Below are positions 1 to 64,000 of a stretch of DNA of 64,000 nt, piece by piece (the stretch's first letter is position 1; each line of letters starts with the position of its first letter). A program made the position numbers and the translations under genes. This DNA is from a bacterium 1XD8-76 (GTDB taxonomy: Bacteria > Bacillota > Clostridia > Lachnospirales > Lachnospiraceae): positions 496,001 through 560,000 of the forward strand of contig RAZE01000001.1 of NCBI GenBank assembly GCA_003611955.1. The letters are read 5' to 3'. Below the pieces are notes generated by a model. It ran no database searches and was not told where the DNA came from. It saw only the letters and a list, made by a program, of their open reading frames with translations.

Positions 1-1
1 G

Positions 2-826
2 ATAAAGAGGCTGGGGATAGCCGGAAATTGTTTAATTACACATGTTATTTATGAGGCGCTGCAGGAAGCGCTGCCGGAAGTAGGCGATCCGGAGATCGTG
101 AAAGCGGATCTGATGGTATCCAGAATAAGGGCTGAGAAATCGCCCGCGGAGATCGCCTGCATGAGGGAGGCCTACCGCATCACTCAGCTTGCCATGAAAA
201 AAGTGGTGGAACAGATTCGCCCCGGGATGACGGAGAATCAGGTGAAGGGCATTGCGATGTCGGTGATCTTTGAGGAGGGCGGAGAAGGGGAAGCCTATCC
301 GTTCTGGATATTGACGGGAAAGGACTCCAACCAGGCTATCAGCAGATGCCGGAACAAGGTGATCGAGCCGGGCGATCTGGTACATATACAGGTGGGGGCC
401 CGCTATGAGGGATACGCATCGACGATGGGCCGGCCTGTGGTGATAGGAAAGGCGACGGAGGAACAGAGAGGTCTGATCGAGGCGGGACTGGCCGCGCAGA
501 GAGCCATTTTGAAAACAGCCAAAGCGGGGGTCAACGCAAAAGAGGTGAGCGACGTACACTATAATACATTGAAGGAGCTGGGATATGAAGGACATATTTT
601 ATATGGCCCCTGCCATGGTACCGGTCTGATGGAAGGCGAGTATCCCTGGATCGAGTCCAATTCGGATTATCTGCTGGAGGAGGGGATGACATTCTGCACA
701 TGCATCTATCTGGGGGACGATGAGAACCGGATCGGTATGCGGATCGAGGACGGGTTCCTTATCACAAAGGACGGCACGGAGTCATTCTCGGATTACCGCA
801 GAGAGGTGATAGAGATTACCGAATAA
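2..826 (+). CDS. M24 family metallopeptidase-like protein (5' end outside window)
   Basis: The frame is open from the first bases of the window, so only the C-terminal part of the gene is present; an internal ATG at 98 is not a convincing start. The protein has the creatinase/prolidase pita-bread fold pattern: HGTG near 615-626, a RIED segment near 739-750 and a typical C-terminal tail. In active M24 enzymes two Asp, one His and two Glu bind metals. Here the region of the first two Asp reads HIQVG and GYASTMG (about 380-430), and the first Glu region reads FCTCIYL (about 690-710), so several ligands appear lost. It may be a creatinase-like metal-independent enzyme or a non-catalytic relative. 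It lies upstream of a sugar regulon, but co-transcription is not shown. Family call is firm; activity is uncertain. Confidence 0.8.
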   Translation: MKRLGIAGNCLITHVIYEALQEALPEVGDPEIVKADLMVSRIRAEKSPAEIACMREAYRITQLAMKKVVEQIRPGMTENQVKGIAMSVIFEEGGEGEAYPFWILTGKDSNQAISRCRNKVIEPGDLVHIQVGARYEGYASTMGRPVVIGKATEEQRGLIEAGLAAQRAILKTAKAGVNAKEVSDVHYNTLKELGYEGHILYGPCHGTGLMEGEYPWIESNSDYLLEEGMTFCTCIYLGDDENRIGMRIEDGFLITKDGTESFSDYRREVIEITE

Positions 827-857
827 AACGTGAAATATGTTTGTGTGCGAAAAGGGG

Positions 858-897
858 CCGCGGTAAAAGCAGACCAACGGTCTGGCGATTACCGCGG
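858..897. terminator. Bidirectional hairpin between converging genes
   Basis: Arms CCGCGGTAA (858-866) and TTACCGCGG (889-897) pair perfectly, and an inner CAGACC/GGTCTG stem (870-875/879-884) stacks in the loop. Read on the minus strand it is followed by CCCCTTTTCG, so it probably terminates the LacI-family gene. It sits between two converging genes and may also stop the M24 transcript. Confidence 0.6.
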
Positions 898-913
898 TCT
901 CCTGCGTTCTGAG

Positions 914-1930
914 TCAGACAATCTCCTTGATCTTCACCGACAACTCCGCGTAGTAAGAGTCCTTTATTTCCGCCTGCTCATCGGACAGGCAGGCAAACAT
1001 CAGCTCCAGCGATTTCGATCCCTGCCAGTAGGGCTCCTGGCAGATCGTGGCAGTGATGATCTCCTTCTGCATCATTTCCACTGTGGAGGGAACTTCGTCG
1101 AAAGTGACGACTTTGATGTCCCTGCCGGAAGCGAACTTCGCGATGGCACGGCATCCGCCGTAGACGCCTGCGGCCGTAAAATAAAAGGCATTGATATCCG
1201 GATGTTTTTCCAACATCCGGGAGACCAGTTCATAAGCTTTCTCATCATCATCCAGACTTTCCCCCTGGGAGACAACTTTAAAGCGAGTATCCCCCGAGAG
1301 CTTATCCACAAAGCCGGAAACTCGCTGGATATGACATAAAATATTGTTGTCGCCGTTGATGATGCCGAGGTTGACGGGACCTGATGTGACAAGTTTCATC
1401 AGGGCACCCGCGGCCTGTCCGGAATTGTAATAGTCGCTTCCCACGTAGGCGAGACGGCGCACGCCCTCCGCGTCGGAGTTGACCGTGATGACAGGAACAC
1501 CGCTTCGGATCAGCTTATTGAGTTCTTCCCGTATGGAATCGTCATTGTAGGGTGTGATGATCAGACCCTGGACACCCTCTTTCAGGCAGGCTTTGATGGC
1601 AGAAAGTTGTGCCTCGGGATGGTAGGCCACGCGCTTCACGGAAATCTGACAGCCGTACAGGGACAGTTCCTCCGCCTTGTCGGAAAAACCCTGCATCACA
1701 TCGTCAAAAAAAGGGTTTTTTCTGCTGAACAGAATGATGCCGATCAGATATTTCTTTTTCTGGGCGGCAAGTGCGATTCCGGCGGGATTCGGCTTGTAGT
1801 CAAGCTGTTTGATGATCGCGCGGATCTTCTCCGCAGTCTCCCGGTTGACGGAGCCGCGGTTATTCAATACTCTGTCGACAGTGCCTCTGGAGACGCCTGC
1901 CAGCTCTGCAATTTCTTTGATGGTTGCCAT
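914..1930 (-). CDS. LacI-family transcriptional regulator with sugar-binding domain
   Basis: The N-terminus carries a LacI helix-turn-helix (TIKEIAELAGVSRGTVDRVL, residues about 3-22) and hinge, followed by a periplasmic-binding-protein-like effector domain. An upstream in-frame ATG at 1963 would add eleven residues not matching the family; the start MATIKEIAEL at 1930 fits the usual LacI N-terminus. The gene is transcribed divergently from the xylulokinase operon, so it most likely represses or activates that operon and itself in response to a pentose, deoxysugar or phosphorylated derivative. A spaced perfect inverted repeat lies in the divergent region. The RGTVDRVLNNRGSVN segment is common in LacI proteins with simple-sugar effectors. 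Effector identity cannot be read from the sequence. Confidence 0.88.
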   Translation of the reverse strand: MATIKEIAELAGVSRGTVDRVLNNRGSVNRETAEKIRAIIKQLDYKPNPAGIALAAQKKKYLIGIILFSRKNPFFDDVMQGFSDKAEELSLYGCQISVKRVAYHPEAQLSAIKACLKEGVQGLIITPYNDDSIREELNKLIRSGVPVITVNSDAEGVRRLAYVGSDYYNSGQAAGALMKLVTSGPVNLGIINGDNNILCHIQRVSGFVDKLSGDTRFKVVSQGESLDDDEKAYELVSRMLEKHPDINAFYFTAAGVYGGCRAIAKFASGRDIKVVTFDEVPSTVEMMQKEIITATICQEPYWQGSKSLELMFACLSDEQAEIKDSYYAELSVKIKEIV

Positions 1931-1990
1931 AATAACTTCTCCTGCAAATACTGATATCATCATACCGTAAAACTGCCCAAAAAGCTATTC

Positions 1991-2019
1991 CTATTTTCAT
2001 GTATATTTACTGAAAATAG
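1991..2019. promoter_or_regulatory. Perfect spaced inverted repeat, candidate operator
   Basis: CTATTTTCA (1991-1999) and TGAAAATAG (2011-2019) form perfect 9-bp arms separated by 11 bp in the divergent region between the LacI-type regulator (start 1930) and xylulokinase (start 2161). The spacing between arm centres is about two helical turns. The position suggests a regulator-binding site, although it lacks the central CG typical of LacI operators. Confidence 0.5.
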
Positions 2020-2160
2020 TATTTGCTAAGAAAAAGAATTGCGAAAACGGATGGGCTGGTGTACAATACATTCATAGACCGTGCGCGGGCACGGAAACAA
2101 AACGGCACACGAACGACAGAAAAAGTGTCCACGGAACTGGAATGGAGGGTTAAACGGAGA

Positions 2161-3630
2161 ATGTTGTATGTAGGAATTGATTTGGGGACATCGGCGGTAA
2201 AACTATTGCTGATGGACGGAGAGGGAAAGATACATAAAATCGTTTCAAAGGAATATCCGCTGTATTTCCCGAACCCGGGCTGGTCGGAGCAGAAGCCCGA
2301 GGACTGGTATGAGCAGAGTATGGCCGGACTGAAGGAGCTGCTCTCGGAGTGCGATAAGAGCCAGGTGGCGGGCATCAGCTTCGGCGGCCAGATGCACGGA
2401 CTTGTGATACTGGATAAGGAGGACAACGTGATTCGTCCCGCGCTTTTGTGGAACGATGGGCGGACTTTTGAGGAGTGCGATTACTTAAATAATGTGATCG
2501 GTAAGGATAAACTTTCCGAGTACACGGCAAATATCTCCTTTACGGGTTTTACGGCGCCCAAGATTTTGTGGGTAAAGAACAAGGAACCGGAGAACTTCGC
2601 GAAGATCGAGAAGATCATGCTGCCGAAAGATTATCTGGCATACAAACTTTCCGGCGTACACTGCACGGATGTGTCGGACGCTTCGGGAATGCTGCTGTTT
2701 GACGTGAAGAACCGCTGCTGGTCCAAAGAGATGATGGAGATCTGCGGTGTGAGAGAAGAGCAGCTGGCGAAGATTTTCGAGAGCTACGAGGTGGTGGGAA
2801 CCCTGAAACCCGAGATCGCGTCGGAGTTAGGGCTGCCCGAGACAGTGAAGATCATAGCCGGCGCAGGGGATAACGCGGCGGCGGCAGTGGGAACCGGAAC
2901 GGTCGGGGACGGCATGTGCAATATCTCCCTGGGCACAAGCGGAACGATCTTTATCTCCTCCAAAGAATTCGGTGTGGATAAATACAACGCGCTGCACGCT
3001 TTCGCCCACGCGGACGGCCACTATCACCTGATGGGCTGTATGCTGAGCGCGGCGTCCTGCAACAAGTGGTGGATGGAGGATATCCTGAAGACGGAGGACT
3101 TCGGAGGCGAGCAGGGGCAGATCGAAAAGCTGGGCGAGAACCATGTGTACTTCCTGCCCTACCTGATGGGTGAGCGCTCCCCCCACAACAACCCGAACGC
3201 GAGAGGTACTTTTATCGGCATGACGATGGACACCACGAGAGCGGATATGACCCAGGCAGTATTGGAAGGCGTGGCGTTTGCTCTGCGGGATTCCTTCGAG
3301 GTGGCGAAATCTCTGGGCATAAAGATCGAGCGGACGAAGATCTGCGGCGGCGGTGCGAAGAGCCCGCTGTGGAAGAAGATGATCGCCAATATACTGGGTA
3401 TCAGGGTAGACGTGATCGAGAGCGAGGAGGGCCCCGGATACGGCGGCGGTATGCTGGCAGCGGTGGGCTGCGGCGAGTTCGCTTCCGTGGAGGAGGCCGC
3501 TGAAAAGCTGGTGAAGGTCGTGGACACGGTGGAGCCCGATCCGGAACTGACCGCGAAGTACGACGCGAGATACCAGCAGTTCAAAGAGATATACCCGGCG
3601 TGCAAACCGATATTTGAAATTATCAAATAA
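2161..3630 (+). CDS. xylB: Xylulokinase (FGGY carbohydrate kinase)
   Basis: This kinase would phosphorylate D-xylulose (or a related ketose) with ATP in the cytoplasm. It has the FGGY phosphate-1 motif GIDLGTSAVK near the N-terminus, the sugar-binding segment FGGQMHGLVILD, the GAGDNAAAAVGTG ATP-domain motif and a C-terminal CGGGAKSPLWKKM adenosine-site segment. The 489-residue length is normal for XylB. An in-frame upstream extension to 2023 exists, but the ATG at 2161 is preceded by GGAGGG and begins the conserved MLYVGIDLG. It is the first gene after the divergent operator and is followed by DUF4867 and isomerase genes, so it forms the kinase step of a ketose pathway. Xylulose is the likely substrate; L-ribulose or L-fuculose cannot be excluded. 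Confidence 0.88.
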   Translation: MLYVGIDLGTSAVKLLLMDGEGKIHKIVSKEYPLYFPNPGWSEQKPEDWYEQSMAGLKELLSECDKSQVAGISFGGQMHGLVILDKEDNVIRPALLWNDGRTFEECDYLNNVIGKDKLSEYTANISFTGFTAPKILWVKNKEPENFAKIEKIMLPKDYLAYKLSGVHCTDVSDASGMLLFDVKNRCWSKEMMEICGVREEQLAKIFESYEVVGTLKPEIASELGLPETVKIIAGAGDNAAAAVGTGTVGDGMCNISLGTSGTIFISSKEFGVDKYNALHAFAHADGHYHLMGCMLSAASCNKWWMEDILKTEDFGGEQGQIEKLGENHVYFLPYLMGERSPHNNPNARGTFIGMTMDTTRADMTQAVLEGVAFALRDSFEVAKSLGIKIERTKICGGGAKSPLWKKMIANILGIRVDVIESEEGPGYGGGMLAAVGCGEFASVEEAAEKLVKVVDTVEPDPELTAKYDARYQQFKEIYPACKPIFEIIK

Positions 3631-3700
3631 CATAAAAACAGTAACTGCCCGGACTTTGCTCTTTAGTGCCGTTGCGCAGCAGCTGGAATAGGAGGATACT

Positions 3701-4315
3701 ATGGAAATCAAAAAAGTAACAGACGCCGCTTTTCGGAAATACGGCAGAGTGATCTCTGAATTTGATTTTTCCGAACTTGTGGCAAAACTGGCGGAGACAC
3801 CGCTTCCCGACGGCGTGGTCTATGAGCCGTCAGTGGACATCCTGGAAGCGCTCCCGGTGAAGGAAAAGCTGGAGACAGCGTATTACGGGGAACTGCCGAT
3901 TCAGATCGGCTACTGCAACGGGCACAACCATCTGTTGAACGCAGTGGAATATCACCGCTCTTCGGAGGTGGATATCGCGGCGGATGACCTGATCTTACTG
4001 CTCGGCAGCCAACAGGACATTACCGACGATTACACGTACGAGACGTCTAAGATCGAAGCTTTCCTGTGCCCCAGGGGAATTGGCGTGGAACTGTACGCGA
4101 CGACGCTCCACTACGCACCCTGCAGTGTAGGGGACAATGGCTTCCGCTGCGGAATCGTACTGCCGAAGGACACGAATCTGCCTTTGGACAGCAGACATGC
4201 GGGTTATGAGGACGCACTGATCACGGCAAAGAACAAATGGCTGATCGGCCACGCCGAGGGCGGTCTCGACGCAGGCGCACACATCGGACTGATCGGAGAA
4301 AATATCTCCGTATAA
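3701..4315 (+). CDS. DUF4867 family protein
   Basis: A 204-residue cytoplasmic protein without signal peptide or membrane segments, matching what I recall of the DUF4867 family. It contains cupin-like beta-rich stretches and conserved His/Glu positions (GYCNGHNHLLNAVEYHRSSEV, then CPRGIGVELYATTLHYAPC), resembling sugar lyxose/ulonate isomerase-type cupins; that resemblance is inference. It sits between xylulokinase and an L-fucose/arabinose-isomerase family enzyme with a good ribosome site (AGGAGG before 3701), so it probably acts in the same sugar pathway, perhaps as an aldose/ketose isomerase or epimerase helper. Function is not established. Confidence 0.75.
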   Translation: MEIKKVTDAAFRKYGRVISEFDFSELVAKLAETPLPDGVVYEPSVDILEALPVKEKLETAYYGELPIQIGYCNGHNHLLNAVEYHRSSEVDIAADDLILLLGSQQDITDDYTYETSKIEAFLCPRGIGVELYATTLHYAPCSVGDNGFRCGIVLPKDTNLPLDSRHAGYEDALITAKNKWLIGHAEGGLDAGAHIGLIGENISV

Positions 4316-4333
4316 AATATGGAACTAAAAACA

Positions 4334-4429
4334 GCAGATACCCGGACGGCACACAGCTTCATTTGTGGACGGCGCATCATGCCGGCCGCAAATGTAAGCT
4401 CCACAGAAGTGTGCTGGAAGGGTATCTGC
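4334..4429 (+). other. Large structured RNA element between DUF4867 and isomerase genes
   Basis: The intercistronic space holds a nested hairpin. The outer stem is GCAGATACCC (4334-4343) with GGGTATCTGC (4420-4429). Inside it GCACAC (4349-4354) pairs with GTGTGC (4409-4414), AGCTT (4355-4359) with AAGCT (4396-4400), CATTTG (4360-4365) with CAAATG (4389-4394), and CGGC (4370-4373) with GCCG (4381-4384). It ends about 12 bases before the AAGGAGGA ribosome site of the isomerase. There is no T-tract, so an mRNA processing, stability or translation-control element is more likely than a terminator. Confidence 0.6.
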
Positions 4430-4458
4430 GGAACTAATAATAAGGAGGAACAACTATC

Positions 4459-5943
4459 ATGAACAACATTCCAAAAATCAAACTGGGCATCGTAGCCGTA
4501 AGCCGCGACTGCTTTCCGGAGAGCCTTTCCGTAAACAGAAGAAAAGCGCTTGTGGAAGCCTACAGGGCAAAATATGACGCGGAGGACATTTATGAATGCC
4601 CCATCTGCATCGTGGAGAGCGAGATCCACATGGTGCAGGCGTTGGAGGACATCAGGAAAGCAGGCTGTAATGCACTCTGCGTATACCTCGGCAACTTCGG
4701 TCCGGAAATATCCGAGACGCTTCTGGCGAAACACTTTGACGGCCCGAAGATGTTCTGTGCGGCGGCGGAGGAGAGCCAGAACGATCTGGTGGGCGGCAGA
4801 GGCGACGCTTACTGCGGTATGCTGAATGCAAGCTACAATCTGAAACTGCGCAACGTGGGCGCATACATTCCGGAGTATCCGGTGGGGACGGCGGAAGACT
4901 GTGCGGATATGATGAACGAATTTCTGCCTATCGCGAGAGCGCTTGTGGGACTTTCCGATTTAAAGATCATCAGCTTCGGCCCGAGACCGCTAAACTTCCT
5001 GGCATGCAACGCACCCATTAAACAGCTCTACAATCTGGGTGTTGAGATCGAAGAGAATTCCGAGCTGGATCTGTTTGAAGCCTTCAACAAACATGCGAAC
5101 GATGAGAGAATTCCGGCGAAGGTTGCCGAGATGGAAGAGGAGCTGGGCGCAGGCAACAAGAAACCGGAAGTGCTTGCAAAGCTGGCTCAGTATGAACTGA
5201 CGCTGCTCGACTGGGTGGAGGAGCACAGAGGCTACAGAAAATATGTTGCCATCGCCGGGAAATGCTGGCCCGCATTCCAGACGCAGTTCGGCTTTGTTCC
5301 CTGCTATGTGAACAGCCGCCTGACGGGTATGGGCATCCCTGTATCCTGTGAAGTGGATATCTACGGCTGCTTCTCCGAGTTTATCGGAACCTGTGTCAGC
5401 AACGACATCGTTACGCTGCTCGACATCAACAATTCCGTGCCGGCAGATATGTACAAAGAGTCCATCGAAGGCAAGTTTGACTATACGCACAAAGATACTT
5501 TCATGGGATTCCACTGCGGAAATACCTGTTCGAAGAAACTGGCTTCCTGCGAGATGAAATACCAGATGATCATGGCGAGAAATCTTCCGGTGGAAGTGAC
5601 CAATGGAACGCTGGAGGGCGATATTATGCCGGGTGACATCACATTCTATCGTCTCCAGTCCACAGCGGACAACAAGCTGCGCGCTTATGTGGCACAGGGA
5701 GAGGTACTTCCGGTGGCGACAAAGTCCTTCGGCGGTATCGGCGTATTTGCCATCAGGGAGATGGGCAGATTCTACCGTCATGTGCTGATCGAGAAGAATT
5801 ATCCTCATCACGGCGCGGTTGCGTTTGGCCATTACGGAAAATCTCTGTTTGAAGTGTTCAAATATCTGGGCGTTCCGGTGGAGGATATCAACTATAACCA
5901 GCCGAAGAGCCTGCCGTATCCGACGGAGAATCCGTTCTGCTAA
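4459..5943 (+). CDS. L-fucose/L-arabinose isomerase family protein
   Basis: A 494-residue protein of the fucose/arabinose ketol-isomerase superfamily, which interconverts an aldose and its ketose using a divalent metal. Visible family features are the N-terminal Rossmann-like domain (KIKLGIVAVSRDCFPE), the CVYLGNFGPE segment, and a C-terminal part with conserved Glu/His residues (CEVDIYGCFSEF, GFHCGNTC, HHGAVAFGHYGKSLFEVF). The start follows AAGGAGGAAC. Position after xylulokinase and DUF4867 suggests aldose isomerase then kinase in one pathway. The family has mixed substrates (L-fucose, L-arabinose, D-arabinose and others), so the sugar is undecided; a kinase annotated for xylulose would fit D-xylose or D-arabinose-type chemistry. 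Confidence 0.82.
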   Translation: MNNIPKIKLGIVAVSRDCFPESLSVNRRKALVEAYRAKYDAEDIYECPICIVESEIHMVQALEDIRKAGCNALCVYLGNFGPEISETLLAKHFDGPKMFCAAAEESQNDLVGGRGDAYCGMLNASYNLKLRNVGAYIPEYPVGTAEDCADMMNEFLPIARALVGLSDLKIISFGPRPLNFLACNAPIKQLYNLGVEIEENSELDLFEAFNKHANDERIPAKVAEMEEELGAGNKKPEVLAKLAQYELTLLDWVEEHRGYRKYVAIAGKCWPAFQTQFGFVPCYVNSRLTGMGIPVSCEVDIYGCFSEFIGTCVSNDIVTLLDINNSVPADMYKESIEGKFDYTHKDTFMGFHCGNTCSKKLASCEMKYQMIMARNLPVEVTNGTLEGDIMPGDITFYRLQSTADNKLRAYVAQGEVLPVATKSFGGIGVFAIREMGRFYRHVLIEKNYPHHGAVAFGHYGKSLFEVFKYLGVPVEDINYNQPKSLPYPTENPFC

Positions 5944-5980
5944 AGAGCATACATAGCAGTGCTGCACTATAGAAACGATA

Positions 5981-6019
5981 TGAGCCGTCTCGAAAAAGCA
6001 ACAGAGACGGCTCATTTAT
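5981..6019 (+). terminator. Intrinsic terminator after isomerase operon
   Basis: TGAGCCGTCTC (5981-5991) pairs perfectly with GAGACGGCTCA (6004-6014) across a 12-base loop, followed by a short T-containing tail. It lies between the isomerase stop and the start of the sensing operon. Confidence 0.65.
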
Positions 6020-6045
6020 CAGTATAGAGAGCAAACAGGGATCTT

Positions 6046-7113
6046 ATGGGAAAAGAAAAAAAGCGCGATAAAAATATTTCGGCGGACAAAGCCTTTCGCA
6101 TTATGCTGACAGGCTTTGTCGTCATGCTTTCGGCTGCGGTATCCTGCGCGGTGTATTTTTCCACAAAAATGAAAACGGTGAGCGAGGCGGATAAAGGCAC
6201 TTATGAAACGTATGACAGGCACTACGTGTTCATCACGGACAATGCGGAGCAGGAGTTCTGGGATGAAGTGTACGCGGCGGCGGTGGAGGAGGGCAAAAGA
6301 TCCAACGCCTACGTGGAGCGTCTGGGAGAAAATCTGAATGTAAATTATCAGACGGAGGATCTGCTGCGGATAGCCAACAACTCTCTGGTAGACGGAATTA
6401 TTTTCTGCGGGGAGGACAATGAGGAGACCGTGGAGAGAATCAATGAGGCGGTGAACAAAGACATAGCGGTGATCTCCCTGCGGCAGGATATCGAGGACTC
6501 GCAGAGACAGTGCTTTGTGGGTGTGAACAGCTATGACCTGGGGCTGGAGTACGGAAAACAGGTGCTGGAGATCGTGGACGCAGAGCAGATGCAGAATCCG
6601 AAGATCTGCATTCTGGCGGATGACACCATGCAGGAGTCGAAACAGAATCTGATCACTTTCGCGATCCAGGACAGTTTATCCGAGGCGAAGCCGGGGGATG
6701 AGAACCTGCCGGAGATCGAAGTGAGGAAAATTGACACGTCGGAGGCGTTCAGCGCGGAGGAGGCGATTCGGGATATTTTTATCGACAGTGAAAATCTGCC
6801 TGACATCATGGTTTGTCTGAACAGCGTCTACACGCAGTGCACCTACCAGGCGGCGGTGGACTACAACCGCGTCGGAAGGGTGAAAATTCTGGGTTACTAT
6901 TCCACGAGCGCCATTTTGGACGCGATAGAGAAACAGATCATCTACTCCACGATACAGGTGGATACGCAGGAGATAGGAAAGCAGTGTATCAGGGCGCTGA
7001 CGGAATACCTGGACAGCGGTTACACGAGTTCTTATATACCGATCAGCACCCATGTGATCGGAAATGAGGAGGCGGGACGTCTTCTGCAGGAGGTGGAAGA
7101 TGCTGGTAGCTAA
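6046..7113 (+). CDS. Membrane-anchored sugar-binding protein (sensor partner of histidine kinase)
   Basis: A 355-residue periplasmic-binding-protein-fold protein of the RbsB/XylF-like class. The N-terminus is basic and followed by one hydrophobic helix (IMLTGFVVMLSAAVSCAVYF, about residues 19-38) with no lipobox, so it is probably anchored by an uncleaved helix and faces outside. The body has the two-lobe pattern with VDGIIFCGEDNE and an ILGYYSTSAILDAI segment. It overlaps the histidine kinase start by 14 bases, and no permease follows directly, so a sensory role is inferred: ligand-bound protein would signal to the kinase, as with ChvE/VirA-type partnerships. It could instead hand a sugar to the importer downstream. 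Confidence 0.78.
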   Translation: MGKEKKRDKNISADKAFRIMLTGFVVMLSAAVSCAVYFSTKMKTVSEADKGTYETYDRHYVFITDNAEQEFWDEVYAAAVEEGKRSNAYVERLGENLNVNYQTEDLLRIANNSLVDGIIFCGEDNEETVERINEAVNKDIAVISLRQDIEDSQRQCFVGVNSYDLGLEYGKQVLEIVDAEQMQNPKICILADDTMQESKQNLITFAIQDSLSEAKPGDENLPEIEVRKIDTSEAFSAEEAIRDIFIDSENLPDIMVCLNSVYTQCTYQAAVDYNRVGRVKILGYYSTSAILDAIEKQIIYSTIQVDTQEIGKQCIRALTEYLDSGYTSSYIPISTHVIGNEEAGRLLQEVEDAGS

Positions 7114-8578
7114 GTGGAACAATGCCTCGATACAGATCAAACTGATCGTTTCCTTCACGATCACGCTGATCATCATTCTGGCGATGAATCTGTTTATGTA
7201 TATGAATATCAATTCGCTGATGGCGCGTGTCGACGAAGTCTATGTGAGCAACCTGAATTTGAACGAACTCTCCGATGCATTGCAGACGCTGCACGAGTCT
7301 GTGCGGGAGTATCTGGATACGAAAAGTTCGGACTCTCTGGATTCCTATTACCGCGCAGATCAGGAGTACAGAGAATTGCTGGAAGGGCTGAATGAGCGGG
7401 TGGTAAACAATCCGGCGAAGATCACGGAGAAAAATATCAAGGCGCAGTCGGAGACCTATCTGGAAAAAGTCTATGAGATCGTGCAGGCGAAGCGCGGCAG
7501 GAATGTGGAGCGCTATAAGATCTATTATGATGAGGCGACAGAAATTTACGGGGATATTCAGAACTGCATTTATTCCCTGAACAACGAACAGTTTAAAAAC
7601 AACTCGGGCAGTTACACGATACTGCTCTCCTCCCTGCGCTATATGGAGATCGTCAGCACGATCATACTGGCGATGATCGGCATTATCAACATGATCATGG
7701 TTTCCATGCTCACAAGAAATATGACGAAACCGCTGATCGTACTTTCGAGAGCGGCCAACGAAGTGGCGGCGGGAAATTTTGATGTGGAGATCGAGAATAT
7801 GGAGAGCGGCGATGAGATCGGAATTGTCTCGAGAGCTTTCCAGAAGATGGTGACAAGTATTCAGATCTATATCCAGGAAATTAAGAACAGCATGGAACGG
7901 GAAAGCCGCATGAAAGAACAGGAACTGCTGATGGCAAACAGAATGCGGGAAGCGCAGCTCATGACATTGCAGGCGCAGATCAATCCCCACTTTCTGTTTA
8001 ATACCCTGAACGCCGGCGCCCAGGTTGCCATGATGGAGGGCGCGGACAAGACGACGGAATTTATTGAGAACATGGCGGATTTTTTCCGCTACAATATTAA
8101 GAAGATGAATCAGGACACGACCATCGGCGAGGAGATACAGCTGGTGGATAATTACATATATATCTTGAATGTGCGTTTCACAGGAGAGATCCATTTCGAG
8201 AAGGAGGTGGACGACAGGGTGCTGGATGTGAAGGTGCCCAGCATGATCCTGCAGCCGATCGTGGAAAATGCGGTGAACTATGGGATACGGAATATCGGCA
8301 GGGAGGGAAAGATTAAACTGGCAGTTTATCGGGAGGGGGAGTTTGTCTATCTCTCCGTGTGGGACAACGGCGTGGGAATGAGCAGCGAAAAAATTTCTCA
8401 GATATTGGGCGGAGAGCTGAAGGAGGTTGACTTGCGCTCCAATTCCAACGGGATCGGGCTGGGAAATGTGATAGAGCGGCTGAAACTTTATACAGGCCGG
8501 GAGGATGTGATGGAAATTAAGAGCGCGGGCAGAGACGAGGGAACGGAATTTACCATGAAGGTGCCTGTGCGTTTATAA
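7100..8578 (+). CDS. YesM/LytS-type sensor histidine kinase
   Basis: The start at 7100 (MLVAKWNN) is preceded by AGGAGGTGGAAG; an earlier in-frame ATG at 7064 lacks support. Two transmembrane helices (about residues 12-35 and 190-215) flank an extracytoplasmic four-helix-like sensor rich in coiled-coil heptads. A HAMP segment follows (TKPLIVLSRAANEVAAGNFD), then the His_kinase domain with the phosphoacceptor motif NPHFLFNTLN and a HATPase_c domain (WDNGVGMS, NGIGLGN). The gene is translationally coupled to the preceding binding protein and followed by its response regulator, the usual YesM/YesN arrangement for carbohydrate sensing in Clostridia. The likely signal is a sugar delivered by the adjacent binding protein. 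Confidence 0.9.
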   Translation: MLVAKWNNASIQIKLIVSFTITLIIILAMNLFMYMNINSLMARVDEVYVSNLNLNELSDALQTLHESVREYLDTKSSDSLDSYYRADQEYRELLEGLNERVVNNPAKITEKNIKAQSETYLEKVYEIVQAKRGRNVERYKIYYDEATEIYGDIQNCIYSLNNEQFKNNSGSYTILLSSLRYMEIVSTIILAMIGIINMIMVSMLTRNMTKPLIVLSRAANEVAAGNFDVEIENMESGDEIGIVSRAFQKMVTSIQIYIQEIKNSMERESRMKEQELLMANRMREAQLMTLQAQINPHFLFNTLNAGAQVAMMEGADKTTEFIENMADFFRYNIKKMNQDTTIGEEIQLVDNYIYILNVRFTGEIHFEKEVDDRVLDVKVPSMILQPIVENAVNYGIRNIGREGKIKLAVYREGEFVYLSVWDNGVGMSSEKISQILGGELKEVDLRSNSNGIGLGNVIERLKLYTGREDVMEIKSAGRDEGTEFTMKVPVRL

Positions 8579-8615
8579 ATATGGAAAACAGTTATGCGGG
8601 AGAGAGGAAATGCAG

Positions 8616-10223
8616 ATGTACAGAATTTTGCTGGCGGATGACGAGGGGATCGTTCTGAATTCTCTGCAGTTTATCATAGAAAAAAATTTCAGCGGCAGAT
8701 ATGAACTGGAAACGGCGAAGACAGGGCTGGGTGCCATCGAGACGGCGGAACGCTTCCGGCCGGATATTGTATTTATGGATATCCAGATGCCGGGAATCAA
8801 CGGGATCGATGCGATGCGGGAGATCCGCAAATTCTCGACAAATGTTATATTTGTGGTGCTCACCGCCTACGACAAATTTGACTACGCAAAAGAGGCGATC
8901 GGCCTCGGCGTGCTGGACTATCTGAATAAACCGGTCAACCAGAAAGTCGTGGCAGATGTGATCGGGAGGGCGATGAAGGAGATCGATGCGAGGCGTGAAA
9001 GGCGAAAGAACGACCTGCAGATAAAAGAGCGCATGGAGACGGTCATGCCCATTATCGAGAACGGTTTTATCTATTCCATTCTGCTGCAGGAGAGATTTGA
9101 CGAGGATATCGAGAACTATAAAAGCCTGCTGGGGATCACGTCGGTCTACGGCTATATGCTGGCGGTCGTCTTCGGGGACAGGCAGCAGGGCAACTATATG
9201 ACAAACGCGGTGGGGACGAGCGTGAAGGCGCAGATGGACTATTATTCCAAGGTGAGAGAGATTCTGAAGGACACTTTCCCGGGGGCGATCATGGGAAATG
9301 TCAGCGCCAACAAGATTCCGGTGTTTATGCCTGCGGATGAGCTGAAGATGCCCTACAACAGAAGGATCGAGACGATTGAGCAGTCCCGGACGGCGGTGCG
9401 GAACATGAACAGGGCCACCGGTATTTTCTTTCGCATCGGAATCGGAGGGGTTTGCAGACTGAAAGACGCGCTTCATTCTTACGACGGGGCACTGAAAGCG
9501 CTGTACGCGACAAAGGGCAGCGTGGCGCATATGGATGATCTGCCGATCGCGGTGGAGTACGAGGAGAACTACCCGGTGGAGACGGAGGCGGCGATCTTTG
9601 AGAAGCTGCAGGACGGGAAGACAGAGGAGTGTATCGCCCAGGTCGACAAGTTTTTTGACTGGATGGTGAGCCAGTACGGCGATGATGAGATGAGCATCAA
9701 GCTGAAGGTGCTGGAGTTTGTCATGAATGGCGAGTCGATCATGTATCGGGGCGGCGGTCATCTGTACCGGTTCAGCAGCAGAAAGACCTATCTGCAGGAA
9801 GTGACGGAGATTCAGGGCTATGATCTGTTGAAAAAATGGTTTATGGATAAAATGCGGAGCATCGCGGGGACGATGGTCCGAGGGAGCAAAGATCACACAA
9901 ACGATCTGATCCGGCAGGCGAAAGAATATATTGACGATCATTTTTATAAGGATATGTCGCTGGACGACATTTCAAGAGAGCTGAATATCAGCCCTTATTA
10001 TTTCAGCAAGCTGTTCAAGGAGGAGACAGGAGAGAATTTCGTGGAGTATGTGACGGGACGGCGCATGGACAGGGCAAAATATCTGTTGAGGAACCCGGAT
10101 AAGAGCATCAAGGAGATCTGTGCGGAGGTGGGTTATTCCGACCCGAATTATTTCAGCCGTATCTTTAAAAAATATCAGGGAGTTTCGCCGACAGAGTACA
10201 AGGAGAATGTGGGGACAGGTTGA
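8616..10223 (+). CDS. YesN-type response regulator with AraC DNA-binding domain
   Basis: The receiver domain occupies about residues 1-120 (LLADDEG acidic pocket, phosphoacceptor Asp in VFMDIQMPG, Thr/Lys in LTAY and NKPV). A middle region of about 290 residues has no clear domain, and a C-terminal AraC-type double helix-turn-helix follows (LDDISRELNISPYYFSKLFKE, then IKEICAEVGYSDPNYFSRIFKK). Two near-adjacent ATGs occur at 8610 and 8616; the second is better spaced from AGAGAGG. It follows the kinase by about 37 bases and should be its partner, activating the downstream binding-protein and ABC importer genes. A 535-residue length is usual for this family. Confidence 0.9.
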   Translation: MYRILLADDEGIVLNSLQFIIEKNFSGRYELETAKTGLGAIETAERFRPDIVFMDIQMPGINGIDAMREIRKFSTNVIFVVLTAYDKFDYAKEAIGLGVLDYLNKPVNQKVVADVIGRAMKEIDARRERRKNDLQIKERMETVMPIIENGFIYSILLQERFDEDIENYKSLLGITSVYGYMLAVVFGDRQQGNYMTNAVGTSVKAQMDYYSKVREILKDTFPGAIMGNVSANKIPVFMPADELKMPYNRRIETIEQSRTAVRNMNRATGIFFRIGIGGVCRLKDALHSYDGALKALYATKGSVAHMDDLPIAVEYEENYPVETEAAIFEKLQDGKTEECIAQVDKFFDWMVSQYGDDEMSIKLKVLEFVMNGESIMYRGGGHLYRFSSRKTYLQEVTEIQGYDLLKKWFMDKMRSIAGTMVRGSKDHTNDLIRQAKEYIDDHFYKDMSLDDISRELNISPYYFSKLFKEETGENFVEYVTGRRMDRAKYLLRNPDKSIKEICAEVGYSDPNYFSRIFKKYQGVSPTEYKENVGTG

Positions 10224-10252
10224 CGCACAGCGGTTTGCGGGAGGATGTGGAC

Positions 10253-11284
10253 ATGAAAAAGATATCATTTCTTATTTTGGCACTGATTCTGACAGTGATG
10301 TCAGTTGCTGGGTGCGGACAGGCGGCAGGGGAGAACGACGCGGAGGTGGAAGAGAGTGACGCGATACAGATCGGGTTTTCGATGGATTCTTTTTTGATCG
10401 AAAGGTGGCAGCGGGATCGGGACATTTTTGTGTCCAAGGCACAGGAGCTGGGTGCCGAGGTGAATGTGCAGAATGCCAATGGTGAGGTGAGCAGGCAGAT
10501 ATCTCAGATCGAGTATTTTATCGAGAAGGAGATGGATGTCATTGTCATCGTCGCAATTGACGGCGGGGCGCTCAGCGAGGTGGTGGAGAAGGCAAAGAAA
10601 GCGGGAATCAGGGTGATCGCTTACGACAGGCTGATCCTGGATGCCAATGTGGACCTCTATATCAGCTTTGACAATGAAAAGGTGGGGACGCTGATGGGGG
10701 AGCTTCTCCGGGAAGCTCTGGAGGATGAGGGGACGATCATATGCATCAACGGCTCTCCCACGGACAACAATGTGAAACTGGTTTTCGGGGGATTTCAGAA
10801 AGCGCTGCAGGGATCGGATATCCTCATAGATGAGACGGGCTATGCGGACCACTGGCTGGCGGAGATAGGTTTTGATTTTGTCAGCGATTATCTGGCAAAA
10901 GGCAATGTGCCGGATGCTATTATGTGCGGGAATGACGATATCGCGACGCAGGTGGTAAAAGCGCTCTCGGAAAACCGCCTGGCAGGACAGGTCTATGTGA
11001 CAGGGCAGGATGCGGATCTGGCGGCCTGTCAGAGAATCGTGGAAGGAACGCAGCATATGACGGTCTATAAACCTCTTGAGCTTTTGGCGCAGAGGGCGGC
11101 AGAGATGTCGGTGGCGCTGGCGGAGGGGGAGATGCCGGAAACGCAGTCTGTGGTCAACGACGGAACCTTCGACGTTCCCTTTGAGAAACTGGACCCGGTG
11201 GCGGTGACAAAGGAGAATATGGATGAAGTGATCATCGGAAAATATCATCAAAAAAATGAGGTTTATTTGAATGTGCAGGAGTGA
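10253..11284 (+). CDS. Lipoprotein sugar-binding protein (XylF/RbsB-like)
   Basis: The start at 10253 follows GGGAGG; an earlier ATG at 10220 overlaps the regulator gene. The N-terminus is a lipoprotein signal peptide with lipobox VAGC, giving a mature lipidated N-terminus, then an acidic linker and a two-lobe type I binding protein (EYFIEKEMDVIVIVAIDGG, AYDRLIL, VTGQDADLAAC). It resembles the ChvE-type protein encoded next (shared IAYDRLI and TGQD motifs) but is shorter and more divergent. Its genetic coupling to the two-component genes suggests a sensory or auxiliary capture role rather than the main importer subunit. Substrate is probably an aldose. Confidence 0.85.
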   Translation: MKKISFLILALILTVMSVAGCGQAAGENDAEVEESDAIQIGFSMDSFLIERWQRDRDIFVSKAQELGAEVNVQNANGEVSRQISQIEYFIEKEMDVIVIVAIDGGALSEVVEKAKKAGIRVIAYDRLILDANVDLYISFDNEKVGTLMGELLREALEDEGTIICINGSPTDNNVKLVFGGFQKALQGSDILIDETGYADHWLAEIGFDFVSDYLAKGNVPDAIMCGNDDIATQVVKALSENRLAGQVYVTGQDADLAACQRIVEGTQHMTVYKPLELLAQRAAEMSVALAEGEMPETQSVVNDGTFDVPFEKLDPVAVTKENMDEVIIGKYHQKNEVYLNVQE

Positions 11285-11376
11285 GTAGCATTTTTTTGCG
11301 GTCAGCACATTTCTGATGACAAAATAATCCAGATTTGTGCATCCTGACAGAAAAAGAACATAAAAAAGTGAAGAAA

Positions 11377-11406
11377 CTGACAAGTTAATGCTAGTGAAGT
11401 TATGCT
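11377..11406 (+). promoter_or_regulatory. Candidate promoter of the ChvE-type importer
   Basis: CTGACA (11377-11382) and TATGCT (11401-11406) are separated by 18 bp, about 55 bp upstream of the binding-protein start. The intergenic space of 176 bp upstream of a highly expressed-looking binding protein supports a separate promoter, presumably the target of the YesN-type regulator. Confidence 0.4.
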
Positions 11407-11460
11407 AAAGTAGAAAGCGTGAAGGAGAATTCACAAAAAAAAGAAAGGGAGGATATTTAA

Positions 11461-12627
11461 ATGTCCAAAAAGTTACTTAGTGTTTTACTTAGCACAGCAA
11501 TGGTAGCGGCTCTCCTTGTGGGATGCGGCAATTCTGCAACAGAAGAACCCGCAGCAGCAACAGAGGAAGCGGCTCCGGCAGAAGAAGCTCCTGCAGAAGA
11601 ATCCGAAGCGCCCGCAGAGGATGCGGCGGAAGCTCCCGCAGCGGCAGCAGGAACAAAGGTTGGCGTTTCCATGCCGACAAAGGATCTGCAGAGATGGAAT
11701 CAGGACGGCGCAAACATGGAAGCTCAGCTGAAAGAGGCAGGCTATGAAGTGGATCTTCAGTATGCGAACAACGAGCCTCAGACTCAGGTTTCTCAGATTG
11801 AGAACATGATCTCCAACGGAGCTAATGTACTGGTTATCGCAGCGATCGAGGCATCTTCCTTAGGGGAAGCTCTGGATATGGCGAAAGCAGCCAATATTCC
11901 GGTAATCGCTTATGACCGTCTCATCATGAACTCCGATGCGGTTTCCTACTATGCAACATTCGATAACTACAAAGTAGGCGTGACACAGGGTCAGTACATC
12001 GTTGATACTCTTGATCTTGACAACGCGGAAGGTCCGTTCAACCTTGAGATCACAGCAGGTGATCCGGGCGACAACAACGCTCCTTTCTTCTACAACGGCG
12101 CTATGGATACCCTGAAACCTTACATTGAGTCCGGCAAGCTGGTAGTAAAATCCGGCCAGACCGAATTTGAAGAAGTAGGTACACCTCAGTGGAAGACAGA
12201 GACAGCTCAGTCCAGAGCAGACAATATCATCAGCTCCTTCTACGCTGACGGCACAAACATCGACGTATGGCTTTGCTCCAACGACTCCACAGCGCTCGGC
12301 GTTGAGACAGCTCTGGCAAACAGCTACAACGGTGAGTATCCGATCGTTACCGGTCAGGACTGCGATATCGAGAACACAAAGAACATGATCGCCGGCAAAC
12401 AGTCCATGTCCGTATTTAAGGACACACGTACTCTGGCATCTCAGGTTGTTAAGATGGTTGGTCAGATCTTAAACGGCGAAGAAGTGGAAGTAAACGATAC
12501 AGAGACTTACGACAATGGAACAGGAGTTATTCCTTCTTTCCTTTGCGAGCCTGTATTCGCAGATGCGAACAACTACAAAGAGCTGCTGATCGATTCCGGT
12601 TACTACACAGAGGATCAGCTGAAATAA
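11461..12627 (+). CDS. chvE: Multiple-monosaccharide ABC importer, ChvE-type binding lipoprotein
   Basis: A 388-residue lipoprotein with signal peptide and lipobox LLVGC, then a Pro/Ala/Glu-rich linker (about residues 25-65) that spaces the domain from the membrane. The binding domain follows the ChvE pattern closely: VGVSMPTKDLQRWNQDG, SQIENMISNGANVLVIA, IAYDRLIMNSDAVSYYATFD, SGQTEFEEVGTPQWKTETAQ, and the C-terminal NYKELLIDSGYYTEDQLK. ChvE-type proteins bind several aldoses such as glucose, galactose, arabinose, xylose and fucose. Codon use is noticeably biased, suggesting high expression. The ribosome site AGGGAGGA precedes it, and a stable hairpin after its stop separates it from the ATPase and permease genes. 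Confidence 0.9.
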   Translation: MSKKLLSVLLSTAMVAALLVGCGNSATEEPAAATEEAAPAEEAPAEESEAPAEDAAEAPAAAAGTKVGVSMPTKDLQRWNQDGANMEAQLKEAGYEVDLQYANNEPQTQVSQIENMISNGANVLVIAAIEASSLGEALDMAKAANIPVIAYDRLIMNSDAVSYYATFDNYKVGVTQGQYIVDTLDLDNAEGPFNLEITAGDPGDNNAPFFYNGAMDTLKPYIESGKLVVKSGQTEFEEVGTPQWKTETAQSRADNIISSFYADGTNIDVWLCSNDSTALGVETALANSYNGEYPIVTGQDCDIENTKNMIAGKQSMSVFKDTRTLASQVVKMVGQILNGEEVEVNDTETYDNGTGVIPSFLCEPVFADANNYKELLIDSGYYTEDQLK

Positions 12628-12662
12628 GGCAGTATTCTATGGAAATAACATAGAGAACAACA

Positions 12663-12690
12663 TACAGGCGGGTTATCATACCCGCCTGTA
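12663..12690 (+). other. Intercistronic stem-loop after chvE
   Basis: TACAGGCGGGT (12663-12673) and ACCCGCCTGTA (12680-12690) form an 11-bp perfect stem with a 6-base loop but no T-tract. Such a structure between binding-protein and transporter genes typically protects the upstream mRNA 3' end and lowers expression of the membrane genes. Confidence 0.6.
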
Positions 12691-12733
12691 CTAAAATTAT
12701 GAGAGTAGACAGTAATGATTGGAGGGAGTTATT

Positions 12734-14272
12734 TTGGCGAGAGTATTACTTGAGATGAAGAATATTACCAAAACTTTCCCTGGTGTAAAGGCGCTTGACA
12801 ACGTAAACCTGAAGGTGGAGGAAGGTGAGATCCATGCTCTGGTGGGAGAAAACGGAGCGGGAAAATCCACCCTGATGAACGTTTTGAGCGGTATTTATCC
12901 TTATGGTACTTATGAGGGGGATATCATCTACAACGGTGAAGTCTGCAAGTTCAATAAGATCAAGGATTCTGAGCAGAAGGGAATCGTTATTATCCATCAG
13001 GAACTGGCGTTGGTGCCATACATGTCTATCGGCGAGAATATGTTCCTCGGAAACGAGCAGGGGAAGAAGGCGGCGATCGACTGGGACAGGACCTATGCGG
13101 AAGCGGATAAATATCTGAAAATGGTGGGGTTGTCCGAATCTTCCAAGGTACTTGTAAAAGAAATAGGAACCGGGAAGCAGCAGCTTGTGGAGATCGCGAA
13201 GGCACTGGCGAAGAACGCGAAACTGCTGATTCTGGATGAGCCCACATCGTCCTTGAATGAGACCGATTCCAAGGCCCTTCTTGACCTGATGCTGCAGTTC
13301 AAGAAACAGGGTATGACAATGATCATTATATCTCACAAGTTAAATGAGGTTGCCTATGTATCGGATAAGATCACGGTAGTCCGCGATGGCTCCACGATCG
13401 AGACGATGGATAAGCATACCACGGAGATTTCAGAAGATAGAATTATCAAGGGGATGGTGGGACGTGAGATCACGGACCGTTTCCCGAAGCGCCACGATAT
13501 AAAGATAGGCGATACCAATATGGAAGTGAAAAACTGGACCGTCTATCATCCCCTCTATCCCGAGAGGAAAGTGGTGGATAACGTATCCTTCAATGTACAT
13601 AAGGGGGAGGTCGTCGGCATTTACGGTCTGATGGGCGCAGGGCGCACCGAACTTGCCATGAGCATCTTCGGACAGTCCTACGGGACGAACATCACCGGAA
13701 CGCTTACGCTGAGCGGAAAAGAAGTTCACTTGAGGACGCCCCAGGAGGCGATCAAAAATAAACTGGCGTATGTGACCGAGGACAGAAAAGGAAACGGTCT
13801 GGTACTGTCAAATTCCATCAAGATCAATACCTCCCTGGCGAACCTGGACAGCATCAGCAGTCACAAGGTGATCGACAAGGATAAAGAGTACCAGGTGGCG
13901 GAAGAATACCGGGGAAAACTGAAGACAAAGTGTCCCACGGTGGAACAGAACGTGGGCAATCTTTCCGGTGGAAACCAACAGAAAGTCCTGCTGGCGAAGT
14001 GGATGTTCACCGACCCGGACGTGCTGATTTTGGATGAGCCCACAAGAGGTATCGATGTCGGCGCAAAATACGAGATATACTGTATTATCAACGATCTCGT
14101 AGCGGCGGGAAAATCTGTGGTCATGATCTCCTCCGAGCTGCCGGAAGTGCTCGGCATGAGCGACCGGATCTACGTTATGAACGCGGCGAGGATCGTCGGG
14201 GAGCTGAACGCGGAGGAGGCGACCCAGGAGCTGATCATGAGCAGTATCTTAAAATCGGGAGAGGGGGCATAA
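12734..14272 (+). CDS. mmsA: Multiple-monosaccharide ABC importer ATPase (two-domain)
   Basis: Duplicated ATP-binding cassette protein of the ribose/xylose class, which energises monosaccharide uptake. Domain 1 has Walker [10 protein letters not shown] (38-46), and Walker [12 protein letters not shown]. Domain 2 has a degenerate P-loop region GLMGAGRTE, the signature LSGGNQQK and Walker [12 protein letters not shown]. The insert [23 protein letters not shown] is typical of the GguA/MmsA group. A TTG start is chosen because TTG at 12734 lies seven bases after GGAGGG and gives [15 protein letters not shown]; a TTG at 12719 precedes the ribosome site. It is followed after three bases by the first permease, so the three genes are one transcript. 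Confidence 0.88.
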
Positions 14273-14275
14273 GAG

Positions 14276-15445
14276 ATGGCAAACATAAAAATTGCGGATA
14301 TTTTAAAAAAGTATACCATGGTTATCGCCCTGATCCTGGTTATCCTGTTTTTCCAGGTGGGAACCGAGGGAAAGATTCTGTTTGCGCAGAATATCAACAA
14401 TCTGATCTCTCAGAACGCCTACGTTTTTGTGCTGGCGACGGGTATGCTGTTGTGTATTTTGACGGGCGGCAATATTGACCTTTCGGTCGGTTCCGTCGTC
14501 TGTTTCGTGGGCGGTATCGGCGCCGTTATGATGGCGAACGGGACCAATATGATCCTGGCTGTCATCGTGATGCTCGTCATAGGGCTTCTGGTGGGTATGT
14601 TCCAGGGGTTCTGGATCGCCTACATCAAAGTGCCGCCTTTTATCGCCACATTGGCGGGTATGTACGCGTTCAGAGGACTCTCGAACGTCGTGCTGCAGGG
14701 CTACGCGGTTTCCGTCACCGATACGGCGTTCTTAAATATATTCGGCGGCGGCGCGGAGTGCTATGTGCCTGACTTTTTCGGGGGAGAGACCATGAATATG
14801 ACCTGCCTGATCGCAGGTGTGCTGATTGCGGTGCTCTACGTCCTCATCACACTGAAAAACAGAGTCTCCAGAAAGAAAAAGGGATATGAGACTGGCTCTC
14901 TGACGGGGGACCTGGTGAGAGTGATCCTGATCGGCGCGCTGATCATCTGGCTGTTCTACAAGCTGGCAAATTTCAGGGGTATCTCGGCGGCGCTGATCTG
15001 GATCGCATTCATACTGCTTGTCTATTCTTATATCACAAGTAAAACGACGATCGGCCGCTATCTGTACGCGGTGGGCGGCAATGAAAAAGCGACCAGACTT
15101 TCCGGCGTCAACACAAAAAAGATCTATTTCTTCGCCTACGCAAATATGGGACTTCTGGCGGGGCTCGCCGGCATCCTGACGATTGCCAGAGCGGCTTCCG
15201 CGCAGCCCACCTATGGGCAGGGCTATGAGATGGATGCCATCGCGGCGTGCTTTATCGGCGGCGCATCCGCTTACGGCGGCGTGGGTTCTGTCATAGGTAT
15301 GGTAGTCGGCGCTACGCTGATGGGCGTGATCAACCAGGGTATGAGTATTATGGGTATCAACGCGAACTACCAGAGCGTCGTAAAGGGACTGGTTCTTTTG
15401 ATCGCCATTATCTTTGACGTGATGTCCAAGAAAGAAAAGAATTGA
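14276..15445 (+). CDS. mmsB: Multiple-monosaccharide ABC importer permease, first copy
   Basis: A 389-residue polytopic membrane protein with about ten hydrophobic segments, of the BPD_transp_2 (RbsC/XylH) family. Recognisable features are the GGNIDLSVGS motif near residue 62, the PPFIATLAGMYAFRGL segment, and SAYGGVGSVIGMVVGATLMGVINQGM near the C-terminus. A cytoplasmic basic insert (KNRVSRKKKGYETG) follows the central helices, as in the GguB group. It would form the translocation path with its neighbour and the preceding ATPase. The stop overlaps the region before the second permease, which is clearly paralogous to it. Confidence 0.88.
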   Translation: MANIKIADILKKYTMVIALILVILFFQVGTEGKILFAQNINNLISQNAYVFVLATGMLLCILTGGNIDLSVGSVVCFVGGIGAVMMANGTNMILAVIVMLVIGLLVGMFQGFWIAYIKVPPFIATLAGMYAFRGLSNVVLQGYAVSVTDTAFLNIFGGGAECYVPDFFGGETMNMTCLIAGVLIAVLYVLITLKNRVSRKKKGYETGSLTGDLVRVILIGALIIWLFYKLANFRGISAALIWIAFILLVYSYITSKTTIGRYLYAVGGNEKATRLSGVNTKKIYFFAYANMGLLAGLAGILTIARAASAQPTYGQGYEMDAIAACFIGGASAYGGVGSVIGMVVGATLMGVINQGMSIMGINANYQSVVKGLVLLIAIIFDVMSKKEKN

Positions 15446-15462
15446 GGGGGAGGATGAAGAGA

Positions 15463-16632
15463 ATGAAAAATGCTGTAACAGTACTCCGAAAAAATACAAT
15501 GATATTTGTCCTGGTCCTGGTATTTCTTTTCTTTACACTGATGACAAAGGGACAGATGTTTACGGCGCTGAATTTCAACGCGCTGATCACACAGAACGCT
15601 TACGTGTATATCCTGGCGACGGGTATGCTGATGTGTATGCTGACCGGCGGCAATATCGACTTATCCTGCGGCTCGTTTGTCTGCTTTGTGGGTGCCGTCG
15701 GCGGCATCTGCATGGTGACAAAGGAGATGGGAACCGGTATCTCCATACTGGCTATGCTGCTTGTAGGCATTGTCTACGGTTCCATCCTGGGCTTTATCAT
15801 CGCTTATATGAACATTCCGCCCTGGATCGCCACCCTTGCGGGCTATCTGGCGTTCCGCGGCTGGGCGACGGCGCTTCTCAGCGCAAACAGTTCGACCGGC
15901 AGTATCGCGCCGTTCCCGAAGAGCTATTTGAGCATCTTCTCCGGAAAGATTTTTGAGACGGCGATCGGTGTGTTCAATGTACCCTGTATGGTGATCGGCG
16001 TTGTCGCGGGAGCTGTGGTGATCGCGGTGATGATCATGGGAAGAAAGAACAGGGTAAAGAAGGGCTACGAAGTGGAATCCATGGCGGCTATGATCGCCAA
16101 AATGGTGATCTCCGTTGCGGTAATTCTGCTGTTTTCCTATAAACTGGCGCTGTCCGGCGGACTTCCCACGGTACTGCTCTGGGTGGTTGCGGTCGTGTTA
16201 GTCTACCAGTTCATTACCTCCAAGACGACGATCGGCCGCTATTTCTACACGATCGGCGGCAACAGGGAGGCCACAAGGCTCTCCGGTATCGACACGAAGA
16301 AGATCATGTTCACGGCATACCTGAATATGGCGGTTCTGACGGTCATCAGCGCTTTCACGGTCGTCGCGAGGTTCCAGGCGGCCAACGCCACGGCGGGAAC
16401 AAACTTTGAGATGGACGCCATCTCTGCCTGCGTGGTGGGCGGCGTCTCCGCGTACGGCGGTTCCGGCACGGTGTTCGGTATGGTGGTCGGCGCGACGCTG
16501 ATCGGTGTGATCAACCTCGGTATGAGTCTGATGGGTATCGATGCGAACTGGCAGAGGGTCATCAAGGGTGTCGTACTTCTGGCGGCAGTCGTATTTGAGA
16601 TCCTCAACAACAAAGATAAGATGAAGGATTGA
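15463..16632 (+). CDS. mmsB: Multiple-monosaccharide ABC importer permease, second copy
   Basis: A 389-residue paralogue of the preceding permease; both share GGNIDLS, KTTIGRYxYxxGGN, TRLSGxxTKKI and SAYGG motifs in the same order and the basic cytoplasmic insert (GRKNRVKKGYEVES). Three possible starts exist (TTG 15442, ATG 15454, ATG 15463). GGGGGAGG at 15446-15453 is correctly spaced only for 15463, which also gives exactly the same length as its paralogue. Most GguAB-type systems have a single permease that homodimerises, so a tandem pair suggests a heterodimeric channel. A strong terminator follows, closing the operon. Confidence 0.86.
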   Translation: MKNAVTVLRKNTMIFVLVLVFLFFTLMTKGQMFTALNFNALITQNAYVYILATGMLMCMLTGGNIDLSCGSFVCFVGAVGGICMVTKEMGTGISILAMLLVGIVYGSILGFIIAYMNIPPWIATLAGYLAFRGWATALLSANSSTGSIAPFPKSYLSIFSGKIFETAIGVFNVPCMVIGVVAGAVVIAVMIMGRKNRVKKGYEVESMAAMIAKMVISVAVILLFSYKLALSGGLPTVLLWVVAVVLVYQFITSKTTIGRYFYTIGGNREATRLSGIDTKKIMFTAYLNMAVLTVISAFTVVARFQAANATAGTNFEMDAISACVVGGVSAYGGSGTVFGMVVGATLIGVINLGMSLMGIDANWQRVIKGVVLLAAVVFEILNNKDKMKD

Positions 16633-16660
16633 TTACTCTCATAATAAATCCACAAAAGGG

Positions 16661-16694
16661 GCTGTCCTGCTTTGGCGGGGCGGCTTCTTTTTTT
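16661..16694 (+). terminator. Intrinsic terminator of the monosaccharide importer operon
   Basis: GCTGTCCTGC (16661-16670) pairs with GCGGGGCGGC (16675-16684), including three G-U pairs, with a TTTG loop and a following TTCTTTTTTT tract (16685-16694). It lies 28 bases after the second permease stop. Confidence 0.9.
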
Positions 16695-16769
16695 AAAGTT
16701 TTGACTTTTGCGAATTTCCTGATTAGAATGGAATATACGGAATGTATGATAAGACAGACGGAGAACACT

Positions 16770-18557
16770 ATGAAATTTTTACTGGCGGCAATTCATGCAA
16801 AATATATCCACAGCGGGCTTGCGCTCTACAGTCTGAGGAGCTATGCGGGGAGAGAGCTGCGGGAATATATCGAGGTGGCGGAGTATACGATCAATCAGCA
16901 GGTGGAGGAGATCCTGGCCGATCTCTATGACAGAAATCCGGACGCAATCGGCTTTTCCTGCTATATCTGGAATTTTTCAGTGGTGAAAAGGCTGGTGCGG
17001 GAGTTTTCCAAACTGCGGCCCGATGTGCCGGTCTGGCTCGGCGGGCCTGAGGTTTCCTATGAATATGAAAAGACTTTTGAGGAGCTTCCGGAGGTGACGG
17101 GAATCATGTCCGGGGAGGGAGAAGAGACTTTTCGGGAATTGCTGGAACTGTATGTGGGAGCGGAGGGCCGCGGAGGGGACCTTCGGGAGCTGCCGGTCAG
17201 AATTGCCGGCACGGTGACAAAAGAAGGAGATTTCGGCGTGCGCGGACCGCTTGACCTGGATAAGATTCCCTTTTATTATGAAGATCTGGAGGAGGAGGAA
17301 AAGGCGCAGGGAAAAAATAAGATCCTGTATTATGAGTCCGGCAGAGGATGCCCGTTTCGCTGCAGTTACTGTCTCTCCTCCATAGAAAAACAGGTGCGTC
17401 TGCGGAGCCTGGAACTGGTAAAACGGGAACTGCGTTTCTTTCTGGAAAGAAAAGTAAAACAGGTGAAATTTATAGACAGAACGTTCAACTGCAATCGTGA
17501 CCACGCGGAGGAGATCTGGCGATTTCTGCTGGAAAATGACAATGGTGTCACAAATTTTCACTTTGAGATCTCGGCGGAACTGCTGACGGAGGAGCAGCTT
17601 GGCCTTCTTTCCGGGATGAGGCCGGGGCTTATCCAGCTGGAGATCGGCGTGCAGACGACAAACCGAGAGACGCTGCAGGCGATCCACCGCCATGCCGATT
17701 TGGAGAAACTGAAAAAGGCGGTGATGTCTGTTTCCGGTTTCCGGAATATCCATCAGCACCTGGATCTGATCGCCGGGCTGCCCTGGGAAGGCCTGGAAAG
17801 TTTTCGGTGTTCCTTCAATGAGGTCTACAGGATGGAGCCCGACCAGCTTCAGCTCGGATTTTTGAAAGTGCTGAAGGGGTCTGAAATGTGGGAGAGGGCG
17901 GAGGAGTACGGCATCGTGTATCAGTCTGAGCCGCCCTATGAAGTGCTTTACACAAGATGGCTCTCCTACGAGGAACTGCAGGAGTTAAAACGGGTGGAGA
18001 GAATGCTGGAACTGTTTTATAACAGCGGCCAGTTTGGTCATACGCTGACAGCCCTTCAGAAATGGTTTGAGACCCCTTATGATATGTTTTTATCTCTCGC
18101 GGAATTTTACAGGGAGAGAGGGTTTTTCGTAAACAGTCCTTCCAGGAATTACCGCTATGAGATCCTGCTGGAATTTGTGAGAGGTCTGAAAGCGGGGAAA
18201 AATGCGGAGGCGCTGTTTCGGGAACTGCTCACCTTCGACGTTTATCTGCGGGAGAAGGCCAAGAGCAGACCCCCGTTTGCCAGGGATATCCGCGATTATT
18301 TTCAGGAGATCACACTGTTCTACAGGGAGCAGGAGAAGAACCCGGATCTGCTGGCGGAGTATGTCTCAAAAGGCTATGACAGCAGACAGATGGCCCGCAT
18401 GACGCATATGGACCTCTTTTGCTATCCGGTCTGGGACAGACAGTGGCTGCGGGAGACGGATCCGGACAAGATCCGCCCCGGGGAGGAACATTTTGTGCTG
18501 TTTGACTACGAAAAGCGCAGTCCCTTAAACCACGAGGCAAAGTACGCGGTCATCTAA
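16770..18557 (+). CDS. B12-binding domain radical SAM protein (DUF4080)
   Basis: A 595-residue cytoplasmic enzyme. Residues about 1-130 form a cobalamin-binding-like Rossmann domain (MKFLLAAIHAKYIHSGLALYS, VWLGGPEVSYE). The radical SAM core carries the cluster motif GCPFRCSYC (CxxxCxxC) near residue 193, followed by KFIDRTFNCN and an EIGVQTTN segment. The C-terminal part matches the DUF4080 extension common in Clostridia. It would use S-adenosylmethionine and a 4Fe-4S cluster; the reaction is unknown. The start at 16770 follows GGAGA; upstream in-frame codons overlap the terminator. It is followed after 22 bases by an exonuclease gene, with no evident functional link. Confidence 0.85.
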   Translation: MKFLLAAIHAKYIHSGLALYSLRSYAGRELREYIEVAEYTINQQVEEILADLYDRNPDAIGFSCYIWNFSVVKRLVREFSKLRPDVPVWLGGPEVSYEYEKTFEELPEVTGIMSGEGEETFRELLELYVGAEGRGGDLRELPVRIAGTVTKEGDFGVRGPLDLDKIPFYYEDLEEEEKAQGKNKILYYESGRGCPFRCSYCLSSIEKQVRLRSLELVKRELRFFLERKVKQVKFIDRTFNCNRDHAEEIWRFLLENDNGVTNFHFEISAELLTEEQLGLLSGMRPGLIQLEIGVQTTNRETLQAIHRHADLEKLKKAVMSVSGFRNIHQHLDLIAGLPWEGLESFRCSFNEVYRMEPDQLQLGFLKVLKGSEMWERAEEYGIVYQSEPPYEVLYTRWLSYEELQELKRVERMLELFYNSGQFGHTLTALQKWFETPYDMFLSLAEFYRERGFFVNSPSRNYRYEILLEFVRGLKAGKNAEALFRELLTFDVYLREKAKSRPPFARDIRDYFQEITLFYREQEKNPDLLAEYVSKGYDSRQMARMTHMDLFCYPVWDRQWLRETDPDKIRPGEEHFVLFDYEKRSPLNHEAKYAVI

Positions 18558-18579
18558 AGAGGAAAGGAATGGAGAAAAT

Positions 18580-19290
18580 ATGATAGATACCTACATAGCC
18601 ATCGATCTGGAGACGACGGGGCTCAGTGCAAAAATGGATAAGATCATCGAGATCGGCGCCGTGAAGTTTGTGGACGGCAGAGAGGAGGCGGTTTTTTCAA
18701 GCTATGTGAATCCGGGCGTGCGGCTGCCGGAGAGGATCGTGGAGCTGACGGGGATCACGGATGAGGATGTGAGAGAGGCGCCGGGCATTGAGGAGATTCT
18801 GGACGATCTGGAGAGATTTTTGGGGGAGGAGGTTTTGGTGGGACATAACCTGCTCTTTGACTATTCTTTTTTGAAGAGGGCATTTTCCTACCGGAAAAGA
18901 AAGTTTGAGAAAAACGGGATCGATACGCTCCGGATAGCCAGGGCCTGCCTGAAACAGTGCGAGCATAAGGGGCTTGGCGACCTGTGCGCATTCTATGACA
19001 TTCCGCTGCAGGCCCACAGAGCGGTGGGGGATGCCAGGGCCGCCGGGCAACTGTATCGGAAATTATCCGAGGAGTTCGGGGAGGTGTCCAAAGAATGCTT
19101 TGCGCCCAGAGAGCTGATCTGCCAGGTGAAAAAGGACAGTCCCGCCACGATACCCCAGAAGGGGCTGCTGTATAAATTGCATGAGCAGTATGGAATCACC
19201 CCCGAGTATGATGTGGAGAGGCTGACAAAATCGGAGGCGGGGCGTCATATCGATCGGATCCTCAGCGCCCACAGAGCGGTCAGAGGATGA
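18580..19290 (+). CDS. DnaQ/PolC-type 3'-5' exonuclease
   Basis: A 236-residue DEDDh exonuclease. The motifs are DLETTGL (Exo I, residues about 9-15), HNLLFDYSFL (Exo II, near 87-96) and HRAVGDARA (Exo III, with catalytic His and Asp near 147-152). It would remove nucleotides from DNA or RNA 3' ends in the cytoplasm. No polymerase domain follows, so it is a free-standing proofreading or repair nuclease. A C-terminal tail of about 55 residues (SPATIPQKGLLYKLHEQYGI onward) lies outside the nuclease fold and contains helices of unknown role. The ribosome site GGAAAGGAATGGAG precedes the ATG. Confidence 0.88.
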   Translation: MIDTYIAIDLETTGLSAKMDKIIEIGAVKFVDGREEAVFSSYVNPGVRLPERIVELTGITDEDVREAPGIEEILDDLERFLGEEVLVGHNLLFDYSFLKRAFSYRKRKFEKNGIDTLRIARACLKQCEHKGLGDLCAFYDIPLQAHRAVGDARAAGQLYRKLSEEFGEVSKECFAPRELICQVKKDSPATIPQKGLLYKLHEQYGITPEYDVERLTKSEAGRHIDRILSAHRAVRG

Positions 19291-19302
19291 GACGGGAGGG
19301 GT

Positions 19303-19938
19303 TCAGATATCCTCCAGCAGAGCCAGTATTCTGGTTTTGGAGAGGGAGCGGAGCTCTTCCGCTTTTTTCCGCAGACCGGGAAGCTGGTCTTCCTCGCCGT
19401 TTTCCCGGTAAAGTTTGATCAGCTTTTCGTAGGAGGCGGTGATGTCGGTGCCGATGGAGACCGCATAGGCGAGAACAGTTTTTGCCGCCCGCTTTCTCTC
19501 CTCCTCCGGACAGAGTCCGGCGCTCTCCCCCCAGTTTTGCAGCAAAATGGAAGCCCATTTCTGCAGCAGAGTGACCAGCTCCTCAAAATTTTGATCGTAC
19601 TCGGAGAGCAGACTGATATTCGGCGCTCCGTAGGTGAGCTTCAATTCGGTGTTGGAATATCCCGCAAAATTGACAATTTTTTTGCCGGACAGTTCCCGCA
19701 GTTTATCGTGGCATTCGTCTATTTCCGGATACCCGGCGAGCACATCCATGGGAAGCTCGCTGAGGGGGACGGCGACATAATCCAGACTTTCCAGAGATTT
19801 CCGCCTGGTGGAATCAGCCTGCCGCTCCCGCTCCCAGAAATTGTCCACATATTTTTTTTCATTTTTCGTTCTCCTCTTCAGAGAGAAGGAGAACAGGAAA
19901 CCGAAAACGATAAAACTTGCAAAAAAGGGGTATTTCAT
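19303..19938 (-). CDS. Hypothetical membrane-anchored protein
   Basis: A 211-residue protein read convergently to the exonuclease with a 12-base gap. It begins with a short hydrophobic helix (about residues 4-18) followed by a basic stretch (LKRRTKNEKK), so it is probably N-terminally anchored with a cytoplasmic helical domain. The rest is rich in charged helices (WERERQADSTRRK, LRKKAEELRSLSKTRILALLEDI) with one conserved-looking segment GKKIVNFAGYSNTELKLTYG. I do not recognise a named family. Coding capacity is supported by length, base composition similar to its neighbours and a lack of better reading frames opposite. Possible cell-envelope or division-related accessory role is only a guess. 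Confidence 0.6.
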   Translation of the reverse strand: MKYPFFASFIVFGFLFSFSLKRRTKNEKKYVDNFWERERQADSTRRKSLESLDYVAVPLSELPMDVLAGYPEIDECHDKLRELSGKKIVNFAGYSNTELKLTYGAPNISLLSEYDQNFEELVTLLQKWASILLQNWGESAGLCPEEERKRAAKTVLAYAVSIGTDITASYEKLIKLYRENGEEDQLPGLRKKAEELRSLSKTRILALLEDI

Positions 19939-20025
19939 ATATAATTATCCCAAATATATACAGGGAATCCTTTCTTATTTTTTATAGTAAATGCCGAAAA
20001 AAGTATTCCCGGACAGGAGAGAGAC

Positions 20026-20133
20026 ATGTTCCGTTTTAACAGAAATAAAAAGTCCGTCCGTATTATCTCGAGCATTATCATTATCTTGATAGTGTTTGCC
20101 ATGCTGGCGTCCGTACTGCTGTATCTGCTGTAA
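20026..20133 (+). CDS. Small single-span membrane protein (35 residues)
   Basis: A short gene with ribosome site AGGAGAGA ending five bases before the ATG. It encodes a basic N-terminus (FRFNRNKKSVR) and one hydrophobic helix of about 22 residues rich in Ile and Leu, ending at a TAA. The layout predicts a cytoplasmic N-terminus and a single membrane span. It lies alone between the minus-strand hypothetical protein and the VanW gene. Similar tiny membrane proteins are often missed; the function is unknown. Confidence rests on the ribosome site and the membrane-protein pattern. Confidence 0.6.
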   Translation: MFRFNRNKKSVRIISSIIIILIVFAMLASVLLYLL

Positions 20134-20322
20134 GGCTCTGCGCACGATACGTGAGCTTTGCTCACTTTAGTATATAGCGTAGTCCGCAAAAAAATCAATA
20201 ATATTTTGGGAAATAGTGAGATAACTTTAGATATATTACCCATTGGAAGCGGATGAGTCTTATTATAAAATGGTAGTTATATAAACAGTAAAACAGTGTC
20301 AGTTGAAGAAATGGTGATCATT

Positions 20323-21846
20323 ATGCAGAAGGGTTGGAAGAAGATAGTGATGGCAGCGGTATTTTCCGCCTGCTTTATAGGCGCCGGGTTAAACGTCCGG
20401 GCTGCCGGAAAAGACAGCAGAATAGAGACCGGTGTGTCGATCGGGGATGTTGATGTGTCGGGAATGACGGTTTCCGAGGCGGAGGACAGGGTGGAAGCCT
20501 TTGTGGATACCCTGAAAGGCGTGCCGATCACGCTCCGTCTGGAAGGCGGTCAGGACACGGTCGGAACGGCGGGAGAATTTGGCATTACATGGGAGAACGA
20601 CGGATCGCTGGAAGAGGCGGCGATGCTCGGAAAGCGGGGCAATATTGTGCAGCGCTACAAGGCGCTTGCCGATCTGAAAAAACAGGGGCGCAGCTATCCG
20701 CTAAATATTTCCTTTCAGAGCGACGTGCTGGACAGTATCTTAAACTCCCTGAGCGAGACCTATAATCAGGGGGCAGTGGAGGCGTCTCTCACAAAAACCG
20801 AGAGCGGTTTTCAGATCACGGAAGGGCAGACCGGCCGTGTGCTGGATGTAGCGAAGTCGAAGGAAGCCATCCTGAATTATCTGCAGAGCAGCTGGGATTA
20901 CGGCAACGCCTCCATCGACCTTGTGGTGACGGTGGAAGAACCGAGGGGAGACGCGGAGACGTTGAACAAAGTGAAGGATGTGCTGGGGACGGCGACTACA
21001 TCCTACAAATCATCCGGCCCATCCAGGGTCGCCAACGTCAGGACGGGGTGCAGTCATCTGAACGGGATCACGCTTTACCCCGGGGAGCAGTGCTCCGTGC
21101 TGGAACTGATCACTCCTTTTTCCGTGGAGAACGGTTACGAACTCGCGGGTTCCTATCTGAACGGCCAGGTCGTGAACAGTCTGGGCGGCGGAATCTGCCA
21201 GGTATCGACGACGCTCTACAATGCGATATTGAGGGCGGAGCTGCAGGTGGATGAGAGAAGCAACCACTCGATGATCGTGAACTACGTGGAGCCCTCGGAG
21301 GACGCGGCGATCTCCGAGTCCGGGGGAAAGGACTTTAAATTTACCAACAATAAAGAGTACCCGATCTATATAGAAGGGATCACCACACCGGAGAAGACGA
21401 TCACCTTCACGGTCTACGGCGTGGAGGATCGGCCCACGAACAGGAAAGTGACCTACGAAAGTGAAGTGTTGGAGACCAATGTTCCGTCCACGGAGAAGAT
21501 CATACCGACCGCAGATCCGGTGGGATATGTGAACGTGCAGTCCGTTCATGTGGGCTACAAGGCGCGTCTGTGGAAGATCGTGACGGAGGACGGCGTGGAA
21601 GTCAGCAGAGAGCAGGTGAACAGCAGCCACTATACGGCGGTTCCCCGCACGGCAACTGTCGGCACGGCGACGGCAGACCCCAATATGGCATCTCAGATTC
21701 AGGCAGCCATTGCGACAGGCAGTATCGACTATGTGAAATCGGTGGCGGGAGCGCTGGCGGCACAGCAGGCGGCACTGGCGGCACAGCAGGCAGGGCTGAA
21801 CGTTGGCGTCACGGAGGATGCGGGGACAGGTGCGACAGATGGCTGA
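20323..21846 (+). CDS. VanW family protein with peptidoglycan-binding-like domains
   Basis: An exported protein of 507 residues with a signal-like N-terminus (basic, then a hydrophobic stretch ending in VRAAG). Residues about 30-215 contain two repeats of the putative peptidoglycan-binding type (ISIGDVDVSGMTVSEAEDRV-like segment and a second half). The VanW domain follows with its hallmark NSLGGGICQVSTTLYNA and ERSNHSMIVNYVEP. A short G5/beta-rich region and an Ala/Gln-rich tail with a repeat (AALAAQQA) end the protein. VanW is linked to glycopeptide-resistance loci, but this common type is widespread in Clostridia and is probably a wall-remodelling protein. Start is uncertain: GTG 20296, ATG 20311 and ATG 20323 are all possible; the last gives a normal signal peptide. 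Confidence 0.85.
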   Translation: MQKGWKKIVMAAVFSACFIGAGLNVRAAGKDSRIETGVSIGDVDVSGMTVSEAEDRVEAFVDTLKGVPITLRLEGGQDTVGTAGEFGITWENDGSLEEAAMLGKRGNIVQRYKALADLKKQGRSYPLNISFQSDVLDSILNSLSETYNQGAVEASLTKTESGFQITEGQTGRVLDVAKSKEAILNYLQSSWDYGNASIDLVVTVEEPRGDAETLNKVKDVLGTATTSYKSSGPSRVANVRTGCSHLNGITLYPGEQCSVLELITPFSVENGYELAGSYLNGQVVNSLGGGICQVSTTLYNAILRAELQVDERSNHSMIVNYVEPSEDAAISESGGKDFKFTNNKEYPIYIEGITTPEKTITFTVYGVEDRPTNRKVTYESEVLETNVPSTEKIIPTADPVGYVNVQSVHVGYKARLWKIVTEDGVEVSREQVNSSHYTAVPRTATVGTATADPNMASQIQAAIATGSIDYVKSVAGALAAQQAALAAQQAGLNVGVTEDAGTGATDG

Positions 21847-22549
21847 CAGGTTAATGGAAATGGGGAAGGAGAAGGGCCTGGCGGGAAGAAACCAAGCCCT
21901 TTTTATCAATTCCGCCGAGGGATCCGAGAAAGCCTGGATAGGAGCTGACGATCCGGAAACGATGTCCGCCAGGGAAAAGCGTGCGATGTTTGGGGACATG
22001 GATGTCGTTATGACGGGGTTCGCGGGCCTGCACGGCTCCGTGATCCTGGCACGCGACAGTTCGGAGAAGTTGCGGAGCAGATATCCGGTATCCTTTCTGG
22101 AGGAGGCGAAGGCCCAGGAGCGGCAGATCCGGCAGATACCGGAGGCTGCACCGGCCGGGAAGTCCGATGACCCCAGCACCTGTTCCTTTTCCGGGGAGGA
22201 GATAAAAGGGACGTATCTTCTCGGGGAGGGCGGCGTTTTCGCGGGCCTCCGGAATATGGGGGAGCTGGCGGGTGTCGGACTGGAAATATACATAAAAAGG
22301 ATCCCGATAAAACAGGAGACGATAGAGATCTGCAATTTTTTTGATGTAAATCCCTATCAGATGTTTTCTGCGGGAAGCTGTCTGTTGCTGTCGAAAAACG
22401 GAGGCAGACTGAAGAGCAGGCTCGCCGGGCAGGGGATCTTTTCCGAGGTGATCGGTTTTACGAGAAGAAATAATGACATGGTTGTCATAAATGGGGAGGA
22501 GCGGAGATTCCTTGAGAGGCATTACAGGGATGCGCTGGAGCTGCTGTAA
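21839..22549 (+). CDS. AIR synthase/HypE-like C-terminal domain protein
   Basis: A 236-residue protein whose start overlaps the VanW stop by eight bases. Residues from about 125 onward match the C-terminal half of the AIR synthase/HypE superfamily: GEGGVFAGLRNMGELAGVGLEIYIKRIPIKQET, then FFDVNPYQMFSAGSCLLL. The N-terminal ATP-binding half of HypE is missing and replaced by about 120 unrelated residues, so carbamoyl dehydration activity is unlikely. No hydrogenase or hyp genes are present here. Translational overlap with VanW may be coincidental. It may be a domain-reduced paralogue kept for another role. The family call is moderately sure; the function is open. Confidence 0.6.
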   Translation: MADRLMEMGKEKGLAGRNQALFINSAEGSEKAWIGADDPETMSAREKRAMFGDMDVVMTGFAGLHGSVILARDSSEKLRSRYPVSFLEEAKAQERQIRQIPEAAPAGKSDDPSTCSFSGEEIKGTYLLGEGGVFAGLRNMGELAGVGLEIYIKRIPIKQETIEICNFFDVNPYQMFSAGSCLLLSKNGGRLKSRLAGQGIFSEVIGFTRRNNDMVVINGEERRFLERHYRDALELL

Positions 22550-22590
22550 AAGCGGCAGACCCCGCAAAATAAGGTGAGAAAGGAACAGAT

Positions 22591-23073
22591 ATGAGAGAAC
22601 AATTATTAAAGATCATTGAGAGGAACAGCCGTATCGATTTAAAAGAGCTGGCGGTTATTTTGGGAGTGGAAGAGGCGGATATCATTGAGGAACTGCAGAA
22701 GTGCGAACAGGAAGGCGTGATCTGCGGTTACCACACGATGATCGACTGGGATAAAGTCGGTGTGGAGAAAGTGTCCGCGCTGATCGAGGTGCGCGTGACG
22801 CCTCAGAGAGGGCAGGGCTTCGATAAGATCGCGGAGAGGATATACAAATATCCGGAAGTGCATGCGGTTTATCTGATTTCCGGCGGGTATGACCTGTTGG
22901 TATCTCTGGAGGGAAAAACCCTGAGGGAGGTGTCCTCCTTTGTCTCGGATAAGCTGTCCACGTTGGATACCGTGATCAGCACGGCGACGCATTTTATCCT
23001 GAAGAAATATAAAGATCATGGAACGATTCTGGAAAAGAAATATGAAGATACGAGAGAGAAGGTGACACCGTGA
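22591..23073 (+). CDS. Lrp/AsnC-family transcriptional regulator
   Basis: A 160-residue regulator with an N-terminal helix-turn-helix (LLKIIERNSRIDLKELAVILGVEEADIIEEL, split here by description) and a C-terminal RAM/AsnC effector domain with the VHAVYLISGGYDLLVSLEG pattern. Such proteins bind amino acids and form octamers. The stop overlaps the GTG start of the aminotransferase by four bases, so the two are one transcript and the regulator probably senses the amino acid or keto acid handled by that enzyme. The length and domain order are normal. Confidence 0.9.
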   Translation: MREQLLKIIERNSRIDLKELAVILGVEEADIIEELQKCEQEGVICGYHTMIDWDKVGVEKVSALIEVRVTPQRGQGFDKIAERIYKYPEVHAVYLISGGYDLLVSLEGKTLREVSSFVSDKLSTLDTVISTATHFILKKYKDHGTILEKKYEDTREKVTP

Positions 23074-24239
23074 GAAATCCGTTAGCTGAAAAGGTTGTGG
23101 ATATCCCGTTTTCGGGTATTCGGAAATTTTTTGATATTGTGAGTGAGATGCCAGATGCGATCTCGCTGGGGGTGGGCGAGCCGGATTTCGACACGCCCTG
23201 GCACATCCGGGATGAGGGCATCTATTCCCTGGAGAAAGGGCGCACTTTCTATACATCCAACTCCGGATTGAAGGAGCTGAGGCAGGAGATCGCCAACTAT
23301 ATGAAGAGACGTCAGAATCTGGAGTATGATCCGATGAAGGAGGTCCTGATCACAGTGGGCGGTTCGGAGGCGATCGACATCGGCATGCGTGTGATGCTGA
23401 ACCCGGGGGAGGAAGTGCTGATTCCCCAGCCCAGCTATGTGTCCTATGAGCCCTGTGTGGTTCTGGCGGGCGGCGTGCCTGTGATCATCAATTTGAAAGA
23501 GGAAAACGAGTTCCGGCTGACGGCGCAGGAACTGCTCGACGCGATCACGGAGAAAACAAAGATTCTGGTGCTGCCTTTCCCGAACAATCCGACGGGAGCC
23601 ATCCTGGAGGAGAAGGATCTGCGTGAGATCGCGAAGGTCTGTGTGGAGAAGGATATTTTTGTCATGTCCGATGAGATCTACGCGGAGCTGACTTACAAGG
23701 AGAAACATATCTCCATCGCTCAGATGCCCGGAATGCAGGAGCGGACGATCCTGATCAACGGCTTCTCAAAGGCCTATGCCATGACAGGATGGCGTCTCGG
23801 TTATGCCTGCGGACCGGCGGCCATCATCGAGCAGATGCTGAAAGTGCACCAGTATGCCATCATGTGCGCGCCGACCACCAGTCAGTACGCGGCGGTGGAG
23901 GCGTTGAAGAACGGCGATGAGGACGTGCAGGAGATGCGGGAGGCATACAACCAGCGCCGCCGCTATCTGATACATGCTTTCCGGGAGATGGGACTGGAGT
24001 GCTTTGAGCCTTTCGGCGCATTCTATATATTCCCGTCCATTCAGGAATTTGGCATGACCAGCGAGGAGTTTGCCACAAGGCTTCTGAAGGAAGAGAAGGT
24101 GGCGGTGGTGCCGGGGACGGCTTTCGGCGCCTGCGGCGAGGGATTCCTTCGGATATCTTACGCGTATTCTCTGGAAAACCTGAAGATAGCGATCGAGCGG
24201 ATTCAGGATTTTGTGGAGAGACTCAGGAGAGAACAATGA
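23070..24239 (+). CDS. PLP-dependent class I/II aminotransferase
   Basis: A 389-residue fold-type I aminotransferase of the aspartate/aromatic aminotransferase family. It has the GVGEPDFDTP N-terminal segment, PNNPTGA, the DEIYAELTY motif and the PLP lysine region NGFSKAYAMTGWRLGY with Lys in SK. It would transfer an amino group between an amino acid and 2-oxoglutarate. The GTG start follows AGAAGGTGA and overlaps the Lrp-type gene, while its stop overlaps the next ATG. These couplings indicate one operon. Sequence alone does not separate aspartate, aromatic or N-acetyl-diaminopimelate (PatA) substrates. Confidence 0.88.
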   Translation: MRNPLAEKVVDIPFSGIRKFFDIVSEMPDAISLGVGEPDFDTPWHIRDEGIYSLEKGRTFYTSNSGLKELRQEIANYMKRRQNLEYDPMKEVLITVGGSEAIDIGMRVMLNPGEEVLIPQPSYVSYEPCVVLAGGVPVIINLKEENEFRLTAQELLDAITEKTKILVLPFPNNPTGAILEEKDLREIAKVCVEKDIFVMSDEIYAELTYKEKHISIAQMPGMQERTILINGFSKAYAMTGWRLGYACGPAAIIEQMLKVHQYAIMCAPTTSQYAAVEALKNGDEDVQEMREAYNQRRRYLIHAFREMGLECFEPFGAFYIFPSIQEFGMTSEEFATRLLKEEKVAVVPGTAFGACGEGFLRISYAYSLENLKIAIERIQDFVERLRREQ

Positions 24240-24898
24240 AAAAAATATTTGGACCGGATTCAGGGCTGTTTCGATTTCTGCAGATGTTGATGAACCTGGC
24301 GGTTATGAACGTTCTTTTTCTTCTGACCAGCATTCCGATCATGACGACAGGAGCGGCCTACACGGCGCTCCTGTCCTGCGTGTTTGACCTGCTTCTGGAG
24401 GAAGGGGAGTTTTCGGCCAGGTTTTTTCTGAAAAAATTCCGGGAGGTCTGGAAACCGGCGAGTCTGATCGGCACAGTCTCTCTGACTGTACTTGCTGTAC
24501 TGGGACATCACGCGGCGCTTTTTTTCCTTTCTGACAGTCCTCTCAGACTGGTCGGGGCGGGGCTGTATATCGCCCTTTTCATCTGGGGGTTCGGCGCTGT
24601 GATGTATCAGTTTGCGATGCTGGCAAGAGGGGTAGTCTGGAAGAAGGAGATGCTGAAGGACGGGGCGTTGCTGGCGCTGGCGAAGTTTCCGGTTTACATA
24701 GCGGTTTTGTTGTTGACGGCATCCCCGCTGTCGATCGTTATGATGCCGGCGTCCACCCTGATTTCCATGCTGCCCATTGTGCTGCTGTTCTGGATATCCT
24801 GTCCGGCGATGGCGGGCGGATGGATGATGAGACGCTTCCTGGAAAAGATATATCCGGAACTGTTTCGGAAAAAGGATTCGGAGGGGTCTGATTTGTAA
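24236..24898 (+). CDS. YesL/DUF624 family membrane protein
   Basis: A 220-residue integral membrane protein with four to five hydrophobic segments (about residues 17-40, 72-98, 102-125, 155-190) and the DUF624 signature FGPDSGLFRFLQMLMNLAVMN at the N-terminus. YesL-type genes usually sit beside carbohydrate ABC and two-component genes in Bacillota and have no settled function. Here it is translationally coupled (ATGA) to the aminotransferase but lies directly upstream of a LacI/ABC sugar operon. A catabolite-control-like operator overlaps its stop codon. Confidence 0.85.
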   Translation: MKKIFGPDSGLFRFLQMLMNLAVMNVLFLLTSIPIMTTGAAYTALLSCVFDLLLEEGEFSARFFLKKFREVWKPASLIGTVSLTVLAVLGHHAALFFLSDSPLRLVGAGLYIALFIWGFGAVMYQFAMLARGVVWKKEMLKDGALLALAKFPVYIAVLLLTASPLSIVMMPASTLISMLPIVLLFWISCPAMAGGWMMRRFLEKIYPELFRKKDSEGSDL

Positions 24899-24907
24899 AC
24901 GCTTACA
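24894..24907. promoter_or_regulatory. cre/LacI-type operator
   Basis: TGTAAACGCTTACA fits the cre consensus TGWAANCGNTNWCA exactly and is a near-perfect palindrome (TTTGTAA/TTACAAA flanks). It overlaps the DUF624 stop codon and lies about 190 bp before the LacI-type regulator start. It may bind CcpA or the adjacent LacI-family protein. Confidence 0.7.
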
Positions 24908-24913
24908 AACCGG

Positions 24914-24945
24914 GGCTTCAGCGAAGCCAAACGCCGATTTTTATT
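24914..24945 (+). terminator. Weak hairpin terminator after DUF624 gene
   Basis: GGCTTC (24914-24919) pairs with GAAGCC (24923-24928) across a 3-base loop; a T-rich stretch follows only after about nine bases. It may end the Lrp-aminotransferase-DUF624 transcript, but the spacing is poor. Confidence 0.4.
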
Positions 24946-25018
24946 GGTTAAAATATCTAAATTTGATGCTCTGTTTTCAACACTATTCACAAAAAACAGA
25001 ATTTTATTAGTGGAACTA

Positions 25019-25046
25019 TTGACTTTTTGGCATTTTGAGGTAAACT
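25019..25046 (+). promoter_or_regulatory. Candidate promoter of LacI-family regulator
   Basis: TTGACT (25019-25024) and TAAACT (25041-25046) are separated by 16 bp in an A/T-rich intergenic region, about 40 bp before the regulator start. Confidence 0.45.
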
Positions 25047-25085
25047 TTTCTTATCAGGAAAGCCTTTTCAGAAAGAGGATGAAAT

Positions 25086-26102
25086 ATGGCAGTTACTATT
25101 GAAGACGTTGCGCGGGAGGCGCAGGTTTCAATCGCGACAGTTTCCCGAGTGATCAATGGCTCCAAGGCGGTCAGTCCCAAGCTGCAGAAACGGGTGCAGG
25201 GAGTTATTGAGAAAACAAATTTTAAACCGAATACTTTCGCGCGCGGGCTTACAACGAATAAGTCGAATATCATCGGTATCGTCGTGGCGGATATTTCTAA
25301 CTGGGTTATCGCTTCTTTGATCAAGGGCATCAACCATGTCTGCCAGGAGAGAGGATATACGCTGCTTGTCTGCGAGTCCGGCGGTGAGAAGGAGAATGAG
25401 CTCAGGCTTTTGCAGCATCTGGAGGAACAGAGGGTATGCGGAGCGCTGCTGACGGCGGTGGATATCACGCCTGAGCTGGTTCAAAGGATCTTTGAGCTTC
25501 CCTATCCGATGGTTCTGGCCACACAGGAGGCGACGGACGGAAAGCACAAGATTACCACAGTGATCCATGACAATGTAAAAGCGATCACAGACGCCGTAAA
25601 CTTTCTGCTGGCGAACGGACACAGAAGGATCGCCTTTATCGGGGGCCCGGAGAACGACTACTCCTCCGGCCGCAAACGACTGGAAGGATTTATGCATGCG
25701 GCCGAGCTGTTTGAGCTGGAAGTGCCGGAGAACTATATTGTGCACGGGAATTTTACCTTTGAATCCGGCAGGGACTGCATGAGAAAGATCTACGAGGAGA
25801 ATGTGGAGCTGCCTACGGCAATACTGGCCTGCTCGGACCTGATGGCGATCGGAGCCATGTCCTTTGCCAGAAATTCTGGGCTGCGCGTGCCGGATGACAT
25901 ATCCTTTATGGGATTTGACGATTCGGATCTGGCGATGTATTTCCACCCGGCGTTATCCACTATCCGGATCTCCTACTTTGACGAGGGGGAGCAGGCCGCA
26001 AAAAAACTATTCCATCTGATCGATACGGGAATTAAGACCACCGGGGAGATCACGTACATCCCCCACCAGGTGATACGGCGCGCCAGTGTGCGGAGACTTT
26101 AA
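25086..26102 (+). CDS. LacI-family transcriptional regulator
   Basis: A 338-residue regulator with an N-terminal helix-turn-helix (TIEDVAREAQVSIATVSRVING) and a LacI/GalR sensor domain (NIIGIVVADISNWVIASLIKGI, GFMHAAELFELEVPENYIVHG, MGFDDSDLAMYFHPALSTI). The start follows AGAGGATG. It lies directly before a CUT1-type sugar operon, and a second operator-like palindrome occurs downstream at 26170-26183, so it probably represses that operon and perhaps its own gene. The effector would be the imported sugar or oligosaccharide. The segment THxxGxxRIAFIGGPEND-like text near residue 180 is typical of the family. Confidence 0.9.
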   Translation: MAVTIEDVAREAQVSIATVSRVINGSKAVSPKLQKRVQGVIEKTNFKPNTFARGLTTNKSNIIGIVVADISNWVIASLIKGINHVCQERGYTLLVCESGGEKENELRLLQHLEEQRVCGALLTAVDITPELVQRIFELPYPMVLATQEATDGKHKITTVIHDNVKAITDAVNFLLANGHRRIAFIGGPENDYSSGRKRLEGFMHAAELFELEVPENYIVHGNFTFESGRDCMRKIYEENVELPTAILACSDLMAIGAMSFARNSGLRVPDDISFMGFDDSDLAMYFHPALSTIRISYFDEGEQAAKKLFHLIDTGIKTTGEITYIPHQVIRRASVRRL

Positions 26103-26125
26103 AGAAGATTGAAACAAGCGGGACA

Positions 26126-26158
26126 ATATTAGGGCCTGAGATGAGCGGGCTCTAATAT
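26126..26158 (+). other. Stem-loop after LacI gene
   Basis: ATATTAGGGCCTG (26126-26138) pairs with CGGGCTCTAATAT (26146-26158) including G-U pairs, loop AGATGAG. No T-tract follows. A possible -10 element TATAAT at 26156-26161 overlaps its 3' arm. Confidence 0.5.
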
Positions 26159-26169
26159 AATGGACGGCG

Positions 26170-26183
26170 GGAAAGCGCTTACA
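26170..26183. promoter_or_regulatory. cre/LacI-type operator before ABC operon
   Basis: GGAAAGCGCTTACA differs from the cre consensus only at the first base and shares the CGCTTACA half with the site at 24894-24907. It lies 67 bp before the binding-protein start, a suitable place for repression. Confidence 0.65.
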
Positions 26184-26249
26184 TTTTGTTTCTCTCGAAC
26201 TTTTTCCCGTTAGGGAATTAGTATATATAATCAAAAAGGAGGATTTCAC

Positions 26250-27608
26250 ATGAAAAAAAGTATGAAGAAAGTATTGGCAGTTCTGCTCATGCTCGCTATG
26301 GTTATGAGCCTTGTTGCCTGCGGTTCCGGTGCGGAGGAGGCGCCTGCGGCCGAGAGCGAAACGGAGAGCGAAGCTGCCGGGACAACACAGCCTGCCGAGG
26401 AGTCCGCGGAGCAGACGGAAGCTTCCGGCGATGCGATCACGATCAATTTTGCGTACGATGAAGGCGTCGGCGATGCGACAAGGGCGATGATCGACAAATT
26501 CAATGCAAGCCAGAGTGAAATTTTTGTAGAGTCCTACAGCCTGCCCCACGATGCGAACAACCTGCACGATGATTTTGTAAATAAGATGGTGGCGCAGGAT
26601 ACCAGCGTTGACGTTATGGCTCTGGATGTTGTCTATATTTCCGAGTTTGCGGCGGCAGGCTGGATAAATCCGATGGATGACGTGTACACGGCGGAAGAAC
26701 TGGACGCATTTCTCCCCGGCACCGTGTCCGGCGCGACATACGACGGAACGCTGTACGCAGCTCCCTGGTTCACCAACGCTTCCGCTCTGTTCTACCGTAC
26801 GGATCTGCTGGAGAGCGCCGGCATAAAGGAAGTTCCGACGACATGGCAGGGGTGGAAGGACGTCTACGAGAAAGTGAAGGGCGATGTGGACTATGCATTC
26901 TGCTTCCAGGGGATCCAGAGTGAAGCGATGGTCTGCGACTGGTGTGAGTTTATCTGGAGCTTCGGCGGAGAAGTGCTGGATGAGAGCGGAAAGCCCGTAT
27001 GCAACAGCGCGGAGAATATCGAGGCTACACAGTTTATGGCTGATCTGATCGGCGAGTACGCGCCGGAGGGCGTTACGACCTACGCGGAGAGTGAGTCCGA
27101 GCAGGTATTCAAAGAGGGAAAATCCCTTACATGCCGTACATGGTCCGGCACATGGAATGTCTTTAATGATGAGGCGGAGTCCAGCGTTGCGGGCAAAGTG
27201 GGGATGACATTCCTGCCGGTGAATAAAGAGGGCGATACGGGCCACAGCTGCATGGGCGGTCTGGACCTTGTCACAAATGTATGGATCGATGACGCCCACA
27301 GGGAAGCGGCAAATACCTTTATCAAATGGATGACCAGCGAAGAGGCGGAAAAAGAATTTACGCTTATCTCCAGTCAGCCGCCCGCAGTAAAAGCGATCTA
27401 CAGTGATGCCGACGTACTGGAAAAGATTCCGTTCTACACAGACTTCTTCTCCATTATCGAAGCGGGTAAGACACGTCCGCTGTCCCCGAATTACGCGGAA
27501 GTGTCCGATGCGATCCAGCGCAATGTGCACACGGCGCTGACAGGCGAACAGTCTGCGGAAGATGCATTGAATGCGCTGCAGGGAGAAGTGGAAGCATTAT
27601 CCAAATAA
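26250..27608 (+). CDS. Extracellular solute-binding lipoprotein (CUT1 type)
   Basis: A 452-residue lipoprotein with signal peptide and lipobox SLVAC, an acidic Glu/Ala/Ser-rich linker (about residues 26-70) and a MalE-like type II binding domain. Typical parts are VDVMALDVVYISEFAAAGWINPMDD-like hinge text, APWFTNASALFYRTDLLE and the C-terminal LTGEQSAEDALNALQGEVEALSK. Family members bind oligosaccharides or disaccharides for ABC uptake. It is the first gene of an operon with two permeases and lies under a LacI-type operator. The ribosome site AAAGGAGG is strong. The sugar cannot be named from sequence. Confidence 0.9.
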   Translation: MKKSMKKVLAVLLMLAMVMSLVACGSGAEEAPAAESETESEAAGTTQPAEESAEQTEASGDAITINFAYDEGVGDATRAMIDKFNASQSEIFVESYSLPHDANNLHDDFVNKMVAQDTSVDVMALDVVYISEFAAAGWINPMDDVYTAEELDAFLPGTVSGATYDGTLYAAPWFTNASALFYRTDLLESAGIKEVPTTWQGWKDVYEKVKGDVDYAFCFQGIQSEAMVCDWCEFIWSFGGEVLDESGKPVCNSAENIEATQFMADLIGEYAPEGVTTYAESESEQVFKEGKSLTCRTWSGTWNVFNDEAESSVAGKVGMTFLPVNKEGDTGHSCMGGLDLVTNVWIDDAHREAANTFIKWMTSEEAEKEFTLISSQPPAVKAIYSDADVLEKIPFYTDFFSIIEAGKTRPLSPNYAEVSDAIQRNVHTALTGEQSAEDALNALQGEVEALSK

Positions 27609-27618
27609 TTCTGATGTC

Positions 27619-27648
27619 ATGCGGCGGAGGAACTGCCTTCCGCCGCAT
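27619..27648 (+). other. Intercistronic stem-loop after binding protein
   Basis: ATGCGGCGGA (27619-27628) and TCCGCCGCAT (27639-27648) form a perfect 10-bp stem, followed by TTTTACG. It probably stabilises the binding-protein mRNA or partly terminates transcription, making permeases less abundant. Confidence 0.6.
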
Positions 27649-27675
27649 TTTACGAAAAAGCGAGAGGGAATTTCT

Positions 27676-28584
27676 ATGAAAACTTCAAGGAAAATAAGTG
27701 CGCGGGAGCGTCAGGACGCGAAAGTCGCCTGGCTCATGATGGCGCCTGCGCTCCTGGTCCTCGCTGTCATTGCGCTGTATCCGGTTTTGAGGACATTCTG
27801 GCTCAGCCTCCACGAGATGAGCCTGAAAAATCCGGGATCCGGTTACCCGTTTATCGGATTGGGTAATTACATAGAGATCCTTTCGGATGAGAGGGCAATG
27901 ACAGATATTCTGTTTACGATCCAATTTACCGTTGTGACGGTCGTGCTGGAAATGTTTATCGGTTTTGCGGCAGCGCTTATTATGAATCGGGCGTTCAAAG
28001 GCCGGGGCCTTGTCAGGGCGGCGATACTGATTCCCTGGGCAATACCGACATCTGTGTCAGCTATGATGTGGAAATTTATCTACAATGATCAGTACGGCAT
28101 GTTCAATGATATCCTGTATCGTCTGGGCGTGATCGACGGATACAGAGCATGGCTAAGTTCATCCGGCGGCAGCTTCATGGCGCTTGTGATCACAGACGTC
28201 TGGAAGACGGCGCCCTACATGGCACTGCTGATACTGGCGGGACTGCAGATGCTCCCGGAGGAGCTGTATGAATCGGCGAAACTGGACGGGGCGAATGTGA
28301 TACAGAGATTTTTTACGATCACCATTCCTCTGATGAAGCGTCCTCTGCTGGTCGCATTGCTGTTCCGCACGCTGGACGCATTCCGGGTATTCGACCTGAT
28401 CAGCGTTCTCACGGGCGGCGCCAACGGGACGGAGAGCATCTGTGTGTATGCGCACAAACAGTTGATGTCCTTTTTGAACTTCGGCTACGGTTCCGCGCTG
28501 GCCGTGCTCATCTTCATTGTTGTATTTATAATCAGTCTGATTTACATGTTCTTTATGGGCGGGGATCTCGCCGGCGATGATTAG
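27676..28584 (+). CDS. Sugar ABC transporter permease (MalF/UgpA-like)
   Basis: A 302-residue inner-membrane permease with six predicted helices and the EAA loop LPEELYESAKLDGANVIQRF near residue 200. The first helix follows a charged N-terminus (RERQDAKVAWLMMAPALLVL). The ATG at 27676 follows GAGAGGGA; an upstream in-frame ATG at 27571 overlaps the binding-protein gene. It should pair with the next permease as a heterodimer. It overlaps no ATPase gene, so an ATPase shared among CUT1 systems is required. Confidence 0.9.
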   Translation: MKTSRKISARERQDAKVAWLMMAPALLVLAVIALYPVLRTFWLSLHEMSLKNPGSGYPFIGLGNYIEILSDERAMTDILFTIQFTVVTVVLEMFIGFAAALIMNRAFKGRGLVRAAILIPWAIPTSVSAMMWKFIYNDQYGMFNDILYRLGVIDGYRAWLSSSGGSFMALVITDVWKTAPYMALLILAGLQMLPEELYESAKLDGANVIQRFFTITIPLMKRPLLVALLFRTLDAFRVFDLISVLTGGANGTESICVYAHKQLMSFLNFGYGSALAVLIFIVVFIISLIYMFFMGGDLAGDD

Positions 28585-28596
28585 GAGGTGGATGCG

Positions 28597-29436
28597 ATGA
28601 GTAAAAAAACAAGAACAACAGCGGGCTGGATTGCATTTTACCTGTTTGTGGCGTTTTTTGTCATTCTGCTGATATTACCGTTTTACTGGCAGTTCATGAC
28701 ATCGATCAAACCGCTCAATGAGATATCGGCGATGCCGGCCAAATGGATACCGAGCTATGTCCATTTTGAGTTTTATCAGAATGTGTTTACCCTGCATCCG
28801 TTTGCGAGGTATATGCTGAACAGCCTGATCGTGGCGACGAGTTCCACGCTGCTGAGTCTGGTGATCGGCGCGATGGCAGCCTATGCGTTGGCGAGACTGC
28901 GGTTTAAAGGGAGAAAGGTGCTTCTGATGGTGATCCTCAGCGTGTCCATGTTTCCGACGATCGCAACCCTGTCTCCCCTGTACCTGATCCTGCGCAATAT
29001 GAAGCTGCTCAACACATATTTCGGCCTGATCATTCCGTACATTACTTTCTCCCTGCCCATGGCGATCTGGCTGATGACCAGCTTTTTCAGCCAGCTGGAC
29101 GGAGGATTTGAGGAGGCTGCGGCGCTGGATGGATGTACAAGAATGCAGACTTTTACAAAGATCATGCTGCCGCTTATCAAACCGGCGACGTTTTCGGTGG
29201 GACTGCTGGTGTTTATCAACTGCTGGAATGAGTATCTGTATGCTTTAACTTTTATGACAAAAGAGGAGATGCGCACGGTTCCGGTGGGAATCGCCCTTTT
29301 CCCGAGCATCAATAAGCTCCCCTGGGGCGATATGGCGGCCGCATCTATCGTGGTGACGCTGCCGCTTATTATACTGGTGCTGATCTTCCAGAAAAACATT
29401 ATAGCGGGATTGACAACAGGCGGTATGAAAGGATAG
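28597..29436 (+). CDS. Carbohydrate ABC transporter permease (MalG/UgpE-like)
   Basis: A 279-residue membrane protein with six helices and the EAA loop DGGFEEAAALDGCTRMQTF. It has the MalG-family segments LPFYWQFMTSIKPLNEIS, NSLIVATSSTLLSLVIGAMA and CWNEYLYALTFM. The ATG at 28597 is seven bases after AGGAGGTG; a GTG at 28588 lies inside that ribosome site. Together with the preceding permease it forms the channel. No ATP-binding gene is found between here and the operon end. Confidence 0.9.
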   Translation: MSKKTRTTAGWIAFYLFVAFFVILLILPFYWQFMTSIKPLNEISAMPAKWIPSYVHFEFYQNVFTLHPFARYMLNSLIVATSSTLLSLVIGAMAAYALARLRFKGRKVLLMVILSVSMFPTIATLSPLYLILRNMKLLNTYFGLIIPYITFSLPMAIWLMTSFFSQLDGGFEEAAALDGCTRMQTFTKIMLPLIKPATFSVGLLVFINCWNEYLYALTFMTKEEMRTVPVGIALFPSINKLPWGDMAAASIVVTLPLIILVLIFQKNIIAGLTTGGMKG

Positions 29437-29445
29437 GATTAGACT

Positions 29446-30342
29446 ATGGAAACTGTAAGATTATCGGATAAATTGGAACTGACGCGGGTGATCGCGGGAT
29501 GTATGCGCATGGTGGACGCGGGAAAGAAAGGCGGTGAGCTTCTGTGCTTTGTGCAGGAATGCATGGAACTTGGCATAAACTGTTTTGACCATGCGCCGGT
29601 GTACGGCGGCGGCCTCTGTGAGAAGACGTTTGGAGAGGATGTCATCGCGGCGTGTCCCGGGATCCGTGAGAAGATAAAGATCGTGACGAAGGCGGGTATC
29701 GTTGTCCCGGGAACATACGGAAACAGACATATCTATTATGACTCCAGGGAGAACAGCCTGCTGGCGGAGATGGAGGCTTCCTTAAAGAGGCTCCACACGG
29801 ATCATGTGGATCTGCTTTTGATCCACCGCCCCGATATACTGGGGCATCCGGAGGAGGCGGCGAGAGCGCTGGAAAAGATCGTGCAGGACGGAAAAGCGCT
29901 GGAGGTCGGTGTATCTAACTATGAAGTGTCGCAGTTTGAGGCGCTGCAGCATTATCTTCCGTTCCCGCTTGTCGCAAATCAGGTGGAGCTCTCCGTCAAG
30001 ACGACGGATCAGCTGTTTAACGGCGTGGTGGACACGGCAATGCGTCTGGATACCGGAATCATGGCATGGTCGCCCCTGGGCGGAGGCAGCGTGTTCAAAG
30101 GGGAAGATGAGAAGTCGCTGCGTCTCAGAAAGGCGGTCGGGGAGATCGCCGATGCGCACGGTACGACGATGGACACGGTCATGTACGCATGGCTGTTCCG
30201 CCACCCGGCTAAGATCATGGCGATCACCGGTACGATGAGCAGCGAGCACCTGAAACCTGCGGTGGAGGCGCTGGCACTTGAACTGAGCTATGATGAGTGG
30301 TACGGCATTCTGGCGGCGTCCAGAGGATTTGATGTGCCGTAA
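29446..30342 (+). CDS. Aldo/keto reductase family oxidoreductase
   Basis: A 298-residue (beta/alpha)8 NAD(P)H-dependent reductase. The catalytic tetrad is visible: Asp in CFDHAPVYG, Tyr in VYGGG, Lys in KIVTKAGI and His in LLLIHRPD. The C-terminal cofactor segment IMAITGTMSSEHLKPA is normal. It resembles the YdhF-type group. It follows the permeases by nine bases and is followed by a Gfo/Idh/MocA protein, so the imported sugar may be oxidised or reduced rather than hydrolysed first. Substrate unknown. Confidence 0.88.
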   Translation: METVRLSDKLELTRVIAGCMRMVDAGKKGGELLCFVQECMELGINCFDHAPVYGGGLCEKTFGEDVIAACPGIREKIKIVTKAGIVVPGTYGNRHIYYDSRENSLLAEMEASLKRLHTDHVDLLLIHRPDILGHPEEAARALEKIVQDGKALEVGVSNYEVSQFEALQHYLPFPLVANQVELSVKTTDQLFNGVVDTAMRLDTGIMAWSPLGGGSVFKGEDEKSLRLRKAVGEIADAHGTTMDTVMYAWLFRHPAKIMAITGTMSSEHLKPAVEALALELSYDEWYGILAASRGFDVP

Positions 30343-30388
30343 AGGAAACGCGGCAGAAAAGGAAAAAGAAAAGGGGCTGGTATAAAAT

Positions 30389-31474
30389 ATGGGCAGAATA
30401 AGATATGCTTTGATCGGTTCCGGCTGGAGGGCGGAATTTTATATTCGTATTGCAAAGATGATACCGGAGCGGTTTGAACTGACGGCGGTGCTGGTGCGGG
30501 ATCCCGTGAAGGGGGCGGCTTTCGCCGAAAAGTTTCAGGTGAAAGTCGTGAATACGCTGGATGAACTGATGGCGGATGAGCCGGCGTTTGTCGTGCTCTC
30601 CATAAAGAGAGGAACCGTGACGGATTATCTGCTGCGTCTGTTTGAGCGAGATATCCCGGTGCTGGCGGAGACGCCGCCCGGGGAGGATGTGGAGTCCCTG
30701 CGGCGGTTATGGGCCGCATATGAAAAATATCAGCCGAAAGTGCAGGTGGCGGAGCAGTATTTTGTGCAGCCTCTGTATGCGGCCTGGTATAAAGTGATAG
30801 AGGACGGCATAATCGGGCGGGTGGAAAACATTTCCCTCTCGGCTCTTCACGGCTATCACGGAATCAGCATGATACGCCGGATGCTGGGGACAGGTTTTCA
30901 GAACTGTACCATGTACGGAAAACGCTATCATTTTGAGGTGACGGAGACATATGGGCGGGAGGGGATGAGTTTTGACGGAGAAAAATTTGTGTGTCCCCGG
31001 GATCGTGTGACGTTGGAGTTTGAAAACGGGACGGTGGCTTACTTTGATTTTTCCGACCCGGCGCAGTATCATTCTTTTATCCGCACCAGACAGCTGAACA
31101 TCCAGGGGGTGTGGGGCGAGATAGATGATCTGACGATCCGTTATCTGACCAGAGACAATGTTCCGGTCACACAGACGTTAAACCGGATCGACCTCGGCGT
31201 CTACGGGAACCAGGAGTGGTCCCACTACGCGCTGATGCTGGGTGAGAGATTCCTCTATAAAACGCCGTTTGTGAACGCGAGACTGAATGACGACGAGATA
31301 GCGGTGGCGGATCTGCTTGCGCGGATGGCGGACTATGTGGCGGGCGGGGAGGAAGTGTACCCGCTCAGGGATGCGCTGCAGGATATGTATCTGTGTCTGG
31401 AGATGGAAAGGGCGATGGCGGCGGGGTATGCGCCGGTTACAACGGAAACGCAGCCCTGGTGTCCCGCCAATTAA
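30389..31474 (+). CDS. Gfo/Idh/MocA family oxidoreductase
   Basis: A 361-residue NAD(P)-dependent sugar dehydrogenase-like protein. The N-terminal Rossmann fold begins IRYALIGSGWRAEFYIRIA, with the EKFQVKVVNTLDELM segment and the active-site strand VLAETPPGEDVESLRR in place of the usual EKP; the Lys of EKP is not evident, so catalysis may differ. The C-terminal alpha/beta domain contains VAEQYFVQPLYAAWYK and GYHGISMIRRMLG. It is the last gene of the sugar operon and would work with the aldo/keto reductase in sugar redox conversion. A long inverted repeat follows it. Confidence 0.82.
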   Translation: MGRIRYALIGSGWRAEFYIRIAKMIPERFELTAVLVRDPVKGAAFAEKFQVKVVNTLDELMADEPAFVVLSIKRGTVTDYLLRLFERDIPVLAETPPGEDVESLRRLWAAYEKYQPKVQVAEQYFVQPLYAAWYKVIEDGIIGRVENISLSALHGYHGISMIRRMLGTGFQNCTMYGKRYHFEVTETYGREGMSFDGEKFVCPRDRVTLEFENGTVAYFDFSDPAQYHSFIRTRQLNIQGVWGEIDDLTIRYLTRDNVPVTQTLNRIDLGVYGNQEWSHYALMLGERFLYKTPFVNARLNDDEIAVADLLARMADYVAGGEEVYPLRDALQDMYLCLEMERAMAAGYAPVTTETQPWCPAN

Positions 31475-31510
31475 ATATTGAGAGATTGCGAAATATTTTT
31501 ATAGATAGAC

Positions 31511-31588
31511 GGAATCGGACAGTACAGATAAAAACGGGCTCCGATGCAGTGGCAAGTCGCCCTCATTTTATCTGTACTGTCCGATTCC
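31511..31588. repeat. Perfect 23-bp inverted repeat element
   Basis: Two 23-base arms, 31511-31533 and 31566-31588, are exact reverse complements (starting GGAATCGGACAG and ending CTGTCCGATTCC). The 32-base loop contains a further GGGC/GCCC stem (31536-31539/31559-31562). CGATGCA in the loop (31542-31548) could instead pair with TGCATCG at 31591-31597. There is no T-tract. It may be a palindromic interspersed element or a robust transcript end. Confidence 0.75.
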
Positions 31589-31669
31589 TGTGCATCGAAA
31601 AGTGGTTTCTTGAAATGGAGGCTTTCTTTTTGCTAAAATGAGGAGAATAGAATACAGGGGGAAAGAGAA

Positions 31670-32161
31670 ATGCACATTGTCTTGCACCAGCCGGAGATAC
31701 CGGCGAATACGGGAAATATTGGGAGAACCTGTGTCGCGACGGGTAGCAGTCTGCACCTGATCGAGCCGCTCGGTTTTCGGCTGGATGAAAAGTCCATCAA
31801 ACGAGCCGGAATGGACTACTGGGACAGTCTCGATGTGATGAGATATATTAATTATACTGAATTCCGGGAAAAGCATCCCGACGCCAAAGTTTGGTTTGCC
31901 ACCACCAAGGCGAAGAGAGTTTACACGGAAGCAGATTTCGGGATGGACGATTACATTATGTTCGGGAAGGAGAGCGGCGGAATTCCGGAGGAGATACTGG
32001 CGGACAATGAGGAAGCGTGCATCAGGATACCGATGCTTGACGATATTCGTTCCCTGAACCTGTCCAACTCTGTGGCCATCGTGCTGTACGAGGCGCTGCG
32101 GCAGAATGATTTCGCGGGAATGCGGCGGGAGGGGGAGCTGCACAGGCTGCGGTGGAAGTGA
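31670..32161 (+). CDS. trmL: tRNA (cytidine(34)-2'-O)-methyltransferase
   Basis: A 163-residue SPOUT-class methyltransferase that modifies the wobble position of certain leucine tRNAs using S-adenosylmethionine. The N-terminal IPANTGNIGRTCVATGSSLH and the knot motif MFGKESGGIPEEIL followed by IPMLDDIRSLNLSNSVAIVLYE are diagnostic. The length is normal for YibK/TrmL. The ribosome site AGGGGGAAAGAG precedes the ATG. It is transcribed alone or from readthrough across the inverted repeat. Confidence 0.93.
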   Translation: MHIVLHQPEIPANTGNIGRTCVATGSSLHLIEPLGFRLDEKSIKRAGMDYWDSLDVMRYINYTEFREKHPDAKVWFATTKAKRVYTEADFGMDDYIMFGKESGGIPEEILADNEEACIRIPMLDDIRSLNLSNSVAIVLYEALRQNDFAGMRREGELHRLRWK

Positions 32162-32218
32162 GGAGGGAGAGGATCGCGCCTGGATTTTATGCCTTATGGA
32201 GGAAAAATCGGAGCCGTA

Positions 32219-32247
32219 TTGACAGGACGCTGACCAGGTGCTATCAT
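32219..32247 (+). promoter_or_regulatory. Consensus-like promoter before MFS gene
   Basis: TTGACA (32219-32224) and TATCAT (32242-32247) are separated by exactly 17 bp. The predicted leader before the MFS start is about 220 bases. Confidence 0.6.
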
Positions 32248-32473
32248 AGGTTCAGTCTTAGTGACAGGAGATGAAACATCATGAGCTGGAAAAATCGTGT
32301 GATTTATCAATTTAAAGGAAACATTTGATTCTTTCAGGCTATCTTTATGCCCTTTTCGGGGTGATTATTCCATTGATAAATAAATTAATAACAGCGAAAC
32401 TGTTTTTGGAGGTATTGGTCAGTCCCATCATCCGAAATTAAGTTTCCGCAGGCAGAATGATAAGAGGTTTATT
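32248..32473 (+). other. Leader region with possible small hydrophobic ORF
   Basis: The gap between trmL and the MFS gene is 312 bp in all. Its second part is A/T-rich and contains a 15-codon ORF (32281-32328) and, more interesting, a TTG-started frame at 32325-32441 after AAAGGA. That frame would encode about 38 hydrophobic residues containing FGVIIPLINKLI. Neither is convincing as a gene; no other structure was recognised. Confidence 0.25.
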
Positions 32474-33667
32474 ATGAATATAGAGAGACAGACGGTACGG
32501 ATGTACCTTTATGAGGCGGCGCTCGCCTTCCGCATGGTGGACGCCGTCTGGGTTATATTCTTGCTGGAGAGAGGGTTTTCTCTGGCGCAGGTGGGCATTG
32601 CGGAGGGGATCTACCATGTGACAAGTATGATTTTTGAGGTGCCCAGCGGTATGGCGGCGGACCTTTTCGGGAGAAAACGCACGCTCCAGTTGTCGGGCGT
32701 GCTTGGGATCTGCTCGGCTGTTTTTATGACGCTTGAGGGTTTCAGCGGATTTGTCTACTGCGGCATGATCTTTTCCGCGCTGAGCCTGAATATGGCGTCC
32801 GGGACGGAGGAGGCGTTAGTCTATGACAGCCTGCTGGAGGCGGGGTGCGAGGCGCGCTACAAGAAGGTGTGGGCGAGTTTCAGCATGATCGCCAGAGTAT
32901 CGAGCACGTTTTCCTGCGCCCTCAGTCCAGCGGCGATCCTGATTGGATATCGGTATACTTATTATATCATGGCGGGCTTATATCTGTTCACAATCCTCTG
33001 TGTGTCAGGGGTAAGGGAACCGCAGGTGACACAGAAGCAGAGAATGCGGGGAAATCAAATAGGAAGCGAGATCGGGCGGCGCTGGAGGCAGCATATCAAA
33101 GAGACAGGCGCTTTCCTGAGAAACAATCCGAGGACCATGTGCAAACTGCTGGCAAATGCGGCACTGGCCTGCCCCTGCTATCTGATCATGATGTATCTGC
33201 AGGAGCATCTCGTAAACTGCGGCTGGCCGAAAAGTCTGATCGGTATTCCGATGCTTATGATCCCTCTGGCGGGAGCCGTCGGGACAAGGATCGCCGCGGG
33301 AAACGAGAAAGGGCTGGCGAAAGCACTGCTTGTCTGCGGCGTGATAAGCGGTATCGGTACCTGCCTTGTGGGGAACCGTATGCTTGTCGTCGCGCTGCTT
33401 GGAGCGTGTCTTGCGCGTGCCTGTGAAGGATTTTCTGAGATCAGGGTCAGCGAAAATGTGAACAGAGATTTTACCAGCGACCACAGGGCTACTTTGGTCA
33501 GCGTGGACAGTATGCTCTACTCCGTGCTGATGGTGGCGGCGAGCCCGCTGACGGGCGTTCTGGGGGATCGCTATGGTGTGAATGTGACGTTTTATCTGCT
33601 GGGAGGGATTTTACTTCTGGCGACGGTGATCGCGGGAGGCGTGTGGAACCGCAGAAGGGCGCAATAA
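32474..33667 (+). CDS. MFS transporter
   Basis: A 397-residue major facilitator with about 12 predicted helices. The loop 2-3 signature is seen as GMAADLFGRKRTLQLSG (GxxxDxxGRK), and PLTGVLGDRYGVNVTF repeats the pattern in the second half. The large number of Ala/Gly-rich helices and the sequence VPSGMAADLFGRKR suggest the drug/metabolite efflux type rather than sugar symport. It has its own promoter and a long leader. Substrate is unknown. Confidence 0.85.
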   Translation: MNIERQTVRMYLYEAALAFRMVDAVWVIFLLERGFSLAQVGIAEGIYHVTSMIFEVPSGMAADLFGRKRTLQLSGVLGICSAVFMTLEGFSGFVYCGMIFSALSLNMASGTEEALVYDSLLEAGCEARYKKVWASFSMIARVSSTFSCALSPAAILIGYRYTYYIMAGLYLFTILCVSGVREPQVTQKQRMRGNQIGSEIGRRWRQHIKETGAFLRNNPRTMCKLLANAALACPCYLIMMYLQEHLVNCGWPKSLIGIPMLMIPLAGAVGTRIAAGNEKGLAKALLVCGVISGIGTCLVGNRMLVVALLGACLARACEGFSEIRVSENVNRDFTSDHRATLVSVDSMLYSVLMVAASPLTGVLGDRYGVNVTFYLLGGILLLATVIAGGVWNRRRAQ

Positions 33668-33740
33668 TTTCATGGAAAATTTTCCGGAAATGTGGTAAAA
33701 CATTCTTATCGGAAAATAAACGAAAGAAATGGAGAAAAAC

Positions 33741-34229
33741 ATGATTCAGACAGCAGGAATAGTGGGATTGGGCGCTCTGGGAATCTTATTCGGACAGAAA
33801 TTGTCGGAGGCGCTGGGCAGGGAGAATGTCTATGTGTTTGCCGACAGAGAGCGGGTCGAGCGGTACGGGAAAAACGGTGTGTACGCCAACGGGAAGCGCT
33901 GTGAGTTTACCTATGTGGAGGCGAAGGATGCGCCGACGGTGGATCTTCTGATCTATGCCACAAAATATTACAGTCTGGAGGAGGCGGTAAAAAGTACGGC
34001 AGGCGCCTGCGGAAAAGATACGATCGTTATTTCCCTGTTGAATGGAGTGAGCTCGGAGGGACTGATCGAGGAGCTTCTGCATCCTGCGCATCTGCTCTAC
34101 TGCGTGGCGCAGGGGATGGATGCCACCAGGGAGGGAAACCGCCTCACCTATTCCAAAGCTGGATGCCTTGTGTTTGGGGAGAAAGATAACAGATATAGTG
34201 GGAGCGTAAAGGATCTGGAATACCTGTAA
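33741..34229 (+). pseudogene. panE: Ketopantoate reductase family protein, C-terminally truncated
   Basis: The N-terminal NADP-binding domain of a 2-dehydropantoate 2-reductase is present: AGIVGLGALGILFGQKL (GxGxxG), DLLIYATKYYSLEEAV and VISLLNGVSSEG, CVAQGMDATREGNRLTY. The family is normally about 300 residues; this one stops at about residue 162, three bases from the stop of the converging kinase gene, so the whole helical substrate domain is missing. The loss looks like a deletion that joined the gene to the neighbouring locus. The start at 33741 is preceded by GGAG; 33729 is an alternative. It is unlikely to be active unless the N-terminal domain has another use. Confidence 0.7.
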
Positions 34230-34232
34230 CGG

Positions 34233-35651
34233 TTATTCCTCCTCGTCCGCCACGGGCAGCGAAAAGATGAATTCCGTGCCGACGCCGACGGTGCTGATCA
34301 CATTGATGTGTTCGCCGTGAGCCATAATGATCTCCTTTGTGATGGAAAGGCCGAGACCGGTACCCTTTTTGTCCTTGCCGCGGGAGAGATCGGATTTGTA
34401 AAAGCGATCCCAGATCAGTTTCAAATCTTCTTTGGGGATACCGATGCCCCTGTCCTTGATCGATACAAAGACTTTATTTTTCTTTTCGGTGGTCTCTATC
34501 TTGATCATGGAATCCTGAGGGCTGAATTTGATGGCATTGTCCAGTAGGTTGTAGAGAACCTGCTGGATCTTGCCCATGTCGGCTTCCACCGGCATGGCAT
34601 CGCCGGTCAATACCAGCTCGATAGCCACGGACTTATCTTTGCAGACACCCTCGAAGGTGGCAGCAGTATTTCGTATGGTGCCATTCAGATCGAAGACAGA
34701 TTTTTCCAGGTAGACGCCTTTTGTGTTCAGATTGTTTAACGTCAGCAGGGAATCCGTCAGCTTCTTCAGGCGGTCCGTCTCATTCAGGACGATATTCAGA
34801 TATTTTCCATAGAGTTCGGGGGGGACCGTACCATCGATCATGGCGTCCAGGTAACCCCGGATGGAAGTTAGGGGTGAGCGGAAATCGTGAGAGACGTTTG
34901 CCACGAACTTTTTCTGGTTGTCCTCCGCGCGGGCGATCTCACTCGCCATATAGTTTAAGGAGGCGGCCAGATATCCCATCTCATCCGCGCTCTCCACGGT
35001 AAACTCGTAGTGCATATTGCCGGAGGCGTACTGCTCCGTGGCGGAAATAATCTTTTTTAACGGAACATAGACGATCTCCGTGAAAAAGATCAGAATGATC
35101 AGCGATAAAACAAAGAGGATGATCAGCATGATATAGGAGATATTTAAGAAGCTGTAGGCCTCCTGCCGGATGGCGGACATGGACATATGGATGACAACAT
35201 AGCCCTGTACTCTGTAGTTGTAGGTGATGGGAGCGAAGACGCTGAGCATGTCCTCCTGAAAATAACCGAAAAATGTACCCTCCGTGTAATAGGAACCGGC
35301 AGTTGCCGTGGAGTCAAAGTTTTCGATGACGATCTCTTTTTCGATATCCAGAGGGGTGGAGGAATCGAGCACCATACGCCCGGATGGGTTGATGATCCAG
35401 ATCGTGCTGTTCATATAGACGGCCAGGGCATCGATCTGATTTTTTACCGTGTCCAGCGAAGTGCGATTGCTGTAGAGGTCTGACGCGTAGGTATTGGCGA
35501 TCTGGATCGCTTCCTTGTACAGGGATTCCGCATGATTCTTTTTAATATGGTCGAGAGTCATATTGGAGACAAAAGTGGCCACAACGACAAAGCCGAAGAA
35601 GCCGAAGATCAGATAAGCCAATATGAATTTCAGATAGAGAGTCTTTCTCAT
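34233..35651 (-). CDS. Sensor histidine kinase (OmpR/PhoR-type partner)
   Basis: A 472-residue membrane kinase with helices at about 8-28 and 170-192, an extracytoplasmic sensor of about 140 residues, a HAMP segment (VPLKKIISATEQYASGNMHYEF) and a HisKA domain with phosphoacceptor His255 in FVANVSHDFRSPLTS. HATPase_c boxes follow: N (LLDNAIKFSP), G1 (KDRGIGIP), and G2 (GTGLGLSI). The ribosome site GAGGAGACC precedes the ATG. The response regulator gene lies directly upstream (36397-35696) and is co-transcribed. The stimulus is probably envelope- or wall-related, as for WalK/PhoR-like kinases, but this is inference. Confidence 0.92.
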   Translation of the reverse strand: MRKTLYLKFILAYLIFGFFGFVVVATFVSNMTLDHIKKNHAESLYKEAIQIANTYASDLYSNRTSLDTVKNQIDALAVYMNSTIWIINPSGRMVLDSSTPLDIEKEIVIENFDSTATAGSYYTEGTFFGYFQEDMLSVFAPITYNYRVQGYVVIHMSMSAIRQEAYSFLNISYIMLIILFVLSLIILIFFTEIVYVPLKKIISATEQYASGNMHYEFTVESADEMGYLAASLNYMASEIARAEDNQKKFVANVSHDFRSPLTSIRGYLDAMIDGTVPPELYGKYLNIVLNETDRLKKLTDSLLTLNNLNTKGVYLEKSVFDLNGTIRNTAATFEGVCKDKSVAIELVLTGDAMPVEADMGKIQQVLYNLLDNAIKFSPQDSMIKIETTEKKNKVFVSIKDRGIGIPKEDLKLIWDRFYKSDLSRGKDKKGTGLGLSITKEIIMAHGEHINVISTVGVGTEFIFSLPVADEEE

Positions 35652-35695
35652 ACTCCGGTCTCCTCAGCCGTTTATTATACTCAAGAATATATTTG

Positions 35696-36397
35696 TCATG
35701 CCTTGACTTCAAATTTATACCCGATGCCCCAGATCGTAGCAAGTTTCCAGCTCTCATGGTCATTGATCTTCTCCCGGAGGCGCTTAATGTGCACGTCCAC
35801 GGTTCTTGTGTCGCCGATATACTCATAGCCCCAGATCTGGTCCAAAAGCTGTTCTCTTGTGAAGACGTGGTTCGGGGAGGAGGCAAGAAAATACAAAAGT
35901 TCCAGCTCCTTCGGCGGCATCTCCACGGGATGCCCCTTGTAGAGAACGGAATAGTTGGTCTGGTTCACCACAAGGTCGGGATATTCCACGCACTTGATGT
36001 CAGGGTCGGGAGCCGCCTGTATGACAGGTTTGTATCTGCGGAGAACCGCTTTGACTCTCGCCACCAGTTCCTTGGAGTCAAAAGGTTTTTCCATGTAGTC
36101 GTCCGCGCCCATCTCCAGGCCGAGCACCTTGTCAAAAATTTCGCCCTTCGCGGAGAGCATGATAATGGGCAGAGCGGATTTCGCGCGGATTTCCCGGCAG
36201 ACCTGGTAGCCGTCGATGCCCGGCAGCATCAGATCTAACAGCATCAGGTTTGGCCGAAAACTCTCCACGGCAGTCAGGGCTGATTCACCGTCGCCTACGA
36301 TCATGGTCTCAAAGCATTCCTTGGTCAGATACAGTGAGATCAGTTCGGCGATATTGCTGTCGTCATCTACGATTAAAATTTTTTGTTTAGCGGCCAT
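35696..36397 (-). CDS. OmpR-family response regulator
   Basis: A 233-residue regulator with a receiver domain (KILIVDDDSN, phosphoacceptor in LLDLMLPG, MLSAKG, EKPFDSKEL) and a winged-helix DNA-binding domain (FTREQLLDQIWGYEYIGDTRTVDVHIKRLREKI region). The ATG at 36397 follows GAGGAGAAC; an earlier ATG at 36424 adds nine residues and begins at the mutS2 stop. It is the partner of the downstream kinase, with 44 bases between them. The DNA target is not visible in the sequence. Confidence 0.93.
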   Translation of the reverse strand: MAAKQKILIVDDDSNIAELISLYLTKECFETMIVGDGESALTAVESFRPNLMLLDLMLPGIDGYQVCREIRAKSALPIIMLSAKGEIFDKVLGLEMGADDYMEKPFDSKELVARVKAVLRRYKPVIQAAPDPDIKCVEYPDLVVNQTNYSVLYKGHPVEMPPKELELLYFLASSPNHVFTREQLLDQIWGYEYIGDTRTVDVHIKRLREKINDHESWKLATIWGIGYKFEVKA

Positions 36398-36424
36398 GTT
36401 GTTCTCCTCTTTTTTGGCTGTCAA

Positions 36425-38815
36425 TCATTTTTTAAAAGTTGCAATTGTGACACCGGCGTCACCTTCTCCGAATTCTCCGAGCCGGAAACTCTCCACATAA
36501 CGGACCCGTCTCAGATGCTGCTGCACGGCGTTCCGGAGAGCGCCGGTCCCCTTTCCGTGGACAATGCGGACACTGGGCAGATGGGCGAGATAGGCGTCGT
36601 CGAGATATTTGTCGAGCTGAGATAGAGCCTCGTCTGTCGTCATGCCAAGCAGGTTGATCTCCGTGGAGACGGAGAGGGATTTGCTCATCTTCATCTTGCC
36701 GGTGCTCGTCTTTCCCACTCTCAGATTTGCCGGACCGGTCACATCGTTCTCCTGGAGCAGGATCAGGTCGCTTATATTTGCCTGGGTGCGGATGATACCG
36801 CACTGTATGAACAGGTTGCCCTTGTGGTCCGGCAGAGAGTTTACGGTTCCCCTCAGTCCCATGGAGAGGATTTTGACGGAGTCCCCGAGTTTTAATTCGG
36901 AGGCTTTCACTCCTTTGGCGTTCTGGGGCTTTGGCGCGGCCTTGATGGAAAGCCTGTTGTTTTTGTCATCGATCTGCTTTCTCAGTTTCTGGCGGGATGC
37001 CTCCAGCTCCTTCATGGAGGCGCCGGGACCGGCTTTCTGGAAAGCGCGTATCGTTTCGTCCGCGGTATCCTTGGCCTCCTGCAGAATATCCCTTGCCTGG
37101 GCATGGGCCTCCTGCAATATTTTTTCTCTGGAAGCGTTCAGCTTTTCCTGTTTCGCCTCCAGCTGATTTTTGAGTTTTTCAATCTCTTCTCTGTAGGAAC
37201 GGATCTCTTCCTCCTCTTTTTCGATGGTAACTTTACTGTTCTCCAGGTCCGCGATCAGATCCTCAAAACTTTCTTTCTCCTCGCTGATCTGCAGGCGGGC
37301 CGTATCGATGATATGCTCCGGCAGTCCGAGCCTGCGGGAGATGGCGAAAGCATTGCTCTTGCCGGGAATGCCGATCAACAGGCGGTAGGTGGGGCGCAGT
37401 GTCTCCACGTTGAACTCGCAGCAGGCGTTCTCCACAAAGTCGGTGGAAAGCGCGTACACCTTCAGCTCGCTGTAATGGGTCGTCGCCATCGTGCGGATCC
37501 TCCTGTCGTGGAGGTAATTCAGGATGGCGATGGCAAGGGCCGCTCCCTCCGTGGGATCCGTTCCGGCACCCAGTTCGTCAAAAAGACACAGAGAATGTTC
37601 CTGTGCATTTTTTAAGATCTGCACAATATTTGTCATATGGGACGAAAAAGTGGAGAGACTCTGCTCGATGCTCTGTTCATCGCCGATATCGGCGTATACC
37701 TCCCGAAAGATGGAAAGTTCCGAGCGGTCCAGGGCGGGAATCTGAAGCCCTGCCTGTCCCATCAGGGTGAGGAGTCCCACGGTTTTCAGGGAGACCGTTT
37801 TTCCGCCGGTATTGGGACCTGTGATCACAAGCAGATCAAAATCTTTTCCCAGATGGATATCGATGGGAACCACTGTCTTTTTGTCGATCAGAGGATGGCG
37901 CCCTTTTCGGATATGGATACGGTAGTCGTCGTTAAAGACCGGACGGGAACCGTTCATGTCAAGGGCCAGGGAGCCCTTCGCGAAAATGAAATCAAGCAGC
38001 GTCATCAGCCGGCAGTTTTCCATAATTTCGGAGCTGTGTTCGGCGGTCCGGGCGCTGAGATCTGCCAGGATCACCTCGATCTCGTCCTTCTCCTCGGCGT
38101 CCAGTTCTTTGAGCCTGTTGTTTAATGCCACAATGGCGGCCGGCTCGATAAAAAAGGTGGAGCCGGTGGAGGACTGGTCATGCACCATGCCGGGGACCAG
38201 CATTTTATACTCGGCCTTCACGGGGAGACAATAGCGGTTATTGCGCTGTGTGATGACCGCATCCTGCAGATAAGTGCGGCAGGAACCGTTTACCATGGAC
38301 AAAAGCTGGCTGTGAATTTTATCTCCGGTGGAAGTCTTTTCGCGCCGGATCCTCTTCAGGTTGCTGCTGGCATCGTCCGCGATTTCCTCCTCGGATAAAA
38401 TACAGCGCCGGATTTCGGAGGAGAGGGAGGAAAAGGGTTCCAGTGCGTCAAAATAAGGGGTGAGCGAATCGTTGTCTGTATCCGATGAACTTTTTGCTCC
38501 GTAATTTTTTACCCTTGCCGTATTTTCCAGAAGCATGGCGATCTTTAGCAGCTCCGAGATGGAGAGGGTACTGCCCACCTCCAGACTTTTCAGGGAGAAG
38601 CCCAGATCTTTGTTGCTGCCAAAATTTGTGGAGCCGTGGCGAAGGACACGACCTACGGCGTCCTCGGTCTCCTGCTGGGTCTGTTCAATGTTTGCGCGCA
38701 CGACGGAAGGACGCAGGGCGCGGCACATAATACGCCCGGGTTCCGAGGTGGCGCGTTCAGTCAACAGCTCTATGATCTTATGAAATTCCAATACTTTCAG
38801 TGATTTGTCGTTCAT
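36425..38815 (-). CDS. mutS2: Endonuclease MutS2
   Basis: A 796-residue MutS2 with the full family layout: an N-terminal core/clamp region, the ATPase domain with Walker A GPNTGGKTV near residue 338, the LCLFDELGAGTDPTEGAALA Walker B region and TTHYSELK. A long coiled-coil linker follows (residues about 520-630), and a C-terminal Smr nuclease domain with the HGKGTGALR motif. MutS2 binds branched DNA or stalled ribosomes and suppresses recombination. It is complete. It lies just upstream of the response regulator and kinase on the same strand; the overlap of stop and upstream frame suggests possible co-transcription. Confidence 0.95.
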   Translation of the reverse strand: MNDKSLKVLEFHKIIELLTERATSEPGRIMCRALRPSVVRANIEQTQQETEDAVGRVLRHGSTNFGSNKDLGFSLKSLEVGSTLSISELLKIAMLLENTARVKNYGAKSSSDTDNDSLTPYFDALEPFSSLSSEIRRCILSEEEIADDASSNLKRIRREKTSTGDKIHSQLLSMVNGSCRTYLQDAVITQRNNRYCLPVKAEYKMLVPGMVHDQSSTGSTFFIEPAAIVALNNRLKELDAEEKDEIEVILADLSARTAEHSSEIMENCRLMTLLDFIFAKGSLALDMNGSRPVFNDDYRIHIRKGRHPLIDKKTVVPIDIHLGKDFDLLVITGPNTGGKTVSLKTVGLLTLMGQAGLQIPALDRSELSIFREVYADIGDEQSIEQSLSTFSSHMTNIVQILKNAQEHSLCLFDELGAGTDPTEGAALAIAILNYLHDRRIRTMATTHYSELKVYALSTDFVENACCEFNVETLRPTYRLLIGIPGKSNAFAISRRLGLPEHIIDTARLQISEEKESFEDLIADLENSKVTIEKEEEEIRSYREEIEKLKNQLEAKQEKLNASREKILQEAHAQARDILQEAKDTADETIRAFQKAGPGASMKELEASRQKLRKQIDDKNNRLSIKAAPKPQNAKGVKASELKLGDSVKILSMGLRGTVNSLPDHKGNLFIQCGIIRTQANISDLILLQENDVTGPANLRVGKTSTGKMKMSKSLSVSTEINLLGMTTDEALSQLDKYLDDAYLAHLPSVRIVHGKGTGALRNAVQQHLRRVRYVESFRLGEFGEGDAGVTIATFKK

Positions 38816-38938
38816 GATAAATACCTCGTTCCATTGATTATAGCATATCGGACAAGTTTGTGGGAAAAACTTTACAGGATTTTGGGAATCGACTATACTA
38901 AGACTTGAAGTAATACCTTTGAAACGGGAGGAATTTGG

Positions 38939-40396
38939 GTGAAGAGAGAGGAAAACCGGGAGAAGGAAAATGGGATGCAGCAGTCCGATCTGGATTCGGA
39001 GATCACTTCCGAGATTACCTTTTTGCAGGAAAAGATAAAGGACAGACCGGTAAATCGTAAAAAGCTGGCTCGCCGGACAGCCATTACGGTGGTGATGGCG
39101 ATGGTATTCGGGCTGGTCGCGTGCGTCACTTTTCTGCTGTTGGAGCCGGTCATAAATAGGATGATCTATCCGGAGGAGAAAGCGGAGATAGTCCGCTTTC
39201 CGGAGGAGGAACAGGAAGTGAGCCCGGAGGATATGGCGGCAGACGAGGAAGAACTGCAGATCATCCGGGAGGAGGAAAACCAGGAGAACGGCAGAGAAGA
39301 TCCGCCGGGGCAGGAAGGTACGGCTGTGGAGGAAGAGAGCGCACAGGAGGAAACTGCAGGGGAGACGGCCGGCGACGAGGAGGAGATTTCTCCGGAGGAG
39401 GCCGCGGAAATGACAGCGCTGGAGAATTACCAGGCGGCGTATGATGCTCTCGGGGAGCTTCGCAGAGAGGTGGAAAAGAGTATCGTTTCCGTCATGGCGG
39501 TGACTTCCGATGTAAACTGGATCAATGACACGCTGGAGAATACAGGTGTGGCATCCGGACTGATCGTGGCGGACAACGGAAAGGAGCTTCTGATACTTGT
39601 CGGTTATAGCGGCCTGGAGGATGCGGACAGTATTTCGGTCGCCTTCGGTGAGGTGCAGAAGGAGGCGACGGTGAAGGAAGTGGATCAGGCGACGGGTCTT
39701 GCCGTGCTTGCCGTACCGCTGGCGATGTTGGACAGGGAACAGAGGGAGTCCATCACTTATGCGTCTCTGGGCAGTTCCGCGGGGCGCGCGCTGGTGGGGC
39801 AGCCTGTGATGGCGCTGGGATCTCCGATCGGAATCAGCGGTTCCGCCTGTTATGGAATGGTGACGTCCCAGGGAACCGTGCTGGGGCTGCAGGATTCCAA
39901 TTATAAATTGCTGACAACGGACATATACGGCAGCAGATCTGCCAGCGGCATTCTTGCCAATATGAAGGGGGAGATCATCGGCATTCTGTACACGGGATAT
40001 GAGAACACGGACATGGAAAACAGACTTTGCTGTATCGGTATTTCAGAGTTGAAGAGAACGATCGAGAAACTCTCCAACGGGGAGAAGATGGTGTATCTGG
40101 GAACCTGCGGGGCGGAAGTCAATGCGGCGATCTATCGAGAATATCAGCTTCCGATCGGGGCGTATGTGACAAGTATCGACATGGATTCGCCCGCCATGGA
40201 GGCAGGACTGCAGAACGGAGACATCATCACGAATGTGAATGGTTCGGATATCGTATCTTACGCGGAGTTTGTGAATATATTAATGAAAGCACAGGTGGGA
40301 CAGAATTTGAGGCTGACGGTGGCAAGACAGAGCCAGGGAAAGGGCGAGTATCAGGAAATGAATATCACGGTGGCGTTGCAGGAGCAAAAACAGTAG
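38939..40396 (+). CDS. HtrA-like trypsin/PDZ protein with degenerate catalytic site
   Basis: A 485-residue membrane-anchored protein: an acidic cytoplasmic N-terminus, one helix (about residues 48-72), a long Glu/Pro-rich linker (about 80-165), a chymotrypsin-fold domain and a C-terminal PDZ domain (GAYVTSIDMDSPAMEAGLQNGDIITNVNG). Normal HtrA active-site segments are changed: the His region reads ELLILVGYSGL, the Asp region DQATGLAVLAV, and the GNSGGPL loop SRSASGIL. Catalysis therefore looks lost, leaving a substrate-binding scaffold. The GTG start follows GGGAGG by seven bases. It is followed by YhaM after 12 bases, suggesting one transcript. Confidence 0.82.
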   Translation: MKREENREKENGMQQSDLDSEITSEITFLQEKIKDRPVNRKKLARRTAITVVMAMVFGLVACVTFLLLEPVINRMIYPEEKAEIVRFPEEEQEVSPEDMAADEEELQIIREEENQENGREDPPGQEGTAVEEESAQEETAGETAGDEEEISPEEAAEMTALENYQAAYDALGELRREVEKSIVSVMAVTSDVNWINDTLENTGVASGLIVADNGKELLILVGYSGLEDADSISVAFGEVQKEATVKEVDQATGLAVLAVPLAMLDREQRESITYASLGSSAGRALVGQPVMALGSPIGISGSACYGMVTSQGTVLGLQDSNYKLLTTDIYGSRSASGILANMKGEIIGILYTGYENTDMENRLCCIGISELKRTIEKLSNGEKMVYLGTCGAEVNAAIYREYQLPIGAYVTSIDMDSPAMEAGLQNGDIITNVNGSDIVSYAEFVNILMKAQVGQNLRLTVARQSQGKGEYQEMNITVALQEQKQ

Positions 40397-40408
40397 GAGG
40401 ATTATGAG

Positions 40409-41353
40409 ATGAAATTTATCAAGGATTTAAAAGAAGGGGATAAAGTGTTTGACATTTATCTCTGCAAACATAAAACATCGGCGGTGACAAAAAACGGAAA
40501 ACCCTATGAGACGGCGACATTGCAGGATAAGACCGGCACGATCGAAGCCAAAATATGGGATCCGAACAACGCGGGCATCGACGACTTTGAGGCGATGGAT
40601 TACGTGGAGATATACGGGGATGTGAACAGCTTTCAGAGCGCGCTGCAGATCAATGTAAAACGCACCAGATGCGCGAAGGCCGGGGAGTACGCGCCGGAAA
40701 ATTATCTGCCGGTGAGCGCGTATAATGTGGAGGATATGTACGGGGAAGTGCTGCAGTACATAAAAAAGATCGGCAATCCTTATCTGCAAAAGCTCTGCCA
40801 AAAGTTTTTTGTGGAGGACAAGGAGTTTGTTGAGAAATTTAAAACCAACTCGGCGGCGAAAACCGTGCATCACGGCTTTGTGGGCGGACTGCTGGAGCAT
40901 ACCCTCAGCGTGGTAAAACTGTGTGATTTTTATTGTATGAGATACAAAAAGTTGAACAGGGATCTGCTGATCACAGCGGCGCTGTGCCACGATATCGGAA
41001 AAGTGAAGGAGCTCTCCGCTTTTCCGTTAAACGATTACACTGATGACGGAAATTTTCTTGGGCATATTGTGATGGGGACGGAGATGGTGGGAGAAAAGAT
41101 CCGGGAGATCGACGGTTTTCCGGCGAGACTGTCCTCGGAATTGAAGCACTGCATTTTATCCCATCACGGGGAGTTTGAGTTTGGATCCCCGAAGAAACCG
41201 GCGATCATTGAGGCGGTGGCTCTGAATTTCGCGGATAATACGGATGCGAAACTGGAGACGTTTACGGAGCTGCTCGAAAACACATCTGAGAAGGGCTGGC
41301 TGGGATTTAACAGACTGTTGGATTCCAATATCACGGCGACGCGTATGGAGTAG
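40409..41353 (+). CDS. yhaM: 3'-5' exoribonuclease YhaM family
   Basis: A 314-residue protein with an N-terminal OB-fold nucleic-acid-binding domain (about residues 1-110) and an HD phosphohydrolase domain. The HD motifs are VHHGFVGGLLEHTLSVV and ALCHDIGKVKE, with downstream HHGEFEFGSPKKP. YhaM removes nucleotides from RNA and DNA 3' ends in a metal-dependent way. The family's usual length matches. It follows the HtrA-like gene closely with an AGGAGG ribosome site and precedes the methyltransferase gene by about 48 bases. Confidence 0.9.
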   Translation: MKFIKDLKEGDKVFDIYLCKHKTSAVTKNGKPYETATLQDKTGTIEAKIWDPNNAGIDDFEAMDYVEIYGDVNSFQSALQINVKRTRCAKAGEYAPENYLPVSAYNVEDMYGEVLQYIKKIGNPYLQKLCQKFFVEDKEFVEKFKTNSAAKTVHHGFVGGLLEHTLSVVKLCDFYCMRYKKLNRDLLITAALCHDIGKVKELSAFPLNDYTDDGNFLGHIVMGTEMVGEKIREIDGFPARLSSELKHCILSHHGEFEFGSPKKPAIIEAVALNFADNTDAKLETFTELLENTSEKGWLGFNRLLDSNITATRME

Positions 41354-41401
41354 GAAAGCGGCCGGCTGCCCGCACGGTTTCTCCGGGCGAAGGGGGTTAA
41401 A

Positions 41402-42880
41402 GTGGCATTTCAGAAAAATCAGATTTATACGGTAGAGATAGAAGATATTGGAGCAGAAGGGGAAGGCATTGGCAGGATCGAAGGCTTTTCCCTTTTTGTC
41501 AAGGATGCGCTGCCGGGGGATAAGGCGAAGGTACGATTGACAAAGGTAAAGAAGAATTATGCCTACGCCAGGCTGGAGGAATTGCTGGAGCCGTCGCCTG
41601 ACAGAGTGACGCCGCGCTGTCCATTCCACAGACAGTGCGGAGGCTGCCAGATCCAGGCGCTTTCTTATGAGAAGCAGCTCGCTTTTAAACAGACAAAAGT
41701 GGAGAACAATCTTGTGCGGATCGGCGGTTTTGCGCCGGAAAAGATCCGGGAGATCATGGAGCCTGTCATCGGTATGGAAGATCCATGGCGTTACCGGAAT
41801 AAGGCACAGTACCCGTTCGGATATTCCGGGGAGGGAGAGCTGATCACCGGATTTTATGCCGGGCGGACGCATTCCATCATCGCCAACACGGACTGCCTCC
41901 TGGGAGCGCGGGAAAATCAGAAAATTTTGGAGATCATATTGAAACATATGGAGCAGTGCCATGTTTCCGCCTATGATGAGAAGAAAGGGCGGGGGCTGGT
42001 GCGCCATGTTTTGATAAGAAAGGGGTTTTCCAGCGGGGAACTGATGGTCTGTATTGTGATCAATGCCGACGGGGGAAAGTCCGGGGCCCGCGCGGAGAGA
42101 TGGATTCCGGAACAGAATAGACTGGTGGACAGGCTGGCGCTTCTCCACGGCATGACGAGCATCTCCGTGAATTTCAATTCGGAGAAAACCAATGTGATCA
42201 TGGGGGCGGAGACCGTTACGATCTGGGGGAGAGATAAGATTCGGGATAAGATGCACCTGTTTCGGACGGACGGGAGCGAGTTTGTTAAAACTGACAAGAG
42301 TGTCACTTATGAGATATCCCCCAGATCCTTCTATCAGGTGAATCCGGTGCAGGCTGAGAGACTGTATTCCACGGCGCTGTCCTACGCGGCGCTGACGGGA
42401 AAGGAGACGGTCTGGGATCTGTACTGCGGAATCGGCACGATTTCCCTGTTCCTGGCCCGGGATGCGGGGCAGGTCTACGGGGTGGAAGTCGTTCCGGAGG
42501 CGATAGAAGACGCCCGGGAAAACGCGAGAAAAAATAATATCGCCAACGCAAAGTTTTTTGTGGGGAGAGCGGAGGAAGTGCTGCCGGCTTTTTACGAGGA
42601 GGAGTCGGGGATAAGCGAAGAGGCGGAAGCGATGCGCCATCCGGATGTGATCGTGGTGGATCCGCCCCGGAAGGGCTGCGACGAGATCTGCCTGCGGACG
42701 ATTCTGCGGATGAGGCCGGAGAGGATCGTGTATGTGAGCTGCGATTCCGCCACCCTGGCGAGGGATCTGAGGATACTCTGCCAGGGCGGATATGAGCTGA
42801 AGCGGGGGAGAGTGTGCGATCAGTTCTGCCATGGGGTGCATGTGGAAGTCGCATGTTGTCTACAAAGGGTGAGTTCGTAG
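41402..42880 (+). CDS. rlmD: 23S rRNA (uracil-C5)-methyltransferase, RlmD/RlmCD type
   Basis: A 492-residue TrmA/RumA-family enzyme that methylates uracil C5 in 23S rRNA. It has an N-terminal TRAM domain (about residues 1-60), Cys residues for an iron-sulfur cluster in PRCPFHRQCGGC, the SAM motif WDLYCGIGTISLF, the VVDPPRKGC motif and the catalytic Cys in VYVSCDSATLARDL. The GTG start follows GGGGG. In Bacillota one enzyme often modifies both U747 and U1939, so the exact target is not decided. It is the last gene before the change to A/T-richer DNA. Confidence 0.9.
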   Translation: MAFQKNQIYTVEIEDIGAEGEGIGRIEGFSLFVKDALPGDKAKVRLTKVKKNYAYARLEELLEPSPDRVTPRCPFHRQCGGCQIQALSYEKQLAFKQTKVENNLVRIGGFAPEKIREIMEPVIGMEDPWRYRNKAQYPFGYSGEGELITGFYAGRTHSIIANTDCLLGARENQKILEIILKHMEQCHVSAYDEKKGRGLVRHVLIRKGFSSGELMVCIVINADGGKSGARAERWIPEQNRLVDRLALLHGMTSISVNFNSEKTNVIMGAETVTIWGRDKIRDKMHLFRTDGSEFVKTDKSVTYEISPRSFYQVNPVQAERLYSTALSYAALTGKETVWDLYCGIGTISLFLARDAGQVYGVEVVPEAIEDARENARKNNIANAKFFVGRAEEVLPAFYEEESGISEEAEAMRHPDVIVVDPPRKGCDEICLRTILRMRPERIVYVSCDSATLARDLRILCQGGYELKRGRVCDQFCHGVHVEVACCLQRVSS

Positions 42881-42911
42881 AAATTACTTTTCCTATGTAA
42901 ATGAACAAGGG

Positions 42912-43142
42912 ATGACAAGAATCAAACGAAAACTGGACGATTTGTGCGAGAATATACGCAACCGATCGGAAGGGATTCCGGAAATCTGGCAGGGCGCTAT
43001 GGAATCGGCAAGGAAAGTTATAGAAAAGTATGGAGAAGAGAACTTAGGACCTTACAGTGATTTTAAATGGGGAATGCTAAATGGGAAATTATCTGCGCTC
43101 AGGTGGGTATTAGGTTGTGAATGGGATATGATGGATACATAG
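42912..43142 (+). CDS. Conserved small hypothetical protein
   Basis: A 76-residue acidic, helical cytoplasmic protein (ENIRNRSEGIPEIWQGAMES, then GMLNGKLSALRWVLGCEWDMMDT). The compact hydrophobic and aromatic pattern and the Trp-rich C-terminus look like a conserved small Clostridial protein, but I cannot name a family. The ribosome site is poor (ACAAGGG directly before ATG). It sits at the boundary where the DNA turns A/T-rich and just upstream of a frameshifted gene with AGAGGTGA, so it may be a passenger of the same insertion. Confidence 0.6.
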   Translation: MTRIKRKLDDLCENIRNRSEGIPEIWQGAMESARKVIEKYGEENLGPYSDFKWGMLNGKLSALRWVLGCEWDMMDT

Positions 43143-43162
43143 AAACAAAAAGAGGTGATTTT

Positions 43163-44445
43163 ATGTCAATTACATCCATAGAATATTTGCAAAGCCTTGT
43201 ACGGGAACTTGTAAAACTACCGACCGAAACGGAATGGGTGGAGTTTAAATGTAATAATAAGGAGCCGCAGTTGATAGGAGATATATCTCAGCATTGAGCA
43301 ATTCAGCCACATTGTGCGGCAGGACAAAGGGATATCTTGTTTGGGGAATTCAGAATGATACACATGAAATAATCGGTACAGAGTTTCAATACCGGAAAAT
43401 GAAAAAGGGGAATGAAGAGCTGGAAGCATGGCTTTCACGTATGGTTTCACCACGAATCAATTTTAAATTTTATGAAATTCCTATGGATGGGAAAAATGTT
43501 GTAATGATTGAAATTCCTTGTGCCGAGAAACAACCGGTTCAGTTTGCAGGAGTGGAATATATTCGAGTTGGTACAAATAAGAAAAATTTGAAAGAATATC
43601 CGGATAAGGAAAGAGAATTATGGCAGACGTTTGATACGACACCGTATGAGCTTCGCATGGCAAAAATTAATGTTATGGAAGATGAATTGGTTGTTTTATT
43701 GGATTATCCCAAGTACTACGATAAGATGGAAATGCCGATTCCGCGAAACAGGGAAAAAGAATTTTCGGGCGGTTATGCTTTTGTGCATGAGGATATTGTT
43801 CAATATATTATGACAATTATTCTACAGGAAGAAGTGATAGTGGAAGCAACAAGGAAGTCTGTTATTAGTTTTCCAGAAATAGCAATTTGTGAATTATTGG
43901 CGAATGCTATGATTCATCAGGACCTGCAACAACGTGGTACGAATCCTATGGTGGAAGTATTCAAAAATAGAATAGAGTTTTCCGATGCGGGCGCTCCGCT
44001 GGTAGCGATAGACCGTATTGTAGATACGGTTCCAGTATCTCGAAATGAGAACATTGCTGGATTTATGCATAAATGTGGTATCTGTGAGGAACGAGGCAGC
44101 GGATATGACAAGATTATAGAGGCTACTGCAAAAAATGAATTGCTTGCGCCAAGAATTGAGAATCAGAATAATCAATTTATAAAAGCGGTATTGTTTGCAA
44201 AGATTCCATTTGAAATGACAACAAAGGAAGATCGTGTTCGAACTTGTTATATGCAGGCTTGTCTGGCTTATGTCAATTATGAGGCTGTCTCTAATGGTGA
44301 TATTAGGAAATTGTTTGGATTATCGGATCAAGAAATGACAAAAGCATCACGTTTAATTCAAAATACAATAGATGCAGGGCTGATTAAGGCAGTTGATCCG
44401 GAAACAGCACCGAGATATAAAAAATATATACCATACTGGGCATAA
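43163..44445 (+). pseudogene. AlbA_2 (Schlafen-like) ATP-binding protein, frameshifted
   Basis: Coding begins at ATG 43163 after AGAGGTGA and reads EWVEFKCNNKEPQLIGD, then hits a TGA at about 43295. The continuation in another frame, from the GCATTGAGC region near 43291, gives ALSNSATLCGRTKGYLVWGI and 370 further residues. A single missing base near 43280 (GGAGATATATC where GGAGAATATATC is expected) explains the break. The domains are AlbA_2 (EWVEFK, RTKGYLVWGI), a HATPase-like/RecG-associated region (ELLANAMIHQD, EERGSGYDKIIE) and a C-terminal winged-helix. Such proteins are often transcriptional regulators or defence-related. It is unusually A/T-rich compared with genes before 42.9 kb. Confidence 0.8.
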
Positions 44446-44507
44446 TTTAACTTTCGCTAACTTTCATGGTGACCAAAATGTTATGTAACCGCTAAATAAT
44501 AATGCGG

Positions 44508-44756
44508 TCAGATATAAAAATCATCCCAACCCTTTGCGAGTTGATCGTCTGTCATCTCTTTTGTCAGCCGATGCTTCAGAAGAAATTTCAGATATCCGTA
44601 AATGTTCAGATCATGTGCTTTTGCTATCTCAACCATGGTATATACTACAGCACTGGCATTTGCTTCGTGAATATTCCGATGCGGCGGGGTTCTTCCGCAA
44701 TTATCCGTTATCAGACCTCTTTTAAATACATCAGTTTCGCAGCTAACAAAGATATA
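44508..44756 (-). pseudogene. IS66-family transposase C-terminal remnant
   Basis: Read on the minus strand, this stretch gives an open frame ending in a TGA at 44508, with EANASAVVYTMVEIAKAHDL and YGYLKFLLKHRLTKEMTDDQ. This resembles the C-terminal tail of IS66 TnpC transposases (ASAxxYSxxETAKAxxLNxYxYLxxLL). The rest of the transposase is absent. It lies between the frameshifted AlbA_2 gene and the glutamate synthase operon. It is a decayed trace, not an active element. Confidence 0.65.
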
Positions 44757-44790
44757 TTACAGCGCCCATACATGGACTTTTTTACCATTT

Positions 44791-45513
44791 TTAATTTGCT
44801 ACATACATTTGTTTATAAGGGTTTTTGCTGTCCGGTGTGATGACAGTGAAGGAGGTGGATAATATTTCATCCATATCGCATCCAAAGTCAGAGCAGTATT
44901 CGGACAGATAATCACGGATTTCAGCTATATCCTCAATGGTTGCGGGTCTGGCTGTAACCTGTGCAGGAAATTTTATATTTCTGCAATCACCACGAAGAAA
45001 CATTTTTCCGCCATGCATACCTGTGCAGGGAAAGTTACCGACAATATGACTTCCATCAGAACCTGTGCCGAGCACAATGATAATGCCGCCTGCCTGATAT
45101 TCGCCTAAAAAGCTTCCGGCACAACCGCCGATAATCATGACAGGGATCTTTTCTTTATATGCTTTCATATGAATTCCGGCACGATAACCTGCATTTCCAC
45201 GGACATATATTTTGCCGCCGCGCATGGCATATCCAGCCGCATCGCCGATGTTGCCGTGAATCAGGATTTTTCCTTCGTTCATGGTATCACCCACCGCATC
45301 CTGTGCATTGGCATTTACAGTAATGAAGGCGTTGTTTAAATAAGCACCCAGTGCATTGCCGGGAATTCCATTGATTGTGAGAGTTTTGTCCGACATGCCG
45401 GCGGCAACGAAACGCTGTCCGCAGCATCCGTCAATGGTACAATCTTCATTAGTCTGACGTAATTTCTCATTTAAAGTTCTGTAATCTAAATCTGTAGCAT
45501 CAATCCATTTCAT
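44791..45513 (-). CDS. Glutamate synthase alpha-subunit GXGXG domain protein
   Basis: A 240-residue right-handed beta-helix protein equal to the C-terminal (GXGXG) domain of GltB. Repeated Gly-rich turns are visible (GSFLGEYQAGGIIIVLG, GAYLNNAFITVNANAQDAVG, GDAAGYAMRGGKIYVRGNAG). In archaeal-type glutamate synthases this domain is encoded separately and packs against the FMN domain. It is the last of three co-transcribed minus-strand genes, 15 bases after the FMN-domain gene. It should help hold the ammonia tunnel together. Confidence 0.9.
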   Translation of the reverse strand: MKWIDATDLDYRTLNEKLRQTNEDCTIDGCCGQRFVAAGMSDKTLTINGIPGNALGAYLNNAFITVNANAQDAVGDTMNEGKILIHGNIGDAAGYAMRGGKIYVRGNAGYRAGIHMKAYKEKIPVMIIGGCAGSFLGEYQAGGIIIVLGTGSDGSHIVGNFPCTGMHGGKMFLRGDCRNIKFPAQVTARPATIEDIAEIRDYLSEYCSDFGCDMDEILSTSFTVITPDSKNPYKQMYVAN

Positions 45514-45528
45514 TTTACGATACCTCTC

Positions 45529-47034
45529 TTATTCGCCGGCATAAGAGATGCCGAGAATTTCAAGTTCCTTTTCGTTTAATCCGATGCCGCGCAGCATCAG
45601 GCGATTTCCTCGCAAGGCCTCAATAGAATTAATTCCCATCCCGCCCATAAGCTCTTTTATTTCGTGTTTCCATGCAGTCATCAGGTTTATCAGACGTTCA
45701 CTTCCGATTTCGGGATGCAGTCTCGTTACAAGATCAGGGCGTTGGGTTGCGATACCCCAGTTACATTTACCGCTCTGGCAGGTTCGGCAGAGATGACAGC
45801 CCATAGCGAGCAGCGCAGCGGTAGCTATATAGCAGGCATCCGCACCCAGGGCAATGGCTTTTACAACATCGGCTGCACTTCGGATACTTCCGCCGACTAC
45901 GAGAGATATATTATTGCGGATCCCTTCGTCTCTAAGTCTTTGGTCAACAGCGGCTAATGCCAGTTCAATCGGAATACCAACATTGTCACGAATTCTGGTA
46001 GGAGCAGCGCCAGTACCGCCGCGGAAGCCATCAATGGCGATAATGTCCGCACCGCTTCTCGCAATACCGCTTGCGATGGCCGCAATATTGTGAACAGCAG
46101 CAACCTTTACAATGATTGGCTTTTTGTACTCAGTAGCTTCTTTTAAGGAGAAAACAAGCTGCCGCAAATCCTCAATGGAATAAATATCATGGTGCGGAGC
46201 AGGAGAGATGGCATCGGTACCTTCCGGTATCATTCTGGTGCGGGACACATCACCAACAATTTTTGCACCAGGCAGATGACCGCCAATACCGGGCTTTGCA
46301 CCCTGTCCCATTTTAATTTCAATCGCAGATCCGGCATTCAAATATTCTTCATGTACGCCGAAACGTCCGGAAGCCACCTGAACGATGGTGTTTTCACCAT
46401 AACAATAAAAATCTTCATGCAGTCCGCCTTCACCGGTGTTATATAAGATCCCTAATTCCGTAGCAGCTAAAGCCAAAGATTTATGAGCATTATAGCTGAT
46501 GGAACCGTAACTCATTGCGGAAAACATAACAGGCATGGAAAGTTTTAATTGAGGTGGCAGTTCACACTTCAATTTGCCATCCTCCGTGCGTTGTATCTTC
46601 TGAGGTTTTTTACCGAGATAGACTCTGGTTTCCATCGGCTCACGTAAAGGGTCAATAGAAGGGTTTGTCACCTGTGATGCATTGATTAAAATTTTGTCCC
46701 AATATACAGGAAGAGGTTTGGGATTCCCCATGGAAGATAAAAGGACGCCGCCGCTGTTTGCCTGCTTATAAATCTCTTTGATCGTATCGTTTTGCCAGTT
46801 TGCGTTTTCGCGTAATGTGCAATTACTCTTTACGATTTTTAAGGCTCTGGCAGGACAGAGAGAAACACAGCGCTGGCAGTTTACGCACCTGGTTTCGTCG
46901 CATTTCATGATATGATGTTCCTCGTCAAATTGATGTACTTCGTTAGCGCATTGCCGTTCACAGACTCTGCAGGCGGTACATTTACTCTCATTTCTGATAA
47001 CCTCAAATTCAGGATAGATAAATTCAACGCTCAT
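45529..47034 (-). CDS. Glutamate synthase FMN domain protein with N-terminal ferredoxin domain
   Basis: A 501-residue archaeal-type GltB core. Two 4Fe-4S clusters are predicted from Cys19/22/25/29 and Cys50/53/56/60. The FMN-binding TIM barrel follows, with SYGSISYNAHKSLALA, GQGAKPGIGGHLPGAKI, VKVAAVHNIAAIASGI and GFRGGTGAAPTRIRD, plus a CHLCRTCQSGKCNWGIATQ iron-sulfur loop. It converts 2-oxoglutarate and ammonia, released by the glutaminase subunit, into glutamate. The ferredoxin domain suggests direct electron entry without GltD. It overlaps the GATase gene stop by one base, showing translational coupling. Confidence 0.92.
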   Translation of the reverse strand: MSVEFIYPEFEVIRNESKCTACRVCERQCANEVHQFDEEHHIMKCDETRCVNCQRCVSLCPARALKIVKSNCTLRENANWQNDTIKEIYKQANSGGVLLSSMGNPKPLPVYWDKILINASQVTNPSIDPLREPMETRVYLGKKPQKIQRTEDGKLKCELPPQLKLSMPVMFSAMSYGSISYNAHKSLALAATELGILYNTGEGGLHEDFYCYGENTIVQVASGRFGVHEEYLNAGSAIEIKMGQGAKPGIGGHLPGAKIVGDVSRTRMIPEGTDAISPAPHHDIYSIEDLRQLVFSLKEATEYKKPIIVKVAAVHNIAAIASGIARSGADIIAIDGFRGGTGAAPTRIRDNVGIPIELALAAVDQRLRDEGIRNNISLVVGGSIRSAADVVKAIALGADACYIATAALLAMGCHLCRTCQSGKCNWGIATQRPDLVTRLHPEIGSERLINLMTAWKHEIKELMGGMGINSIEALRGNRLMLRGIGLNEKELEILGISYAGE

Positions 47035-48113
47035 TAGTATGCACCTTCCTTTACTTTCACGATTACAGGTTCGCCGCCGGCAGGAGACCAGATATTTTCA
47101 GCATTCGGTTCCATTTTGCGGATCGCAGCTTCTTCGCTGGCAATGAATACCTTGTCGCCTTTTTCTCCGACAACCATAGAACGCAGCTTCAGACGGTCGT
47201 TGAGCGCCATTAGTCCGCCATCAAAACCCAGTACGATAGAAAAAGGACCTGTTACGAGCAGGCTGGGGAACATGGTTCTAAGGTAAGCATGCAAATCTGT
47301 TTTTGCAGCAATGGTACTCCAGAAAGGAGCTGCAATTACACTTGCTGCTTCGCCCAGTGTAAGCCCCTGCACACGAAGAAGGTAGTCCATAATATATGTT
47401 ATTACTTCCGTATCCGTCTGGAGTGTACATTTATAGCCGAACATTTCTATGAATCGGCGGTTAGCGTCATAGGAAGATATTTCTCCATTATGTACAATAG
47501 AATAGTCAAGCAGCGTAAAAGGATGAGCGCCGCCCCACCAGCCGGGAGTGTTCGTTGGATAACGTCCGTGTGCTGTCCAGGAATATCCCTCATATTCTTC
47601 CAGTTTGTAAAAAACGCCCACATCTTCCGGAAAACCGACTGCCTTGAAAGTTCCCATGTTTTTGCCACTGGAAAAGACATAGGCACCGGACATCTCTGTA
47701 TTGATTTTCATAACGGTTCTTGCAACAAATTCTTTCTCATCCAACTGCATGGATGCCAACATGGATTTCAGCGGTGACACAAAATATCTCCATATGACAG
47801 GTTCATCGGTGATGGCAGGAATCTTTCGGGTAGGGATGATTTCAGACTGTACAATTTCAAATCGCTCCTTTAAGAAAGCCTCACAGTCTTTTCGTGTGGC
47901 ACGGGAATCAAAAAACATATGTAAAGCATAGAAATCCTTATATTCAGCATAAATGCCATAAGCTGCAAAGCCGCCCCCCAGTCCGTTAGAGCGATCGTGC
48001 ATGGGTTTCATGGAATTGATAATCATTTCACCGGACATCTTATTTCCTTCTTTGGAGATCACGGCGGCAACAGCACATCCGGAAGGGATTCGGACCTGAC
48101 CTTCCATTTTCAT
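47034..48113 (-). CDS. Class II glutamine amidotransferase subunit of glutamate synthase
   Basis: A 359-residue Ntn-hydrolase glutaminase domain protein, the first gene of the split glutamate synthase operon. It would hydrolyse glutamine and pass ammonia to the FMN subunit. Family landmarks are GWWGGAHPF, DYSIVHNGEISSYDANRR, TDTEVITYI and the C-terminal IASEEAAIRKM. The catalytic Cys would be Cys13 in SGCAVAAVI, so N-terminal trimming is needed, as in other GOGAT proteins. The start at 48113 follows AGGAAGGT; an earlier ATG at 48149 lies inside the leader hairpin arm. It is preceded by a terminator-like leader and a consensus promoter. Confidence 0.9.
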   Translation of the reverse strand: MKMEGQVRIPSGCAVAAVISKEGNKMSGEMIINSMKPMHDRSNGLGGGFAAYGIYAEYKDFYALHMFFDSRATRKDCEAFLKERFEIVQSEIIPTRKIPAITDEPVIWRYFVSPLKSMLASMQLDEKEFVARTVMKINTEMSGAYVFSSGKNMGTFKAVGFPEDVGVFYKLEEYEGYSWTAHGRYPTNTPGWWGGAHPFTLLDYSIVHNGEISSYDANRRFIEMFGYKCTLQTDTEVITYIMDYLLRVQGLTLGEAASVIAAPFWSTIAAKTDLHAYLRTMFPSLLVTGPFSIVLGFDGGLMALNDRLKLRSMVVGEKGDKVFIASEEAAIRKMEPNAENIWSPAGGEPVIVKVKEGAY

Positions 48114-48138
48114 ATGTCTTACCTTCCTTTCGGGATAA

Positions 48139-48204
48139 TAAAAAAGCAAAGGTGCTCATTTCATGGGTAGATAAGTATCTACTCAAAAAATGAACACCTT
48201 TGCT
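48139..48204 (-). promoter_or_regulatory. Terminator-like leader of glutamate synthase operon
   Basis: Read on the minus strand, AGCAAAGGTGTTCATTT (48204-48188) pairs with AAATGAGCACCTTTGCT (48161-48145) with one mismatch; a run of Ts (48145-48140) follows. The apical part holds GTAGATA/TATCTAC (48182-48176/48173-48167). It lies immediately downstream of the promoter at 48216-48244 and before the GATase gene, so transcription must read through it. It resembles the leader of the glutamine synthetase gene in position and in the AAAGG(C/T)GT arm. Confidence 0.7.
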
Positions 48205-48215
48205 CATTTGCATTA

Positions 48216-48244
48216 TTTATACTCCTAATGAAACTTTTTGTCAA
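48216..48244 (-). promoter_or_regulatory. Consensus promoter of glutamate synthase operon
   Basis: On the minus strand TTGACA (48244-48239) and TATAAA (48221-48216) are separated by exactly 17 bp, pointing to the GATase gene. Confidence 0.8.
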
Positions 48245-48280
48245 TAATTATTTTGGATAAATTTGTGTGAGAAAAATTGC

Positions 48281-48309
48281 TTGACAAATAAATATGTTAG
48301 TTCTATAAT
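48281..48309 (+). promoter_or_regulatory. Perfect consensus promoter of T-box-trpB unit
   Basis: TTGACA (48281-48286) and TATAAT (48304-48309) are separated by 17 bp. It diverges from the glutamate synthase promoter with about 36 bp between the two -35 elements. Confidence 0.88.
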
Positions 48310-48315
48310 TCGATT

Positions 48316-48634
48316 TAATCGCATATAGTTTATCAAACCGTTGAAGCGGAGATAACGGCAATGATGCCTTTACAGAGAGCCTGTGGTGCTGAGAGTCAGG
48401 TGAGAAACAAGTTGTCAAATGGACCGCTGAGGGCGCAGTCAAAAGTGTAGATGATTTTACACCCAGTATTCTGTGACGTGCTGGCATACGTCAGTTGCCG
48501 GGGATATGTTGGTATCCTGCCAAGTGTACAGCGTCATCGCTGTAAAGCAAGGTGGCACCGCGGATAATGTTTACTTTTATTGAGTATCGTATTCGTCCTT
48601 GACAGATAGTATATTTCTGTCAAGGACGTTTTTT
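48316..48634 (+). promoter_or_regulatory. Tryptophan T-box riboswitch
   Basis: The leader contains a Stem I-like region with an AGAGAG bulge (about 48374-48379) and a specifier loop where TGG (48420-48422, Trp) is followed by A. The T-box sequence AAGGTGGCACCGCGG is at 48549-48563. An intrinsic terminator follows: arms CGTCCTTGACAGA (48594-48606) and TCTGTCAAGGACG (48616-48628) with TTTTTT (48629-48634). Uncharged tRNA-Trp should stabilise the antiterminator and allow trpB transcription. Confidence 0.9.
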
Positions 48635-48655
48635 GTGGTTTAAGGAGGAAAATAT

Positions 48656-48730
48656 ATGTTGTTGACAAAATCCTGGTGGCGCTTTGCGCGCCGAACAGAA
48701 ATTTCAAAAAGAAGAAATGTATACAAATAA
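48656..48730 (+). CDS. Putative leader peptide with tandem Trp codons
   Basis: Just after the T-box terminator, TAAGGAGGAAAATAT leads to an ATG and a 24-codon [13 protein letters not shown] onward. Codons 7 and 8 (48674-48679) are consecutive TGG codons; a GC-rich hairpin GGCGC/GCGCC (48678-48682/48688-48692) begins at the second of them. The frame ends before the trpB ribosome site at 48747. Leader peptides with Trp runs after a T-box are known for the Bacillus rtpA operon, so this may be a second Trp-starvation sensor. It could alternatively be the remaining start of a deleted first operon gene. Confidence 0.5.
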
Positions 48731-48756
48731 AAATGCAATTAGATTTGGAGGAAATC

Positions 48757-49977
48757 ATGATGAAATTTAATGACATTGAATTCAGTACCTATTTTAAGAA
48801 CTATCCGGATACAAATGGCTATTTTGGTAAATATGGCGGTTCCTATATTCCGCCTGAATTGCAGACGGCAATGAACGAAATAAATGAGGCATACCAGACG
48901 ATCTGTAAGTCATCGAAGTTTATTAATGAGCTTCGCCGCATTAGAAAAGAGTTTCAGGGAAGACCGACGCCTATTTCACATCTGGAAAGACTTTCGAATA
49001 AGTTGGGTAATGTCCAGCTCTATGTTAAGCGTGAGGATTTGAATCACACCGGTGCGCACAAACTTAATCATTGTATGGGAGAGGTATTGTTGGCTAAATA
49101 TATGGGAAAGAAGAAGGTAATTGCTGAAACCGGAGCAGGCCAGCATGGAGTTGCACTTGCGACTGCGGCAGCATACTTTGGATTGGAATGTGATATTTAT
49201 ATGGGAGCTGTAGATATTAAAAAGCAGGCCCCCAATGTTGCCAGGATGAAAATACTTGGAGCCAGAGTAATTGAAGTTACCGATGGGCTGCAAACTTTGA
49301 AAGAAGCAGTTGATGCGGCGTTTATGGCGTATTGCAAAGAGTATAAAGAGGCGATTTATTGCATAGGTTCTGTTGTTGGACCACATCCGTTTCCTATGAT
49401 GGTTAGAGATTTTCAGAGTGTAGTAGGAATTGAAGCGAGAGAACAGTTTATGGAGATGACAGGAGAACTTCCGGATGCAATTGTTGCATGTGTAGGCGGC
49501 GGTTCCAATGCGATGGGACTTTTCTCAGGATTCCTGAATGATCCTGTTGATATTTATGGAGTGGAACCATTGGGGCGTGGCACTGCTCCCGGCGACCATG
49601 CAGCAAGCCTGGCTTATGGTGAAGAAGGTATTATGCATGGATTTAACAGTATTATGTTAAAGGATGAAAAAGGAGAACCTGCTCCGGTATATTCAGTTGC
49701 CAGTGGTTTGGATTATCCATCTTCCGGTCCGGAGCATGCATTCTTACATGATCTTGGCAGGGTGAAGTATGATGTGGTTGCTGATGATGAAACGATCGAT
49801 GCATTTTTTGAGCTTTCCAGGATGGAAGGAATTATTCCGGCTGTTGAAAGTTCTCATGCGGTTGCTTATGGTATGAAACTTGCAAAACAGATGGGTAAAG
49901 GGTCAATATTAATCAACTTATCCGGTAGAGGTGATAAGGACATGGATTATATTATTGAAAAATATGGTGTGCGATAA
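48757..49977 (+). CDS. trpB: Tryptophan synthase beta chain, stand-alone
   Basis: A 406-residue PLP enzyme that condenses indole and serine to tryptophan. Landmarks are [21 protein letters not shown] with catalytic Lys102, [14 protein letters not shown], the phosphate loop GGGSNAMG and SGRGDKDMD at the C-terminus; all active residues seem present. It is of the main TrpB1 type that normally pairs with TrpA, yet no trpA or other trp gene is nearby. It may salvage external indole. Two adjacent ATGs (48757, 48760) follow GGAGGAAATC; either start fits. It is controlled by the upstream tryptophan T-box. Confidence 0.93.
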
Positions 49978-50002
49978 ACAAAAAAGAAAATGAAAAAAAT
50001 GG

Positions 50003-50031
50003 TTGACATCTTTTTTGAACGGGTGTACTAT
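50003..50031 (+). promoter_or_regulatory. Promoter of glutamine synthetase III gene
   Basis: TTGACA (50003-50008) and TACTAT (50026-50031) are separated by 17 bp, 25 bases after the trpB stop. The predicted transcript begins about ten bases before the leader hairpin. Confidence 0.75.
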
Positions 50032-50046
50032 CACAACCATAAAGGC

Positions 50047-50090
50047 AAAGGCGTCTTTAATGCATGAAGCATTAGGGACGCCTTTCTTTT
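50047..50090 (+). promoter_or_regulatory. Terminator-like leader hairpin of glutamine synthetase III gene
   Basis: AAAGGCGTCTTTAATGC (50047-50063) pairs fully (with two G-U pairs) with GCATTAGGGACGCCTTT (50069-50085), loop ATGAA, followed by CTTTT. Because a promoter lies just upstream and the glnN start is at 50125, this can be both the trpB terminator and an attenuator of glnN. Confidence 0.75.
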
Positions 50091-50124
50091 ATATAAAAGT
50101 CCATAATAACGAGGAGGAATCATT

Positions 50125-52221
50125 ATGAAAAATATTTCAGAGTATTTTGGATGTCTGGTGTTTGATGACAGAGTGATGAAAGCAAATTTGTCGGCAAAAG
50201 TATATCAATCATTGAGAAAGACCATTGATGAAGGAGCACAGCTTGATATTGGCGTGGCAAATGCAGTTGCAGCAGCGATGAAGGATTGGGCGGTTGCAAA
50301 TGGTGCTACACATTATACACACTGGTTCCAGCCCCTGACCGGAATTACAGCGGAGAAGCATGACAGTTTTATTTCTCCCTCACCGGATGGCGGAGTGATT
50401 ATGGAGTTTTCCGGCAGGGAGTTAATCCAGGGAGAACCGGATGCATCTTCTTTCCCTTCAGGGGGGTTAAGAGCCACGTTTGAAGCAAGAGGATATACTA
50501 CATGGGATCCCACATCCTATGCCTTTATGAAAGGAAAGACATTATGTATTCCTACTGCATTTTGTTCCTATGGCGGAGAAGCATTGGATAAGAAGACGCC
50601 GCTGCTTCGTTCCATGGAAGCTCTGAATAAGCAGGCACTCCGTATCCTTCATTTGTTTGGAAATGATGATGCCAAGTGCGTCCGTACATCCGTGGGTCCT
50701 GAACAGGAATATTTCCTGATTGACAAGGAAATGCATGATAAACGTCCGGATCTCCGTTTTACCGGACGTACCCTCTTTGGAGCGAAGTCCCCTAAGGGAC
50801 AGGAGATGGATGACCACTACTTCGGTGTGATTAAACCGAGGGTTGCGGCATATATGGAGGAGCTAAATGAGGAACTCTGGAAATTGGGAATTCTGGCCAA
50901 GACAGAGCATAATGAGGTTGCTCCTGCACAGCATGAGCTGGCGCCTGTTTATTCCACAACCAACATTGCAACAGACCATAACCAATTAACCATGGAAATC
51001 ATGCAGAAGGTTGCGGCAAAGCACGGGTTGGTATGCCTGCTTCATGAAAAACCGTTTGCAGGTGTAAACGGAAGCGGTAAGCATAATAACTGGTCAATGG
51101 CAACGGATGCAGGAGTGAACCTGCTTTCGCCGGGTGAAACACCTTATGAAAATGCACAGTTTTTACTGTTCTTATGTGCAGTGATCAAGGCTGTAGATGA
51201 TTATCAGGACCTGCTTCGTCTTTCCGTTGCTACGGCTGGAAATGACCATCGGCTTGGAGCGAATGAAGCACCTCCGGCAGTAGTATCTATTTTCCTTGGT
51301 GATGAATTAAATGCGGTTCTGGAAGCCATTGAGAATAATACACCTTATGCGGGAACGCAGAAGACACAAATGAAGCTTGGTGTGGATGTTTTGCCTAAGT
51401 TTAACAGGGACACAACAGATCGTAACCGCACGTCACCGTTTGCATTTACAGGAAATAAATTTGAATTCCGTATGCTTGGTTCTTCTAACAGTATTGCCTG
51501 TGCAAATATCATGCTTAATAGTGCGGTTGCTGAGAGCTTGAAGATTTATGCAGACAGACTGGAAAAAGCAGAAAATTTTGAAGATGCATTACATGAGATG
51601 ATACGCAAGACCATTAAGGACCATAAGCATATTATTTTCAACGGAAATGGCTATGATGATACATGGATTAAAGAAGCTGCAGAGAAGAGAGGACTTCTCA
51701 ATTTCCGTACTACACCGGATTGTATGCCGCATTTGCTGGATGAGAAGAATGTGAGGATGTTGACATCCCATGGAGTATTTTCAGAGGCAGAATTGAAATC
51801 CAGATGTGATATTATGCTGGAAAACTATTGTAAGACTGTTGTGATTGAAGCAAATACTATGGTGGATATGGCAAAGACGGAAATTGCACCGGCTGTAGAT
51901 GCTTATACGATGGAGCTTGCTAAGACGATTGCAGCTAAAAAAGCAATAGATGATACATTAACCTGCAGTTATGAGAGTGGTTTGGTTAAGAAATTATCTG
52001 AGCTCACAGACAGAATTGCCATTAAAACAGAGGAACTGGAGAACGCGTTGGCAGAACTGCATAATGCAGAAGGCGTTATGTTAGAAGCGAACATGATCAG
52101 AGACATTGTACTTGCTAAGATGGGTGAGTTACGACTTGCCTGTGATGAAGCAGAAACTGTAACAGCAAGGAAATATTGGCCGTTCCCGACCTATGGAGAT
52201 TTGCTGTTCAGTGTAAAATAA
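50125..52221 (+). CDS. glnN: Glutamine synthetase type III
   Basis: A 698-residue GSIII enzyme that makes glutamine from glutamate, ammonia and ATP. Family marks include the N-terminal [52 protein letters not shown], the [13 protein letters not shown] segment and a long C-terminal helical region. The length is typical for the type. It lies in a block with glutamate synthase, asparagine synthetase and CTP synthase, all ammonia or glutamine users. The ribosome site GAGGAGGAAT precedes the ATG. A promoter and terminator-like leader directly upstream suggest nitrogen-dependent antitermination. Confidence 0.95.
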
Positions 52222-52233
52222 CACAGAGATAAA

Positions 52234-52293
52234 AATGTAGTAAAGGTTCGTATCGGTGAAAGAGGATTTGATGCTTTGCAGGATGTAGAGTAG
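52234..52293 (+). pseudogene. P-II nitrogen regulatory protein C-terminal tail remnant
   Basis: Right after the glnN stop an open stretch encodes NVVKVRIGERGFDALQDVE and a stop. This looks like the C-terminal tail of P-II (GlnB/GlnK) proteins, which end in VRVRTGExGxxAL-type sequence. The remainder of the gene is missing, so a deletion probably joined glnN to the end of a former glnB/glnK gene. The match is short and the call is moderate. Confidence 0.5.
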
Positions 52294-52332
52294 TAGAATG
52301 CTGAATTATTAAATTTATGGAGGTACATTCCT

Positions 52333-53913
52333 ATGTGTTCTATTATGGGTTATTGCAGCCGCAGTGCTGCCATTGATGCGTTTAAGAAAGGATTTGAGAA
52401 GACAATTTCGAGAGGGCCGGATGACAGTCGGGTTGTAGATACAGGAGATGGATTTCTTGGCTTCCACAGACTGGCTATTATGGGTCTGACACCATCCGGT
52501 ATGCAGCCTTTTAAGCTGGGGAAAAGCTATGTGGTTTGTAATGGAGAGATTTACGGATTTGAAAAACTGAAACAGGAGCTTTCTAAAAAATATGCATTTG
52601 AAAGTGCTTCAGACTGCGAAATTCTTTTACCTCTTTATAAAGAATATGGAACAGAGATGTTTGCCATGTTGGATGCAGAGTTTGCCTGCATTATTTATGA
52701 TGGTGATTTGGGAGAGTATATTGCTGCCAGAGATCCCATAGGAATTCGGCCGTTATATTATGGATATGATAAAGATGGAGCAATTATTTTTGCCAGTGAA
52801 GCAAAAAACCTGGTAGAATTGACCGATAAAATTATGCCGTTTCCGCCGGGATACTATTATAAAGGCGGGAAGTTCATTTGCTACTGCGATATTGCGAAGG
52901 TAAATACTGTTTGCCATGATGACCTGGAAATTGTTTGTAAGAATATCCACGATAAGCTTGTGGCCGGTGTGGAGAAACGACTTGTTGCAGATGCAAAGAT
53001 AGGGTTCTTGCTTTCGGGAGGATTGGATTCTTCGCTGGTATGTGCCATTGCGGCAAAGAAAAGCAAGGATCCCATAAAGACATTTGCGATAGGTATGAGT
53101 GAGGATGCAATTGATTTGAAATATGCAAAGCAGGCGGCAGAGTTTATTGGCAGTGATCATATGGAAGTTTATATGACACCGGGCGAGGTAATTGAATCAC
53201 TGGAAACCGTTATTCAGCTTTTGGGAACCTATGATATCACCACCATCCGTGCATCCATGGGTATGTATTTAGTATGTAAGGCAATTCATGAGCAGACGGA
53301 CATCAGAGTGCTGTTGACAGGCGAAATCTCGGATGAATTGTTTGGCTATAAATATACGGATTTTGCGCCGGATGCAGCTGCATTTCAGGAAGAATCCCAG
53401 AAAAGAATCAGAGAATTGCATATGTATGATGTGCTTCGTGCGGATCGATGCATATCTGTGAACTCATTGGAGGCAAGAGTGCCCTTTGGAGATATTGATT
53501 TTGTAAAGTATGTTATGTCCATAGATTCGGAATTGAAATTAAATAAATATGGAAAGGGTAAGTATTTACTTCGTCATGCATTTGAAGAGGACGATTATTT
53601 GCCGGAAGAAATTCTTTGGAGAGAAAAGGCGGCATTTTCAGATGCAGTTGGTCACTCTATGGTGGATTATCTAAAGGAATATGCAGAAAAGACGTACACC
53701 GATGAAGCGTTCGAGGGCTTGCGTATGAAGTACGCATATGCAAGACCTTTTACAAAGGAATCTCTATTATATAGAGAGATTTTTGAAAGATACTATCCGG
53801 GTCAGGCAGAAATGGTGGTAGATTTCTGGATGCCAAACAAAGAGTGGGAGGGCTGTGATGTAAATGACCCGTCAGCCAGAGTTCTTTTAAATTATGGAGA
53901 TAGCGGAAAGTAA
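52333..53913 (+). CDS. asnB: Asparagine synthetase B, glutamine-hydrolysing
   Basis: A 526-residue enzyme that makes asparagine from aspartate, ATP and glutamine. The N-terminal class II glutaminase starts with Cys2 and has [15 protein letters not shown] and [13 protein letters not shown]. The synthetase domain has the ATP pyrophosphatase loop SGGLDSS (228-234), the [13 protein letters not shown] segment and [12 protein letters not shown]. The length fits the short AsnB type. The ribosome site GGAGG lies upstream of the ATG. It continues the glutamine-linked block after the P-II-like remnant. Confidence 0.94.
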
Positions 53914-53914
53914 A

Positions 53915-55638
<1,724 letters not shown>

Positions 55639-55841
55639 ATTTTTACTTCTTCTGTTTTGGTATTTTTTAGGATGCTTTGCATGGCAGATTTTGAGATAAA
55701 TTCATAATCCGTTTGGAAGCCAAAAGCCTTGTGTAAACCATCCGCCATACCTTTCTTCATCAGCTATACAGTCCAGATAAACAGCTGAATGAGTGATTTG
55801 TTGTTCCGCAGCAAATAATATAGCCAGAAGGAGTCGAAGTA
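55639..55841. other. Non-coding or decayed region after pyrG
   Basis: The gene-free stretch from pyrG to the LysR gene is about 578 bp. Its first part carries only a 41-codon minus-strand ORF (55635-55760, KKGMADGLHKAFGFQTDYEF) that I cannot assign and that may be another gene remnant. The second part holds the Rpn fragment listed separately; 56131-56216 is apparently non-coding. Confidence 0.4.
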
Positions 55842-56130
55842 AAATTCAGTTGTTTTAAGGAAAAACTAAGATATAATATAAATGAGGTAAAGGCGACAGA
55901 TACGAAGGCGCAGTATGATGAGAGTGCCAAACGATTGTTGGGACAAAAAAGTATACTGGCACATATACTGGTAAAAACGGTAGATGAGTTTAGAGGAATG
56001 AACCCCAAAGAAGTGGTTTCTTAATATTGAGGGGCAGTCTTATATCAGTACAGTACCAGTAGAGCCGGGACTTACCAATACCAGGAGCGAAAAGGACGGT
56101 CAGAGGATTGCAGGTTTCAATTTTTCAGTG
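55842..56130 (+). pseudogene. Rpn-family nuclease/transposase N-terminal fragment
   Basis: An open stretch reads INEVKATDTKAQYDESAKRL and HILVKTVDEFRGMNPKEVVS, ends at TAA 56022-56024, and continues in another frame as YISTVPVEPGLTNTRSEKDG, GQRIAGFN. This is the start of Lachnospiraceae Rpn-type (PD-(D/E)XK) recombination-promoting nuclease proteins. It has at least one frameshift and lacks the nuclease core. Confidence 0.65.
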
Positions 56131-56216
56131 TCCAAAGGATGCGCAGCCGTTACCAAAGGGAACGATCTTAGGGGTTTGGGGATATGTCACCAACAAGCTA
56201 TGCAGGAGGTATTGCA

Positions 56217-57101
56217 ATGGAAATACGGGTGCTTCGCTATTTTCTTGCGGTTGTTCGCGAAGGAGGAATCAATCGGGCAGCAGAAGTCTTACATATTACC
56301 CAGCCGACATTGAGCCGCCAGCTATCACAGCTAGAGGAAGAAGTTGGTGTTAAGCTGTTTTACAGAGGCGCAAAAAAGATTACCTTAACAAACGAGGGAG
56401 TTTTACTGCGGCGGAGAGCAGAGGAAATTTTGTCTTTAGTTGACCGGACAGAAAAAGAGCTGATTGAACAGGACGAGATGGTGGAAGGCAGAATCGTCAT
56501 TGGCGGCGGGGAGTTGGCGGCCATGCAGGTGCTGCCGGAAATCATTGAAACTTTCCGAGACAAGTATCCCCTTGTAACTTTCGACATTTTTACAGGAAAT
56601 GCCGATCTGGTGAAGGAGCAGATGGAAAAAGGGTTGATTGATATTGGCGTTTTGCTGGAGCCGGTTGATATCGAAAAGTTTGATTTTATTCGACTGAAAG
56701 GAAAAGAGCGATGGGTTGTTTTAATGCGCCCGGACGATCCGCTTGCGGAAAAAGAAGCTGTGAGTGCAAAAGACTTGGAGAATAAGCCGCTCATACTTCC
56801 GAGACGGACAAATGTGAGGAACGAATTATCCCACTGGTTCGGCGATTTCTTCCAGGAAAAACAGGTTCTCTTTACCAGTAATCTGGCCACAAACAGCGCC
56901 CTTATGGTTCAGCAGGGGTTGGCATACTCCATTGTAATTGAGGGTTCCGTACCCTTTTGGGATAAAGAAAAAATTATTTACCGGCCATTATCACCGGAAC
57001 TGACAGCAAGTAGTGTGCTGGCATGGAAAAAACAGCAGCCGTTTAGTTTGGCTGCGACAAAATTTATAGAACACATGAGATACCTTTTAGGCATAACCTG
57101 A
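56217..57101 (+). CDS. LysR-family transcriptional regulator
   Basis: A 294-residue LysR-type regulator with an N-terminal winged helix (MEIRVLRYFLAVVREGGINR, then AAEVLHITQPTLSRQLSQLE) and a substrate-binding domain of the type I periplasmic fold (GRIVIGGGELAAMQVLPEII, PLVTFDIFTGNADLVKEQME). The start at 56217 is seven bases after AGGAGGT; an upstream frame start at 56184 is less likely. It is followed by a promoter and terminator and then by the redox cluster, which it probably controls. Close relatives often stand before flavodoxin, cupin and aldo/keto reductase genes. Confidence 0.9.
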   Translation: MEIRVLRYFLAVVREGGINRAAEVLHITQPTLSRQLSQLEEEVGVKLFYRGAKKITLTNEGVLLRRRAEEILSLVDRTEKELIEQDEMVEGRIVIGGGELAAMQVLPEIIETFRDKYPLVTFDIFTGNADLVKEQMEKGLIDIGVLLEPVDIEKFDFIRLKGKERWVVLMRPDDPLAEKEAVSAKDLENKPLILPRRTNVRNELSHWFGDFFQEKQVLFTSNLATNSALMVQQGLAYSIVIEGSVPFWDKEKIIYRPLSPELTASSVLAWKKQQPFSLAATKFIEHMRYLLGIT

Positions 57102-57118
57102 ATATAAAAACTAAGCAT

Positions 57119-57147
57119 TTGATATAACCAATGACCTAAATTATAAT
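57119..57147 (+). promoter_or_regulatory. Promoter of redox cluster
   Basis: TTGATA (57119-57124) and TATAAT (57142-57147) are separated by 17 bp. The expected start lies inside the first arm of the hairpin at 57148, so a transcript from here would not form that hairpin completely. Confidence 0.65.
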
Positions 57148-57196
57148 GTAGGTGTAGAAAAAAGTGTAGCCGCTTTTCTTCTGCACCTGCTTTTTT
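57148..57196 (+). terminator. Intrinsic terminator of LysR gene
   Basis: GTAGGTGTAGAA (57148-57159) pairs with TTCTGCACCTGC (57179-57190) with G-U pairs; an inner AAAAG/CTTTT extends it. TTTTTT follows (57191-57196). Confidence 0.85.
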
Positions 57197-57247
57197 GTGG
57201 CGGAAAGTTTGCAGAAAGTGCTTTCTATTAAATAAGGGAGGCTGACG

Positions 57248-57430
57248 ATGACATTAGAGGAAGTAACCAGACAGGTAAAAAAGTGTGGAAAGACAAAGGA
57301 GGATCAGATACGGATTTTAAGAAAAAGCAGATTACAGCTGTTGGATGAAATACATTCCAAGCAGCAATTATTAGACCAGTTGGATTATATGATCCATGAA
57401 ATTAAGAAAGATTCGGAGGTTTCTACATGA
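57248..57430 (+). CDS. Small coiled-coil hypothetical protein
   Basis: A 60-residue, highly charged, fully helical protein (EEVTRQVKKCGKTKEDQIRI, HSKQQLLDQLDYMIHEIKKD) resembling the C-terminal coiled coil of MerR-type regulators. It has AAGGGAGG seven bases before the ATG and its stop overlaps the start of the cupin gene by four bases. It may be a free-standing dimerisation segment or a remnant of a MerR gene that lost its DNA-binding part. It is the first gene after the promoter of the redox cluster. Confidence 0.65.
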   Translation: MTLEEVTRQVKKCGKTKEDQIRILRKSRLQLLDEIHSKQQLLDQLDYMIHEIKKDSEVST

Positions 57431-57839
57431 AAAGATTAGAACACAAGACTATTTTTGAAAAAGGCGTCCTCAATCCTTTTGGCGAGTATTTTACAGGACA
57501 ATCCTATCTGGCAATGCTGACACAGTTAAATGGCGTAGGTGTTGCAAATGTAACTTTTGAACCTGCCTGTCGGAATAACTGGCACATCCATCATGGAGAG
57601 AACGGCGGCGGCCAGATTCTGCTCGTTACCGGAGGGCGGGGCTGGTATCAGGAATGGGGAAAAGAAGCACAGGAGCTTCGGGCCGGAGATGTGGTTACAA
57701 TTCCTGTGGGCGTGAAACATTGGCATGGGGCGGCAAAAGACAGCTGGTTTCCCATGTGGCTATAGAGGTTCCCGGCGAGGGTACTTCCAATGAATGGCTG
57801 GAAGCCGTTTCAGATACAGATTACAGCAAATTGAAGTAG
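57427..57839 (+). pseudogene. Cupin-domain protein, frameshifted near C-terminus
   Basis: The cupin metal-site motif is present: NNWHIHHGENGGGQILLVTGG, then the second motif GVKHWHGAAKDSWF. The frame stops at TAG 57763-57765, but the expected continuation HVAIEVPGEGTSNEWLEAVS and a TAG are found in the next frame to 57839. Loss of one T in TGGTTTCCCATG near 57748-57750 (TTTT to TTT) explains it. About 25 C-terminal residues are lost from the product. Both cupin motifs are retained, so the truncated protein could still fold and bind metal. Confidence 0.75.
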
Positions 57840-57849
57840 GAGGCAGACA

Positions 57850-58208
57850 ATGAAAAAAATATGGGTTCCGCTGCTTTGCCTGTTATTTGCATACTCCTTT
57901 TCCGGCTGTGGAAATAATCCGATGAATCAAATAGAGGAAAGTAAGGCGGAGGAAACGGAGGGAGGGAATATTATGGCGGTGTAGACTTCTATCCTGCGGC
58001 GGAGAATCTGGCGGGCGGAGGAAACACCTTTGACAATGGCGATATTACTTACTGCGAGGCCCATCATAACATGGCGGTTTTTTATGCACAGACAGATAAT
58101 CCCGTGCTTTCCGTGGATGTCATTCCGATTGGCAGAGTGACTTCGGACTTATCTGTTTTTGAGAACCTTGAAAGCCGGGTGGAAATTACCTTCTCACTGG
58201 CAGAATAG
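57850..58208 (+). pseudogene. Cyclophilin-like lipoprotein with internal deletion
   Basis: The N-terminus is a lipoprotein signal (MKKIWVPLLCLLFAYSFSGC) and a short acidic linker ending at TAG 57982-57984 region. Immediately overlapping, in another frame, is YGGVDFYPAAENLAGGGNTF, then YCEAHHNMAVFYAQ and LESRVEITFSLAE, which is the C-terminal part of cyclophilin-like fold proteins. The central half of the domain is missing. The result looks like a deletion followed by frameshift. The parent protein probably belonged to the same redox cluster as the next flavodoxin. Confidence 0.7.
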
Positions 58209-58226
58209 AGAGTGAACACAAGTTCC

Positions 58227-58355
58227 TGAGTCAAAGACCCTGCAGCAAACTGACGGGGCATCAAAATTCTAGCGCAGCAAGCTACGGGGTATTTGACCCT
58301 TGCGGCAGTCGCCAAATATCCATGCAAGCATGGCTGCTTGGCTCGTTGCTTCGCG
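58227..58355. repeat. Intergenic imperfect direct repeat
   Basis: Two related copies contain GCAGCAA (58242-58248 and 58274-58280) followed by (A/G)CT(G)ACGGGG(C/T)AT. A CCATGC/GCATGG hairpin follows at 58320-58333, and GACCC occurs twice. The region lies between the collapsed lipoprotein and the flavodoxin gene and looks like a decayed interspersed intergenic repeat. Confidence 0.5.
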
Positions 58356-58382
58356 GGAATAAAAAAATTGGAGGAAAGACCT

Positions 58383-59108
58383 ATGAAAAAAATTGCAGCT
58401 TTATTACTTACTCTTTTAATGGCCGTATCCATTACGGCATGTGCCGGGAGCAGTGAACCGGCTGAAATTGGTTCGTCTGATGTGGAGAACAGCGTAGCAG
58501 AGGAAATGTCCGAACCGGAAAGCGGCGTAGCAGAATCCGAACAAGAAAACGAGACTGCGCAGTCCGGTGAAACGGAAGAAGCGGAGCCTGTGCCTGAAAC
58601 GGATACCGGGATGGAAGGGGCAAAGGTACTGGTAGCTTATTTCTCTGCCACCAATACAACAGAGGGTGTGGCTGAACATATTGCAAATGGTCTGAACGCA
58701 GACCTTTATGAGATTGTCCCGGAGGAACCTTATACAGAAGCAGATCTGAACTATAACGATGATAACAGCCGCAGTACCATTGAAATGAATGACCCTTCCG
58801 CACGTCCGGCTATCTCCGGTTTGGTGGAGAACATGGAGCAATACGATATTGTATTTATAGGGTATCCGATTTGGTGGGGCGAAGCGCCAAGAATCGTCAG
58901 CACCTTTATGGAAAGTTATGATTTTTCCGGCAAGACGATTGTTCCTTTCTGCACTTCCGGCGGCAGCGGTATTGGTTCCAGCGATTCCAATTTGGAGCAG
59001 CTTACCAGTGGCGCTGACTGGCTGGATGGACGGCGGCTGAACGGAAGTGATTCGGAGGAAACGGTTATGGAATGGGTAAACGGTCTTGGGCTGGGAAAAC
59101 AAAAATGA
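58383..59108 (+). CDS. Lipoprotein flavodoxin
   Basis: A 241-residue protein with a lipoprotein signal peptide (MKKIAALLLTLLMAVSITAC, lipidated Cys20), an acidic Ser/Glu-rich linker (21-80) and a flavodoxin_4 domain. The FMN phosphate loop is FSATNTTE (87-94), and the ring-binding segments GYPIWWGEAPRIVSTF and FCTSGGSGIGSS are present. It would be an FMN protein on the outer face of the membrane. It is co-transcribed with, and overlaps by four bases, a DUF4405 membrane protein. A ribosome site GGAGGAAAG precedes the start; earlier in-frame ATG at 58293 lies in the repeat. Confidence 0.88.
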   Translation: MKKIAALLLTLLMAVSITACAGSSEPAEIGSSDVENSVAEEMSEPESGVAESEQENETAQSGETEEAEPVPETDTGMEGAKVLVAYFSATNTTEGVAEHIANGLNADLYEIVPEEPYTEADLNYNDDNSRSTIEMNDPSARPAISGLVENMEQYDIVFIGYPIWWGEAPRIVSTFMESYDFSGKTIVPFCTSGGSGIGSSDSNLEQLTSGADWLDGRRLNGSDSEETVMEWVNGLGLGKQK

Positions 59109-59815
59109 AAGTGAAAATGTTCATTGACATTTTGATGACGGTGTTTGTACTCATGCTGATGGCATATCAAGCCACAGGAGAAAAGCTCCATGAATGGCTC
59201 GGTACGGGAATGGCTGTATTATTTCTGGCACATAACCTTTTGAATATCCGGTGGTATGGGAGTTTGATGAAAGGAAAATATAGTCTTCTTCGTATTTTTC
59301 GGACAGTAATCAACTTTTCTGTTTTTGTAGTAATGCTTGCGCTTGCTTACAGTGGTATTGTTATGTCCCGTCATGTATTTTCCGCACTTCCAATTAATGG
59401 TGGAATGGCAGCGGCGAGAGTGCTGCACCTTGCAGGCTCCTACTGGGGATTTGTACTGATGAGCGTTCATCTTGGGCTTCATTGGAGTATGATAACAGGA
59501 ATGATTTGTAAACATTTCGGCGAAAAAAAATCTGAGGTTCTACGATGGAGCCTCCGGCTGATAGCTGCGTATGGAGCAGTTTCCTTCTATCAGGCGGATA
59601 TTTTGTCCTATATGTTTCTTAAAGTGGAGTTTGCATTTCTTGATTACGAAAAAAGCGCCGCTTTCATCTTTGCAGAATATATGGCGATGATGGGACTGTG
59701 GGTGTTTATCGCCTTCTATGTGTCAAAAGTGTTGGTAAAATTATCAGCAGCAAAATATAAGCGAAAGCGAGGCGAAGGGGCAAGAAATGAATCAGAAAGC
59801 AGAAGCGTTTTCTAA
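59105..59815 (+). CDS. DUF4405 membrane protein, probable di-heme cytochrome b
   Basis: A 236-residue polytopic protein with five to six helices. His29 and His43, and His108 and His122, form two pairs spaced exactly 14 residues apart on two helices, the arrangement of bis-His heme ligands in cytochrome b-type proteins; this suggests two hemes. The start ATG overlaps the flavodoxin stop (ATGA). It could carry electrons between the cytoplasm and the lipoprotein flavodoxin. Heme binding is inferred, and the family name is from recollection. The gene end overlaps the MATE start by 29 bases. Confidence 0.78.
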   Translation: MKVKMFIDILMTVFVLMLMAYQATGEKLHEWLGTGMAVLFLAHNLLNIRWYGSLMKGKYSLLRIFRTVINFSVFVVMLALAYSGIVMSRHVFSALPINGGMAAARVLHLAGSYWGFVLMSVHLGLHWSMITGMICKHFGEKKSEVLRWSLRLIAAYGAVSFYQADILSYMFLKVEFAFLDYEKSAAFIFAEYMAMMGLWVFIAFYVSKVLVKLSAAKYKRKRGEGARNESESRSVF

Positions 59816-61130
59816 CAAGCAATTAAAAGGAATGATTGTCCCGCTGTTTTTCGAGCAGCTTTTGGTTATGCTGGTGGGACTGGCGGATACACTGGTAATA
59901 AGCTATGCGGGAGAGGCAGCCGTTTCCGGTGTTTCTTTGGTAAATCAATTCAATACAATTTTTATCTATCTGTTTACTGCATTGGCATCCGGTGGAGCGG
60001 TTGTGATCAGCCAGTATATCGGCAGAAATGAAAAGGGTGCTGCGGGAGCTTCTGCCAGTCAGCTTTTGCTGTTCTCCACCGTTTTTTCGAGTATTGCGGC
60101 AGGACTGGTACTGTTGGGAAATGAATGGATATTGCGTCTGATGTTCGGCAAGGTCGAGGATTCCGTCATGGAGGCCTGTGTGACCTATCTTCGGATTTCG
60201 GCATATTCCTATCCGGCATTGGCGGTTTATAATTCCGGCGCAGCAGTCTGCCGCAGTCTTGGGAAAACGAATGTAACCATGTATCTGTCCGTGGTTTCCA
60301 ATATTGTCAACGTGATTGGAAATCTAATCGGCGTATTTGTGCTTCATGCAGGAGTGGCGGGTGTCGCATATCCTTCTTTCATTGCCCGGACGTTTTCGGC
60401 TGTGATGATTACATGGCTGTGCTTTCGCAGAAAAAATGAGGTGTTTTATCAGTGGGAATGGATTTTTAAGTGGAGCGGCGATTCCATGAGAAAAATTTTG
60501 CGGATTGCTGTCCCCAATGGTCTGGAAAACGGCGTATTCCAGTTGGTGAAGGTGGCTCTTAGCAGCATTGTGGCCCTTTTTGGAACTTATCAGATTGCGG
60601 CTAACGGAGTGGCGCAAAGCATCTGGTCTTTGGCAGCATTGGCAGGTGTGGCCATGGGGCCGGTATTTATCACAGTGATCGGACAGTGTATGGGAAACCA
60701 GGATACGGAAGGAGCAGACTATTATTTCAAAAAGCTGACGGGGATTATGATCCTGCTTTCTACGGCATGGAACCTGATTGTATTTCTTCTGACACCGCTC
60801 TTTCTAAGGTTCTATGCACTGGAACCGGAGACAAAGCGGCTTGTTGTCTGGCTGGTGCTGATTCATAATGTATTCAATGCGGCGGCCTTTCCGTTTTCCG
60901 GCGCGGTCAGCAATGGGCTTCGGGCGGCGGGGGACGTGAAATTTACCATGTATGTTTCCATTGCGTCCACGATTGCAGGCCGACTGTTATTGACCTGGCT
61001 TCTCGGTGTTGTCCTTGATATGGGAGTTATCGGCATTGCGGCTGCTATGGTATGCGACTGGATGATCCGGGCGGTTATCTTTATTCTGCGGCAAAAGTCC
61101 GGCAGATGGAAAAACTTTCAGGTCATTTAA
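59787..61130 (+). CDS. MATE family efflux transporter
   Basis: A 447-residue transporter with 12 helices and MATE family segments: [38 protein letters not shown], and [20 protein letters not shown]. The N-terminal gate region and the [17 protein letters not shown] segment of the second half are typical. Such proteins export cationic or drug-like compounds with Na+ or H+. It starts after AAGGGG inside the end of the DUF4405 gene, so the two are translationally coupled. A role in detoxifying a product of the redox genes is possible but not shown. Confidence 0.92.
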
Positions 61131-61185
61131 GTGTACTGCATACGGACAAAAATATAAAAATTTTAATTTTCAGGAGGAAATCTTT

Positions 61186-61668
61186 ATGAACAGAAAAATT
61201 TTAGTAGCTTATTTTTCGGCAAGCGGTGTAACCGCAAAGGCAGCAGAAAAGCTGGCGGAAGCGGCACAGGCCGATCTTTATGAAATCAAACCAAAGATTC
61301 CCTATACCCGCGCCGATTTGGACTGGACGGATAAGAAAAGCAGAAGCTCGGTGGAGATGAATGATAAGGCTTCCCGTCCGGCAATCGCAGGCAAGGTGGA
61401 AAATATGGAGGAATATGACACCGTATTTATCGGTTTTCCGATTTGGTGGTATGTCGCCCCGACGATTATCAATACGTTTCTGGAAAGCTATCATTTTTCC
61501 GGAAAGACCATCATTCCTTTTGCGACCTCCGGAGGGAGCGGCATGGGAAGAACAAATGAAAACTTAAAGCCGAGCTGTCCCGGAGCAGTCCTGATGCCGG
61601 GAAAAATGTTAAACGGCAGCCTGTCAGAGACGGAACTGAAAAACTGGGTAGAAAATATGGGGTTGTGA
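61186..61668 (+). CDS. Flavodoxin (cytoplasmic)
   Basis: A 160-residue flavodoxin_4-type protein with no signal peptide. [11 protein letters not shown] binds FMN phosphate, and [16 protein letters not shown] and [11 protein letters not shown] line the flavin. It is clearly related to the lipoprotein flavodoxin domain encoded upstream (shared SRSxxEMNDxxxRPAI and FSGKTI segments), so the cluster carries an inside and an outside version. The ribosome site AGGAGG precedes the ATG. It is followed by an aldo/keto reductase after 18 bases. Confidence 0.92.
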
Positions 61669-61686
61669 TTTTAGGAGGTGGAAATC

Positions 61687-62724
61687 GTGCAATACCGTAA
61701 ATTAGGCGTTTCCGGGCTGAATGTTTCTGGCATTTGTATGGGGTGTATGGGATTTGGCGAGGCGGGAAACGGACAGCATACATGGACGATTGACGAGGAA
61801 CATTCCCGTGAAATCATCCGCCGGGGGCTGGAATTGGGCGTTAATTTCTTTGATACAGCCATAGGATACCAGAGCGGAACCAGCGAGCAGTATCTTGGGC
61901 GTGCGCTGCGGGATTATGCAAGGCGTGACGAGGTGGTTGTGGCTACGAAATTCCTTCCCCGCACGCAGGAAGAAATCAAGGCAGGCATTACCGGGCAGCA
62001 GCATATCCAGCGGATGATAAACAAAAGCCTTATCAATCTTGGCATGGATTATGTAGATTTATATATCTATCATATGTGGGACTATGAAACACCTCTTTAT
62101 GACATCATGGAGGGACTGGATCATGTAGTGAAGGCGGGAAAAGCCCGCTATATCGGCATTGCCAACTGTTATGCTTACCAGCTTGTCAGGGCAAATGCAC
62201 TGGCGGAAAAAGAAGGGTTCGCAAAATTTATATCCGTACAGAATCATTATAATCTCATTTTCCGGGAAGAAGAACGGGAAATGACAAAGCTCTGTTGTGA
62301 AGATCAGATTGCCATGACACCTTACAGCGCACTGGCAGGAGGCAGACTTGCGAAATATCCCGGCGAAACTTCAAAGCGTATGCAGGAGGACAGTTATGCA
62401 AGGCTGAAATATGACGCTACCACAGAGCAGGACGGCGCAATTATCAGAAGGGTTGCGCTCCTTGCAGAGAAAAGAGGCGTCTCTATGACGGAGATTTCTC
62501 TTGCATGGCTTATGGCAAAAGTAACCTCACCGATAGTCGGCGCAACGAAACTTCATCATGTGGAGGGCGCGGCAAAGGCGGCGGAGCTGAAATTATCGGA
62601 AGAAGAAATTTCCTGTCTGGAGGAACTTTATATACCTCACAAACTGGTGGGCGTGATGGCGCAGAATACACAGGATACTGCAAAGGAAAGTCATGTGTGG
62701 TCTGCAGGGAACCAGAAAATTTGA
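61687..62724 (+). CDS. Aldo/keto reductase
   Basis: A 345-residue NADPH-dependent reductase. The GTG start at 61687 is correctly spaced after AGGAGGTGG and gives MQYRKLGVSGLNVSGICMGC, the family N-terminus; a GTG at 61678 lies within the ribosome site. Catalytic residues are visible in FFDTAIGYQSG (Asp, Tyr), VVATKFLPR (Lys) and YIYHMWDYE (His). The C-terminal SPIVGATKLHHVEGAAKAAE is the cofactor loop. The family is related to YhdN/IolS-type reductases. It may take electrons for the reduction of an aldehyde or quinone. Confidence 0.9.
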   Translation: MQYRKLGVSGLNVSGICMGCMGFGEAGNGQHTWTIDEEHSREIIRRGLELGVNFFDTAIGYQSGTSEQYLGRALRDYARRDEVVVATKFLPRTQEEIKAGITGQQHIQRMINKSLINLGMDYVDLYIYHMWDYETPLYDIMEGLDHVVKAGKARYIGIANCYAYQLVRANALAEKEGFAKFISVQNHYNLIFREEEREMTKLCCEDQIAMTPYSALAGGRLAKYPGETSKRMQEDSYARLKYDATTEQDGAIIRRVALLAEKRGVSMTEISLAWLMAKVTSPIVGATKLHHVEGAAKAAELKLSEEEISCLEELYIPHKLVGVMAQNTQDTAKESHVWSAGNQKI

Positions 62725-62741
62725 CTGCGGGAGGCGTTGGA

Positions 62742-63500
62742 ATGGAACGATTCAATATTGCGGAAAAGAATCATCAGGACTGGTTCGGAGGTCATTATTT
62801 TTCCGATCATCAATATGATCCTGAATTTGAGGAGATTGTCAGGAAATTTCTTTGCGGTGATGTCCTCGTTCATGGCACATTGTCGAATGTGCAGCGGGCG
62901 CTTGTTATGCTTACCGCTTTGACGGCCAGCCAGACATGGAAACCACTTTCAAAATATGTGCTGGCGGCGTTGGACATGGGAGCAGCGCCGGAAGAAATCA
63001 AAGAAACGCTGTATCAGTGCGCTCCTTATATTGGCGTGGAAAAGGTAAAATGCGCTCTGGACGAGGCAAATAAAGCCTTTCAGTCTGCCGGGATTGTTTA
63101 TCCGTTGGAAAAGCAGGCGAAAGTTACGGAGGAAAACAGGTTTGCTAAAGGTCTTGCCGTTCAGCAGGAGATTTTCGGTGAGGACAATATCAAAGCGATG
63201 CGCCGTGTTGCACCGCAGGAGTTAAAGCATATTCAGGATTATCTGTCTGCCTATTGCTTTGGCGATTTCTATACAAGAGGAACTTTGGATTTGAAAATGC
63301 GGGAACTGGTTACATTCTGTGCGATTTGCTGTCTCGGCGGCTGTGAGCCGCAGGCGAAGGCTCATGCGGGCGCAAACTTAAGCGTGGGCAATACCCGTGA
63401 AATGCTGATTGAAGCAATTACCCAATGCCTGCCGTTTATTGGATTTCCGAGGACATTAAATGCGATTTCCTGTATAAATGAAGTAACAGCAGAAAAATAA
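62742..63500 (+). CDS. Carboxymuconolactone decarboxylase family protein (two domains)
   Basis: A 252-residue helical protein with two CMD/AhpD-like domains (about residues 30-110 and 150-240). The first contains NVQRALVMLTALTASQTWKP, and the second ELVTFCAICCLGGCEPQAKAHAGANL. In the AhpD motif CxxCxxxH only the first Cys and the His remain (CEPQAKAH), so peroxide-reductase chemistry is doubtful. It resembles the MSMEG/YurZ-like two-domain group often found beside aldo/keto reductases and flavodoxins. The ATG at 62742 follows GGGAGGCG. It is the last gene of the redox cluster. Confidence 0.85.
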   Translation: MERFNIAEKNHQDWFGGHYFSDHQYDPEFEEIVRKFLCGDVLVHGTLSNVQRALVMLTALTASQTWKPLSKYVLAALDMGAAPEEIKETLYQCAPYIGVEKVKCALDEANKAFQSAGIVYPLEKQAKVTEENRFAKGLAVQQEIFGEDNIKAMRRVAPQELKHIQDYLSAYCFGDFYTRGTLDLKMRELVTFCAICCLGGCEPQAKAHAGANLSVGNTREMLIEAITQCLPFIGFPRTLNAISCINEVTAEK

Positions 63501-63733
63501 TGGAGGATTGGTATGAGGAAAGCTATTATTGAGGGTAAAGAATTGGAACTTGCGTAAAAGGGTTATGAAATACCTTCAGGTCATCAAAGATACGGTTGAA
63601 AAATGGTCGGACTGTTTACAGGGGCTCATATGAAAAAATTCACAACAGAATTCCTTCGTTTGACAACAAAATCTGGCGCTTGCGGGTGATACTCTGGTAG
63701 AATGAGAGAGAAACCCGAAAAGGAAGTAATGGA
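63501..63733 (+). other. Degenerate gene remnant region
   Basis: After the CMD gene, GGAGG precedes a 14-codon ORF (63513-63557, MRKAIIEGKELEL), and a 22-codon ORF at 63565-63633 (MKYLQVIKDTVEKWSDCLQG) follows. Neither has a recognisable domain. They look like debris of a deleted gene. The following regulator has its own ribosome site. Confidence 0.35.
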
Positions 63734-64000
63734 ATGCGGATAGCGATATGCGATGATGAAAAAGAGATCAGGGAGCTGCTTGGGGATAAGGTGAAGAATC
63801 TTTATCCGGAGGCGGCTCTTGCCTTTTATGCGGCGGGAGAGGAACTGCTCACGTCAAAAGAACGGCCGGATATACTGTTTCTGGACATCCAGATGCCCGG
63901 AAAGAACGGGATGGAGACAGCGGAAGAACTGCGCAGAAAATGGCGGGAGACGGTTCTCATTTTTGTGACGGCTCTGGAAGAATATGTGTTTCAGGCCTTC
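63734..64000 (+). CDS. LytTR-type response regulator, receiver domain (3' end outside window)
   Basis: The first 89 codons of a response regulator are present: IAICDDEKEIRELL acidic pocket, phosphoacceptor in ILFLDIQMPGKNGMETA, and FVTALEEYVFQAF at the window edge. The ICDDE beginning and EYVFQAF end are typical of LytTR/AgrA-like regulators, in which a DNA-binding LytTR domain follows. The ATG follows AGGAAG. Its sensor kinase probably lies outside the window. Confidence 0.85.
   Translation, partial: MRIAICDDEKEIRELLGDKVKNLYPEAALAFYAAGEELLTSKERPDILFLDIQMPGKNGMETAEELRRKWRETVLIFVTALEEYVFQAF

Follow-up and report, generated by a model that had tools for sequence, protein, structure and literature searches.

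The window, a 64,000-nucleotide stretch of the genome of bacterium 1XD8-76 (Lachnospiraceae), contains a group of genes that includes an exported flavodoxin and a DUF4405 membrane protein (Table 1). The lipoprotein flavodoxin and DUF4405 genes overlap by four bases (ATGA), and the first ATG of the MATE gene lies inside the 3′ end of the DUF4405 gene. Gene coordinates and Pfam matches bear out the initial annotation, which had described this overlap and, downstream, a cytoplasmic flavodoxin, an aldo/keto reductase and a MATE transporter. The frames of the lipoprotein, of DUF4405 and of the downstream genes up to the CMD gene are all full. The aldo/keto reductase lies beyond the segment that had been annotated (58383–61668). 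An Rfam scan of positions 55500–64000 gave zero matches at E ≤ 0.1, so that stretch has no FMN riboswitch match.

Table 1. Features of the DUF4405 locus, in window coordinates.
Feature	Position	Strand	Basis
LysR-type regulator, upstream, co-directional	56217..57101	+	Pfam LysR_substrate and HTH_1
Flavodoxin-cyclophilin-like lipoprotein remnant, formerly motif-bearing type	57850..58208	+	blastn against L117 of Bacterium C-53
Exported Flavodoxin_4 lipoprotein, 241 aa, without ApbE insert or motif; predicted non-covalent FMN site	58383..59108	+	ATG to end of stop codon; Pfam PF12682, 211 bits; lipobox SITAC
DUF4405, candidate six-helix di-heme cytochrome b, 236 aa	59105..59815	+	ATG start; Pfam PF14358; AlphaFold2 mean pLDDT 92.9
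H29, predicted outer-heme ligand, partner H108	59189..59191	+	119/119 rows; pairing predicted from topology
H43, predicted inner-heme ligand, partner H122	59231..59233	+	119/119 rows; pairing predicted
H108, predicted outer-heme ligand	59426..59428	+	119/119 rows
H122, predicted inner-heme ligand	59468..59470	+	119/119 rows
MATE transporter, YeeO-like subfamily, candidate flavin exporter	59787..61130	+	21-row tree clade; NF007562, 201 bits
Cytosolic Flavodoxin_4, 160 aa, candidate inner electron carrier	61186..61668	+	Pfam PF12682, 297 bits; signal peptide absent
Aldo/keto reductase (AKR)	61678..62724	+	Pfam PF00248, 222 bits
Carboxymuconolactone-decarboxylase (CMD) family protein, two CMD stretches	62742..63500	+	Pfam PF02627
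Possible start remnant of a second motif-bearing flavodoxin-cyclophilin-like lipoprotein	63513..63557	+	blastn similarity to L117 stops there

DUF4405 scores 44.5 bits against its Pfam family, above the curated cut-off of 26.7. It has two histidine pairs, H29/H43 and H108/H122, each spaced by 14 residues, which the initial annotation had pointed out and likened to cytochrome b. These four residues, together with H126, are identical in all 47 rows of an alignment that excludes matches covering fewer than 170 query residues, and in 119 of 119 non-redundant rows of at least 190 residues, the window protein being included in both. Judged from the sequences, the 14-residue pattern is not chance. 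The AlphaFold2 model is all helices, and six membrane spans were assigned manually from the model and the sequence, with the four histidines in central positions. The loops follow the positive-inside rule, with 0.24–0.37 Lys plus Arg per residue inside versus 0.03–0.08 outside. Foldseek comparison of the model to the PDB gave 121 matches at E ≤ 10 and none at ≤ 0.001; cytochrome-b-like chains (1kqf_C, 2bs3_C, 6nin_A, 6hcy_A) are present within this noise. A phmmer search of PDB sequences gave zero matches at E ≤ 1. Passages of Makarova et al. 2015 (PMC5898192) place DUF4405/arCOG04002 with the cytochromes b and note conserved heme histidines, and the window protein shares both the family assignment and the histidines; the context there is archaeal, and those passages do not mention an exported flavodoxin partner. 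Heme b binding has been demonstrated for an Oscillospiraceae homologue, according to passages of PMC11334425, and by analogy the window protein is predicted to carry heme. A search of this genome for a ferrochelatase was negative, a point against the electron-transfer reading below; the heme would have to be imported or made by another route.

The lipoprotein flavodoxin combines a Flavodoxin_4 domain with an export signal. Its N-terminus (MKKIAALLLTLLMAVSITAC/AGSS) is of the Sec type, with the lipobox SITAC and no twin arginine. The protein aligns without gaps over 159 residues (E = 3.7e-54) to 3KLB, the Bacteroides fragilis Flavodoxin_4 protein with non-covalent FMN that serves as the non-covalent reference in passages of PMC11334425; the window protein has, in addition, a signal for lipoprotein export and about 58 residues of acidic linker. 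The flavinylation motif [ST][GS]A[ST], a regular expression built from motifs observed in the studied loci, is absent from the entire protein, as is the motif-bearing insert between strand 1 and helix 1. The FMN-binding loops are retained, as seen in the 3KLB alignment and in the consensus across 80 motif-less exported proteins (YFSatgnT, GYPiWWgeaP, CTSggSG); we take these loops to hold the FMN-contacting residues. We infer from the sequence that FMN would be bound non-covalently. The question raised by the initial annotation, how FMN reaches an outer flavodoxin, is apt, since the lipoprotein has no ApbE site. In a FastTree phylogeny of 212 flavodoxin domains, with 72 of 209 inner branches weak, the window protein falls in a set of 83 rows (48 exported motif-less, window included, 33 cytosolic and two in fusions) that contains none of the 47 motif-bearing rows. 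From this placement we reject, with modest confidence, the idea that it belongs to the covalent class and has lost the motif.

Gene neighbourhoods were compared at 130 DUF4405 centres, the remainder of 142 (DUF4405 of at least 100 bits) after near copies were removed by shared 5-mers. The centres lean towards relatives of the window protein because they were found by similarity to it; the window locus is represented among them by Schaedlerella arabinosiphila, and many of the loci end early at contig ends. A motif-less exported flavodoxin lies near 74 centres, a motif-bearing one near 38 and apbE near 11, with exported counts low and cytosolic counts high because FGE-fusion flavodoxins, which lie far behind the signal, were labelled cytosolic. 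At 48 centres the motif-less type is found and the motif-bearing type is absent nearby (some loci are cut), and at 43 no exported flavodoxin lies within 6.5 kb (some are contig-cut), which counts against pairing. The nearest recognised gene upstream of DUF4405 encodes a motif-less exported flavodoxin in 47 cases and a motif-bearing one in 17. The motif-less exported class is defined by a lipobox or membrane helix, and the 46 upstream proteins of this class divide into 42 with a lipobox and four with a helix; the 47 cases count L090 two times, since DUF4405 is split into two pieces there. The lipobox rule was positive for none of 920 shuffled N-termini. In the 70 long loci, which extend at least 5.5 kb to each side of the centre, all seven apbE loci carry a motif-bearing flavodoxin (p = 0.0002) and apbE shows no association with motif-less flavodoxins (p = 0.42), by Fisher tests that, here and below, ignore the relatedness of loci. 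Across all 130, a motif-bearing flavodoxin is visible at nine of the 11 centres with apbE; the other two, L182 and L124, are contig-cut and have no flavodoxin in view.

Natural fusions link the two kinds of protein. By Pfam, four (L035, L062, L064, L199) run from DUF4405 through a hydrophobic stretch and an FGE-like domain to a flavodoxin, L081 joins DUF4405 to a flavodoxin without FGE, and L088 joins it to a motif-bearing flavodoxin; the flavodoxins in these fusions are not the nearest kin of the window lipoprotein. Invariant histidines, positive-inside topology, gene order and fusions together support the suggested coupling of a di-heme membrane protein to an exported flavodoxin; the export signal and the absence of a flavinylation site are also shown here.

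The initial annotation did not know this as a described system, which is wrong for the general case. Passages of Huang et al. 2024 (mSystems, PMC11334425) describe apbE clusters with a DUF4405, a family of which one member was shown to bind heme b, and a covalently flavinylated exported Flavodoxin_4 protein, and propose a transmembrane electron route for them. The window shares with these clusters a DUF4405 adjoining an exported Flavodoxin_4, six helices and four central histidines, but its flavodoxin lacks the insert and motif, apbE lies outside the cluster and a MATE gene is adjacent. The same passages report signs of covalent flavin attachment in extracytosolic flavodoxins and not in cytosolic ones, and suggest that attachment may prevent flavin loss. 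Flavin-based extracellular electron transfer in Listeria, which involves FmnB and ECF flavin transport (passages of PMC9973259), is similar in that a flavoprotein at the surface is fed from the membrane and flavin is exported to supply it; it differs in that FmnB carries FMN attached covalently by an ApbE-like enzyme and in its transporter. A Pfam scan of nine proteins from the cluster revealed no Listeria-type flavin transporter. What sets the window apart is the variant without a covalent-attachment site, frequent among the relatives examined. We found no description of a motif-less exported flavodoxin with DUF4405 in the open-licence papers searched, and it may be mentioned elsewhere (e.g. 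in Table S1 of PMC11334425).

A search for ApbE-type and flavin export genes, as had been proposed, yielded a single ApbE match in this genome, on a different contig, with the YeeO-like MATE as candidate exporter. ApbE turns up in 43 of the 46 genomes searched, among them the present one (the set being 43 of 54 matched genomes, 11 with weak or partial matches being omitted, plus three of the same genus), which leaves room for a role of ApbE. In relative G004, rated 100% complete, a motif-less lipoprotein precedes DUF4405 and the ApbE search gave no match.

YeeO and Bfe, MATEs of the same transporter family as the window protein, export flavins (as cited in passages of PMC12934955, PMC5655446 and PMC11748539). 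EmmdR/YeeO (NF007562) is the best NCBIfam model for the window MATE, which ranks second of the 18 matches in the genome; it scores below the cut-off of 465 (198.8 and 201.1 bits). The MATE tree was built from 25 MATEs of DUF4405 loci of at least 1.1 kb (shorter pieces were dropped), the window MATE and 17 paralogues from its own genome. The window MATE groups with 20 MATEs of DUF4405 loci in a 21-row clade (100/100), outside of which fall the 17 paralogues and five other cluster MATEs; with this input the clade cannot show that unlinked members are absent. Among 120 genomes, eight close relatives were found outside the window (E ≤ 1e-120), four with a flavodoxin or DUF4405 in view (G026, G003, G104, G114) and four without (G118 twice, G017, and G107 on a 6.2 kb contig). 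A strict tie between this MATE and flavodoxin is rejected on the latter four. The link is loose, and the adjacent YeeO-like MATE might supply FMN, a cargo suggested by analogy.

The initial annotation had placed flavodoxins on both sides of the membrane, for which support is weak to moderate. The cytosolic flavodoxin occurs in 16 of 20 loci with MATE versus 23 of 50 others (p = 0.016), in favour of an inner partner. Against it stands S. arabinosiphila, whose DUF4405 is 96% identical to that of the window: the cytosolic flavodoxin is absent from this locus, where blastn blocks skip window positions 61138–61644, and the reductase frame is short. The cytosolic flavodoxin is possibly the inner electron donor. 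At the three same-genus syntenic loci, DUF4405 is intact in one (G201, L198), a frame of 101 residues in another (G203, L197) and split into two short frames in the third (G206, L200), a genome that carries another, intact DUF4405 fusion (L199). The short and the split DUF4405 in two of these three genomes count against the reading that follows.

We somewhat favour a joint reading, in which electrons pass via DUF4405 to an exported flavodoxin holding non-covalent FMN. DUF4405 would lie in the membrane with its N and C termini on the inner side, and helices 2 and 4 would hold a stack of two b hemes between them, the outer heme ligated by H29/H108 and the inner by H43/H122. Electrons would come from a carrier in the cytosol, perhaps the cytosolic flavodoxin encoded nearby, and would pass through DUF4405 to the lipoprotein flavodoxin anchored on the outer face. 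The lipoprotein would be exported by Sec as an apoprotein and, because it lacks an ApbE site, would bind FMN outside and non-covalently; the FMN could be picked up from the environment or be supplied by a flavin exporter, for which the adjacent MATE is a candidate. A membrane heme protein with an outside-anchored flavin protein is probably a wire taking electrons out, and outward flow is the direction we presume.

It is quite possible, if short of probable, that the genes form a LysR-controlled redox-stress operon. The AKR, CMD, cupin and cytosolic flavodoxin would act on reactive carbonyls or quinones, the MATE would export the products, and the exported flavodoxin and DUF4405 would reduce the same compounds outside. 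AKR (40), LysR (27), CMD (23) and cupin (23) genes recur near DUF4405 in the 70 long loci; the substrate, however, is putative, and AKR and MATE also co-occur at G107, where neither DUF4405 nor a flavodoxin is in view on the 6.2 kb contig. Such an operon gives the system a purpose and is compatible with electron transfer to the exported flavodoxin.

We consider it unlikely that the locus is what remains of the published ApbE-type system in decay, with both covalent flavodoxins lost and the rest no longer moving electrons. In favour of decay, both motif-bearing genes of Bacterium C-53 are missing as intact genes. The first is a remnant whose central ~770 bp is gone (window 57959/57957 corresponds to L117 6001/6768 by blastn) and whose intact L117 counterpart carries DATTSAS; for the second, similarity stops at window 63523/L117 12482, shortly after an L117 gene, likewise with DATTSAS, has begun. 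A break near the 3′ end interrupts the cupin frame, and the missing ferrochelatase and the damaged same-genus DUF4405 genes point the same way. However, the frames from the motif-less lipoprotein to CMD are all full, and the 48 centres with only motif-less exported flavodoxins in view, some of them cut, speak against a remnant.

Electron transfer to the exported flavodoxin could also be reversed, with an outside donor feeding the exported flavodoxin, DUF4405 and then a cytosolic carrier. The anatomy is symmetric and leaves the direction unfixed, but we regard inward flow as improbable, gut anaerobes having a greater need for acceptors than for donors. Published relatives, moreover, have been interpreted as serving extracytosolic redox activities (passages of PMC11334425). 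Least probable of all is that ApbE does load the exported flavodoxin, using a site that escaped recognition or handing FMN over non-covalently. This genome and most others searched contain an ApbE gene, but the lipoprotein lacks the motif, apbE is not associated with motif-less proteins in the long loci, and G004 has the motif-less pair without an ApbE match.

In this sample, exported flavodoxins without the site are commoner near DUF4405 than motif-bearing ones, opposite to the published account. If these proteins hold FMN, covalent attachment is not required for surface flavin wiring and an extracellular flavin supply must exist. A bolder and doubtful extension is that gut Firmicutes would have a second, ApbE-independent surface wire, in which Sec-exported flavodoxins of the non-covalent lineage would be fed by DUF4405 and charged with FMN outside via a YeeO-like MATE.

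The overlap of a lipoprotein flavodoxin gene with a DUF4405 gene, and the paired histidines of the latter, were correctly described in the initial annotation. Upstream of the pair are genes for a LysR regulator and a cupin. The DUF4405 protein has 236 residues and a confidently predicted structure (pLDDT 92.9). A search of 200 family genomes, 54 of which had a match with the own genome counted, showed that His29, His43, His108, His122 and His126 are invariant in all 47 rows (the window among them), and they remained so in 119 of 119 rows after named relatives were added. Lysine and arginine reach 0.24–0.37 per residue in the N-terminus, loops 2–3 and 4–5 and the C-terminus, versus 0.03–0.08 in the remaining loops. 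This distribution would place both termini inside, His29 and His108 close to the outer face, and His43 and His122 close to the inner face. The spacing and the predicted placement are those of a two-heme cytochrome b, and heme binding is predicted. Despite the full frame of this predicted heme protein, no ferrochelatase was matched in the own genome at E ≤ 0.001, so heme would need uptake or another synthesis route, and the window DUF4405 may depend on gut-derived heme. Three genomes from the same genus were compared at the syntenic locus: in two of them DUF4405 is short or split, and one of those two carries an intact fused copy elsewhere.

DUF4405 was placed in the cytochrome b family in the available text of Makarova et al. 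2015 (PMC5898192). The available text of Huang et al. (PMC11334425) describes DUF4405 in apbE clusters, also with a flavinylated Flavodoxin_4 and a flavin transporter, heme b spectra of one purified DUF4405, and covalent flavin on two Flavodoxin_4 proteins, both with an insert between strand 1 and helix 1. The general system of DUF4405 and exported flavodoxin is therefore already in print, and the earlier view that it is not a described system is untenable for the general route. A transmembrane DUF4405–flavodoxin mechanism is plausible. In the literature searched, we found no description of an exported flavodoxin without a flavin attachment site beside DUF4405.

The window lipoprotein appears to be such a protein. 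Its N-terminus carries a classical lipobox, SITAC, and lacks a twin arginine, so the protein should exit through Sec, which by general knowledge means unfolded and FMN-free. In contrast to the flavinylated Flavodoxin_4 proteins and their insert, as far as these are described in the available text of PMC11334425, it has no occurrence of [ST][GS]A[ST], the ApbE flavinylation pattern built from motifs in the loci, and aligns over 159 residues with zero gaps to 3KLB, a Bacteroides fragilis Flavodoxin_4 with non-covalent FMN. The FMN-loop consensus is retained across 80 motif-less exported flavodoxins. In a FastTree phylogeny of 212 domains, with many weak branches, the window lipoprotein falls in a group whose other members are 47 exported motif-less rows, 33 cytosolic ones and two from fusions; 0 of 47 motif-bearing rows are in it. 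This suggests that the motif-less class arose by export of a cytosolic, non-covalent lineage; the same grouping argues against motif loss as its origin. The own genome has a single ApbE match, which lies on another contig. FMN_bind matches lie on contigs C3 and C33.

The arrangement is frequent among 130 non-redundant DUF4405 genes, which were found by similarity to the window protein and lean to its relatives. Of these, 87 have an exported flavodoxin on the same strand at a distance of up to 6.5 kb; it is motif-less in 74, motif-bearing in 38 and of both kinds in 25, and in 48 a motif-less protein is seen and no motif-bearing one. Upstream, the closest gene that was recognised encodes a motif-less exported flavodoxin in 47/130 and a motif-bearing one in 17/130. 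Motif-less upstream proteins (n = 46) were classed through a lipobox (42) or a membrane helix (4); the lipobox rule scored 0/920 shuffled N-termini. Where at least 5.5 kb of sequence flanks the centre on each side (70 loci), motif-less proteins occur in 49 and motif-bearing ones in 23. By Fisher tests, which ignore relatedness, the seven with apbE all have a motif-bearing protein (p = 0.0002), and apbE is not associated with motif-less proteins (4/7 vs 45/63, p = 0.42). Across all 130, nine of 11 apbE loci have a motif-bearing protein, the other two being cut loci with no flavodoxin visible. A search of 46 genomes found ApbE, at any position, in 43. Those without a match are G004 (rated 100% complete), with a motif-less lipoprotein immediately 5' of a DUF4405 that extends into a seventh helix and partial flavodoxin, G007 (96%), with DUF4405 alone at the locus, and G001 (74%).

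The nearest named relatives, Bacterium C-53 and Schaedlerella arabinosiphila (DUF4405 identity 98% and 96%), have an additional upstream lipoprotein gene encoding a flavodoxin with the motif DATTSAS, joined in the C-53 copy to a cyclophilin-like domain (Pfam). C-53 has a second such gene 3' of its CMD gene. The window counterpart of the first lacks ~770 bases, and similarity to the second ends just past its start; the motif-less protein is thus the only exported flavodoxin left at the locus. Outside it, PF12682 occurs in the own genome only as a broken gene on contig C25. Flavodoxins predicted for both sides of the membrane, as initially proposed, are encoded in the window, but the S. arabinosiphila locus is missing the cytosolic one and has an aldo/keto reductase frame of just 136 residues, so this feature is not fixed.

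Features of the window, the own genome (G000) and related loci
Feature	Coordinates	Observation
Lipoprotein Flavodoxin_4, DUF4405, MATE, signal-less Flavodoxin_4, aldo/keto reductase, two-stretch CMD protein	window 58383-63500, + strand	genes in this order
ATGA	window 59105-59108	flavodoxin stop overlapping DUF4405 start
Cupin frame	window 57427-57765	disrupted near 3' end; intact and longer in Bacterium C-53 (L117)
Hairpin-rich stretch, ~120 bases	window 58236-58357	z -2.2 (DNA folding); immediately 5' of flavodoxin gene; in equivalent position in L117; missing from S. arabinosiphila alignment; one own-genome match at E ≤ 0.001; diverged copies in L190, L161, L123, L038, L052
Partial copy of hairpin-rich stretch	L117 11965-12027	where the L117 CMD frame is in two pieces
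ApbE (L096)	G000:C4:12091-12915	neighbours resemble cysK and trpB by eye
Third own-genome flavodoxin, broken	G000:C25, L094:939-1875	N-terminal hydrophobic helix; motif-less
Second own-genome DUF4405	G000:C10:67625-67765	fragment only
DUF4405 homologues	L084:7310-8494, L087:6285-7865	long C-terminal tail with CTGCGKQC-like cysteine motifs
DUF4405 frame	L181:7974-9740	continues into lipoprotein-signal-like sequence and long additional domain, possibly DUF362-like

An FGE-sulfatase-like domain joins DUF4405 and a flavodoxin into one protein in L035, L062, L064 and L199 by Pfam (L160 is on the contig of L035; the flavodoxin part is incomplete in L062 and L199), and in L162, L185 and L189 as assigned by layout alone. 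Fusions without this domain occur in L081 (motif-like DASAHAS) and L088 (DAVSGAS). The FGE-type fusions and L081 have an additional hydrophobic stretch, a seventh helix, after the sixth, which with an inside C-terminus would put the flavodoxin part outside; none was seen in L088. In L033, the FGE–flavodoxin is a separate lipoprotein adjoining DUF4405. Judged by eye, its FGE-like domain apparently lacks cysteines at what we take to be the positions of the catalytic pair and is therefore unlikely to be a formylglycine enzyme. The window lipoprotein has closer relatives than the fused flavodoxins. The fusions are the strongest evidence that DUF4405 would work with an outer flavodoxin.

Among 18 own-genome MATE matches, the window MATE is the second most YeeO-like (201 bits against a cut-off of 465 for NF007562), after one on another contig (226 bits) and before a third (111 bits). 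When 26 cluster MATEs were placed in one tree with 17 own paralogues, the window MATE fell within a 21-member clade of cluster MATEs (100/100); five cluster MATEs and all 17 paralogues lie outside. The 20 long loci of 70 with a MATE more often have a motif-less exported flavodoxin (18/20 vs 31/50, p = 0.023) and a cytosolic flavodoxin (16/20 vs 23/50, p = 0.016). From the MATE side the link is looser, with a flavodoxin or DUF4405 in view of 4/8 close relatives. YeeO and Bfe are reported as flavin exporters in the available text of PMC12934955, PMC5655446 and PMC11748539. The other genes of the operon may point to a role in redox stress. The motif-less variant, frequent in this sample, raises the question of the FMN source for an exported flavodoxin, and we hypothesize that the window MATE may be its supplier.
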